A stretch of 38,874 nt of DNA. Origin: Chloroflexota bacterium (GTDB taxonomy: Bacteria > Chloroflexota > Limnocylindria > Limnocylindrales > CSP1-4). Each line of letters starts with the position of its first letter. Within the stretch, counting starts at the first letter, position 1. This document shows positions 1-38,874 of the stretch, piece after piece. The position numbers were made by a program, and so were the translations under genes. The notes below the pieces were generated by a model. It saw only the letters and a list, made by a program, of their open reading frames with translations, was not told the origin of the DNA and ran no database searches. Location of the stretch: NCBI GenBank assembly GCA_003141455.1, contig PLMA01000046.1, positions 16,761-55,634 on the forward strand. The letters are read 5' to 3'.

Positions 1-2
1 TC

Positions 3-2309
3 GAGCATCCGGACTGGTTCGTGCAGCTGCCCCAGCCGCCCTACTCGCACTACACATTCATGGGTCCAAACCTGAGCGAAGACGAGCGGGTCACCATCCA
101 GATCGAGGACGGCTACTGGGACTCGACCGGGGCCGCCGTGGTCTTCAAGCGCACCGACAACAAGACCGGCGAGGTTCGCTACATCTACCACGGCAACGAC
201 GGGACCAGCATGCCCTGGAACGACACCGCGCAGCTGGACTTCCTCAACGCGGACCTCCGCGAAGCCGTCATCCAGACGATCCTCCAGGTGGCCCGCCAGT
301 TCCCGATCATCCGCTGCGATGCGGCGATGGCTCTCGCCCGCCGCCACATCCAGCGCCTGTGGTTCCCGGAAGCCGGGCAAACCGGCGCCATCCCTTCACG
401 GGAAGACTACCCAACGCCTCGGGAATACTTCGACGAGCACATGCCCAACGAGTTCTGGCGCGAAGTCGTTGATCGGGTGGCGGCCGAGGCTCCGGACACG
501 CTGCTCCTGGCCGAAGCGTTCTGGCTCATGGAGAGCTACTTCGTCCGAACTCTCGGCATGCACCGCGTCTACAACAGCGCCTTCATGCACATGCTCAGCG
601 ACGAGGACAACGCCAGCTATCGGCAGGTCATCAAGGACACGATCGAGCTCGACCCCGAGGTCCTGAAGCGCTTCGTCAACTTCATGACCAACCCGGACGA
701 GCAGACCGCCATCGACCAGTTCGGCAAGGGCGACAAGTACTTCGGCGTCTGCACCCTGCTGGCCACGATGCCGGGCCTGCCGATGATGGGGCACGGCCAG
801 GTGGAGGGCTTCGCCGAGAAGTACGGCATGGAGTACCGCCGGGCTCACCGCCACGAGCAACCGGACGGCTGGCTGGTGGAGCGGCACGAGCGTGAGATAT
901 TCCCGCTCCTGCACCGCCGCTACCTCTTCGCCGAAGTGACCGACTTCCTCTTCTTCGACGTCTTCGATTCGGGCGGCTGGGTCAACGAGGACATCTTTGC
1001 CTACTCCAACCGCCACGGCGACGAGCGCGCCCTGGTCGTCTACAACAACCGCGCCACCGAAGCCAAGGGTTGGATCAGGATGTCGGCGGCCTCCTCCGTG
1101 CCCGACGGATCGGGTGGCCGGCAGCTCCTCAGGCGGTCGCTGGGCGAGGGGTTGGGGCTGCATCCCGAGGGCGAGTGGTTCACGCTCATGCGTGAGCAGC
1201 GCTCCGGGCTGGAATTCGTCCGTCGCAGCGCCGACCTGTGCCGCGACGGGCTCTTCGTGGAGCTGCACGCCTACGGCTGTCACGTCTTCCTCGACATCCG
1301 CGAAGTGCAGGACGAGCCATCCGGGCAGTTGCGCCGGCTGGCCGAGCGCCTCGGCGGCGCGGGCGTGCCGAGCATCAGCGTGGCTCTGCGGGAGACGCAG
1401 CTGGCCCCTCTGCACGAGGCCGTCCGCGGCCTGGCGGCGAACGGATCGCTTCGGCGACTCACCGAGATAGGGGCGATGCGAGCGGCCGCTGCATGTCCGA
1501 GCGGCGCGGTTGGGGTGGATCTGGGACTGCGCGGCCCGAGTTCTGAGGGCCGAGAGGCGGCTGGCGTCTCGCGGCCGGCCCACGGGCAACCCGAGCCTCG
1601 CGAACTACAGGCCGTGCTCGACGATGCCCAGGCCATCCTGGCGAAGTCGCTCAATGTCCTCGTGGAGACGACCGGATCGGGCGGCGACGTGGAGCGCGCG
1701 GCGGCCGCCTTCCGCGCCGGCCTCGAAGCCGCTCTGCGTCTGCCGGAGCTGGGCCAGGAGCGCTTGTGCGCCGGCCTGATGGACGAGTGGGCCTGGGTGG
1801 CGATCGTCGGCCGGCTCATCTCCGAGGCGATCGCCTCGGTTGCCGGGCCGGAATCGGTGCTGGGCAGCTCGCTCGATGAGCTGAAGCTCGGGCCGGCGAT
1901 CGCCGGCGTCTTCTCCGACCTCGGGCTGGACGAGGGCGCCGCGTGGGACCTGGTGGCGCTGATGCGAGTCTTCCGGCGCCTCCCGCTGCCGAGCTCGGTG
2001 TCGGAGCTGCCTGCTGCCGACCGAGCGCCGACGCTGATTCGAACCCTCGCTACGGATGACGCCGTTCGGGCCTACCTCCGCGTCAACATCTGGGAAGGTG
2101 TCAGCTGGTTCCACCGCGAATCCTTCGGGCGGGCGCTGTGGTGGATGTTCGCGCTCGACGCCCTCCAGGCCGCCGCCACGCCTGGGCTCTCCAAGACGCG
2201 CCTGGCGGCGCGACTCACCCAATCGAAACGCGTCACCGCCGTCGTGGCCCGTGCCGGTGAAGCCGCCGAGTACCAGCTCGACAGGCTGGAGGACGCGGCG
2301 AAGGCCTAG
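3..2309 (+). CDS. GH13-like alpha-amylase family protein, 5' truncated
   Basis: The frame is open through the left edge (EHPDWFVQLPQ precedes the first possible start), so the true start lies outside the window. The visible part looks like the second half of a GH13 TIM barrel. IIRCDAAMA (Asp codon 318-320) fits the nucleophile strand, LLLAEAFW (Glu codon 510-512) the acid/base strand, and FMTNPDE (Asp codon 693-695) the third acidic residue, with Pro where most amylases have His. It would cleave or rearrange alpha-glucans; the exact activity cannot be read. About 400 further residues of helical, unrecognised sequence follow the barrel, so the full protein is much longer than a typical amylase. 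Its stop shares the palindrome CTAG with the stop of the convergent DUF885 gene. Family assignment rests on motifs only. Confidence 0.75.
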   Translation, partial: EHPDWFVQLPQPPYSHYTFMGPNLSEDERVTIQIEDGYWDSTGAAVVFKRTDNKTGEVRYIYHGNDGTSMPWNDTAQLDFLNADLREAVIQTILQVARQFPIIRCDAAMALARRHIQRLWFPEAGQTGAIPSREDYPTPREYFDEHMPNEFWREVVDRVAAEAPDTLLLAEAFWLMESYFVRTLGMHRVYNSAFMHMLSDEDNASYRQVIKDTIELDPEVLKRFVNFMTNPDEQTAIDQFGKGDKYFGVCTLLATMPGLPMMGHGQVEGFAEKYGMEYRRAHRHEQPDGWLVERHEREIFPLLHRRYLFAEVTDFLFFDVFDSGGWVNEDIFAYSNRHGDERALVVYNNRATEAKGWIRMSAASSVPDGSGGRQLLRRSLGEGLGLHPEGEWFTLMREQRSGLEFVRRSADLCRDGLFVELHAYGCHVFLDIREVQDEPSGQLRRLAERLGGAGVPSISVALRETQLAPLHEAVRGLAANGSLRRLTEIGAMRAAAACPSGAVGVDLGLRGPSSEGREAAGVSRPAHGQPEPRELQAVLDDAQAILAKSLNVLVETTGSGGDVERAAAAFRAGLEAALRLPELGQERLCAGLMDEWAWVAIVGRLISEAIASVAGPESVLGSSLDELKLGPAIAGVFSDLGLDEGAAWDLVALMRVFRRLPLPSSVSELPAADRAPTLIRTLATDDAVRAYLRVNIWEGVSWFHRESFGRALWWMFALDALQAAATPGLSKTRLAARLTQSKRVTAVVARAGEAAEYQLDRLEDAAKA

Positions 2310-4090
2310 TTCACCAGGAGGATTCGCCGCAGCAGCAGAATCGGGGGCGAGCCGTGGGCGATGACCGATTCGAGATGCTCCTTGTACACGAACCCCGGCG
2401 TCTCGCCGAAGCCGCCAACGACGCGCGGGTCCGGAACGGCGGCCGCCGCGCGCGGATCGCCGCTCGCTACTGCCGCTCGCCGGCGTCGCTCACGCTCCAG
2501 GTTCCACATCTCCATTGAGCCCACGAAGTACGTGGACAGCTGCGTCGAAGTGAGGCGGGCACGGTCCCATTTCTTGCTGGCCTCCGATTCCTCCTGGAAG
2601 CCGCCCCGAACCATCAGGTCCATCGCCTCCGTCTCGGTCATGGAGCCGCCGTGGATCCCAATGTCGATCATGGCGTTGGTGATTGCCCGCAGGTAGAACT
2701 TCCAGTGGATGAGTCGCAGGGCCGCGTCGCCGGCGTGGAAGCCCACGTCCATCATCACCTGGGTCACGTAGACGGCCCAGCCCTCGACGAAGACCCCGCT
2801 GGCGAAGACCGCCCGCACGATCGACGGGCAGCGGTTGGAGTAGACCAGCTGGAGGTAGTGGCCGGGCGATCCCTCGTGGATCGTCGTCAGATCGATCTGG
2901 CGGTCGTTCTCCTCGGACAGGTACGACTCCACCTGGGCCGCCGTCCAATCATCCGGCGGTGGGGTCATGAAGTAGAACGTCTTCTGCCCCCTGTCCAGCG
3001 GGCCCGGAGCGTCCAGCATGGCGCCGGCGAACTCACGCAGGAACGGTGGCGTCCAATCGACCTCCAGAGGCTCGTCCGGGACGGTGATGAGGTCATTCGC
3101 CCGGCAGAAGTCGACGATGCCCCGGTAGCTCTCGCGGCAGTACTCGACGAGATCGCCGGCCGCGTGGTGGGCCCGGCCGATCGCCGCGGTGACGGCGCCG
3201 ACGGTTCGCTGATCTGCCGCCTCCTGGCTGCCGTCGCCGGCGGCCGTGGGGAGTGGCTCTCCGGGAACCCACTCGCTCCAGATCCCGCGGGCAATCCGGA
3301 TCATCTCTCCGCGGACCGCCGCGTACTCCGCTCGAGCCTGGGCAAGGATCTGGTCGGCCGTCAGGCCGGACCGGAAGGTGTGGCGTAGCTTGCGCGCGAA
3401 CAGCTCGGCTCCAAGGCGCCCCTCGCCCGAGGAACGCGGCAGCAGGTCCTCGCGCAGGAACGCTTCGAACTCCCCGATCGCGCCGCGAGCGGTCGCCGCG
3501 GCCGCTCGAAGACGCGGCGTAACCGAGGCCACGCCGGGCCGGTCCGCGGCCGCCTCGGCCTGGGCAACCGCGTCGTCGGTAAGGGCCGCGATCCCAGGCA
3601 GCTGCTTGATGGCGATTTCCGTATGTAGCCTCGATGCCGGCCGGCCCGGCAGGCTGCCCAGCTCGGCTCGCGCGGACGCGAGAACCGCCGGCACGCCCTC
3701 CAGGCGCGCCGCGACGGACGCCAGCCTGGTCTCGAGCGGCGCGAAGTCCCGGGCCAGCAGCGGGAAGATGCCGCCTCCCAGCAGATACACATAGCCCAGC
3801 GCGTCCCACGCCCCTTCGCGCAGGTCCGTCTCGTCGAATAGCAGCTCGGCCAGCTCGGAGAGGAGCAGGTCGCGGTCGATCCGCTCGTCCGCCGACAGGG
3901 TGCCGTCCGGCATCGCCCGCAGTTCGGTGTCCCAGCGGCCGGCAAAGGCGAGTCGGGCCGCGCGTCCGGTCGCGCTCAGATCGGGCCACTCGCCGTCTAC
4001 TTCGTGCATCCCCGTGGCTGTGGCCGAAACGGGGTAGAGGCGGAAGAACTCGTCCAGAAATGCGTCGACGCGCCCGGTGAACTGCGACAT
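2306..4090 (-). CDS. DUF885 family protein (putative metallopeptidase-like)
   Basis: This 594-residue protein matches the DUF885 family in length and in the signature HEGSPGHYLQ near residue 405. The related HExxxGH-type motif would place His/Glu ligands as in zinc metallopeptidases. ATG at 4090 is chosen because AAGGAG lies just upstream on the minus strand and MSQFTGRVDAFLDEFF is a typical DUF885 beginning; an upstream extension in the same frame has no supporting site. The cellular role of DUF885 proteins is not settled, and no signal peptide is visible, so a cytosolic location is likely. It is convergent with the amylase-like gene and divergent from the holin-like gene, so it is probably a single-gene transcript. 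Confidence 0.85.
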   Translation of the reverse strand: MSQFTGRVDAFLDEFFRLYPVSATATGMHEVDGEWPDLSATGRAARLAFAGRWDTELRAMPDGTLSADERIDRDLLLSELAELLFDETDLREGAWDALGYVYLLGGGIFPLLARDFAPLETRLASVAARLEGVPAVLASARAELGSLPGRPASRLHTEIAIKQLPGIAALTDDAVAQAEAAADRPGVASVTPRLRAAAATARGAIGEFEAFLREDLLPRSSGEGRLGAELFARKLRHTFRSGLTADQILAQARAEYAAVRGEMIRIARGIWSEWVPGEPLPTAAGDGSQEAADQRTVGAVTAAIGRAHHAAGDLVEYCRESYRGIVDFCRANDLITVPDEPLEVDWTPPFLREFAGAMLDAPGPLDRGQKTFYFMTPPPDDWTAAQVESYLSEENDRQIDLTTIHEGSPGHYLQLVYSNRCPSIVRAVFASGVFVEGWAVYVTQVMMDVGFHAGDAALRLIHWKFYLRAITNAMIDIGIHGGSMTETEAMDLMVRGGFQEESEASKKWDRARLTSTQLSTYFVGSMEMWNLERERRRRAAVASGDPRAAAAVPDPRVVGGFGETPGFVYKEHLESVIAHGSPPILLLRRILLVN

Positions 4091-4256
4091 CGGTCTCCTT
4101 CTTGGCGTTTGGCCGACGTGGTGTTTGGCCGAGTCTAGCGCCAACGGGCACGCAGACCGTGGGCCAGAGCCCACGCACGGCACCACCGGGCGCGTTAGCA
4201 TCCTTCCATACGAAGCCGTCGTTTCACGCGGCGCTCAGTCCTCGGAGGAACAGCTC

Positions 4257-4697
4257 ATGCTCGACCTGCTGATCAAGGTCGCCGTGAACGCCGTGGCGCT
4301 CGTGGCTGCGGCGACGTTCGTTCCCGGAGTTCGCCTGGATCCTCGCGACAAGCTCGAAGACTGGGCGATGATCATCGTGATTGCCCTGGTGTTCGCCCTG
4401 GTCAACACGTATCTGAAGCCGATCCTCAAGACCCTGGCCATGCCGGTCGGTCTGCTGACGATGGGCTTGATCGCCTTCGTCATCAACGCCGTGATGCTTC
4501 TGGGCACGGCCTGGCTGGTCAACCTGAGCCAGGTCAAGGACCTGGTGAACACCGGGTTCACGTTCCAGGTCGGCGGCTATCCGCCCACTTGGGGCTACGA
4601 GGCCATCGGCGCTGCCGTGGTCGCTTCGCTCGTGATCAGCATCGTGGCCACCGTCCTGGACCTGGTGCTGATGCCGCGCAGGGTCGTCGGGCTGTAG
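4257..4697 (+). CDS. Phage holin family (four-TMS) membrane protein
   Basis: This is a 146-residue, strongly hydrophobic protein with four predicted membrane segments (about residues 2-20, 38-58, 65-90 and 120-142) and the family-typical LVNTYLKPILK after segment two. It belongs to the mycobacterial-type four-TMS holin superfamily (PF04020), a family widespread on chromosomes with no proven lytic role. The start at 4257 is set by GGAGGA at 4244-4249. No phage genes surround it, so the name should not be read as evidence of a prophage. An upstream in-frame extension to 4077 runs into the promoter region of the divergent DUF885 gene and is rejected. Confidence 0.85.
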   Translation: MLDLLIKVAVNAVALVAAATFVPGVRLDPRDKLEDWAMIIVIALVFALVNTYLKPILKTLAMPVGLLTMGLIAFVINAVMLLGTAWLVNLSQVKDLVNTGFTFQVGGYPPTWGYEAIGAAVVASLVISIVATVLDLVLMPRRVVGL

Positions 4698-4752
4698 CTC
4701 GGGCCAGGGTCTAGCGGGGCGGCCGCGGGACTATCGCACGCCGTCCGGGCGC

Positions 4753-4816
4753 GTACCGTCCCGGCCGCATACCGTCCCGGCCGCATACCGTCCCGGCCGC
4801 ATACCGTCCCGGCCGC
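4753..4816. repeat. 16-bp tandem repeat, four copies
   Basis: Four head-to-tail copies of ATACCGTCCCGGCCGC; the first copy begins with G instead of A. The array lies between the holin-family gene and the methyltransferase/reductase gene, ending 33 bp before the putative -10 of the latter. Each unit contains the 6-bp palindrome CGGCCG. It could be a slippage product or a set of binding sites. Confidence 0.95.
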
Positions 4817-4849
4817 GCTCGAAGTCCGTCAACGGATCCGCGGACCGGC

Positions 4850-4862
4850 TAGGCTTTCCCGC
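4850..4862 (+). promoter_or_regulatory. Putative -10 of a leaderless transcript
   Basis: TAGGCT at 4850-4855 ends 7 nt before the ATG at 4863, and no Shine-Dalgarno sequence is present. This spacing would place the transcription start at or next to the start codon. The same arrangement recurs at seven other genes in the window. Confidence 0.45.
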
Positions 4863-6962
4863 ATGCCGGTCCTGCAGAGTCCGTCGCTCGCCAGCCTTTT
4901 CGCCGCGTCCCATGTCGTGGGCGCCGCGACAACCGGCGTCCCGGGGGCACTGACGGAGCGCGAGCGGTTCAGGATTCGGCTGCGGCGCCGGCCGCTTCTG
5001 CTCGACGGCGCCATGGGTACGCTCCTGTACAGCCGCGGCGTCCCACAAAGAGCGTGCCTCGACGAGCTGGTCCTGACCAGGCCGGACGTCATTTCGACCA
5101 TCCACCTCGAATACCTCGAAGCGGGCGCCGACGCGATCGAGACCAACACCTTCGGCGCGAACCGCTTCCGCATGGCCGAGTACGGCCTCGAGAAGGAGGC
5201 CGGGCTCCTGAACCGCCGCGCCGCTCAGCTCGCTCGAGAAGCGAGGGAGACATCCGGCCGCGAGGCACTGATCGCCGGATCGGTCGGGCCTCTCGGGCCG
5301 ACCGGTCGAATGCCGACTCGGCCACACCCGGGTCTTGCGAGGGCCGCCTTCCGGGAGCAGATCGAAGGGCTGCTGGAGGGCGGGGTCGACCTCTTCGTCT
5401 TCGAGACATTCGAGCGTCTCGACATGCTGCTGGCGGCGATCGAGGAAGCGCGCCGCGCGTGCGATTTGCCGGTGGTTGCCCAGATGACCTTCGGCGAGGA
5501 TCTCGTGACCGGTGACGGAACGACCCCGGAGGCAGCCGCGGCGGTGCTGGCCGACGCGGGCGTCGATGCCGTCGGGGTGAACTGCGGAGCCGGCCCGCTC
5601 GTCTGCCTGGAAGCGCTCGCCCGGACCGGGCCGCCGACCCCGACGGTGGCTCGCTCCATCGTCCCGAACGCAGGGCTGCCGCGGCGCGTGGAGGGCCAGT
5701 TCGTCTACTCGGCGGCGCCGGAGTACTTCGGCGAGACGGTCCCGCAGATGCTGGCGGCGGGAGCTCGCATTGTCGGCGGGTGCTGCGGCACGACCCCCCA
5801 ATACACCAGGGCCATGCGAGCGGCCATCGACGCACTGAGCTCCGAAGAGCCCGGACCTCCGGCCGTCCTGGCCACGCATCCCGGCGACGAGGCATCGTCC
5901 GGCCGGCCCGACCCCGCCGTCGACCTCGCCGTCGACCTCGCCGCAGATCCCGCCGCCGCCGCGGCCCCGCGGACGCCCACCGTCGAGTCCACGGGCAGTG
6001 GCGACGCCACTCCACCGTCGGGCCTGGCGCGGAAGCTCGGCGAGGACGCGTTCGTCATTTCGGTGGAGATCGACCCGCCCCGATCCATCCGGATCGACCG
6101 GACCGTCGAGGCAGCCCGCCTCCTCCAGGAGGCCGGGGTCGATCTCGTCAACGTGAGCGACTCCGCGACCGGCCGCGTTCGGATGAGCTCGACGGCCGTG
6201 GCGTTCGGGATCCAGCAAGCTCTGAAGCTGGAGTGCCTGGTCCACCTGACAACCCGTGACCGCAACCTGATGGCCCTGGAGGCGGAGCTGCTCGGCGCTC
6301 ACGCCCTGGGGCTGCGTAACATCCTGGCCCTGACCGGCGATCCGCCACGGGTCGCGGACCGGCCCGCCACCACGGCCGTGTGGGACGTGGACGCGATCGG
6401 GCTGATCGAGATCATTCGCCGGCTCAATCGGGGCGAGGACGCCGCGGGCGGCTCGATCGGGCAGCTGGCCGGCTTCACCATCGCTTGCGCGCTGGACCCG
6501 ACGGCCGCGGACCAGGACAAGGAGTGGGCCAGGCTGGAACGCAAACTGGCGGCCGGCGCGAACCTGATCATGACCCAGCCGCTCTACTCGCTCGCCCAGG
6601 TGGAGGGGATGCTCGTCCGCGCCCGCCGGACCTTCGGGCATGACGGCTTTCCCGTCCCCGTCCTGCTGGGCGTGCTGCCGCTACACAGCTCCCGCCACGC
6701 CGAGTTCCTGCACAACGAGGTGCCCGGCATCACGATCCCCGACGAGCAGCGGGCGGCAATGCGCATGGCCGGCGAGCGTGGAGCCGAAGTCGGCCTCGAG
6801 ATGTCGATGAACCTGCTCGAGCAGTGCGAGGGTCAGGTCAAGGGAACGTACGTCATGCCGAGCTTCGGCCGGTATGAGCTGGCGGCCGAACTGGTCCGCC
6901 GCGTGCGCGCCCGCCAGGCAGCCAGGAAGACGGGCCAGGGCTCAACAGGAGGCTGGGGATGA
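4863..6962 (+). CDS. Bifunctional homocysteine S-methyltransferase / methylenetetrahydrofolate reductase
   Basis: This 699-residue two-domain protein has the YitJ-type architecture. The N-terminal homocysteine S-methyltransferase domain starts at LLDGAMGT (about residue 44) and keeps the three zinc-binding cysteines, C241 in NCGAGP and C307/C308 in GGCCGTTP. The C-terminal methylenetetrahydrofolate reductase TIM barrel covers about residues 395-690, with the flavoprotein signature around ALTGDPP. The two are joined by a low-complexity Ala/Asp/Pro linker (about 326-388). The reductase makes 5-methyl-THF and the first domain could move a methyl group to homocysteine, for methionine synthesis or one-carbon balance. 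No cobalamin domain is present. The stop overlaps the next gene by ATGA, so the two are co-translated. Confidence 0.9.
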   Translation: MPVLQSPSLASLFAASHVVGAATTGVPGALTERERFRIRLRRRPLLLDGAMGTLLYSRGVPQRACLDELVLTRPDVISTIHLEYLEAGADAIETNTFGANRFRMAEYGLEKEAGLLNRRAAQLAREARETSGREALIAGSVGPLGPTGRMPTRPHPGLARAAFREQIEGLLEGGVDLFVFETFERLDMLLAAIEEARRACDLPVVAQMTFGEDLVTGDGTTPEAAAAVLADAGVDAVGVNCGAGPLVCLEALARTGPPTPTVARSIVPNAGLPRRVEGQFVYSAAPEYFGETVPQMLAAGARIVGGCCGTTPQYTRAMRAAIDALSSEEPGPPAVLATHPGDEASSGRPDPAVDLAVDLAADPAAAAAPRTPTVESTGSGDATPPSGLARKLGEDAFVISVEIDPPRSIRIDRTVEAARLLQEAGVDLVNVSDSATGRVRMSSTAVAFGIQQALKLECLVHLTTRDRNLMALEAELLGAHALGLRNILALTGDPPRVADRPATTAVWDVDAIGLIEIIRRLNRGEDAAGGSIGQLAGFTIACALDPTAADQDKEWARLERKLAAGANLIMTQPLYSLAQVEGMLVRARRTFGHDGFPVPVLLGVLPLHSSRHAEFLHNEVPGITIPDEQRAAMRMAGERGAEVGLEMSMNLLEQCEGQVKGTYVMPSFGRYELAAELVRRVRARQAARKTGQGSTGGWG

Positions 6963-8629
6963 GGCCTGACCGGAGACTCGCGACCATCGGTTTCGCGGCG
7001 GCGGCCGTCGGCGCGTGGCTGGCTATCGGCTCGGTCGCGGCCGCCGCGCCATCTGCGGGTCCACCCTATCCGGATGCCGTGACCGGCCAGCGCGTGTACG
7101 ACTACGCCGGCATCTTCTCGCCGGCTGCGATCTCGCAGACGGATCAGACGATCCAGGGGATCGAGCAGCGGACCGGCGCCCAGGTCGCCGTCTACACCCA
7201 GGTCAAGCCGGAGATCGACTCGCCCGACAAGGCCGACCAGGACGCCCTGGCCCTGATGAACCAGTGGGGCGTGGGCCGAAAGGGCTTCGATGACGGGCTG
7301 GTCATCCTCTTCGATATGCAGGACAAGCGCCAGCACGGGCAGGTGAGCCTCTATGCGGGCAGCGGCTTCAAGGCGGCCTTCCTGGCCGACTCGGACCGCC
7401 AGGCTATCTTCGACAACGACATGAAGCCGCTGCTCAAGGCCGGCGACTTCGACGGCGCGCTGAAGGCGGCCATGGACGGCATCGACGCCGTCGCGACCCC
7501 GGAGCATGCCGACCAGCTAAATCGGGCTCGAATCTTCAATGCGATCGTGGGCCTGGGAGCCCTCGCCCTGGCGATCTTCCTCGTCGCGTTCGTGCTCTTC
7601 CGCTGGAACACTCACGGCCGCGACCCGATCTACGTGGACGACAACTCCGTCCTCATGCCCGCCCCGCCGGACGGCCTGACGCCGGCAATGGCAACCCTTC
7701 TCATGGACGACCGGACGTCCAGCAGAACTGTCTCGGCGGCCATGGTTGACCTGGCGGCCCGCGGCCTGATCCAGTTCCGCCAGGAGGAGGCTTTCCTGTC
7801 CAAGACGACGACTGTCGGGGTGACGGGCAAGACGGCCTCGATCGGCACTCCTGAGGCGGACATCTACTCGGCCATCTGCACATGGGTGGGGCCGGACGGA
7901 TTCGTCGAGACATCATCCATGCCTCAGCTCGCGTCCGCGACAAGCTGCTTGAAGAGCGACCTGGAGACACTCGCCGTCCGGAAAGGCTGGCTGACCGGCA
8001 GGCCGTCGCGGGTAGTCGGCCTCTGGATCGTGGTCGCGGTCGCAGAGGGAATCGCAGCCATCCCGCTGATCGTCTGGACGCTGACCATCGAGGCGAGCGG
8101 CGGGCTGTTGGGCGGAGTCGCCCTGATCGTCGCGGCGGTCATAACAGGCGTCACGGCCTGGTTCATGCCGTGTCGGACGCAGCTCGGGGCAATGCTTCGA
8201 GCCATGCTGGCGGCCTACCGGCGGACTCTCCAGTACGCGATGGCCCAGGCGCAGACGATGGACCAGGTCGTGGAGAGCAAGGCCCTGCCGTGGGTCTCCA
8301 CGCCCGATGAGGCCATGGCCTGGGGCGTCGCGTTTGGGCTGAACGAGGAGATCGACGCGGTCCTGCGACGCAGTGTCGAGACGTCCGCGGCCACGGGTCG
8401 CGCCGCCGGCTGGTACCCGATGTGGTGGATCCCCGTGGGCGGGCACTCGTTGGCCGGCGGAGTCGGAGGGGCATCCGGCGGTGGGGCCTTCTCGCCGAGC
8501 GCTATCCCGGACGTCGGATCGATGATGTCCGCCATCGGCTCGATCGGCGCCTCCACGTCGCACTCGAGCGGCGGGGGCTTCGGCGGTGGCGGAGGCGGAG
8601 GGGGCGGCGGCGCCGGCGGCGGATTCTGA
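6959..8629 (+). CDS. TPM domain / DUF2207-type membrane protein
   Basis: This 556-residue envelope protein has an N-terminal signal or anchor segment (about 8-30), a TPM domain (about 45-175, with YDYAGIFSP and later YAGSGF), a membrane helix (about 185-207), a DUF2207-like cytosolic portion with LMDDRTSSRTVSAAMVDLA, two further helices (about 350-400) and a Gly/Ser-rich C-terminus ending in a run of glycines. TPM domains occur in photosystem repair proteins and in bacterial envelope proteins of unclear function; the role here is unknown. It starts inside the stop of the upstream methyltransferase/reductase gene (ATGA) with AGGAGG nearby, so its expression is coupled, although no functional link between the two is obvious. 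Confidence 0.85.
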   Translation: MRPDRRLATIGFAAAAVGAWLAIGSVAAAAPSAGPPYPDAVTGQRVYDYAGIFSPAAISQTDQTIQGIEQRTGAQVAVYTQVKPEIDSPDKADQDALALMNQWGVGRKGFDDGLVILFDMQDKRQHGQVSLYAGSGFKAAFLADSDRQAIFDNDMKPLLKAGDFDGALKAAMDGIDAVATPEHADQLNRARIFNAIVGLGALALAIFLVAFVLFRWNTHGRDPIYVDDNSVLMPAPPDGLTPAMATLLMDDRTSSRTVSAAMVDLAARGLIQFRQEEAFLSKTTTVGVTGKTASIGTPEADIYSAICTWVGPDGFVETSSMPQLASATSCLKSDLETLAVRKGWLTGRPSRVVGLWIVVAVAEGIAAIPLIVWTLTIEASGGLLGGVALIVAAVITGVTAWFMPCRTQLGAMLRAMLAAYRRTLQYAMAQAQTMDQVVESKALPWVSTPDEAMAWGVAFGLNEEIDAVLRRSVETSAATGRAAGWYPMWWIPVGGHSLAGGVGGASGGGAFSPSAIPDVGSMMSAIGSIGASTSHSSGGGFGGGGGGGGGGAGGGF

Positions 8630-8714
8630 GTTCACTCCGGGCGCCGGCGAGATCGGCCGGCGCGAAGACGAGCGTGCTGGCTCCGGATGCCGACGTTCGA
8701 CCGGCCTGGTCCGC

Positions 8715-8726
8715 TACACTCGCGCC
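8715..8726 (+). promoter_or_regulatory. Putative -10 of a leaderless transcript
   Basis: TACACT at 8715-8720 lies 6 nt before ATG 8727, and no Shine-Dalgarno is visible. It matches the -10 consensus at four of six positions including the key A2 and T6. No convincing -35 was found. Confidence 0.5.
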
Positions 8727-9056
8727 ATGGGCGCAGTCGACACGATGGAACAGTTCTTTGACCTGCTGAATGCCGGCGACCGCGAGGCTGCCGTCGCGCT
8801 GATGGACGAGAAGGCGGAGTTGCGGGTCCACGTAGGCGGCAACGCCCGCACCCTGCGCGGCCTGCGCGAGGTAGGCGGCTGGTTCCTGCGCGCCGAACCG
8901 GGCTTCCGGATGATCCCGGGCGACGTGCGCGACATGGGCAACACCTACCAGGCCACTCTGCTCGTGATCCGTCCCGGTGCGCCGACGCAGGAACTGGACG
9001 CCAGCTTCCGCGTGGAAACGGGCAAGATCACGGCCATCAACCTCACGCCGCGCTGA
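8727..9056 (+). CDS. NTF2-like / SnoaL-like small protein
   Basis: This 109-residue protein begins with TMEQFFDLLNAGDREAAVALMDEKAEL, the usual opening of the SnoaL-like/NTF2-like fold, and continues with a GLREVGGWF helix and alternating strands, the right length for one cone-shaped domain. Members include small enzymes, ligand-binding proteins and polyketide cyclases; nothing here fixes a substrate. ATG 8727 is preferred because the conserved domain begins immediately after it and a -10-like element lies 6 nt upstream. An upstream in-frame extension reads through the Gly-rich end of the previous gene. It appears monocistronic, with a hairpin downstream. Confidence 0.7.
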   Translation: MGAVDTMEQFFDLLNAGDREAAVALMDEKAELRVHVGGNARTLRGLREVGGWFLRAEPGFRMIPGDVRDMGNTYQATLLVIRPGAPTQELDASFRVETGKITAINLTPR

Positions 9057-9113
9057 TCGCGGGCGCCCGCGGCGCTATCGGGCGGGGAACTGGCCTGAGC
9101 ATTCCTGAGATCG

Positions 9114-9130
9114 GCTCGCCTTCGGCGAGC
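9114..9130. terminator. Short perfect hairpin between convergent genes
   Basis: GCTCGCC-TTC-GGCGAGC forms a perfect 7-bp stem with a 3-nt loop between the stops of two convergent genes (9056 plus strand, 9149 minus strand). Its symmetry would serve both strands, but there is no U-tract on either side, so a terminator role is inferred from position only. Confidence 0.4.
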
Positions 9131-9148
9131 GCGTTCAGGGCCCGGCGT

Positions 9149-10129
9149 CTACGTGGATGACGGCAGCGGGGTCGGCTCGAAACCAGCCGGTGGGACGCAA
9201 ATCTTCCAGCCGATCTCCAGGTGGTCGGGGCGCGGGGCCACGCTCGGGTTGGCGGCGATGATCTCCCACAATTGCAGGCCGTTGTTGTAGGCGATGAGGG
9301 CTAGAGATTCGCCGGACTTAACCGGATGGATCTGGCCCGGGCAGGCGCCCGAGGGCACAGGCGTGGCGGGCTGGGACGCCGAGGGGTTCGGGCTCGAATC
9401 GGTCTGCGAGGCGCCCGAGTTGGGTGGCAGCGAGCCGGGGCTGCCGATGGCCGTCGTGCCCTTCTGGCTCAAGATGATGGGCAAGGAGATCAGAGCGACC
9501 ATGAGAATCGAGATCCCGACGACAACCAACAACAGAGGCTGATTGGCGCGGCGATCGTCACGGCTCCGAAGCCGGGGGAAGCTCTCCAGGCGCGGCGGAT
9601 TCTCCCACCCTGGGTGGCTGGGTCCACGGCGAGCCATCGCCACCGCCGGAGTCCCCAGCGATGAAGGGGCTACCGGGGCGGACGGAGACGAGGAGCGCTT
9701 GGTCTCGCCCTCGTAGCTCCACAGGCTGGCCCCCGCTTCGGCCGACCGGGACGCCGTGGCCGCGACTGCCGCTCCCGGCGCGAGCCGGGAATGCCCCGCG
9801 AGGAAGGCCGGCGTTGCTCCCTCCTCCCCGGCGGCCATGCCGGCGACTTCCGGACCGATCGTCGTCCCCGTGGCCGACGCGGCGCCCGGCTGAGTGACCC
9901 CGGCGGCTTCCTGTCGTGCCCAATCGAGGAAGATCGGGCACTGAGGGAAATCCGCGGCCAGGCAGTAGCGCTCTTGATGAGGGAAAGCGCGCGGCTCCGG
10001 CTCGGCCGCTGCGAAACAGCGATGACGAGCGTCGGGAACACTCGACCTGTGATCGCGATCTTCCTCAAAAGCGACGAACGGACAGGCGCTGGGGCCCCCG
10101 TCGAGCGGCGCTGGCGTCTCCTCAATCAC
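9149..10129 (-). CDS. Membrane-anchored LysM protein with cysteine-containing N-terminal domain
   Basis: This 326-residue protein has no signal peptide. An N-terminal region (about 1-75) holds four cysteines (C16, C38, C56, C64) in contexts such as ACPF, HRCF, YCLAA and QCPIF. A long disordered linker follows, then the motif RRGPSHPGWENPP with PRLRSRDDRR (167-194), one membrane helix (about 198-221), a Ser/Pro linker and one LysM domain (about 268-313). The topology is therefore N-in, C-out, with LysM expected to bind peptidoglycan-type glycans. C263 and C311 flank the LysM domain and may form a disulfide. The GTG start at 10129 lacks a Shine-Dalgarno but has TATGAT 7 nt upstream. The cysteine domain could bind a metal; that is inference. 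Confidence 0.8.
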   Translation of the reverse strand: MIEETPAPLDGGPSACPFVAFEEDRDHRSSVPDARHRCFAAAEPEPRAFPHQERYCLAADFPQCPIFLDWARQEAAGVTQPGAASATGTTIGPEVAGMAAGEEGATPAFLAGHSRLAPGAAVAATASRSAEAGASLWSYEGETKRSSSPSAPVAPSSLGTPAVAMARRGPSHPGWENPPRLESFPRLRSRDDRRANQPLLLVVVGISILMVALISLPIILSQKGTTAIGSPGSLPPNSGASQTDSSPNPSASQPATPVPSGACPGQIHPVKSGESLALIAYNNGLQLWEIIAANPSVAPRPDHLEIGWKICVPPAGFEPTPLPSST

Positions 10130-10142
10130 GTCTCAGATCATA
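10130..10142 (-). promoter_or_regulatory. Putative -10 of a leaderless transcript
   Basis: On the minus strand TATGAT (plus 10137-10142) ends 7 nt before the GTG start codon at 10129. It is a five-of-six match to the -10 consensus and no ribosome-binding site lies between. It is the best example of the leaderless pattern in the window. Confidence 0.55.
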
Positions 10143-10255
10143 GCCTGACGGGCGGGTCTTGTGGCGTGCCGGCCGAGTCCACGCCGCACCCACGCCCTCG
10201 TCGACCGAGAGCGCGCCGCGGGTCGAGGGTCGATATTGCCGGCGGCGGACGCCGG

Positions 10256-10726
10256 CTAGGCGGCCTGATCCAGGGCCGACTGAAGGGACTGCTGGTAGGC
10301 CTGGCTCGTGTACGTGGCGCCCGAAACGCTGTCCACCTGGGCGCTCTGAGCCTGCAGGACCTCGCTGCGCAGCTGCGGCGCGGCGTACCGACTGACCTGC
10401 GACGAATGCCCGCCGCTCGGGAGCTGCAGTGTCTGGACGTCGGTGATACGCCCGCTCTGCAGGCTCACCTGCACCTGGACGTTGCCGAACGGGGTCTGAA
10501 CGGAGGAGCCCGTGAGCTGACCCGTGTATGAACCCTTCGGCGCCGGCGTGCCGGCTGCCGCCGGCCCGCCTCCCACCGCCGGCACACCGCCCGCCGCCGG
10601 GGTGCCGGCCGGACCGTTCACGGGCGCAGGAGCGCTCACCCCGACCGTAGCCGGCGTCTTGAAGCTCAAGAGCAGGGCCAGCGCGACGGCTGTCAGGAAG
10701 GTGCCGATTACGGCTCTCATAGGCAT
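10256..10726 (-). CDS. Secreted FMN-binding domain protein
   Basis: This 156-residue protein has an N-terminal hydrophobic export segment (about 5-21), a Gly/Ala/Pro-rich linker (25-63) and an FMN_bind domain (about 64-156). The sequence VDSVSGATYTS at 131-141 matches the ApbE flavinylation motif; T138 would carry FMN through a phosphoester bond, as in NqrC and RnfG. The protein should therefore be an extracytoplasmic one-flavin electron carrier. It begins 17 nt after the stop of the transmembrane reductase gene, with GGGGAGAG in front of the ATG, so the reductase is the likely electron donor or acceptor. No ApbE gene is in the window, so the modifying enzyme must be encoded elsewhere. Confidence 0.9.
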   Translation of the reverse strand: MPMRAVIGTFLTAVALALLLSFKTPATVGVSAPAPVNGPAGTPAAGGVPAVGGGPAAAGTPAPKGSYTGQLTGSSVQTPFGNVQVQVSLQSGRITDVQTLQLPSGGHSSQVSRYAAPQLRSEVLQAQSAQVDSVSGATYTSQAYQQSLQSALDQAA

Positions 10727-10743
10727 TTCTATCTCTCCCCGCT

Positions 10744-12192
10744 TCAGAACGAGAAGCGTTCGTAGTGGATCTGCGCGGACGGGATGCGCAGCCAGCGCAA
10801 TCCGCTAAGGACGCGTTGCATCATCCCGGTCGGACCGCAGATGTAGATGTCACGTTCGTGAATATCGGGAACGAGGCGGCGGAGGGCCCGCGGCTCGAGC
10901 GGATCGATCGGCATCTCGCGCGATCCACGCCGCCCGACGAGATAGTGGACCGTGGCGCCGCGCAGGCTGGCCAGCTGATCGATCTCTTCACGGAAGACGA
11001 TCTCCTCGGGGCTACTCGCTCGGTAGACCAGGGTCAGATTGCCCCGCGATGCCGGCAACTCCTCGAGCAGCGCCCGGAGAGGTGTGATACCGATGCCACC
11101 CGCGATCATCAGCACGCGGGCTTTCCTTCGAGCCAGACCGGTGAAGGCTCCGTATGGGCCTTCGAGCATCACCGGAGTTCCGACCCGGATGCGCTGCAGC
11201 TTGCCGGTGTGATCGCCCAGGTCCTTGATGGTGAACCGGAGATACCGGCCGTTTGGCGCGGCTGAGATCGAGAATGGGTGTGCCTTGTACCAGTCCTCGG
11301 TGGTCAGGAAGCGAAGGCGGAACCACTGGCCGGCGCGAACTGGCAGCAGATCGAGGTCGCGACCCGTCAGGTAGATCGAAGTCACTCCCGGCGCCTCCTC
11401 GACCACGTTGGCGACGCGGAAGCGGTGCCGCCAGGTGGCTGCGAAAGGCTGGCCGAAGCGGAACGCCAGCAAGGTGCCGAAGGCGATCACGTACAAGGCC
11501 ATCCAGTACAGAGTCGCGAGCTGGTCGGTGGTGAAGTCGACCCCGACGAAGATCTGGTGGAGGAAGCCGAGCGCGATAGCCAGGTACGTGTAGAGATGGA
11601 TGGCGTACCAGGCTTCGTAGGAAAGTCGCCGGCGTGCGGCGCGGATCGAGCTGAACGCCACGAAGATGAAGAGCCCCAGCGACACCGCCGACCAGAGAAC
11701 GTACGGGTACGTCGTCAAGAGCGCGACTACCTCGTCCACCGGGGAGCTGTTCACTCCCATCCCCAACCCGATCGTTGTGAAGATGGCGTGGAAGACCAGC
11801 AGCCAGATCGCGCCGAACCCGACCCAGCGGTGGGCGTCGGTGATGCGGTCCTGGCCGAATACCTGGTCGAGCCACGGATTGCGCGACATCAGGATCAGCT
11901 GAATCAGGACAAGGTACGTCCCATACAGGGCGCACAGCTCTCCGATCGCGGTCAAGATGCCGGCGGGCGTCGACAGCTCGTGGAGATTGCCGTGGCGGAT
12001 CCACATGCCGGCGATCAGCAGCGCATTGCCGCCCAGGAGTGCGTAAAAGTCGTTGGCTTTGACAGGCCAGACGCGCGGGATCGGCACACGGCGCACCTTG
12101 CGGGTGGGGGCCGCGACCCTGACCCGGGTTTGGGCGACGTAGCTGCCGTTCATGGGGCGGTCTCGAGTCTCCGGTCTACCTGGCTTGGGCAT
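10744..12192 (-). CDS. Ferric reductase-like transmembrane flavo-haem oxidoreductase
   Basis: This 482-residue protein has six predicted membrane helices (about 48-245) followed by an FAD-binding ferredoxin-reductase domain (about 255-355) and an NAD(P)-binding domain (about 358-475). Four histidines, H121/H135 and H199/H212, have the paired 13-14-residue spacing of bis-haem ferric reductases and NADPH oxidases. The FAD motif is HPFSIS (305-310), with GPYG at 345-348, GGIGITP at 365-371 and ICGP at 451-454. Electrons would pass from cytosolic NAD(P)H through FAD and two haems to the outer face, here most likely to the FMN-binding protein encoded 17 nt downstream. The ATG at 12192 is chosen because TACGCT lies 8 nt upstream; ATG 12153 (internal, Met14) has no better site. 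Confidence 0.9.
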   Translation of the reverse strand: MPKPGRPETRDRPMNGSYVAQTRVRVAAPTRKVRRVPIPRVWPVKANDFYALLGGNALLIAGMWIRHGNLHELSTPAGILTAIGELCALYGTYLVLIQLILMSRNPWLDQVFGQDRITDAHRWVGFGAIWLLVFHAIFTTIGLGMGVNSSPVDEVVALLTTYPYVLWSAVSLGLFIFVAFSSIRAARRRLSYEAWYAIHLYTYLAIALGFLHQIFVGVDFTTDQLATLYWMALYVIAFGTLLAFRFGQPFAATWRHRFRVANVVEEAPGVTSIYLTGRDLDLLPVRAGQWFRLRFLTTEDWYKAHPFSISAAPNGRYLRFTIKDLGDHTGKLQRIRVGTPVMLEGPYGAFTGLARRKARVLMIAGGIGITPLRALLEELPASRGNLTLVYRASSPEEIVFREEIDQLASLRGATVHYLVGRRGSREMPIDPLEPRALRRLVPDIHERDIYICGPTGMMQRVLSGLRWLRIPSAQIHYERFSF

Positions 12193-12206
12193 GGGCGTCC
12201 AGCGTA
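12193..12206 (-). promoter_or_regulatory. Putative -10 of a leaderless transcript
   Basis: Minus-strand TACGCT (plus 12201-12206), preceded by TG, ends 8 nt before the ATG at 12192. There is no Shine-Dalgarno. The spacing is the longest of the leaderless candidates, so this one is less certain. Confidence 0.4.
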
Positions 12207-12404
12207 CATCTGGTTCGCGGCATCCCCGCGAGGAACTGACGCCACGAATCTTCGAGTTCAATCCTGACACCAGGCTGAAGACCCCGCGGACCAACTATGG
12301 ATTTACCGTGGAGACGGCGTGGAGAATCTTGCACCGTCGACGAGGCCACTGGAGATGGCAAGTCGGTGCCGGACGCAGCCGGCGCATCGCACCGGGGCCC
12401 GCAT

Positions 12405-12433
12405 TTGACACGCGGCGCGGTGCCTCCAACACT
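12405..12433 (+). promoter_or_regulatory. Candidate sigma-70-type promoter of sodN
   Basis: TTGACA at 12405-12410 is a perfect -35 box. After 17 bp, AACACT (12428-12433) is a weaker -10 keeping A2 and T6. A transcript from about 12440 would carry a leader of about 60 nt containing GAGAGGAG at 12491-12498 before the sodN ATG. The rest of the 310-bp divergent intergenic region holds the leaderless start of the reductase gene; I saw no convincing Nur-type palindrome. Confidence 0.45.
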
Positions 12434-12502
12434 GGAAGAGGCTGAGGCCCAGCGAAGCTGCCTGCTCGTCCCTGCCTCGCCTGAGCTCCCGAGAGGAGAC
12501 CG

Positions 12503-12922
12503 ATGTCCCGAGCAACCGGCTGGCTTCGCCCGCCCACAACCGCCTACGCACACTGCGACGTTCCGTGCGGCATCTACGACCCGCACGCTGCCGAGCTTGC
12601 CGCTCGCACCGTCGCCCGAATGGTCGAGCTGATAGGCCAGCTGCCCAAAGAGAATCCCACCGAGGCGGACCGCGCCAAGTTGGTCCGCTGCATCACGGTG
12701 AAGGAGCAGCACGCCGAGATCGTGAAGCACGAGATCGGGGTCATCTGGAGCGACTACTTCAAGCCCGAGCACGTGGAGCGCTACCCGGATCTCCACGATC
12801 GAACGTGGAAGATCCTCAAGCTCGCGGGCAAGAACAAGCAGAACATCGACGCCGCGGCTGCCGCCGAGCTCGAGGCCGCGGTCAAGGAGTACGCCGACAT
12901 CTTCTGGTCCACCAAGAAGTGA
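12503..12922 (+). CDS. sodN: Nickel superoxide dismutase precursor
   Basis: This 139-residue protein carries the diagnostic nickel hook HCDVPCGIYDP at residues 17-27. After removal of a 16-residue propeptide ending in AYA, His17 becomes residue 1, and His1, Cys2 and Cys6 with their backbone nitrogens bind nickel. The rest matches the family four-helix bundle, including IVKHEIGVIWSDYFKPEH and the ending DIFWSTKK. It converts superoxide to oxygen and hydrogen peroxide in the cytosol as a hexamer. GAGAGGAG sets the ATG. The 3' end overlaps the start of the maturation protease gene by four bases, the usual sodN-sodX arrangement. Identification from the hook motif is secure. Confidence 0.97.
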   Translation: MSRATGWLRPPTTAYAHCDVPCGIYDPHAAELAARTVARMVELIGQLPKENPTEADRAKLVRCITVKEQHAEIVKHEIGVIWSDYFKPEHVERYPDLHDRTWKILKLAGKNKQNIDAAAAAELEAAVKEYADIFWSTKK

Positions 12923-13425
12923 CGTTCGAGCCATCGGACGAGTCGGGCGCCGGAGGCAAATCCTCCGGCGTTTCGCTGTCTCCTCTTGCGGACGCGTGGG
13001 GCCGCCTGCGAACCGGCGTCTGGCGCGTTGCCGTGGCCGAGGAGAGCATGGCCCCCGCCCTCGCCGCCGGGGATTGGCTGCTCCTCGACCCGACGCCACC
13101 GCGCTGGCCGCGGCGCGGCAGCGTGGTGGTATTCCACGAGCCCGAGAGCGGCCTCCTGGCCATCAAGAGGGTGGCGGCGGGCCCGGGCGACCACGTCCGC
13201 ATCTCGGCGGGGATCCTCCACCTGAGCCCGGACCAGGCCTGGCTGCTCGGCGACAACGGCGCCTCGTCGATCGATTCGCGCCGCTACGGCCCGGTGGGAC
13301 TGGATGCGCTGGTGGGACGGGCGTGGTTCCGGTACGCCCCGGCGCCACGTATCGGGCTGATCCCGCGCGGCCCGGGTCAGCCTCTCCCAAGCAGTTCGCG
13401 CGCCGCCAGCTCGATCATCCCGTAG
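12919..13425 (+). CDS. sodX: Nickel superoxide dismutase maturation protease (S26 family)
   Basis: This 168-residue signal-peptidase-like protein starts with GTG inside the sodN stop (GTGA), so translation is coupled. It keeps the serine of ESMAP (S43) and the lysine of IKRVAAG (K83), the S26 catalytic dyad, plus the box-E-like GDNGASSIDSRRYGPV. It lacks an obvious membrane anchor, consistent with a protease that trims the sodN propeptide in the cytosol to expose the N-terminal His for nickel binding. The last 16 codons overlap the 3' end of the convergent F420-type oxidoreductase gene (49 bp), so the C-terminal tail after about residue 150 may not be conserved. Confidence 0.92.
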   Translation: MTFEPSDESGAGGKSSGVSLSPLADAWGRLRTGVWRVAVAEESMAPALAAGDWLLLDPTPPRWPRRGSVVVFHEPESGLLAIKRVAAGPGDHVRISAGILHLSPDQAWLLGDNGASSIDSRRYGPVGLDALVGRAWFRYAPAPRIGLIPRGPGQPLPSSSRAASSIIP

Positions 13426-14330
13426 TCGCGGGGCAGCAGGTCCTGCAGGATGATCCGCTGCGCACCGGCCGCGGCGAAGCGGGCGACCATCGCCCGAGCC
13501 TCGGTCGGGGTGCCGGCAACCCAGCGCTTCCGGCGAGTCTTCAGCCAGGCCTCGGCGTCCGTGCCGGCCTCACCAACAATGGCCAGCTGAGCCTGCACCC
13601 GCCCGGCAAGTTCGGCCTCGTCCCGGCCGATCAGCAGCCCCGCCATGACCGAGTGCGCCACGGCGGCGGGGTCCCTGCCGATCCTGCGGCACTGTTCGTC
13701 CAGTCGGGCGAAGGCCTCCGCGCAGCTGTCCGGATCGCTGCTCGACATGTTGTATTCATCGGCGTAGCGAGCGGCGAGGCGCAGCGAACGGGGACTCCCT
13801 TCCCCGCCGACGATGATCGGTGGGTGGGGGCGCTGGACCGGCTTGGGAGCGAACGATGCCGACTCGATGCGAAGCTTCTTGCCCTCGAACGACCAGCCGT
13901 CCGGCTCCTCCCACAGGCCGTGGAGGATCGCCAGTTCGTCCTCCATCAGATCGGCGCGCTCGACGATCTCGGGAAAGGCCAGGCCGAGTCGCCTGTGTTC
14001 CGGCTCGTTCCAGCCGGCCCCAACGCCGACCTCGATTCGACCTCCGCTCATCTCGTCCGCCGTGGTCACGACCTTGGCGAATGACCCGGGATGGCGGAAC
14101 GTCACGGGCGAGACCAGCGTGCCGAGCCGGATGCGCGTCGTCTCGCGGGCGATTCCGGCCAGGACCGTCCAGGCGTCGGTGGTCGGGTTGTCATCCGGGC
14201 CCGGGAAGCTGCGGTAGTGGTCCGATCGGAAGAAGGCCTCGAACCCGAGGCGTTCGGCCAGCCGGGCAATCTCGAGCTGCTCGGCGTAGGAGAGTCCCTG
14301 CTGGGGCTCGATCATCAGCGCGAATCGCAT
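13377..14330 (-). CDS. LLM-class F420-dependent oxidoreductase
   Basis: This 317-residue luciferase-like (LLM) TIM-barrel protein shows the family opening MRFALMIEPQQG, the strand FEAFFRSDHY, RIRLGTLVSPVTFRHPG, and RIEVGVGAGWNEPEH, all typical of F420-dependent members. The substrate cannot be read; relatives reduce or oxidise diverse compounds using coenzyme F420. ATG 14330 is set by GGAGG about 6 nt upstream on the minus strand; a longer frame starts without such support. It is convergent with sodX and overlaps it by 49 bp. It indicates that the organism makes or uses F420, although FMN use by some family members cannot be excluded. Confidence 0.88.
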   Translation of the reverse strand: MRFALMIEPQQGLSYAEQLEIARLAERLGFEAFFRSDHYRSFPGPDDNPTTDAWTVLAGIARETTRIRLGTLVSPVTFRHPGSFAKVVTTADEMSGGRIEVGVGAGWNEPEHRRLGLAFPEIVERADLMEDELAILHGLWEEPDGWSFEGKKLRIESASFAPKPVQRPHPPIIVGGEGSPRSLRLAARYADEYNMSSSDPDSCAEAFARLDEQCRRIGRDPAAVAHSVMAGLLIGRDEAELAGRVQAQLAIVGEAGTDAEAWLKTRRKRWVAGTPTEARAMVARFAAAGAQRIILQDLLPRDYGMIELAARELLGRG

Positions 14331-14442
14331 CGCGACCTCCGGGCAGCGTGAGCGGTTGACCGACCTCGGCCGTCGGCGCATGAATGATCGCTCTCCTCGG
14401 GGAATAACACATTTGCGCGATGCAGGAAGTCCCGTCGCCCGC

Positions 14443-14554
14443 TAGAATTCGGCGCGTTCCGTCGGTCAGGGGCCCGATGGCCTTCTCCGACGGCGCTGCC
14501 ATCGCTCACACCTCAGGCGGGCCGGCCCCCCCTCACCGGCCCGCCTTCCTTTTG
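14443..14554 (+). ncRNA. Candidate structured small RNA (about 100 nt)
   Basis: TAGAAT at 14443-14448 is a good -10. A transcript from about 14455 would fold into an extended hairpin, CCGTCGG (14459-14465) with CCGACGG (14487-14493), enclosing GGCC/GGCC around a CGAT loop (14471-14482), and would end at a strong intrinsic terminator (14516-14554). No open frame with a ribosome-binding site fits inside. It lies in the 327-bp gap between the divergent F420-type and GNAT-Rieske genes. An attenuator for the latter is an alternative, but that gene appears to have its own start signal at 14646. No convincing -35 was found. Confidence 0.42.
14516..14554 (+). terminator. Strong intrinsic terminator
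   Basis: GGCGGGCCGG (14516-14525) pairs perfectly with CCGGCCCGCC (14536-14545) across a 10-nt C-rich loop, followed by TTCCTTTTG. It points rightward and no protein gene precedes it on the plus strand for over 900 bp. A degenerate copy of its right half (CCCCTCCACCGGCCCGCCTC) recurs about 40 bp downstream. Confidence 0.8.
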
Positions 14555-14645
14555 CTCACGTACTTGGCAGCAGCGGCCCCCTCCACCGGCCCGCCTCTCC
14601 TTAGCCCAGGGCGTTGACGATGGCGGGCTCCCGCCACGGAACCGG

Positions 14646-14657
14646 CATACTTCGATC
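14646..14657 (+). promoter_or_regulatory. Putative -10 of a leaderless transcript
   Basis: CATACT at 14646-14651 ends 6 nt before ATG 14658 and there is no Shine-Dalgarno. TTGACG occurs at 14614-14619, but 26 bp is too far for a normal -35. Confidence 0.45.
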
Positions 14658-15773
14658 ATGCCCGAGAAGCTCCTCCCACCGAATCCACCGCTCAGCGACG
14701 GCGTGATACTGCTGCGGCCCTTCCGTGCAGACGACGCGCTCGACATCACGGCAGCCTGCCAGGACCCGGCCATCCAGCGCTGGATCCCGGTCATCCCCGT
14801 GCCCTACACCGAGGCCGACGCGCGGCGCTTCATCCTGATGGCATTGCAGTCCTGGAACGACGGAACCCGGTACGAGTTCGCGATAGCGGACGCGGCCTCC
14901 GACCTCTACATCGGCTCGGTCGGGCTGAACCTGGGGCCGAATCCCCGGCGCCACGCAATTGGCTACCTGGTGGCACCCGAGGCTCGAGGCCGCGGTGTCG
15001 CCACCAGGGCCGTGCGCCTCATCACACGCTGGGCCTTCGAATCGCTGGCCATCGAGCGTTTGGCCCTGTGGACGCTTCCCGGCAACGTAGCGTCTCAAGA
15101 CGTGGCTGAGAAGGCCGGCTTCCGCTACGAGGGGCTGGTCCGGAACTGGGAAGCGGACCGCGACGACCGACCCATCGACGCCGTTATGTTCTCCATGACG
15201 CCCGCGGACCTGGCCGACGACCTCGCCGAGGCCGGCGACGCGCCCGCACCGGGCAGGCTGTCGTCGCCACCGGACCGGACTACCGGCGCCCCGCCCATAG
15301 CTCGCTTCCCGCGCGAGCTCCGAGCGACCGGGACGCGTGCGGCGCCGTTCGTGGAGATCGCGGCCGTCTCGGACCTGGAGCCCGGGACCATGCGGCGGGT
15401 CACGCTGGCGGATTTCGACCTGCTGGTGGCCTGGACGGAAGACGGGATCGTGGTCAGCGACGATCGCTGCCCGCACATGTCGGCGCCGCTCTCGATAGGC
15501 GAGCTCGAGGGCTGCGTGGTCGCCTGCCCGCTCCACGAGGGACGCTTCGACCTTCGTTCCGGGGAGACCGTCCGGATGCCCACGACCGGCGGTCTAGACG
15601 CCGATGGCCTGTACCACTCGCCGTGGTCTCCGTCGGGGACGCTGCCCAGGTCCGAGCCGCCATCCAAGAAGCTGGCGGCGCGCCGCCTGACCCGCGTCAA
15701 CCGGCTCCGCTACTACTCAGCCCGCATACGCGACGGCCACCTTGAGGCACAACTCCCGATCCTGCCGGAGTAG
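14658..15773 (+). CDS. GNAT acetyltransferase-Rieske [2Fe-2S] fusion protein
   Basis: This 371-residue fusion contains two unrelated domains. Residues 10-180 form a RimJ/RimL-type GNAT acetyltransferase: ILLRPFRADDALDI at the start, the acetyl-CoA loop EARGRGVATRAV near 108-119, and AEKAGFRYEGLVRN near 150-163. After a short Pro/Ala linker (about 186-226), residues 228-365 form a Rieske ferredoxin-like domain with the full ligand set C271, H273, C290 and H293 (CPHMSAP and CPLHEGRFDL), the usual two-loop spacing. The first domain should acetylate an amine or protein N-terminus with acetyl-CoA; the second should hold a 2Fe-2S cluster. One uninterrupted frame runs through both. No partner redox gene is adjacent. 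A redox-sensing or tethering role is inference. Confidence 0.88.
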   Translation: MPEKLLPPNPPLSDGVILLRPFRADDALDITAACQDPAIQRWIPVIPVPYTEADARRFILMALQSWNDGTRYEFAIADAASDLYIGSVGLNLGPNPRRHAIGYLVAPEARGRGVATRAVRLITRWAFESLAIERLALWTLPGNVASQDVAEKAGFRYEGLVRNWEADRDDRPIDAVMFSMTPADLADDLAEAGDAPAPGRLSSPPDRTTGAPPIARFPRELRATGTRAAPFVEIAAVSDLEPGTMRRVTLADFDLLVAWTEDGIVVSDDRCPHMSAPLSIGELEGCVVACPLHEGRFDLRSGETVRMPTTGGLDADGLYHSPWSPSGTLPRSEPPSKKLAARRLTRVNRLRYYSARIRDGHLEAQLPILPE

Positions 15774-15803
15774 CTTCCGCCTCGCCCGGCCCGCCGACCC
15801 AGG

Positions 15804-16793
15804 CTATCGGTGCGCCCCGGTCCTGCCGCGGGTTCGAACCGGCTCGTCGACCTCCCGGGCCCGCTCCGTGACGCCTGCAGTAAGCATCCTGCAAGCCTCG
15901 TCCATGTCGTCCGTACATTGGAGCAGGTCCAGGTCCGCGATCTCGATGGCACCGCGGGCAACGGCCTCCGTCCTGAGCCAGCCAAGCAGGCCGGACCAGT
16001 AGTCCGCTCCGACCAGCACGACGGGGAAGTGCTTGATCTTGCCCGTCTGGATCAGCGTCAGCGACTCGAACAATTCGTCGAGCGTGCCGAAGCCGCCGGG
16101 GAAGATGGCAAACCCGTCGGCGTACTTCACGAACATCATCTTGCGGGCGAAGAAGTAGCGGAACTCGACGCCCAGATCTACGTACCGGTTGATCGCCTGC
16201 TCATGCGGCAGTTCGATGTTGCAGCCGATCGAGAGCCCACCTGCGTCATGACAACCGCGGTTGGCCGCTTCCATGATGCCGGGGCCGCCGCCGGTGATGA
16301 CCGCGAAGCCGTCCTTGGCGAGCAGACCCGCCAGCTTCCGGGCCTTGGCGTAGTACGGGTCGCCCTCTCCGATGCGTGCCGAACCGAAGATCGTTACCGC
16401 CTTGCCGATGCTGGCCAGGGCATCGAAGCCCTCCACGAACTCGGCCAGGATGCGCAGCGAGCGCCACGGATCCGAGTCGCGGAAGTCCGGCCGGGCACCC
16501 GTGTCGAGGAGTCGCTCGTCCTCGGTTCGGGCGTGAGTCGTGAGCATCGCCGCGGCTTTGGGCTGATAGGTCACGCGGCCGGCGCGGTGGCGGCCGTGGT
16601 CACTGTATCCGTCAGAGGGGTTCGCCACTCCGTTGCCGGCGCTGCCCGCGGCGACACGGGGCGGTGCCGGCGGGGCCGACGGAGCCGGCGGCTCCGGTGG
16701 AGCCGGAGTGACGGCGGCCCGCGGAGACGCGGACCTGATCTTCATGGACGGTCTCGTACCGTCCTTGTCTTTCTTGTGTGGCGAATGAGGCAT
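15804..16793 (-). CDS. LOG-family Rossmann-fold protein (TIGR00730 type)
   Basis: This 329-residue protein has the LOG signatures ITGGGPGIMEAANRG and FPGGFGTLDELFE, which build the nucleotide-binding site of cytokinin riboside 5'-monophosphate phosphoribohydrolases; FARKMMFVKYADGF between them is also typical. The enzyme would hydrolyse nucleoside 5'-monophosphates to a base and ribose 5-phosphate; the physiological substrate in bacteria is often unknown. The first 90 or so residues are an unusual low-complexity, Pro/Ala-rich and basic extension. The ATG at 16793 is favoured by AGGAGAG just upstream. Its stop lies 30 bp from that of the convergent GNAT-Rieske gene. Confidence 0.87.
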   Translation of the reverse strand: MPHSPHKKDKDGTRPSMKIRSASPRAAVTPAPPEPPAPSAPPAPPRVAAGSAGNGVANPSDGYSDHGRHRAGRVTYQPKAAAMLTTHARTEDERLLDTGARPDFRDSDPWRSLRILAEFVEGFDALASIGKAVTIFGSARIGEGDPYYAKARKLAGLLAKDGFAVITGGGPGIMEAANRGCHDAGGLSIGCNIELPHEQAINRYVDLGVEFRYFFARKMMFVKYADGFAIFPGGFGTLDELFESLTLIQTGKIKHFPVVLVGADYWSGLLGWLRTEAVARGAIEIADLDLLQCTDDMDEACRMLTAGVTERAREVDEPVRTRGRTGAHR

Positions 16794-16965
16794 CGGTCTC
16801 TCCTGGTCGTTACCGCTAGAGGATGCCACGCCGAGCGGTCCGCGTGTAGGCGACTCTCCGGCGATCGATTCGGTATCGGCCGGCCATCTTGCCGAAATCC
16901 GGACGTGGCGCGGACGGCCAGGCGGCCCTGGTTGCGGTCGACTGACGCCCGCTCACGCCCCGGAA

Positions 16966-17340
16966 CTACCTGGGAGTTGCCGCCAGCCAGGCCTTCCAGG
17001 TCGCGTCCGCCGGGCCGGCTGCTACATATTCGCCGAAGCGGACCAGAGGCAACCGAAGCAGCCGGTTGTTGGCGAGCAATCGATCGGCGATCTCGTCGTC
17101 GCCCAGCCGCATGTAGCCGAGTCCCAGGTCCTCGTACACGCGGCCGTCCGTGTCCAGCAGCGCGGCGGCGCCCAGCCGCTCCGCGAACCGGCGCAGCTCA
17201 CCCGGCGCAATCGGCCGCTTGCGCAGGTCCACGAAGGTGACGTTCACGCGGCGCTCCTTGAAGAAGCGCAATGCGGCCTGCGTGGCCCGCGAGTCGGCGA
17301 ACCCGAAGATCTGGACCGTGAGAACGGCAGGGGCGGCCAT
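16966..17340 (-). CDS. ArsC/Spx-like thioredoxin-fold protein without cysteine
   Basis: This 124-residue protein has the arsenate reductase-like layout: an initial strand VQIFGF, a helix starting at the usual active-site position (DSRATQAALRFF), VNVTFVDLRKRPI, and a late RLPLVRFGEYVAAGP that parallels the KRPL/V-and-G motif of ArsC. There is no cysteine anywhere, so the catalytic Cys of ArsC and the CxxC of Spx are absent, Ser occupying the aligned place. It therefore cannot act by the usual thiol chemistry and may be a binding or regulatory relative. It lies 172 bp upstream of the LOG gene, in the same direction. Family assignment is by pattern and moderately sure. Confidence 0.65.
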   Translation of the reverse strand: MAAPAVLTVQIFGFADSRATQAALRFFKERRVNVTFVDLRKRPIAPGELRRFAERLGAAALLDTDGRVYEDLGLGYMRLGDDEIADRLLANNRLLRLPLVRFGEYVAAGPADATWKAWLAATPR

Positions 17341-17352
17341 GGCAGAAGGCTA
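17341..17352 (-). promoter_or_regulatory. Putative -10 of a leaderless transcript
   Basis: Minus-strand TAGCCT (plus 17347-17352) ends 6 nt before the ATG at 17340. No Shine-Dalgarno precedes the start codon. Confidence 0.45.
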
Positions 17353-17504
17353 TCGCTAACGTCGCTGCCGCACGAGCCCGGCGGCGCCTGCCAGTTGCAG
17401 TTGTAGCGCTGGTGCGCCATCGGGGCAGAGGCCATCCCTCCGAACTGCCTACTCCCCTCCCCTCGATGCGCGGCGCCGGGTACCATCCGTGTAGGAGGTG
17501 CGGC

Positions 17505-17786
17505 GTGATCTGGTTCACAGTTCAGCTCGATGACAAGCCGGGATCGCTGGCGAGGATGGCGGCCGCCCTTGGCGAGCGAGGCATCAACATCACCGCCATC
17601 GTCGGGATCGCCGAGGACACGGAAGGTGCGCTCATGCTCGCCACGAGCGACGCGGCCGGAACCCGGACCGCCTTTGCCGGGCTCAAGCTCGCCTTCGAGG
17701 AGCACGATCCCGAGGACGGCCTGACTCTGGACGACATGTCTCGCGCCACCGGGCTGACCGGACGCGACCTGAGCGCCGGGAGCTAG
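17505..17786 (+). CDS. Stand-alone ACT domain protein
   Basis: This 93-residue protein is almost entirely one ACT domain: IWFTVQLDDKPGSLARMAAALGERGINITAIVGI is the characteristic first strand, helix and second strand, with the DKPGSL turn that binds amino acids in this family. The GTG at 17505 is set by a perfect AGGAGG at 17493-17498, and TACCAT at 17481-17486 is a fair -10 just upstream, so the mRNA leader would be very short. It lies 5 bp before a second ACT-containing gene, and the two are probably subunits of one amino-acid-responsive complex. The ligand and the target cannot be read from sequence. Confidence 0.8.
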   Translation: MIWFTVQLDDKPGSLARMAAALGERGINITAIVGIAEDTEGALMLATSDAAGTRTAFAGLKLAFEEHDPEDGLTLDDMSRATGLTGRDLSAGS

Positions 17787-17791
17787 ACGAG

Positions 17792-18478
17792 ATGCCGCGC
17801 CCCGAGCACGCCGCCCCCACCGTCGCAGTCCGCCTCGACTTCGCCGACCGGCCCGCCGCCATCGGCCAGATCGCGGCCCAGGTGGCCGCGGCCGGCGGAA
17901 CGGTCAGGACGCTAAGCACCGTCCGCCGCTGGGTGGAGGCCGAAGCCGGTCCGCTGGTCGAAATCGAGCTGGAGGTCGAGGGACTGACCGAGCAGGAGGT
18001 CACCGCCGTACTCGATCACATGCCGGCACTTCGAGGCTGCCGCAAGACCAAAGCCCTCGACAAGGTCTTCGGCAAGCGGCTCATCGTCGTCGGCGGCGGA
18101 GCGCAGATTGCCCAGGCCGTCCTCGGCGCCGTCAGCGAGGCAGACCGGCACAACATCCGCGGCGAGAAGATCTCCGTGGACACGATCCCACTCGTCGGCG
18201 AGGAGAACCTGGCAGCGGCGGTGCGCGCCGTGGCCGACCTCGACCGAGCGCGCGCCCTCCTGCTCGCCGGCTCGATCATGGGCGGCGACATCACCAGGGC
18301 CGTCCGGGAGATCCAGCTTCTCGGTATCCCCGTGGTGGCCCTCAACATGGCCGGATCGGTCACAGACGTGGCGGACCTGGTCGTCACCGACCCGGTTCAG
18401 GCCGGCACGATGGCGGTCATGGGGATCGCCGACACGGCCAAGTTCGACTTCGCCCGCCAGAAGGGCCGCCGCTACTAG
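17792..18478 (+). CDS. ACT domain plus DUF5612-like protein
   Basis: This 228-residue protein has an N-terminal ACT-like domain (about 8-85: VAVRLDFADRPAAIGQIAAQVAAAGGTV) and a C-terminal domain (about 95-225) with LIVVGGGAQIAQAVLGAVSEADRHN, RALLLAGSIMGGDI and GIPVVALNMAGSVTDVADLVV. That layout resembles DUF5612 proteins best known from methanogens. The second domain has glycine-rich turns and repeated beta-alpha units, suggesting a Rossmann- or SIS-like ligand-binding fold. Function is unknown; allosteric control of an amino acid or redox pathway is an inference from the ACT domain. It follows the stand-alone ACT gene after 5 bp and precedes exonuclease III by 21 bp. Confidence 0.7.
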   Translation: MPRPEHAAPTVAVRLDFADRPAAIGQIAAQVAAAGGTVRTLSTVRRWVEAEAGPLVEIELEVEGLTEQEVTAVLDHMPALRGCRKTKALDKVFGKRLIVVGGGAQIAQAVLGAVSEADRHNIRGEKISVDTIPLVGEENLAAAVRAVADLDRARALLLAGSIMGGDITRAVREIQLLGIPVVALNMAGSVTDVADLVVTDPVQAGTMAVMGIADTAKFDFARQKGRRY

Positions 18479-18499
18479 TCGGCGTCGGAGAGCTTGCGG

Positions 18500-19345
18500 A
18501 TGCGCATCGCGACCTGGAACGTGAACTCGCTCAAGGCCCGCATGGAGCGGGTCGAGGAGTGGCTCGCCCAACGCGCGCCGGACGTGCTGCTGATGCAGGA
18601 GACCAAGCTCTCCGACGAGGCCGCGCCCGAGATGCCGTTCCGAATGGCCGGCTACGAGCTGGCGCACCATGGCGAGGGGCGCTGGAATGGGGTCGCCATC
18701 GCGAGCCGGGTCGGGATCGCGGAGATCGTCACGAACTTCGGCGACGGGCCGGTGCGGCGCTCCCCGGGGCCCGAGACCGGCACGACGTCCATCGCCGAGG
18801 CGCTGGAGGCCGAGGCTTCCGAGATCTCCGCCGATGAGGCTCGCATGGTTTCGGCGGTCTGCGGCGGCATTCGCGTCGTCAGCATCTACGCGCCGAACGG
18901 TCGAGCCCTCGACACGCCCTTCTATCGAGCCAAGCTGGCCTGGTTCGAGCGACTGGCTAGCTGGCTGCGGGAGCAATGCGATCCGGCCCAACCGCTCGTG
19001 ATCGGCGGCGACTTCAATGTCGCCCCGGAGGACGCGGACGTCTACGACATGGCCTTCTTCGCCGGCGCCACCCATGTCTCCGAGCCCGAACGGACCGCCG
19101 TCGCCGCGCTGCGCGACTGGGGCCTGGTGGACGCCTACCGGCTGCACCACCCCGAACCCGGCAAGTTCTCGTGGTGGGACTACCGGGCCGGCAACTTCCA
19201 CAAGGGCCTGGGGATGCGCATCGACCACCTGTACGTGACCCGCTCCGTGGCCGACCGCTGCACCGCCGCGGAGATCGATCGCGACGCCCGCAAGGGCAAG
19301 CTCCCCTCGGACCACGCCCCGGTCTACATCGACCTGGCCGACTGA
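18500..19345 (+). CDS. xth: Exodeoxyribonuclease III
   Basis: This 281-residue protein of the exonuclease III/AP endonuclease family shows MRIATWNVNSLKARM, the metal-binding QETKL, the active-site strand VIGGDFNVAPED, MRIDHLYVT, and the terminal SDHAPVYIDL with the catalytic histidine. It cuts at abasic sites and removes 3' blocking groups during base-excision repair, with 3'-5' exonuclease activity on duplex DNA. ATG 18500 is preferred over a TTG two codons earlier, because GGAGAG sits at the right distance. A roughly 25-residue acidic insert (GPETGTTSIAEALEAEASEI) lies in the middle and is longer than in most homologues. Confidence 0.93.
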   Translation: MRIATWNVNSLKARMERVEEWLAQRAPDVLLMQETKLSDEAAPEMPFRMAGYELAHHGEGRWNGVAIASRVGIAEIVTNFGDGPVRRSPGPETGTTSIAEALEAEASEISADEARMVSAVCGGIRVVSIYAPNGRALDTPFYRAKLAWFERLASWLREQCDPAQPLVIGGDFNVAPEDADVYDMAFFAGATHVSEPERTAVAALRDWGLVDAYRLHHPEPGKFSWWDYRAGNFHKGLGMRIDHLYVTRSVADRCTAAEIDRDARKGKLPSDHAPVYIDLAD

Positions 19346-19436
19346 ACGGGGCGGCTCCCGTGCCTCGATAGAGCGGCTCCATCGGACCTCGCGGCCAGAA
19401 CGGTAGGCCAGGTGGGCTACGGAGACTGGGTCGGCG

Positions 19437-20147
19437 TTACGAGGGGGATGGCGTCAGCTGGCCTGGCAGCGGGATGTTGAGGTACGAGCCTATTCGGAGG
19501 GTATAGGGCGGCGCGAGCTTTGGGTTGGCCTGCAGCAACTCCCAGGACTTGAGTCCTTTGCCCTTCGCGATCTTGACGACGGTGTCGCCCGGCAGGACCT
19601 TGTACTGCTCGTAGCTCGCCTGGGGCGCGGGCGAGCCGTTGACGCCCGACGGCGACGCGTTTCCGCCGTTGACGCCCGACGGCGAGACGCTCGGAAGGCC
19701 CGACGGACTGACGGAGTGACTGGCCCCCGGTGAAGACGAGTGGCTCGCGACAGCGGCACCCCGGTGGCCCGAAAAGGCGGAGAAGACCACCACCGCGAAC
19801 AGGACCAATGCGACGCCGATCGCCGCGAAGATCGGGGGCCACATGATCCATATCGGCTTGCGTCTTTCGCGGCTTCGCAGCCGCGGGTAATCGTAGGGCG
19901 TAGGGGGCTTTTCCCAAGCGGGATAGCTGGGGCCGCGGCGCGTCCCCGAGCCGTTGGCGATCCTGAAGAAGGGGGGCGGCGCGCTCTGAGCCTGTCCCTC
20001 ACCCGGTGGCGTGACGGGCCGGAACGCCGGATGCTCGCGAGACGCACTCTCGTCGGAATCCGAGGCACTCAGGGGCTCGGAACGAAGCCGTTCGCCGGCC
20101 GGCGGGCGCCGTTTGCGGGTCACGTGCTTATCGTCGGGATTCACCAT
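19437..20147 (-). CDS. Membrane-anchored LysM protein (paralogue of the 9149-10129 product)
   Basis: This 236-residue protein has a charged, disordered cytosolic N-terminus, the juxtamembrane motif RRGPSYPAWEKPP with PRLRSRERRK (70-97), one membrane helix (about 102-126), a Ser/Pro/Gly linker with two copies of SPSGVNG, and a C-terminal LysM domain (about 180-226: YKVLPGDTVVKIAKGKG, ELLQANPKL, IGSYLNIP). Orientation should be N-in, C-out, with LysM in the wall. The juxtamembrane motif and overall layout repeat those of the LysM protein at 9149-10129, but this one lacks the N-terminal cysteine domain. GAGGATGA precedes the ATG. A lectin-like or wall-sensing role is inferred. Confidence 0.82.
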   Translation of the reverse strand: MVNPDDKHVTRKRRPPAGERLRSEPLSASDSDESASREHPAFRPVTPPGEGQAQSAPPPFFRIANGSGTRRGPSYPAWEKPPTPYDYPRLRSRERRKPIWIMWPPIFAAIGVALVLFAVVVFSAFSGHRGAAVASHSSSPGASHSVSPSGLPSVSPSGVNGGNASPSGVNGSPAPQASYEQYKVLPGDTVVKIAKGKGLKSWELLQANPKLAPPYTLRIGSYLNIPLPGQLTPSPS

Positions 20148-20247
20148 TCATCCTCATCGTGGCGGCGCCTCCGGGTCCCAAGCCCGGTGGCGGTGTGGCC
20201 TGGTTGCTCACTGGAGACGATCCGAGGGGCAACGCCGGTCTGCGACT

Positions 20248-20269
20248 AGGGTAGACCAGACGGGTCTGG
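20248..20269 (-). promoter_or_regulatory. Candidate promoter and operator of the second LysM gene
   Basis: On the minus strand TACCCT (plus 20248-20253) is a possible -10. Immediately upstream lies a perfect inverted repeat CCAGAC-CC-GTCTGG (plus 20256-20269), in the -35/-10 spacer, with a weak -35 TGAACC beyond it. The position suits a repressor site. The rest of the 353-bp gap (20148-20500) shows nothing else I can name. Confidence 0.3.
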
Positions 20270-20500
20270 AAGGTTCAGGCGTGACGCGGCCGCCTTCTTG
20301 CCGAGGCCGCAGAGGACCGGCCAGGCCGCACCCGCGATGCCGTTTGGACAGCAGGCTACGAGCTCGTGAGCCGGCGACGGCGAGGGGCGGCACAACGGAG
20401 TCGGCTTGACGCACCAGCTACCCGAAGATGCTCGGCCGAAATGCGACGGAAGCGCGACGCCCGCTGGCCGCGGGCCACCGGCGCCGGTCGGGCCGTCAAG

Positions 20501-21613
20501 TCACCACTTCCCGATCATGATCAGCCCAGCCGTCAGGGTCTTGAACGTTTCGGCGCTCATGCCCTTACCCAGAGCGATCCAGGACGGGTTGAGGCTCGGG
20601 TTGACGTACACGGCGAAGTCGGCATCGGCCGGACCGTCGACGAAGATCCCCTCCCGGTCACCGAACATGGCCGTTCCTGCCTGCTGCCCGGTGACGCAAG
20701 ATGACGTGCTCTTCGTGCAGATGTTGCCTTGCTGGAGCGTGAGCACCTCGCCGGCCGGGCCGCCATAGGTGACGACGACCAGCGGGGCACCCTGCTCGTA
20801 GCCGCTCTTCGAACTCACAGACCAACCCTTGGGCAGCACTGCGCAGTACACGTCGAACGCCGTGCCCATGGCCGCAGCCTTGAAGAACCCGGCGGCGTCC
20901 ACGTCCGGGCTGCAATCCATCGGCTGATGCCAGCTGCTCGGATACGGCGTCGGCGTCGGCGATACCACCGGCTGACCGCCCCTGGCGATCGCGTTGGGAG
21001 GCCACTGCCCGCCGTCGAGCAGCGCGCGACTTCCGACAGGCTCATTGAGGTGGACCGTGTAGGGCGTCGCCGGGCCAAACGGGCAGGCCTGAGGCCCTTG
21101 GAGAGAGCGGACTGCCAGAGTGACGACCACATCGGCGGCGCTGTATGCCACGTTCTGCACGATCCGCCCATCCGCGCGCTCGTATCCGTGGCAGGCCCGT
21201 TCCCCAACCAGAATGTGCAGGTCGGTGGCGTTCGGGCTGAAGGCCGCGGACGGATCCAGCGTCCAGGTCGCCGCCCCGTAGCCCTGCGGCGGCACGGCCA
21301 TCATCGGGCAGCCAAAATCCTTGGGGAACAGGTCCGGGCCCGGAGTGAAGGCACCGGGAGCCTGGCCGAAGCAGGAGAGCCGCCCGGTCAGCTCGTAATC
21401 GTTGGCCGTCGGCGAGTCGGACGGATGCCCGGCGGCCGGACCTCGGGTCAGGCCAAACGCCACCGCTGCGGCGGTGAGCGCGACCACGACGACCAGGCCT
21501 GCGAGCGCGGGCAGAGCCCCAACTCGGACGCGCGGCCTGATCGCGGGGCGAACCCGCTGCAAGCCTTCGTCACCAGGGTCTTGCGAGCCGCCCTCTCGCG
21601 ACCGATCCGACAT
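20501..21613 (-). CDS. Unknown membrane-anchored extracytoplasmic protein
   Basis: I do not recognise this 370-residue protein. It has a short cytosolic, Arg-rich N-terminus, one membrane helix (about 33-55) and a long extracytoplasmic part. That part contains about nine cysteines, for example LSCFGQAP, DFGCPMMAV and ERACHGYE, suggesting disulfides, and a Pro/Thr-rich stretch PVVSPTPTPYPSSW that divides it into two halves. The second half (FDVYCAVLPKGWSV, PLVVVTYGGPAGEVLTLQQG) is strand-rich and ends in a hydrophobic ITAG-like helix region near LTAGLIMIGKW. AGGAGGG precedes the ATG at 21613. It sits head-to-head with the beta-CASP gene, without evidence of a functional link. Confidence 0.7.
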   Translation of the reverse strand: MSDRSREGGSQDPGDEGLQRVRPAIRPRVRVGALPALAGLVVVVALTAAAVAFGLTRGPAAGHPSDSPTANDYELTGRLSCFGQAPGAFTPGPDLFPKDFGCPMMAVPPQGYGAATWTLDPSAAFSPNATDLHILVGERACHGYERADGRIVQNVAYSAADVVVTLAVRSLQGPQACPFGPATPYTVHLNEPVGSRALLDGGQWPPNAIARGGQPVVSPTPTPYPSSWHQPMDCSPDVDAAGFFKAAAMGTAFDVYCAVLPKGWSVSSKSGYEQGAPLVVVTYGGPAGEVLTLQQGNICTKSTSSCVTGQQAGTAMFGDREGIFVDGPADADFAVYVNPSLNPSWIALGKGMSAETFKTLTAGLIMIGKW

Positions 21614-21732
21614 CTCGCCCTCCTGACGTCTGGCCGCGATGATACCGCCCTCCGGTGACGCTGGACGCCGGCCGGGGCCGGACCGCTCGGCCGCCGGCGA
21701 TGGAACCGCACACGCTTTTGGCGGCGAGATGG

Positions 21733-21744
21733 CACTATGGGCGC
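21733..21744 (+). promoter_or_regulatory. Putative -10 of a leaderless transcript
   Basis: CACTAT at 21733-21738 ends 6 nt before ATG 21745. No Shine-Dalgarno is present and no clear -35 was found. Confidence 0.45.
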
Positions 21745-23478
21745 ATGGAAATCCACTTCCTCGGCGCCGCCAACACCGTCACCGGATCCCAGTTCCTGCT
21801 CATCACCGAGCGAGCCAGGGTGCTCATTGATTGCGGGATGTTCCAGGGCAGCCCGCAAGAGGTGGTGCGCAACCACGTGCCCCTGGCCTACGACCCCGCG
21901 AGCCTGGACGCAATCGTCCTCACTCACGCGCATCTCGACCACTGCGGCCTGATCCCGCACATCGTGGCCGGGGGTTTCAACGGACCCATCTACGCCACCC
22001 GGGGCACGATCGAGCTGGCCGCTCTCGTGCTGCTGGACTCGGGCAAGCTCCAGGAGGAGTACGCCAAGCGCCACCGCCACTGGGCCGTCAAGAATCCGGA
22101 CAAAGCGGCGGTCGAAGACCAGCGCGATCTCGAGAAGATCCAGGCGCAGGAGCAGATCGCCGAGCAGGAAGAGGCAGCCTCGGGCTCCGCTTCGTCGGCT
22201 TCGTCGGCCGCTTCGGCCCCCTCGGTCGCAGCCTCGCCAGCCGCGGCCTTACACCCCGGCGACCTCACGCCGGACGGACATGTCGTGGCCTCCGGAATGG
22301 ACGAGCTGGCCCTCCACGACGAGCAGGGCATGGGCACACGGCTGGGCTTCCCGCCCGTCGGGCACCCCGACCACGAAGCTGCCATGGCCGGCAGCCCCGT
22401 CAACCCGAACCTCGTCCTCGAGGAGCCTCTGTACGACCTGGCCCAGGCCCAGAACTCACTGGCGCTGTTCAGGCCTGTGGAATACGACGCCTCGGTCGTC
22501 GTGGCGCCCGGGATCACCGCGGTCTACCACGATGCCGGCCATATCCTCGGCTCCTCGATCGTGGAGCTGCATGTCGACGCCCAGAAAGGCGTCCCGGCCC
22601 GGACCCTCGTCTTCTCAGGCGATCTGGGCCGCTCCCACGCCCCGATTCTGCGCGAGCCCACCGTCCTGAGCCAAGCGGACTACGTCCTCGTCGAGTCGAC
22701 CTACGGCGGTCGCGAGCACGAGCCCGAGGACGAGTCGCTGGAGCACCTGGCGCAGGCCGTCAAAGATGTCGTTGCTCAAGGGGGCGTGCTCCTCATCCCT
22801 TCCTTCGCGATCGGCCGAACCCAGGAGGTCGTCTGGGCTCTGCAGCACCTGCTCGACGCCGGTCGAATCCCCCAGATCAAGCTATACCTGGACTCCCCGA
22901 TGGCCTCCAAGGCCTCGACCATCTACCGCGAGCGCACCGACTACTACGACGCGGATACGCTCGCGCTCCTGGCCAAGGGCGAAGGGCCGATCGACTTCCC
23001 GGGCGCGAAAGAGACGCCGCTGGCAGCCCAGTCCGAACTGATCGATCGGAGCAAGAGGCCGTACGTCCTCGTCGCGTCAAACGGCATGCTCACGGGCGGC
23101 CGGGTCCTGAACCACCTCCGCACCCTGATCGGCGACCCCAAGACGATCATCCTGTTCGTGGGTTACCAGGGCGAGGCGACGATGGGCGCCCATCTGCAGG
23201 CCGGGGCAAAGACGGCCCGGGTCGACGGCCAGGAATACACGGTCCGCTGCGCCGTGCGATCAATCAACGGCTTCTCGGCCCACGCCGACGAGTCGCAGCT
23301 ACTGGACTGGCTGGGCCACTTCATCGACGGCCGCAAGGCCGGCGACGCGGGCGTGCCTAAGCGGATCTTCATCGTTCATGGCGACGCCGAAGCCCAGCAG
23401 GCCATCGAACCCAAGATCCAGGCCCTCGGCCTGCCGACGATGGCCCCCCATTGGCACCAGCGAGTGGTCCTCGACTGA
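21745..23478 (+). CDS. Metallo-beta-lactamase/beta-CASP RNase-like protein with large insertion
   Basis: This 577-residue protein has the full MBL and beta-CASP motif series: HAHLDH (metal motif 2), DAGHILGSS (motif 3), FSGDLGR (motif 4), the beta-CASP elements SFAIGRTQE and VASNGML, and GFSAHAD with a C-terminal HGD, as in RNA-specific CPSF73/YSH1-like MBL proteins. It should bind two zinc ions and cleave RNA. Between motif 2 and motif 3 lies an insert of roughly 130 residues (about 125-255), beginning with a charged helix EDQRDLEKIQAQEQIAEQEE and an Ala/Ser-rich run, which ordinary homologues lack. The start at 21745 begins directly at MEIHFLGAANTVTGS, the canonical opening. It is convergent with pyrE. 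Confidence 0.88.
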   Translation: MEIHFLGAANTVTGSQFLLITERARVLIDCGMFQGSPQEVVRNHVPLAYDPASLDAIVLTHAHLDHCGLIPHIVAGGFNGPIYATRGTIELAALVLLDSGKLQEEYAKRHRHWAVKNPDKAAVEDQRDLEKIQAQEQIAEQEEAASGSASSASSAASAPSVAASPAAALHPGDLTPDGHVVASGMDELALHDEQGMGTRLGFPPVGHPDHEAAMAGSPVNPNLVLEEPLYDLAQAQNSLALFRPVEYDASVVVAPGITAVYHDAGHILGSSIVELHVDAQKGVPARTLVFSGDLGRSHAPILREPTVLSQADYVLVESTYGGREHEPEDESLEHLAQAVKDVVAQGGVLLIPSFAIGRTQEVVWALQHLLDAGRIPQIKLYLDSPMASKASTIYRERTDYYDADTLALLAKGEGPIDFPGAKETPLAAQSELIDRSKRPYVLVASNGMLTGGRVLNHLRTLIGDPKTIILFVGYQGEATMGAHLQAGAKTARVDGQEYTVRCAVRSINGFSAHADESQLLDWLGHFIDGRKAGDAGVPKRIFIVHGDAEAQQAIEPKIQALGLPTMAPHWHQRVVLD

Positions 23479-23542
23479 CTGGCGTCGCGATGCCCTCGAC
23501 CCCCCGGGGCAAACGCCCGTCGCGGCACGCCCGGCGGATCGA

Positions 23543-24220
23543 CTACCCGGCCGCCGTCCCCGTGCTGCCCGGGGCGTGGAGCGGGACTCCGGCCGCGCAC
23601 GCCGGGCAGGTCTCCGGCCCCGGATCGTAGGTGGGCAGCTGGAGCTGCCACAGGGCCCGGAGCGGGTAGCTCCGCCCCGTCCTGGGTGACTCGAGCGATG
23701 CCAGGCCGCCGGAACGATCCGCCAGGACGGCGCACGTGACGATCTCGCCGCCGAAGGCCTCCACGGCGGGCAGCATCGCCAGCAGCGAACCGCCGGTCGT
23801 CAGGATGTCGTCCACCAGCAGCACCCGCTCCCCGGCGGCGATGGTGAAGCCCCGCCGGAACTCGCGCCGCGTGGTGCCGTCCGCGTCCTTCACTTCTTCG
23901 GCGAAGATCGCCCGCACACCCAACTGACGTGCCGTCTCGAAGGCCAGCACGACGCCGCCGGTCGTCGGCCCGGCAACGACGTCCACCGTCGGCGTCCCGT
24001 CCGGGCTCCGATGGCGAGCCGCCCAGAAGGCGCACAGCTCGCTCGTGGCGACCGGATCCTGCAGGACCAGGAACTTCTCCAGATAGCGCTCGGAGTGCTT
24101 GCCGCTCTTGAGCAGGAAGTGGCCTTCCTTCAGGGCGCCGGACCGCCGGAACAGCTCCTCCGTCCGCGAGGCTATCGCGTGTGCCGCGGCAAGCTCGGCC
24201 GCGGACCGAATGGTCGTCAT
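23543..24220 (-). CDS. pyrE: Orotate phosphoribosyltransferase
   Basis: This 225-residue type I phosphoribosyltransferase has the PRPP loop VLLVDDILTTGGS and the upstream FLLKSGKHSERYLEKF typical of PyrE, with VAGPTTGGVVLA in between. It joins orotate to PRPP to give orotidine 5'-monophosphate, the fifth step of UMP synthesis. The C-terminus has CPACAAG, a cysteine pair often seen in PyrE of this type. It is the last gene of the pyr operon; its ATG overlaps the stop of a 28-codon membrane peptide (ATGA), with GGAG upstream. The following gene is convergent and 64 bp away, with no clear U-tract terminator in the gap. Confidence 0.95.
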   Translation of the reverse strand: MTTIRSAAELAAAHAIASRTEELFRRSGALKEGHFLLKSGKHSERYLEKFLVLQDPVATSELCAFWAARHRSPDGTPTVDVVAGPTTGGVVLAFETARQLGVRAIFAEEVKDADGTTRREFRRGFTIAAGERVLLVDDILTTGGSLLAMLPAVEAFGGEIVTCAVLADRSGGLASLESPRTGRSYPLRALWQLQLPTYDPGPETCPACAAGVPLHAPGSTGTAAG

Positions 24221-24303
24221 TTCGATCTCCAGTCACCGGCGTGGGTCTCGGCCAGCCAGAGCACCACGATCAAGACGATGGCGCCCCCGATGATGAGGAT
24301 CAC
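24217..24303 (-). CDS. Translationally coupled 28-residue membrane peptide between pyrD and pyrE
   Basis: This small frame starts with GTG inside the pyrD stop (GTGA, 24300-24303) and ends inside the pyrE start (ATGA, 24217-24220). Both junctions are four-base overlaps of the kind that couple real genes. Its product is one hydrophobic helix, ILIIGGAIVLIVVLWLA, followed by the polar tail ETHAGDWRSK, giving a single-pass membrane peptide. The coding strand and phase are dictated by the overlaps rather than chosen to fit. I know no described family. It could anchor part of a pyrimidine enzyme complex (PyrD/PyrK type enzymes deliver electrons to carriers) or simply keep ribosomes moving from pyrD to pyrE. 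Existence likely, function unknown. Confidence 0.6.
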   Translation of the reverse strand: MILIIGGAIVLIVVLWLAETHAGDWRSK

Positions 24304-25517
24304 GGCCGGTACTCCGCCCCCTTGGCCGACGGCGCCCCGGTGCGTTTGGGCAGGGCGGTTCCGACGAGCGGCCGGTACGTTTCCAGACCGCGTCGCAGGC
24401 AGACCGCCCGCAACTCGTCGGCGAGGCGGACCGGCAGCTCCGGGTCGGCGAATATCGCGGTCCCGACCTGGACCGCCACTGCGCCACATGCCAGGAAGTC
24501 GAGCACGTCGTCGATGGACGTGACGCCGCCGATGGCGACGATCGGTATCGAGACGACCTGAGCCACCTCGTAAACGATCCGCAGAGCCACGGGCTTAATG
24601 GCCGGGCCCGATAGCCCGCCGTACGTATTCCCCAGGAAGGCGCGCGTCCGATCCGGAGCGACGGCCAGACCGGAGAGAGTGTTGATGGCCGAGATCGCGT
24701 CCGCGCCCGCCTCCTCGATCGCCCTGGCTATGGGCCGGACGTCGGCAACGTTGGGTGACAGCTTGACCAGCAGCGGCAGCTGGGTCGCGCGCCGGACCGC
24801 GGCGGTGACGGCTCGGGCCGCGTCGCGATCGATGGCGAACTGCAGCCCGCCCTTGCCGACGTTGGGGCAGCTGATGTTCAGCTCGATCCCCGCCACGCCG
24901 GGGACGCCGTCCAGGCGACGGGCCACCTCGACGTAGTCCTCGATCGACTCGCCCGCTACGTTGACGATGACCGGCACCGCCCAGCTCGCCCAGACCGAAC
25001 CGTACTTCTCGATGACTGCGTCGACGCCCGGGTTCTGCAGACCAATGGAGTTGAGCATCCCGCCGGGCGTCTCGGTCACGCGCGGCGGCGGGTTTCCGGC
25101 GCGAGGGCGCAGCGTCGTCCCCTTGCAGCAGATCGCCCCGAGGCGCTGGACGTCCACCACCTCGCCGTATTCGACCCCGTAGCCGAACGTCCCCGAAGCG
25201 ACCAGGATCGGGTTGGCCAGCCGAAGGCCTCCGTGCTCCGGCGCCAGGTCGACCGAGAGGTCGATTCGATCGAGCGACTCGCGCTCTGCCAGCGTCGGCT
25301 CGAAGGACACGGAAGCGCCGAGGTCGGCGACGGCCGCGCTGCCGGTCTCGACCCTGGGTCTGGCGCCGGGCTGGTGACCGAGACGGACGGCCGAACGATC
25401 GATCGGCACGATTGCGCTCTTGATCTTTCGAACCGTCGGCGTGCGCTTCGATCTGTTGGGCGAGTCCTTTCCGACCCGCATGTCGCCGAAGATGATGACC
25501 TGCTTCTTCGCCTTCAC
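24300..25517 (-). CDS. pyrD: Dihydroorotate dehydrogenase, class 1B catalytic subunit
   Basis: The core (from about residue 75: IDLSVDLAPEHGGLRLANPILVASGTFGYG) is a class 1B dihydroorotate dehydrogenase, with LNSIGLQNPG, the catalytic-loop cysteine in NISCPNV, and FMN-phosphate-binding GGVTSIDD and VQVGTAIF. It oxidises dihydroorotate to orotate, passing electrons through FMN to PyrK and then NAD. The GTG at 25517 follows the pyrK stop by 10 nt with GAGG at a usable distance. This gives a basic N-terminal extension of about 70 residues (KAKKQVIIFGDMRVGKDSPN onward) that typical PyrD lacks; translation may instead begin nearer 25310. The 3' end overlaps the small membrane peptide by GTGA. Confidence 0.92.
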   Translation of the reverse strand: MKAKKQVIIFGDMRVGKDSPNRSKRTPTVRKIKSAIVPIDRSAVRLGHQPGARPRVETGSAAVADLGASVSFEPTLAERESLDRIDLSVDLAPEHGGLRLANPILVASGTFGYGVEYGEVVDVQRLGAICCKGTTLRPRAGNPPPRVTETPGGMLNSIGLQNPGVDAVIEKYGSVWASWAVPVIVNVAGESIEDYVEVARRLDGVPGVAGIELNISCPNVGKGGLQFAIDRDAARAVTAAVRRATQLPLLVKLSPNVADVRPIARAIEEAGADAISAINTLSGLAVAPDRTRAFLGNTYGGLSGPAIKPVALRIVYEVAQVVSIPIVAIGGVTSIDDVLDFLACGAVAVQVGTAIFADPELPVRLADELRAVCLRRGLETYRPLVGTALPKRTGAPSAKGAEYRP

Positions 25518-25527
25518 GGCACCGACC

Positions 25528-26391
25528 TCACGCGCTCGCCGGCCATGCGATCTCCTCGGCAGCGAAGACCGGGCCTTCCCGGCAGACGCGGACGGGACCC
25601 TCCACGCCGATGATCGAACACCCCAGGCAGGCGCCGACCGCACAGCCCATCGTCTGCTCCATGGAGACCTGCAGGAAGGCCTTGCGGCGCGACGCGGACG
25701 AACCAAGCGGGTCCGCCCTACCGGCGCCTCGCTTGCGGCCGAGCTTGGCTACGCCCAACCGAGCGCGCCGCCCGGCCGCGAGCTGAGCCAGGCGAGCAAG
25801 CATCGGATAGGGCCCGCACGCGAATGCCTGGTCGGCCCAGGCCTCGTAGTCGGGCAGCAGCTCGGTCACCAGAGAGTGGTGACCGAGCGACCCGTCATCG
25901 GTGGCCACGACGTACTCGACCTCGTCCGGCAGCAGGCTGGACGGATACACGTGGCTCGCGCTCAGTGCCCCGAACAGGATCGTGACCTGGCGCCCGTCAC
26001 GGACCGCCTCGTCGGCGAGCATGCGGATCCCCGCCATCCCGAGGCCGCCGGCGACCAGGAGAAGGTGGTGGCTGCGCGGATCGACTTCGAAGGGCCGGCC
26101 CAGCGGTCCGAGCATGTCCAGGGTTTCGCCCTCACGGACGCGGGCCATCCACTCCGTGCCGCGGCCGACGGTGCGGAAGTGGAGCGTGACGATCCCCGTC
26201 GCCGGGTCCGCGGTGTTGATGGAGAAGGGCCGCCGCAGAACCAGGCCGGAGTAGTCGCCGGTCCGGACGTGGACGAATTGCCCGGCGCGAGAGCCGCTGG
26301 CCAACTCGGGGGCGTGGAACGACTGAAGCCACTGCCCGGGCAGTATCTGCCGGCTCTCGACCAGTTCGGCCGCAACGAGGCGCATCGTCAC
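25528..26391 (-). CDS. pyrK: Dihydroorotate dehydrogenase electron transfer subunit
   Basis: This 287-residue protein has a ferredoxin-reductase-like FAD domain (RRPFSINTADPATGIV near 53-70), an NAD-binding part (LLLVAGGLGMAGI; FACGPYPM) and a C-terminal 2Fe-2S cluster with cysteines at about 250, 255, 258 and 270 (C-x4-C-x2-C-x11-C), the PyrK signature. It moves electrons from PyrD FMN to NAD. A basic insert of roughly 28 residues (GVAKLGRKRGAGRADPLGSS) precedes the cluster and is not usual for PyrK. Start GTG 26391 lies 14 nt after the preceding stop; ATG 26385 two codons on is an equally possible start. Confidence 0.92.
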   Translation of the reverse strand: MTMRLVAAELVESRQILPGQWLQSFHAPELASGSRAGQFVHVRTGDYSGLVLRRPFSINTADPATGIVTLHFRTVGRGTEWMARVREGETLDMLGPLGRPFEVDPRSHHLLLVAGGLGMAGIRMLADEAVRDGRQVTILFGALSASHVYPSSLLPDEVEYVVATDDGSLGHHSLVTELLPDYEAWADQAFACGPYPMLARLAQLAAGRRARLGVAKLGRKRGAGRADPLGSSASRRKAFLQVSMEQTMGCAVGACLGCSIIGVEGPVRVCREGPVFAAEEIAWPASA

Positions 26392-26405
26392 CGGCGGTCG
26401 CCGTC

Positions 26406-27359
26406 CTACTTGCGCTTGGTCTTGGGCTTTTCTGGTTTCTCGGGCTCGGAGTCGGCGGCCTCGTCGTCTCCTTCTTCGTCGTCTACCTCGTCCTCGACGT
26501 CTTCGACGTCTTCGCCGGGGTTGGCTCCGCCGACCGCCGGGAATGCCTCGGCCAGAGTGTCGGCCAGGTCGCCGAATATGTCGGTCGGGTCGTAGAACTC
26601 AACGATGTCGTCCGGCCCGTCCAGCTTGCGCCATGTGCCCGCCTCGGCCTCGCTCTCCGGGATCACCTCTGCCGTGAATGAGCCGGAGGCGCGGAGGGTG
26701 AGCCGCTCATCCTCGTCGTCGACGATGGTGAGGTCGCCCAGGACGGAGGTCAGGGTCCCCGCCGCGGACTCGAACTGCTCGAGAAGGTGAGCCTCGGTCT
26801 GCTGGCTGCGCTCCTGGAAGGCGAGCGCCAGGTCGTAGAGCCGCGCGGCCGCCTCCCCCTCGCTCTCCGGAGGCTCGTCGAGATGGTGGCCGGCGGCGGC
26901 CCACTCGTCCGCCGCTTCGGCATACGGATTCTCGGCGCCCAGGGCCACGGTCTCCTCGGGCGCGATGTCGGCCGACCTGAGCAGGTCACTTACGGCCGTG
27001 GGCTCCTCGTCGAACCCGGCCTCGGTCTTGGTCGCTTCCGCGAACGCGGCGAAGACGTCCGCCAGGTTGTACAGCTCCACCAGCTCGGAGGGGTTCTCAA
27101 TGACCTCCGTCTCGCTGACCCACTTGCCGGTCGCCTCGTCCAGGTAGCGGCTACGGCTGCGGAAGGAGAGATCTGCGGCGACGGCCAGGTAGTCCACTTC
27201 GTCGTCGATGAGGACGAGGCCGCCGAGATCGGAGATGCGCTCGGCGTTGCCCTCGAGGAACTTGCGCAGCTGCGCAGAGGCTTGGACCAGGAAGTCGGAT
27301 CGCTCAAGGGAGGCATCGGCGGCGAGTTCGCCGAGCTGATCCTTGCGGCTCGTGTCCAT
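26406..27359 (-). CDS. Unknown acidic protein with two internal repeats, in the pyr operon
   Basis: I do not recognise this 317-residue soluble, strongly acidic protein. It contains an internal duplication: residues about 42-109 (LGGLVLIDDEVDYL ... SELVELYNLADVFAAFAEA) align with about 207-272 (LGDLTIVDDEDERL ... DDIVEFYDPTDIFGDLADTLAEA), each preceded by a helix with a similar pattern (LRKFLEGNAERIS; EAHLLEQFESAAG). Between them lies an Ala/Glu-rich spacer. The C-terminus is a run of Asp and Glu (about 283-305) followed by basic PEKPEKPKTKRK. GGAGG precedes the ATG and the gene begins 2 nt after the small upstream gene. Its place between pyrC and pyrK suggests co-expression with pyrimidine synthesis. 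Confidence 0.75.
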   Translation of the reverse strand: MDTSRKDQLGELAADASLERSDFLVQASAQLRKFLEGNAERISDLGGLVLIDDEVDYLAVAADLSFRSRSRYLDEATGKWVSETEVIENPSELVELYNLADVFAAFAEATKTEAGFDEEPTAVSDLLRSADIAPEETVALGAENPYAEAADEWAAAGHHLDEPPESEGEAAARLYDLALAFQERSQQTEAHLLEQFESAAGTLTSVLGDLTIVDDEDERLTLRASGSFTAEVIPESEAEAGTWRKLDGPDDIVEFYDPTDIFGDLADTLAEAFPAVGGANPGEDVEDVEDEVDDEEGDDEAADSEPEKPEKPKTKRK

Positions 27360-27361
27360 CG

Positions 27362-27700
27362 CTATGGCCTCCCCAGCTTCTTGTACTCGAGATCCGGGCC
27401 GATCCGTTCTCGAAGGAACATCGAATGAGCCCGCGACATGATCCACTCCCCGGCGCGGTGGCCTAAAGCGCGGGTCGCCTCGTCGGCTTCGAGCTTGTCC
27501 AGCGTCCCGTAGTCGGGCAGTTCGAGCAGGATGACGTTGTCGTAGTCCCAACCGTAGGCGACGTTGTACCAGCCCATGAACCTGATCCCGAACTTCTCCT
27601 GGTACTCCTTCATCTGGCGCGGCATGATCGTCTTCATGTAGAACTTGAAGAACGGGTCGCGCCCGCGTCGAACCTGGAAGAAGGTCGCAAGGACTGGCAC
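27362..27700 (-). CDS. Small unrecognised protein, possibly alpha-beta barrel type, in the pyr operon
   Basis: This protein is 112 residues from GTG 27700, which is preferred because the first strand VPVLATFFQVRRGRDPF starts there and GAGGAG lies upstream, although 12 nt away. FFKFYMKTIMPRQMKEYQEKFGI followed by FMGWYNVAYGWDYDNVILLELPDY and a charged helix recalls dimeric alpha-beta barrel proteins of the EthD/NIPSNAP kind, but I cannot assign a family. It starts after a 134-bp gap downstream of pyrC, which is the largest gap in the operon and could hold an internal promoter (GAGAAT near 27775 on the minus strand). It is followed after 2 nt by the two-repeat acidic gene, so those two form a tight pair. 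Confidence 0.7.
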   Translation of the reverse strand: MPVLATFFQVRRGRDPFFKFYMKTIMPRQMKEYQEKFGIRFMGWYNVAYGWDYDNVILLELPDYGTLDKLEADEATRALGHRAGEWIMSRAHSMFLRERIGPDLEYKKLGRP

Positions 27701-27813
27701 AGGCTCTGCTTTCTCCTCACTTCGAAGCGGTGTCGGTGGCCGTCGCAATGCGGCGGGCCGGCGCGCGGACTCCTATTCTCGCACGCCGGGGCCCAACGTC
27801 GGCGGCGCTCAAG

Positions 27814-27839
27814 CCTGCCGCTCAGCCCTGCCGCTCAGC
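27814..27839. repeat. 13-bp tandem duplication across the pyrC stop
   Basis: CCTGCCGCTCAGC occurs twice head to tail at 27814-27826 and 27827-27839. The right-hand copy contains the pyrC stop codon (TCA on the plus strand, 27835-27837), so the duplication sits exactly at the gene end and lengthened the gap before the next gene. Confidence 0.9.
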
Positions 27840-29349
27840 CCTCCGTCGAAGCCGGCTCGGGATCCTCGTAGGCCAGCCGTCCGCTCGCGATGGTGAGCAG
27901 CACGCGGCCGGACAGCTCGCGGCCGATGAGCGGTGAGTTCTTGCCCTTCGAGTGCAGCGCCTCCGGAGTCACGCGCCAGCGATCGGCGCGGTCGAAGACC
28001 ACCAGATCCGCCGGGGCACCTTCGGTCAGGCCGCGGGGGCGAGCGGCGGGAGTGGCGGCCACGCCCGGCCAGCGGGCCAGGACGCCGGCCGGCCCCGCCG
28101 TCAGGGCCGCAATGGCTCGGGCGAGCGGCAATCGACCCGCGTCGACCATCGCCAGCAGCACGCCCAACGCCGTCTCGATGCCGCTGATGCCGTTGCTGGC
28201 CCGGCCGAATTCCACTTCCTTGTCCACGACCGTATGGGGTGCGTGGTCCGTGGCGACCGCGTCGGCGGTACCGTCCAGCAGCGCCGCCAGGCACGCGGCA
28301 GCGTCGACGGGAGTGCGCAGCGGCGGGTTGACCCGAAGCGCCGTGTTGTAGGGAGTGGCGACGAGCACTCCATCCGCCCACGGGTCGCGCGACGTGCCGT
28401 CGGCGCCGAGCGCCTCCCACGACCAGCGCCGCGCGCCGGCGATCCACTCGTCGGCCAGGGCCAGGTGGTGCGGCGTAACGTCGCAGGTGACGGGCAGTCC
28501 GGCGGCTTTCGCCCGGCGAACCAGGTCCAGCGCCGCGGCCGTGGAGACGTGAGTCAGGTGGAGCCGGGCACGTGGCCCGTCGCGCAGCGCGTCTTCGAGG
28601 ACGGCCAGGTCGCGCGAGACCGCGTTCACCTCGCCCGCAACCGGCCAGCCCGCCAGGCCGAGGATCGAAGCGACGTAGCCCTCGTGAGCTTCCGCACCCG
28701 CCGACAGCTCCAGGTCCTCGGCATGGTCCACGACAGGCAGCCCGAACATGCCCGCGTACAACAAGGCGCTGCGCAGCAGCTTGGGCGTTCGAACGGGTGC
28801 GCCATCGTCCGAGAAGCCGAGCACGCCGGCGTCGGCCAGCTCGCCCATCGCCGAGAGCTGTTCCCCCGTCCTTCCCGCCGAAACGGCCCCGAAGGCCAGG
28901 ATCTCGACCGGCGAGCGGCCGGCCCGAGCGGCCGATCGAATGCGCTCCATCACGCCCGGTTCGTCCAGGGCCGGAGACGTGTTCGGCATCAGCGCCACGC
29001 TCGTGTAGCCGCCGTGGGCCGCCGCGGCGGATCCGCTTGCGATCGTCTCCGCGTCCTCGAAGCCGGGCTCGCGGAAGTGGGCATGGAGGTCGAAGAAGCC
29101 GGGCGCGACGACCACACCCTTGTCGTCCACCCCTGCGGCCTTGCTCCCCTTCAGCCAGACGACCGACTCGAGGATCCCGTCCGTGACGACGACCTCGCCC
29201 GGGCCTTCGCGACCCAGGACCGGGTCGACCAGCCACGCCTTCTCGACCTCGAACCGGCCGACGGTCTGGCCGACCTTGGGCCCAGCCGCGGTCTTCCTCC
29301 CGGCGCCCCCCGCGCTCCCAGCGCTCCTGGCAGCGGGCTTAGGGCTCAT
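27835..29349 (-). CDS. pyrC: Dihydroorotase
   Basis: This 504-residue amidohydrolase has the metal-binding FDLHAHFREPG, later VDHAED, HLTHVSTAAALDLV, CDVTPHHLALAD and ATDHAPHT, the series expected for class I dihydroorotase. It closes carbamoyl-aspartate to dihydroorotate, the third step of UMP synthesis. The protein is longer than the usual 430 residues or so: there is an N-terminal Ala/Gly/Lys-rich extension of about 30 residues, and an insert (AGARRWSWEALGADGTSRDP region) after the TPHH motif, where normal enzymes proceed directly to the Asn-containing strand before NPPLRT. The ATG lies inside the pyrB stop (ATGA). Confidence 0.95.
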   Translation of the reverse strand: MSPKPAARSAGSAGGAGRKTAAGPKVGQTVGRFEVEKAWLVDPVLGREGPGEVVVTDGILESVVWLKGSKAAGVDDKGVVVAPGFFDLHAHFREPGFEDAETIASGSAAAAHGGYTSVALMPNTSPALDEPGVMERIRSAARAGRSPVEILAFGAVSAGRTGEQLSAMGELADAGVLGFSDDGAPVRTPKLLRSALLYAGMFGLPVVDHAEDLELSAGAEAHEGYVASILGLAGWPVAGEVNAVSRDLAVLEDALRDGPRARLHLTHVSTAAALDLVRRAKAAGLPVTCDVTPHHLALADEWIAGARRWSWEALGADGTSRDPWADGVLVATPYNTALRVNPPLRTPVDAAACLAALLDGTADAVATDHAPHTVVDKEVEFGRASNGISGIETALGVLLAMVDAGRLPLARAIAALTAGPAGVLARWPGVAATPAARPRGLTEGAPADLVVFDRADRWRVTPEALHSKGKNSPLIGRELSGRVLLTIASGRLAYEDPEPASTEG

Positions 29350-30361
29350 CGGATCGCCTCGCCCGCGTGGGCCGCTTCGTGCGAGCCGGCCAGCAGATAC
29401 AGAAGGGCCATCCGCACCGCGACGCCGTTGGCGACCTGCTCGGTGATGACGGCGCGGCCGCTGACGGCCACGTCCGGCGCGATCTCGACGCCTTCGTTCA
29501 TCGGCCCGGGGTGCATCACGATCGCCTCGGGTTTGGCCAGAGCCACGCGCTCCGCGCTCAACCCGAAGCGGGCCGCATATTCGCGCAGTGAGGGGAGCAG
29601 CCCGCCCTGCATCCGCTCGCGCTGGATGCGCAGGGCCATCACCACGTCAGCGTTCCGCAGCGCCGCGTCGACGTCGCTCGTGACGGTGAACCGGCCGTGG
29701 CCCGGGATCGCGCCGCCGCTCCACGCCGCCGCCCAGCGATCGAACCCTCGCAGAAGAGTGGCCGGGCCGCACAGCCAGAGATCCGCGCCGGCCGCGGTCA
29801 GCGACCAGATGTTGGAACGCGCCACTCTCGAGTGGAGGATGTCGCCCACTATCGCGACCTTGCGACCGCGCAGGTCGCCTCCGGGGAGATGCTCGCGCAT
29901 CGTGTACAGATCGAGCAGGGCCTGGGTAGGGTGGGCGTGCCAGCCGTCGCCGCCGTTGAGGACGTGGCCGCCGAAGATCTCCGCCGCGAGATACGGCGCC
30001 CCGGAGACGGAGTGGCGCATCACCAGGATCTCCGCGCCAAGGGCCTCCAGGGTCCGGATCGTGTCCACGAGCGACTCGCCCTTGGTCACCGACGAAGTGG
30101 CTGGAGCGACGCTGACGACGTCCGCGGACAGGTTGCGCGCGGCCGTCTCGAAGGAAACGCGGGTCCGGGTCGAGGCTTCGTAGAAGAGCGTCGTGACTCG
30201 CCGGCCGTTGAGCGCGGGCACCTTGCGAATCGGCCGAGCCAGGACCCCCTTCATCTCGTCCGTGGTCCGCAGTATCAGCTCGATCTCGGGCCAGGTGAGC
30301 ACGTCCACGTCGATCAGATGCCGGTGATTCCAGGCCACCGCGGCGCTTCCCTCACCGCTCA

Positions 30362-30362
<1 letters not shown>
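29346..30362 (-). CDS. pyrB: Aspartate carbamoyltransferase catalytic subunit
   Basis: This 338-residue transcarbamoylase has the carbamoyl-phosphate site YEASTRTRVSFE, the GDGWHAHPTQALLDL segment and VMHPGPMNEGVEI, all diagnostic of PyrB rather than ornithine carbamoyltransferase. It condenses carbamoyl phosphate with aspartate, the committed step of pyrimidine synthesis. No pyrI regulatory subunit is present, in keeping with the PyrR-controlled operon type in which PyrB works alone or with PyrC. The start codon shares one base with the pyrR stop (TGATG) and the stop overlaps pyrC by four bases, so the first three enzymes are translationally chained. Confidence 0.96.
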
Positions 30363-30982
<620 letters not shown>

Positions 30983-31000
30983 TCGTTAAAGGTAGTGGGA

Positions 31001-31006
31001 AGGATA
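31001..31006 (-). promoter_or_regulatory. Possible -10 of the pyr operon
   Basis: Minus-strand TATCCT (plus 31001-31006), preceded by TG, would start a transcript about 7 nt later, leaving the whole PyrR hairpin inside the leader. TACCTT nearby (plus 30989-30994) is an alternative. I found no matching -35. Confidence 0.35.
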
Positions 31007-31064
31007 CAGCGCCGGCTCAACGGCCGTCCGCAGGTGAGGGCAAATAGCTCGGGCTCGGGTGGCC

Positions 31065-33176
31065 TCAGCTGCCCGGTCGATCGGTCGCGGGTGCCGGCGC
31101 GCCCGACGGTCCAGCCAGAGCCGGTGCCTGGCCCGGAGAGGTCGGTGCGGAGGTGGAGACCAACGATGGCGGGACGACAGGCACGGGCTTCATGTATGTC
31201 TTGCCATCCATGGCCGAGGTGTAGACGAAGTTCGAGTTGTCGAACCCGATGGCCGAAAGGATCTCGTCGGCTGCCATCGTCGGGCTCAGCAGTCCTGATG
31301 CCGGATCAACCGAGAAGAGACTCAGGCGGCCGATCTTGACGCTACCTGCGTCCGCGACCCAAACGGCCACGTTCTGCCCGGCTTCGTCCCAGCGGACTGC
31401 CCACAGCCGGACCGAAGCAGGTGCGGCAGCGACCGACAGCAGCTGGGGCAGCATCGACTGCGTCGGCTCCGGGGTCTTGGCGCTGATATCGGCCGTGGGA
31501 CTCGGCTCCGGAAAGCCCTGCGTTCCGGGCTGCATCGACTGGGTTTCTGTGGCGGAGGCCGTGGGCTGTGCCGCCGGCGACGGGCTCAGGTCCGGCGCAC
31601 GACTCGGCGCCACGGACTCGGTGGCCGTCGATCCGGGCGACGCGGTGGGTCTCGGGCCCGGCGATGCCGGGTCCAGAGTCAGGTCCGCCCAACGATCGAA
31701 GTAGAGGTCGCCCTTGCCGGGTTGCCACAGCCCCGACACGGTGTCGAACTCGACCGTGCCCGACCAGTAGACCAGGTAGCGACCGGTCGGATCTACACCG
31801 GCTACCAGCATCGGCCGGTCGATTCTCTGGATTCCTCCGCTGGCTGGATCGAAGAGACACGATGTCGTCTTGATCGTGTCGGTGCCGCCGGTCGTGGCGT
31901 CCGCGCATGCCCCCGCCGAGATCTCGCTGACCAGGACCTTCTGCCCGAACCATCCCGCGAAGAGGTCGGCGTGCCGGGACGTCACCGCCCGGGCCTGCTC
32001 CTGCCCGGACCGCCAGATGAAGACGTCCGGACCGGTGCTGTGGTCCACTGGTCTGGCCGAGAACGCGACGAGGCCGCCGTCCGCGGAGAACTCCGGACCT
32101 CGCCCCACGATCTCGTACCCGTCGAGGATCGCGGTCGGCTTGGTCACGGCCGGGCCGGCGGTGGTGGTTGCCGTCGGAGTGGGGGTTGCCGCCGGAGCGG
32201 GGGTTGCCGCCGGAGCGGGGGTTGCCACCAGGCTGGCGATCGGGGTGGCCACTATTGAGGCCTGCGGCGTCCAGGATGCCCCGGGGATGGGCGGAATCAG
32301 CGTGGACGGTGAGACCGTCGGCGGGCTCGAATTCACCGGGCTGGGCGTTACCGCCGCGCGAGTGGGCGTGACCGCCGCGAGGGTGGGCGTCGCGGCCTGC
32401 GCGGGTCGCGGCGTCAGCAGGTCGATGGACACCGTCTGAGGCTTGGTGGAGAGAGGGACGATGACGATCTTGTTGTCCGTCCAGACGGCCGCTTGACTGG
32501 CGTCCGGGGCAAGCACCGCGGATACGCTCGTGTCACTCGCTATGGAGCCGAGGGTCTGGCCCGAGTCGCCGGTGACAGTGCAGCTTGCGCTCGCTTGCGC
32601 GCAGTCGGCCGAACTGCCGCTGATCTGGTACACGCCCTGGTCGGACGCGATCCAGTAGCTCGTGCCGTCCACGACCGCGAGCGGCGCACGTGGCGCAAGG
32701 GATGCGGGAATCGACGAGCCCGTGACCAATGCCACCGGACCGGCGGGCGTCGAGCCGGGAGCGAGGCTGGCGATCGGGCTCTGTGCGACCAGGGAGGCAC
32801 CCGCGACGAGGACCACGAATCCGACCGCGATAGCGGTCCCGAAAAGCGGCCGACGGTCTGGGCGGCCCGGCCGGCCGCTCGACGGCAGGATCTGCTTCCC
32901 CGCGGAGGCGCGGCGGTCGATTGCGTCCAGCGCTGCGGAGGTTCGAGCCCACAGGTCGCGCGGCGGCTCCGGAGCCTGCAGCGATAGCAGCTCCAGGTGC
33001 AGAGCGAGGTACTCGCCGGCGATTGCGCTGCATTCCGGACACGAGGCGAGGTGTTCCCGGAGCCAGGCGGCATCCACCGGCTCGAGATCGACGTCGACGG
33101 CCTCGGCCGCCAGCGACCTGGCCCGCTCGTGGAGACGGTCGGCGGCGGCGGGGGAAAGCCCGAACTCGGGGTTCAT
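31065..33176 (-). CDS. Anti-sigma factor with zinc-finger and large extracytoplasmic domain
   Basis: This 703-residue protein starts with an anti-sigma zinc-finger segment, EHLASCPECS with H42, C46 and C49, then one membrane helix (about 111-131). A long outside part follows: a strand-rich section with VDGTSYWIASDQGVYQI, a Thr/Pro/Ala-rich low-complexity region (encoded by 18-bp tandem repeats near 32170-32227), and a second section with repeated WRSGQEQ- and VLVSE-like blades that resembles a beta-propeller. It should hold the ECF sigma factor at the membrane until an outside signal releases it. The ATG overlaps the sigma gene stop (ATGA). The size and the double outside domain are unusual for this class. 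Confidence 0.8.
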   Translation of the reverse strand: MNPEFGLSPAAADRLHERARSLAAEAVDVDLEPVDAAWLREHLASCPECSAIAGEYLALHLELLSLQAPEPPRDLWARTSAALDAIDRRASAGKQILPSSGRPGRPDRRPLFGTAIAVGFVVLVAGASLVAQSPIASLAPGSTPAGPVALVTGSSIPASLAPRAPLAVVDGTSYWIASDQGVYQISGSSADCAQASASCTVTGDSGQTLGSIASDTSVSAVLAPDASQAAVWTDNKIVIVPLSTKPQTVSIDLLTPRPAQAATPTLAAVTPTRAAVTPSPVNSSPPTVSPSTLIPPIPGASWTPQASIVATPIASLVATPAPAATPAPAATPTPTATTTAGPAVTKPTAILDGYEIVGRGPEFSADGGLVAFSARPVDHSTGPDVFIWRSGQEQARAVTSRHADLFAGWFGQKVLVSEISAGACADATTGGTDTIKTTSCLFDPASGGIQRIDRPMLVAGVDPTGRYLVYWSGTVEFDTVSGLWQPGKGDLYFDRWADLTLDPASPGPRPTASPGSTATESVAPSRAPDLSPSPAAQPTASATETQSMQPGTQGFPEPSPTADISAKTPEPTQSMLPQLLSVAAAPASVRLWAVRWDEAGQNVAVWVADAGSVKIGRLSLFSVDPASGLLSPTMAADEILSAIGFDNSNFVYTSAMDGKTYMKPVPVVPPSLVSTSAPTSPGQAPALAGPSGAPAPATDRPGS

Positions 33177-33796
33177 CGTCCGGCCCCCGGAGTGTCGTCC
33201 GGCCGGCGACGCGGGTCCGCGGCGCGTGTCTGATCGGCGTACGTGGCGTCGATCGCGGCTTCGTGGTCCTTTTCCTGGCGACGCTCGTCGGCCAGGGCCT
33301 GGCGGAGGCTCTCGCGGGCCCGGGTCAGCAGGGCCCGTGCGGCTACGTGACTGATGCCCAGCGTCTCGGCCAGTTCCAGGCCGGTGAGATCGCCCACCTC
33401 GGCGAGGAGGAGTGCGGCCCGCTGCCGCTCGGGGATGCGGGCCAATGCGCGAGCCAGCGGCCCGGAGAGTCTCATCTCCATGGCCAGGTGCTCAGCCGAG
33501 GGAGCCGCCCCGTAGCTTTCTCCGGTCCAGGGCAGGAAGCGAACGATGCGCCGGCGTCGCATCTCGTCCAGGACGACCCGATGGGCGATTCGATACAGCC
33601 ATGCCCGTGCCTTGGCTCTGTCCTCGAGGGAGTCCTGGGCGCGGTAGGCCTTAATGAACGTGTCCTGGGCGAAGTCGGCCGCGACATCGGCGTCCCGGAC
33701 CATGCGGAAGATGTAGGCGTAAATCTCGGAGTGGTGGAGGGCAAAGAGTTCCTCGATGAAGGTCCGGTCGGCGGCGCGTTCGGATGCGGCGCTCAC
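33173..33796 (-). CDS. ECF RNA polymerase sigma factor
   Basis: This 207-residue sigma-70-family protein has region 2 (about 10-80: FALHHSEIYAYIFRMVRDADVAADFAQDTFIKAY, then RAWLYRIAHRVVLDEMRRRR) and region 4 (about 117-170: PLARALARIPERQRAALLLAEVGDLTGLELAETLGIS), with no region 3, as in ECF factors. It directs RNA polymerase to promoters controlled by the membrane anti-sigma factor encoded next. GTG 33796 has GGAG 6 nt upstream and is preferred over a longer version that adds an atypical N-terminus. A short charged tail follows region 4. Self-regulation is likely but I could not define its promoter in the 154-bp gap upstream. Confidence 0.9.
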   Translation of the reverse strand: MSAASERAADRTFIEELFALHHSEIYAYIFRMVRDADVAADFAQDTFIKAYRAQDSLEDRAKARAWLYRIAHRVVLDEMRRRRIVRFLPWTGESYGAAPSAEHLAMEMRLSGPLARALARIPERQRAALLLAEVGDLTGLELAETLGISHVAARALLTRARESLRQALADERRQEKDHEAAIDATYADQTRAADPRRRPDDTPGAGR

Positions 33797-33950
33797 GCCG
33801 CACTCCAATTGCCAGGTTGTCGAGCTGATAGACACTTGTCCGCCGCCGCTGCCGTACGGGTAAACAGCCAATGACGCCTCCCCGCGCGCCAGGATTCTGT
33901 GACGGCGTGGCCTCTGCGGCTGTGACGACGCGTTCCGGGTCCCCCTGGTC

Positions 33951-34946
33951 TCATGGCTTGTCTGCGGCTTCCCCTTGAGCCCCGAATCGGAGCAACTCCT
34001 CGACCGCTTCCTCTGGAGAGACGGGATTGACCGGCAGACCAGTCCCCAACTCCAGTCCTGCGATCTCCCGCAACCGCGGATGTATCTCCCAGTGCCAATG
34101 GTACGTCGCGTCGACTCGCTGGCGGAGAGGCGAAGTGTGAAGGATCAGGTTGTGCGGCGGACCGTCGAGACGGGCCAGGCGGCCCAGAACCTGCCGCAGC
34201 GCCTCCGCCGTCGAGCGGATATCCGCATCGCCGGTCCCGCCGAAGTCCGCGGCGTGGCGGCGCGGCACGATCCAGACCTCGAACGGCGATCGCGAGGCGA
34301 ACGGGGCGAATGCGACGCTCGCGTGGTCCTGCCAGATCAGCCGCGTTCCGGCCTTCGGCTCCTCCCGAACCAGCCGGCAATAGGGGCACTCCCCTGCTCT
34401 GATCAGGAAGCGCGCGGCCCCGCCGATCTCCTCGGCGACGCGGTGCGGGATCTGCGGCAGGTCGTACAGGTCCAGGCAAAGATGGTTCGTTCGAGCGCCG
34501 GCTTGCGCGCCCCAGTTCTGGACGACCTGCAGGTACTCGGTCTGGCCGATGGCTCGAGCGTCGACGAAGGCCTCTCGCACCGCGGAGAGCAGGCCGCACA
34601 GGAGATCGTCGCCGACCATCTGGAGGGGCCGATGCTCGCCTGGTGGCGCGACGATGGTGCGCCAGCTGCCGGCTGCCGGGGCCTGGGCCAGAGCCACCTG
34701 GGCCGAGCTCTTCTCGAGCTCGCGAGCCTCTTCCTCCGAACCGACGACATTGAACGCGTAGTCCTTGAGCGTCCGCAGGCGAATACCGTCGCCCGGCGGC
34801 TGACTGCAGTTCTGGCAGGATCCGCCGTCGTCGACGGGCGCGGCAGGCAAGGAGAAGCGGCCCCGCTGGAACTGGCGATCCACGACGGTGGCGACCCACC
34901 AGCCGGTGATGGCGTCTCGGCGCAGCTCGAAGAGGCCGCCGCCCAT
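33951..34946 (-). CDS. Galactose-1-phosphate uridylyltransferase-like (HIT superfamily) protein
   Basis: This 331-residue protein has GalT architecture: FELRRDAITGWWV at the start, a C44-x2-C47 zinc pair, a second C187-x2-C190 pair, and YHWHWEIHPRL with H283 and H285 near the end, followed by the family's GTGLPVNPVSPEEAVEELLR. In GalT the active-site segment GA-x-x-x-HPHSQ carries the nucleophilic histidine; here it reads GARTNHLCLD (150-159), so Cys157 sits where the catalytic His belongs. Uridylyl transfer by the known route is therefore doubtful. Its ATG shares a base with the lipB stop (TGATG). No other Leloir-pathway gene is nearby. Confidence 0.75.
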   Translation of the reverse strand: MGGGLFELRRDAITGWWVATVVDRQFQRGRFSLPAAPVDDGGSCQNCSQPPGDGIRLRTLKDYAFNVVGSEEEARELEKSSAQVALAQAPAAGSWRTIVAPPGEHRPLQMVGDDLLCGLLSAVREAFVDARAIGQTEYLQVVQNWGAQAGARTNHLCLDLYDLPQIPHRVAEEIGGAARFLIRAGECPYCRLVREEPKAGTRLIWQDHASVAFAPFASRSPFEVWIVPRRHAADFGGTGDADIRSTAEALRQVLGRLARLDGPPHNLILHTSPLRQRVDATYHWHWEIHPRLREIAGLELGTGLPVNPVSPEEAVEELLRFGAQGEAADKP

Positions 34947-35749
34947 CAGCGAACCCCCACGACCGCGGACGATCGTCTTGCGAGGATCTCCTCCAGCGCG
35001 GCGCGAGCGACGACGGGATCGGCTGCCGGCGTGAGGTCTCCAACCAGCGGCGCCCGCAGCGCACCTGCGAGAGCCGGGGCGAATGCGGATGCCGCCCGCG
35101 CGACCGACTCGAGCGTCGGTTCGGAGTCCCAGCCGCTCTCACGTCCTATCGAGGTCGACTCCACTCCGGGCAGGCCGCAGGCATCGATCAGGTCGAAGTC
35201 GGAGAGTCGCGCGGTCACGTTGAGGGCGATGCCGTGGTAGCTCACGCCGTGCTCGATGCGGACGCCTATGGCGCCGATCTTGCGGCTGCCTCCGCCGCAC
35301 CAGCAGCCGGGGTAGCCGTCGCGCGGACCCGCCTCCACGCCGAAGGCAGCGCAGGTCCGGGAGAGCGCCGCCTCCAGCGCGCGAACGAGCGGCCGGACCA
35401 GGAGCCCGCGATCCGCGAGACGAATGATCGGGTAGGCGGTCAGCTGGCCGGGCCCGTGGTAGGTAACCTCGCCGCCACGTTCCGTCTCGATCAGCTCGAT
35501 TCCTCTCGCGGAGAGAAGGGCCGGGCTCGCCAGGACGTGGGCCGGATGGCTGTGCCGGCCGAGAGTCAGCACCGGCTCGTGTTCCAGCAGCAAGAGCTGG
35601 TCGCCGATCGAATCCGCGACGCGGGCCGCGACCAGCCGATGCTGGAGATCCCAGGCATCGCGGTATGGCGTCCGGCCGAGCCACCAGGCGGTGATCGGCG
35701 CGGGCGACGAGATGGCCTGCGATGGCGCGTTCTCGGCCCGACGGTCCAT
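34946..35749 (-). CDS. lipB: Octanoyltransferase
   Basis: This 267-residue LipB shows RGGEVTYHGPGQLTAYPII, the lysine strand RKIGAIGVRI, and the catalytic cysteine in IDACGLPGV. It transfers octanoyl groups from acyl carrier protein to lipoyl domains for lipoic acid synthesis. The protein is somewhat longer than usual because of an N-terminal extension of about 20 residues and an Ala-rich tail. The ATG at 35749 has no Shine-Dalgarno but has TATCGT 6 nt upstream. The stop is coupled to the GalT-like gene (TGATG). lipA is not in the window. Confidence 0.93.
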   Translation of the reverse strand: MDRRAENAPSQAISSPAPITAWWLGRTPYRDAWDLQHRLVAARVADSIGDQLLLLEHEPVLTLGRHSHPAHVLASPALLSARGIELIETERGGEVTYHGPGQLTAYPIIRLADRGLLVRPLVRALEAALSRTCAAFGVEAGPRDGYPGCWCGGGSRKIGAIGVRIEHGVSYHGIALNVTARLSDFDLIDACGLPGVESTSIGRESGWDSEPTLESVARAASAFAPALAGALRAPLVGDLTPAADPVVARAALEEILARRSSAVVGVR

Positions 35750-35761
35750 GCCGCCACGATA
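35750..35761 (-). promoter_or_regulatory. Putative -10 of a leaderless lipB transcript
   Basis: Minus-strand TATCGT (plus 35756-35761) ends 6 nt before the lipB ATG with no Shine-Dalgarno between. It keeps T1, A2, T3 and T6 of the -10 consensus. Confidence 0.5.
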
Positions 35762-35790
35762 GCAGGAGCGTGCAGTCATGCCGCGAATCC

Positions 35791-35940
35791 GCCGCCGTGC
35801 CGCGAATCGGCAACCGCCGGAACCCGCTGCCCTTGACCGTGGCACCATTCGTGTGCCTGGATTGCGCCGCCGTGCCGCGAATCGGCAACCGCCGGAACCC
35901 GCTGCCCTTGACCGTGGCACCATTCGTGTGCCTGGATTGC
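35791..35940. repeat. 75-bp perfect tandem duplication between lipB and pfkA
   Basis: Bases 35791-35865 and 35866-35940 are identical. Each unit includes the inverted repeat GGCAC-(7)-GTGCC (35841-35857 and 35916-35932) and TTGACC just before it. A partial third start (CCGCGAATCC) lies upstream at 35781-35790, and three 9-bp GCACGGGCC/A units follow at 35953-35979. The duplication occupies most of the 258-bp divergent region between lipB and the phosphofructokinase gene, so it also duplicates any regulatory site there. Confidence 0.95.
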
Positions 35941-36007
35941 GCGGTCCCGGCGGCACGGGCCGCACGGGCCGCACGGGCAGCGACGGCAGCGCGAGCGGAG
36001 CGGAGCG

Positions 36008-37138
36008 ATGGCACGCAAGAAGCGCATCGGAATCCTGACGGCGGGCGGAGACAGTCCCGGCCTCAACGCCGCGATCCGAGGCATCGGCAAGGCCGCGATC
36101 GGTCACCACGGGATGGCGCTCGTGGGCTTCCGCGATGGGTTCCGGGGGCTCGTCGAGGATCGGTACACGCCGCTCGAATCGAAGAGGCTGTCCGGGATCC
36201 TCACGACCGGCGGCACGATCCTGGGGACGAGCCGGGACAAGCCGCACCAGATGCTCATCGACGGAGTGATCGCGGACATGACCAGCACGGTCGTCCGCAA
36301 CTACGAGAAGCATCGGCTGGATGCGCTGGTGTGCCTGGGCGGAGGGGGCACGGCCAAGAACGCGCTGCGCCTGGCGAGAGCCGGCCTGAACGTCATCACT
36401 CTCCCCAAGACGATCGACAACGACGTCGTCAGGACGGACGCGTGCTTCGGCTTCGCGACGGCGCTCGACGTGGCGACCGATGCGGTCGATCGGCTGCACA
36501 GTACAGCCCACAGCCATCACCGCATCATCGTCGTCGAGATCATGGGCCACGGGGCCGGCTGGCTCACGCTCGGGGCCGGAATCGCCGGCGGCGCGGACGT
36601 CATCCTGATCCCGGAGATCCCCTACTCGGTCGAGGCGGCGGCCCAGGCCGTCCGGCGCAGGGTTCGCAACGGGTCGAACTTCAGCATCGTGGCTATCGCC
36701 GAGGGCGCCCGGAACGTCGAAGACGCCGGGGCCTACGCGGCCGCGCTGCAACAGAAGAAGGCGGCCCAGGCCGGGCCCGAGCGAGACCAGGCCATCGCCG
36801 CGCTGGTTGCGCTCGAGGCCGCGCACGTCGGCAACACGCTCCGAGTCGCGAGCAAGCTGGAGGAGCTGACCGGCCTCGAATCGCGCGTCACGATCCTGGG
36901 CTACGTCCAGCGAGGCGGCACGCCCTCGGCCGCGGATCGGCTGCTGGCGACCCGCCTCGGCAGCGCCGGGGCGGACCTGATTGCCGAGGGCGTCTTCGGC
37001 GTCATGGTGGCCTCGCGCGGCGACGGGACCGATCCGGTGGCGCTCGAACAGGTCGCCGGCAAGCGCCGCACCGTTCCTCCGGATCACTCGTGGGTCCAGT
37101 CGGCGCGTCACGTGGGCGTTTGCCTGGGCGACGGGTAG
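36008..37138 (+). CDS. pfkA: 6-phosphofructokinase (mixed-substrate group type)
   Basis: This 376-residue phosphofructokinase has [16 protein letters not shown], the LPKTIDNDV segment with the catalytic aspartates, and [16 protein letters not shown]. It phosphorylates fructose 6-phosphate in glycolysis. The nucleotide loop reads [10 protein letters not shown], where ATP-dependent enzymes have GGDGS and pyrophosphate enzymes GGDDS. The PKTIDND lysine is typical of pyrophosphate-type and group III enzymes, while a glycine there marks classical ATP enzymes. The donor (ATP, pyrophosphate or polyphosphate) is therefore uncertain. GGAG lies shortly before the ATG at 36008. It is divergent from lipB across the 75-bp duplication. 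Confidence 0.92.
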
Positions 37139-37261
37139 CCGCTTCGACGGTGGGCGCGGCGGGGCGGTAACGGGCGGCCGTTCAGTCGGCAGAGGCACGC
37201 TGGGGATCGCCGTGACCGTCAAATCCCGGCTCCCGCTCCATTCCTTGGCGCGCCAGGACGT

Positions 37262-37876
37262 CTAGGCCCTCGGCGCGACCGCTCGACCCGTCGTCGGGTC
37301 GATCATGCCGGGGCGCAGGCCTCGGCGGGCAAGATTGGCGACGATCTGTGGGATGGCGGCAATCGTCGTCGCGTAGCGATCGTGCATCAGCATGACGCCG
37401 CCGTCCTGGAGTCTGTCGGCCGCGGCCACGATCGCCTCCGTGCCGGCTCCGTTCCAGTCCTCGGAGTCGACGTCCCAGGTCATGTGCAGCAAGCCCAGGC
37501 TGGCCGCCGCCGACTCGAGCCTCTCGTCCGTCTCGCCGAAGGGTGGCCGGAACAGCCTGGGCGTGCCGCCTCCGCCAGCCTGGATGGCGCTCTGGGTTCG
37601 GGCCAGCTCGTCCCGCATTTCGTCCGAACTGAGGGTGAGCATGTGCGGGTGGCTGAAGCTGTGGTTACCGATCCACATCCCGTCTGCCGCCTCGGCCGCC
37701 ACGAGCGATGGATCGGACGAAGCATTGTCGCCGGTGTTGAACAGCGTGGCCCGCACCCCGCAGCTGCGGAGAGCGGCAAGCAGAGCGCTGGTGTTGGCGT
37801 TGGGCCCGTCGTCGAACGTCAGGGCCACGTAGCCGATGGGCTTGCCTGCGTCCGCGTCACGACCCGAATCGGTCAT
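37262..37876 (-). CDS. Polysaccharide deacetylase (NodB-type)
   Basis: This 204-residue NodB-homology protein keeps the five motifs: TFDDGPN (catalytic Asp and metal Asp), NHSFSHPHM (two metal His), RPPFGE, the DVDSEDW strand and MHD near the end. It should remove N- or O-acetyl groups from a glycan such as peptidoglycan or chitin-like polymer. No signal peptide precedes the domain when translation starts at ATG 37876, which has AAAGG upstream; an extension would be needed for export and the sequence further upstream does not look coding. Its upstream region (to about 38200) contains two strong hairpins. Confidence 0.85.
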   Translation of the reverse strand: MTDSGRDADAGKPIGYVALTFDDGPNANTSALLAALRSCGVRATLFNTGDNASSDPSLVAAEAADGMWIGNHSFSHPHMLTLSSDEMRDELARTQSAIQAGGGGTPRLFRPPFGETDERLESAAASLGLLHMTWDVDSEDWNGAGTEAIVAAADRLQDGGVMLMHDRYATTIAAIPQIVANLARRGLRPGMIDPTTGRAVAPRA

Positions 37877-37930
37877 CAGGACACCTTTCGTGGTCAGCCG
37901 TCTCACGCCGCTCTTGATCGAGCGACGGGT

Positions 37931-37964
37931 CCCGCGGGGCGAACTCCGCGGGCTTTGTTCTCTT
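37931..37964 (+). terminator. Rightward intrinsic terminator upstream of the deacetylase gene
   Basis: CCCGCGG (37931-37937) pairs with CCGCGGG (37946-37952) over an 8-nt loop, followed by CTTTGTTCTCTT. It points rightward, although the nearest protein gene on that strand ends at 37138. It could end an RNA antisense to the deacetylase gene or read-through from pfkA; read leftward it is simply a hairpin in the deacetylase mRNA leader. Confidence 0.55.
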
Positions 37965-37990
37965 GCGGCCGATTGTGCGCCTCTGCGGAA

Positions 37991-38011
37991 GTGGCGGTTT
38001 CGCTCCGCCAC
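37991..38011. other. Second perfect hairpin in the deacetylase upstream region
   Basis: GTGGCGG-TTTCGCT-CCGCCAC forms a 7-bp stem. Together with the hairpin at 37931 it makes the 389-bp region between the deacetylase start and 38265 rich in structure. I could not match it to a riboswitch class I know. Confidence 0.5.
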
Positions 38012-38220
38012 CGGCCTGGCTCTCGAGGTCGATGTCGCGCGCTCGACCGTAAGCGCGCCGGGCTTCAGGTCCCCGAACTGACATTGCCATGCGGCTCGGT
38101 TCGCCGTAGTTGAGCTCGGCTGCGACTGGCTCAACGCTGTCTTCGTCGCCGACGTGACCGTCCACGCCTGGACTTGACGGGGAGCCCATAGATGGGCCGG
38201 AGACGCGACTATAACCTGAC

Positions 38221-38226
38221 TACAAT
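38221..38226 (+). promoter_or_regulatory. -10 element of the chimeric remnant
   Basis: TACAAT at 38221-38226 is a five-of-six match to the -10 consensus. A transcript from about 38233 would include GGGAGGA at 38254-38260 before GTG 38266. TTGACG at 38174 is too distant to be its -35. Confidence 0.5.
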
Positions 38227-38265
38227 CGGCCCAGATGGGGGCCACAACACCTCGGGAGGAAGGCC

Positions 38266-38580
38266 GTGAGCGGAGCTCGTCGGATCGGCTATCACCTGTC
38301 CAGCGAGCAGTTCGCCGCCGGCCGGCTCGTTGCAAATGCGGTCGCCGCGGAGCAGGCCGGGTTCGACCAAGGCTCGGCGAGCGGATCGCTCAGCGCCGTT
38401 CAGCAACTCGCCGCAGCTATAGGATCCGCGGCGATCACGTCGATCTGGTTCAGTTCGATGGCCACGAACATCCCGACCGCGATGATCACCTGCCTGGCGG
38501 TTGTTGCGGTCGTGCTTGTCGGGTGCATGGCCCTCGTCGGCCTGCTGCCGCGCAAAGCGGCTGAGGAGGGCGGGCACTAG
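38266..38580 (+). pseudogene. Chimeric remnant: start of an LLM-type oxidoreductase joined to the end of an MFS transporter
   Basis: This 104-residue frame has two mismatched parts. Residues 1-34 (RRIGYHLSSEQFAAGRLV ... AEQAGFD) resemble the N-terminus of TIGR03885-type luciferase-family oxidoreductases, which begin RIGYHxSxEQF and continue into a (D/E)AAGFD strand. From residue 35 (QGSASGSLSAVQQLAAAIGS ... VVAVVLVGCMALVGLLPRK) it reads like the last two membrane segments of an EmrB/QacA-type MFS transporter. The join lies near 38368. It keeps a good -10, a Shine-Dalgarno (GGGAGGA) and an intact stop, so it may still be expressed. Neither half could act alone. A deletion that fused two neighbouring genes is the simplest origin. 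Confidence 0.6.
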
Positions 38581-38680
38581 ACGCGGCGGGGGCGTGCGCA
38601 GGATCGGGGTGAGGCGAGTTCGTTCGATCGAATCCAAGGACTCAGAAAGCCGCATCGAGGTGGTCGACTGGGCGCGAGGT

Positions 38681-38874
38681 TCAGAGGCGGATGCCGAGGA
38701 GTGCGTGGATCGCGGCGAGATCCCCTTCGGCCGGAGCGGACCCGCGTGCCGCTAGGGCGTCGACAGCGGCGACGGCGGTCGGCGTGTCGAGGTCGTGCAT
38801 GAGTGCGGCGCGCAGCCCATCGAGGATGCCGGTGGTCCCCGCTGAGCGTCCGCGGGAGGCCCAGGCGCTCCAGC
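38681..38874 (-). CDS. C-terminus of a cysteinyl-tRNA synthetase/MshC-type protein, partial
   Basis: The minus strand is open from the right edge to TGA at 38681-38683 (63 codons). The segment DGLRAALMHDLDTPTAVAAVDALAARG and the end AIHALLGIRL match the C-terminal helices of the CysS/MshC family, whose members have LADDLDTPxALAALD at this place. MshC joins cysteine to GlcN-Ins in mycothiol synthesis and CysS charges tRNA-Cys; the catalytic part is outside the window, so the two cannot be told apart. The short tail slightly favours MshC. No downstream gene on this strand is close. Confidence 0.65.
   Translation of the reverse strand, partial: WSAWASRGRSAGTTGILDGLRAALMHDLDTPTAVAAVDALAARGSAPAEGDLAAIHALLGIRL

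Follow-up and report, generated by a model that had tools for sequence, protein, structure and literature searches.

A gene encoding a GNAT acetyltransferase domain and a Rieske [2Fe-2S] domain in one polypeptide is present in a 38,874-nucleotide stretch of Chloroflexota DNA (the window), and comparison across genomes confirmed, at the sequence level, that this pairing is a real, evolutionarily maintained fusion. Both domains are known and common, and it is their conserved combination that appears to be new: no GNAT-Rieske fusion is described in the accessible portions of the literature searched (PMC2922099, PMC12487129, and PMC10924467), and neither of the words Rieske and acetyltransferase occurs in the accessible main text of a report on Limnocylindraceae (PMC13212565). 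By sequence comparison with solved structures, all 44 matching chains cover one half only. The statement of the original prediction that no characterised protein is known to carry this pair was thus borne out both in the literature searched and among solved structures.

Architecture of the fusion gene

The gene occupies one unbroken frame with an ATG at 14658 and a stop at 15771-15773, encoding 371 amino acids. The single frame, its coordinates, and the four cluster ligands (C271, H273, C290, and H293) had been predicted from the DNA alone and were all correct. Its features are listed below (positions in the window).

14658-15773, + strand: GNAT-Rieske fusion gene, 371 codons plus stop; complete in 15/21 genomes of the genus and in a second genus, g30
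14706-15125, + strand: GNAT domain, RimJ/RimL-like (aa 17-156); PF13302, E 3.5e-31; Foldseek matches 2fck, RimJ 6c30, and RimL 1s7l
14985-15002, + strand: putative acetyl-CoA-binding motif R110-G-R-G-V-A115; R110 and G113 in 40/40 GNAT rows, A115 in 37/40
15234-15296, + strand: flexible linker (about aa 193-213); low pLDDT, high dN/dS, variable length
15351-15590, + strand: Rieske [2Fe-2S] domain (aa 232-311); PF00355, E 1.5e-15
15468-15476, + strand: first ligand pair, C271-P-H273; C and H in 70/70 Rieske rows
15525-15536, + strand: second ligand pair, C290-P-L-H293; C and H in 70/70 Rieske rows
15591-15707, + strand: insert particular to the family, some 38 residues long (about aa 312-350); kept in relatives with and without the GNAT

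Both predicted domain identities are upheld by Pfam scores far above the cut-offs: 109.2 bits against 25.4 for Acetyltransf_3 (PF13302) and 57.3 bits against 20.3 for PF00355. The NCBIfam equivalog profiles for RimJ and RimL stay below their cut-offs (PRK10151, 20.4 bits versus 184; PRK10809, 14.7 versus 190), and the GNAT half is therefore termed RimJ/RimL-like only. The acetyl-CoA motif of GNAT proteins reads R/QxxGxG/A, which we take the R110-A115 stretch to represent; in the 40 GNAT rows of the alignment, R110, G113, N143, and S146 are present throughout (40/40), and A115 is found in 37, being replaced by M in two and by G in one.

Judged from its sequence, the Rieske half belongs to a ferredoxin-like protein particular to the family, and its Rieske domain is complete. 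Cytochrome bc1/b6f Rieske proteins carry a second cysteine in each cluster loop; the loops of the fusion, CPHMSA and CPLH, are without these second cysteines and do not belong to that type. The loop sequence is presumably that of a dioxygenase-type, low-potential cluster. The NCBIfam equivalogs for dioxygenase ferredoxins fall below cut-off (PRK09965, 49.3 bits versus 113; AndAb, 40.7 versus 150), as does the NirD profile TIGR02378 (26 bits versus 74.65). The insert follows the cluster-binding part, precedes the last strands, and ends in a basic, strongly conserved stretch; in the comparison by sequence, the best-aligned stretch stops before it in 24/24 solved-structure matches. It may be a docking site for a partner.

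Structure was predicted with AlphaFold2 from a 94-row alignment of 16 fused, 54 Rieske-only, and 24 GNAT-only rows (hence 70 Rieske and 40 GNAT rows), from which two loci (L096 and L141) had been excluded for stops, X, or length and four more (L095, L137, L142, and L150) by choice; in another alignment (A2), one row, L012, begins one codon late. The resulting model has a mean pLDDT of 92.4 and a pTM of 0.77, with low confidence at aa 191-200 (mean pLDDT 62), aa 201-210 (55), and the last residue, an earlier model from 16 rows having been poor (pLDDT 67.9). In a Foldseek search of the PDB, the 50 matches listed of 1,486 are all acetyltransferases or GNAT-like proteins; none of the 50 has a TMq above 0.44, and none spans both halves.

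Selection on the separate parts was estimated by the Nei-Gojobori method for the window's gene against 4 of its 15 complete relatives. The GNAT gives a dN/dS ratio of 0.12-0.15 and the Rieske core one of 0.08-0.18; values are 0.085-0.25 in the insert and the end and 0.61-0.94 in the linker (aa 185-213). Both domains are thus under purifying selection, and the linker drifts in a nearly neutral manner.

Internal starts were also considered. One to four in-frame ATG, GTG, or TTG codons occur in the stretch inspected in 12/17 fusions, with a Shine-Dalgarno-like string upstream in L092 only, and the remaining five, including the window's gene, have none. Production of a separate Rieske protein from an internal start is ruled out only for those 5/17 fusions, which have no in-frame start in the stretch examined.

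Distribution and integrity of the fusion

The host bacteria are uncultured members of the family CSP1-4 (class Limnocylindria). A fusion profile matched end to end, in a single stop-free frame, at 16 places in 15 of the 21 genomes of the genus (G000-G020), the window's included and G018 contributing two places; besides the window's gene there are 15 complete relatives in 14 further genus genomes, 69-88% identical to it. Most named records of the genus are labelled as 'fen' isolates. The remaining 6/21 genomes either have the gene broken at Ns or contig ends or lack its locus in the assembly. It is fused in one frame in G004, with its 5' end cut by a two-N scaffold joint, and is interrupted by such joints in G006 and G011; in G007, the GNAT and Rieske halves lie at the ends of two different contigs. 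The left neighbour in G019 starts at about base 206 of one contig and the right neighbour ends 41 bases before the end of another, so that the fusion gene would fall in the assembly gap. In G009, the right neighbour was not matched, the LLM-class left neighbour has only distant relatives (best 38%), and there is no Rieske match, so that the locus is apparently missing from the assembly. Uninterrupted sequence with two separate genes was found in 0/21 genus genomes. Two versions of the locus (L034 and L035) lie on two contigs of G018, a genome with 6% contamination, and probably represent two strains or species binned together.

A second CSP1-4 genus, g30, also encodes a GNAT and a Rieske domain in one frame (L092, G093), in a protein 56% identical to that of the window. 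Beyond these two genera, no further end-to-end match was obtained in 107 genomes of the family (profile, E 1e-15), 177 of the class (E 1e-45), or 400 sampled from the phylum (E 1e-22), in scans of Chloroflexota chromosomes that scored up to 18, 11, and 5 candidate places per genome, respectively. Four GNAT matches in the family extend past residue 220; they contain stops, and their frames end after the GNAT. Among plasmids, 0/97 matching records cover 80% of the fusion protein, and the Rieske part alone matched 79 records, all at less than 60% identity.

The length of the frame is weak proof of a gene, since the sequence is GC-rich and a 311-aa frame overlaps the gene on the opposite strand (14601-15536). 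That the fusion is a real gene follows instead from its conservation in the 15 complete relatives and the low dN/dS of the folded parts. From residue 181 up to where the Rieske part begins, the window's gene contains no stop and no in-frame ATG, GTG, or TTG, as had been claimed, and it is not a read-through of two genes: the genus relatives and the one in the second genus are likewise fused in one frame. The original prediction had named a frameshift or assembly error at the linker, or an isolated case among separate homologues, as grounds for withdrawing it; no frameshift was found, and the gene is no isolated case. An assembly or frameshift artefact might be suspected from the metagenome-assembled data and from the two-N scaffold joints inside the gene in G004, G006, and G011. 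Against it stand the complete copies, which come from several projects judging by their records, the fusion in a second genus, the absence of any N in the window, and the selection on both halves seen in the dN/dS values; this explanation has a negligible probability and was rejected.

The ancestral locus and the origin of the fusion

Searching named GTDB genomes with the Rieske part yielded 84 confirmed places, of which 80 loci were kept: 20 fusion loci (L071-L088 and L126 of the window's genus, four of them interrupted by Ns or by the end of a contig, plus L092) and 60 non-fused loci. Two flanking genes recur across this set.

13377-14381, - strand: left neighbour, an oxidoreductase of the LLM class (TIGR03560, a family named as F420-dependent); upstream in opposite orientation at 73/80 loci
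15804-16829, - strand: right neighbour, a member of the TIGR00730 family; downstream in opposite orientation at 60/80 loci

At the non-fused loci, the LLM gene lies upstream on the opposite strand in 54/60 and the TIGR00730 gene downstream in 40/60. A same-strand MFS gene precedes the Rieske gene in 52/60, within 700 bases in 46 of these; among the eight loci without it, the available sequence is too short in three. The one MFS protein tested, from L053, scores 255.8 bits against a cut-off of 230.2 for TIGR00711, a DHA2 efflux family. None of the 60 loci has a match to the window's GNAT (tblastn, E 1e-6, a search to which other GNAT families are invisible). From the neighbours at these 60 loci, the ancestral order was most likely MFS-Rieske. 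In L092 of g30, the MFS gene is upstream and the GNAT sits exactly between it and the Rieske part; in the window's genus, an MFS gene is found at 0/19 loci, two of which have short upstream sequence. For most of the loci compared, the Rieske protein is established as the older part, standing without the GNAT at the corresponding chromosomal position in sister genera, and the GNAT as an addition in front of it.

This older, family-specific Rieske protein appears to have gained its N-terminal GNAT once or twice. A quick Rieske tree (78/80 loci, hits longer than 120 aa) does not join the fused rows, and a careful one, built without ten g1 loci and hits of up to 140 aa, joins them weakly (55/83). 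GNAT trees place the fused rows of the two genera apart, a single clade appearing in 1% and in 0% of the 200 bootstrap trees; after removal of two long-branch rows present in the first GNAT tree, the AU test gave p 0.092, so that the GNAT tree leans toward independent fusions in the two genera, short of significance. Flanking-gene trees, from which loci with fewer than four genes were omitted (and, for the AU-tested tree, 14 g1 loci as well), also lean apart, with one clade not rejected (AU p 0.226). As to one origin versus two, the trees disagree, and a single origin is not rejected.

Other genes accompany the locus. An FMN-binding domain protein and a ferric reductase-like/FAD/NAD protein are encoded at 10256-12294 (- strand); the ferric reductase-like gene is present at 16/20 fused versus 0/60 non-fused loci, a weak contrast, with only 21 of the latter reaching the adjoining nickel superoxide dismutase (Ni-SOD) gene, and the fused loci without it are L077, L080, and L088, which have too little sequence, and L092, which was read only to about the Ni-SOD gene. 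The Ni-SOD gene is followed by a signal-peptidase-like gene, presumably the Ni-SOD maturation protease (together 12503-13425, + strand), and this pair stands beside the locus in many family members. On the other side, a gene ending in DUF5612 (17792-18478, + strand) is conserved in the same block with a putative exonuclease III gene, labelled by eye.

Possible roles of the fused protein

Candidate electron partners were sought across the genus. Ring_hydroxyl_A and VanA_C were each found in 0/21 genus genomes and in 4/14 control genomes; the genus genomes are 69-95% complete, so that single absences prove little and 21 together more. A P450 was found in one of the 21 (G007), and the diiron hydroxylase PF02332, the partner expected for a ferredoxin of the T4moC type, in none, but it is also missing from all 14 controls. 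Rieske matches number two in 16/21 genomes; two genomes have a single match, G016 has three, G018 has four, and G009 has none. The only other Rieske match in the window's genome (L002, contig C68, 1501-1755) is short and lies between ornithine-cyclodeaminase-like and SufB/D-core genes. No oxygenase occurs among the conserved neighbours examined, and the LLM and TIGR00730 genes, on the other strand, name no acceptor.

The reading tentatively preferred here, with a probability somewhat below even, is that the fusion protein has two functions, its ferredoxin part being tethered yet working independently, and consists of an older Rieske protein and an added GNAT. The four ligands and the insert are also kept in Rieske proteins to which no GNAT is attached, suggesting that the Rieske half has a task older than the GNAT and that it is an electron carrier rather than a regulatory domain. 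The Rieske half would continue to pass single electrons, its ancestral task, to an acceptor other than a Rieske oxygenase, and the GNAT half would, in the same pathway, acetylate an amine on either a small molecule or the N terminus of a protein. With an efflux gene at the ancestral locus, the shared pathway would plausibly be detoxification, a reading weakened by the absence of the MFS gene from the locus in the window's genus. Fusion would fix the ratio of the two activities and keep them together, and the cluster would not necessarily gate acetyl transfer. The conservation of the fusion implies that selection sees it.

The variable, nearly neutral linker, the occurrence of each half alone in the family, and the position of the g30 GNAT exactly between the MFS gene and the Rieske part would also fit a by-product of the neighbourhood, in which a GNAT gene inserted itself behind the MFS gene and ahead of the Rieske gene and then lost its stop, both domains being needed and nothing coupling them. 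This scenario is unlikely, though worth serious consideration: the gene is fused in every genus member in which it can be read throughout, and chance becomes a poorer explanation if the two genera fused independently, as the leaning of the GNAT tree would have it. Coupling of the two halves could instead take the form of a redox-gated acetyltransferase, in which the oxidation state or the loss of the Rieske cluster would switch the GNAT. The original prediction had suggested that the Rieske domain could make acetylation redox-dependent, which the results so far do not support, or that the GNAT could modify the partner served by the ferredoxin, for which the genus offers no Rieske oxygenase as a candidate (catalytic domains in 0/21 genomes). 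Gating would fit the single polypeptide and the ligands kept in every Rieske row, and the pTM of the two-domain model leaves room for a defined interdomain contact, and hence for coupling. However, the ligands and the insert are equally conserved without a GNAT, the linker drifts and varies in length, and we know of no GNAT regulated by the redox state of a Rieske cluster; gating is accordingly rated improbable.

A conserved fusion of an electron carrier with a transferase, with an efflux-type gene adjoining in the ancestral arrangement, could also be viewed, by loose analogy with Elp3, as a two-step enzyme acting on one substrate, whose Rieske half would feed a redox step on the molecule acetylated by the GNAT. 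The likelihood of this is low as well, since a Rieske ferredoxin by itself is no catalyst, no oxygenase was seen among the conserved neighbours examined, and the genus genomes gave no Ring_hydroxyl_A or VanA_C match and a single P450. More improbable still is the compound claim that the acetyltransferase is under direct control of the Rieske cluster in its own chain, or chemically linked with it, and that the pairing arose twice independently in one family.

The host bacteria are without detected Rieske oxygenases, the usual clients of such ferredoxins, and the fusion offers a clean, testable case, be it of an acetyltransferase linked to the flow of electrons or of a Rieske protein whose acceptor has yet to be found, for which the non-fused Rieske proteins of sister genera provide a natural control. 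If the cluster does control the GNAT, acetylation of the target would follow the electron supply or the iron-sulfur status of the cell.

Several known systems resemble parts of the fusion. Elp3 likewise combines an iron-sulfur domain and a GNAT domain in one polypeptide, but the analogy is loose: Elp3 is a radical SAM enzyme, not a Rieske electron carrier, and the fusion has no radical SAM Pfam match. GNATs of the RimJ/RimL/YdaF type (2fck, 6c30, 1nsl, and 1s7l) share the fold and the acetyl-CoA motif with the GNAT half, but align to that half only, with TMq up to 0.44 among the 50 matches listed. The non-fused CSP1-4 Rieske proteins are 50-66% identical to the Rieske part of the fusion, insert included, and mostly have the same neighbours; they mostly stand behind an MFS efflux-type gene, and they differ in that no match to the window's GNAT lies at their locus (0/60). 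Among solved structures, the best sequence matches of the Rieske part are dioxygenase-type Rieske ferredoxins (2qpz, CarAc 1vck, and 3dqy), which share with it the CXH-X16-CXXH motif and the surrounding region; in contrast to them, the fusion has an insert of about 38 residues before the last strands and carries a GNAT at its N terminus.
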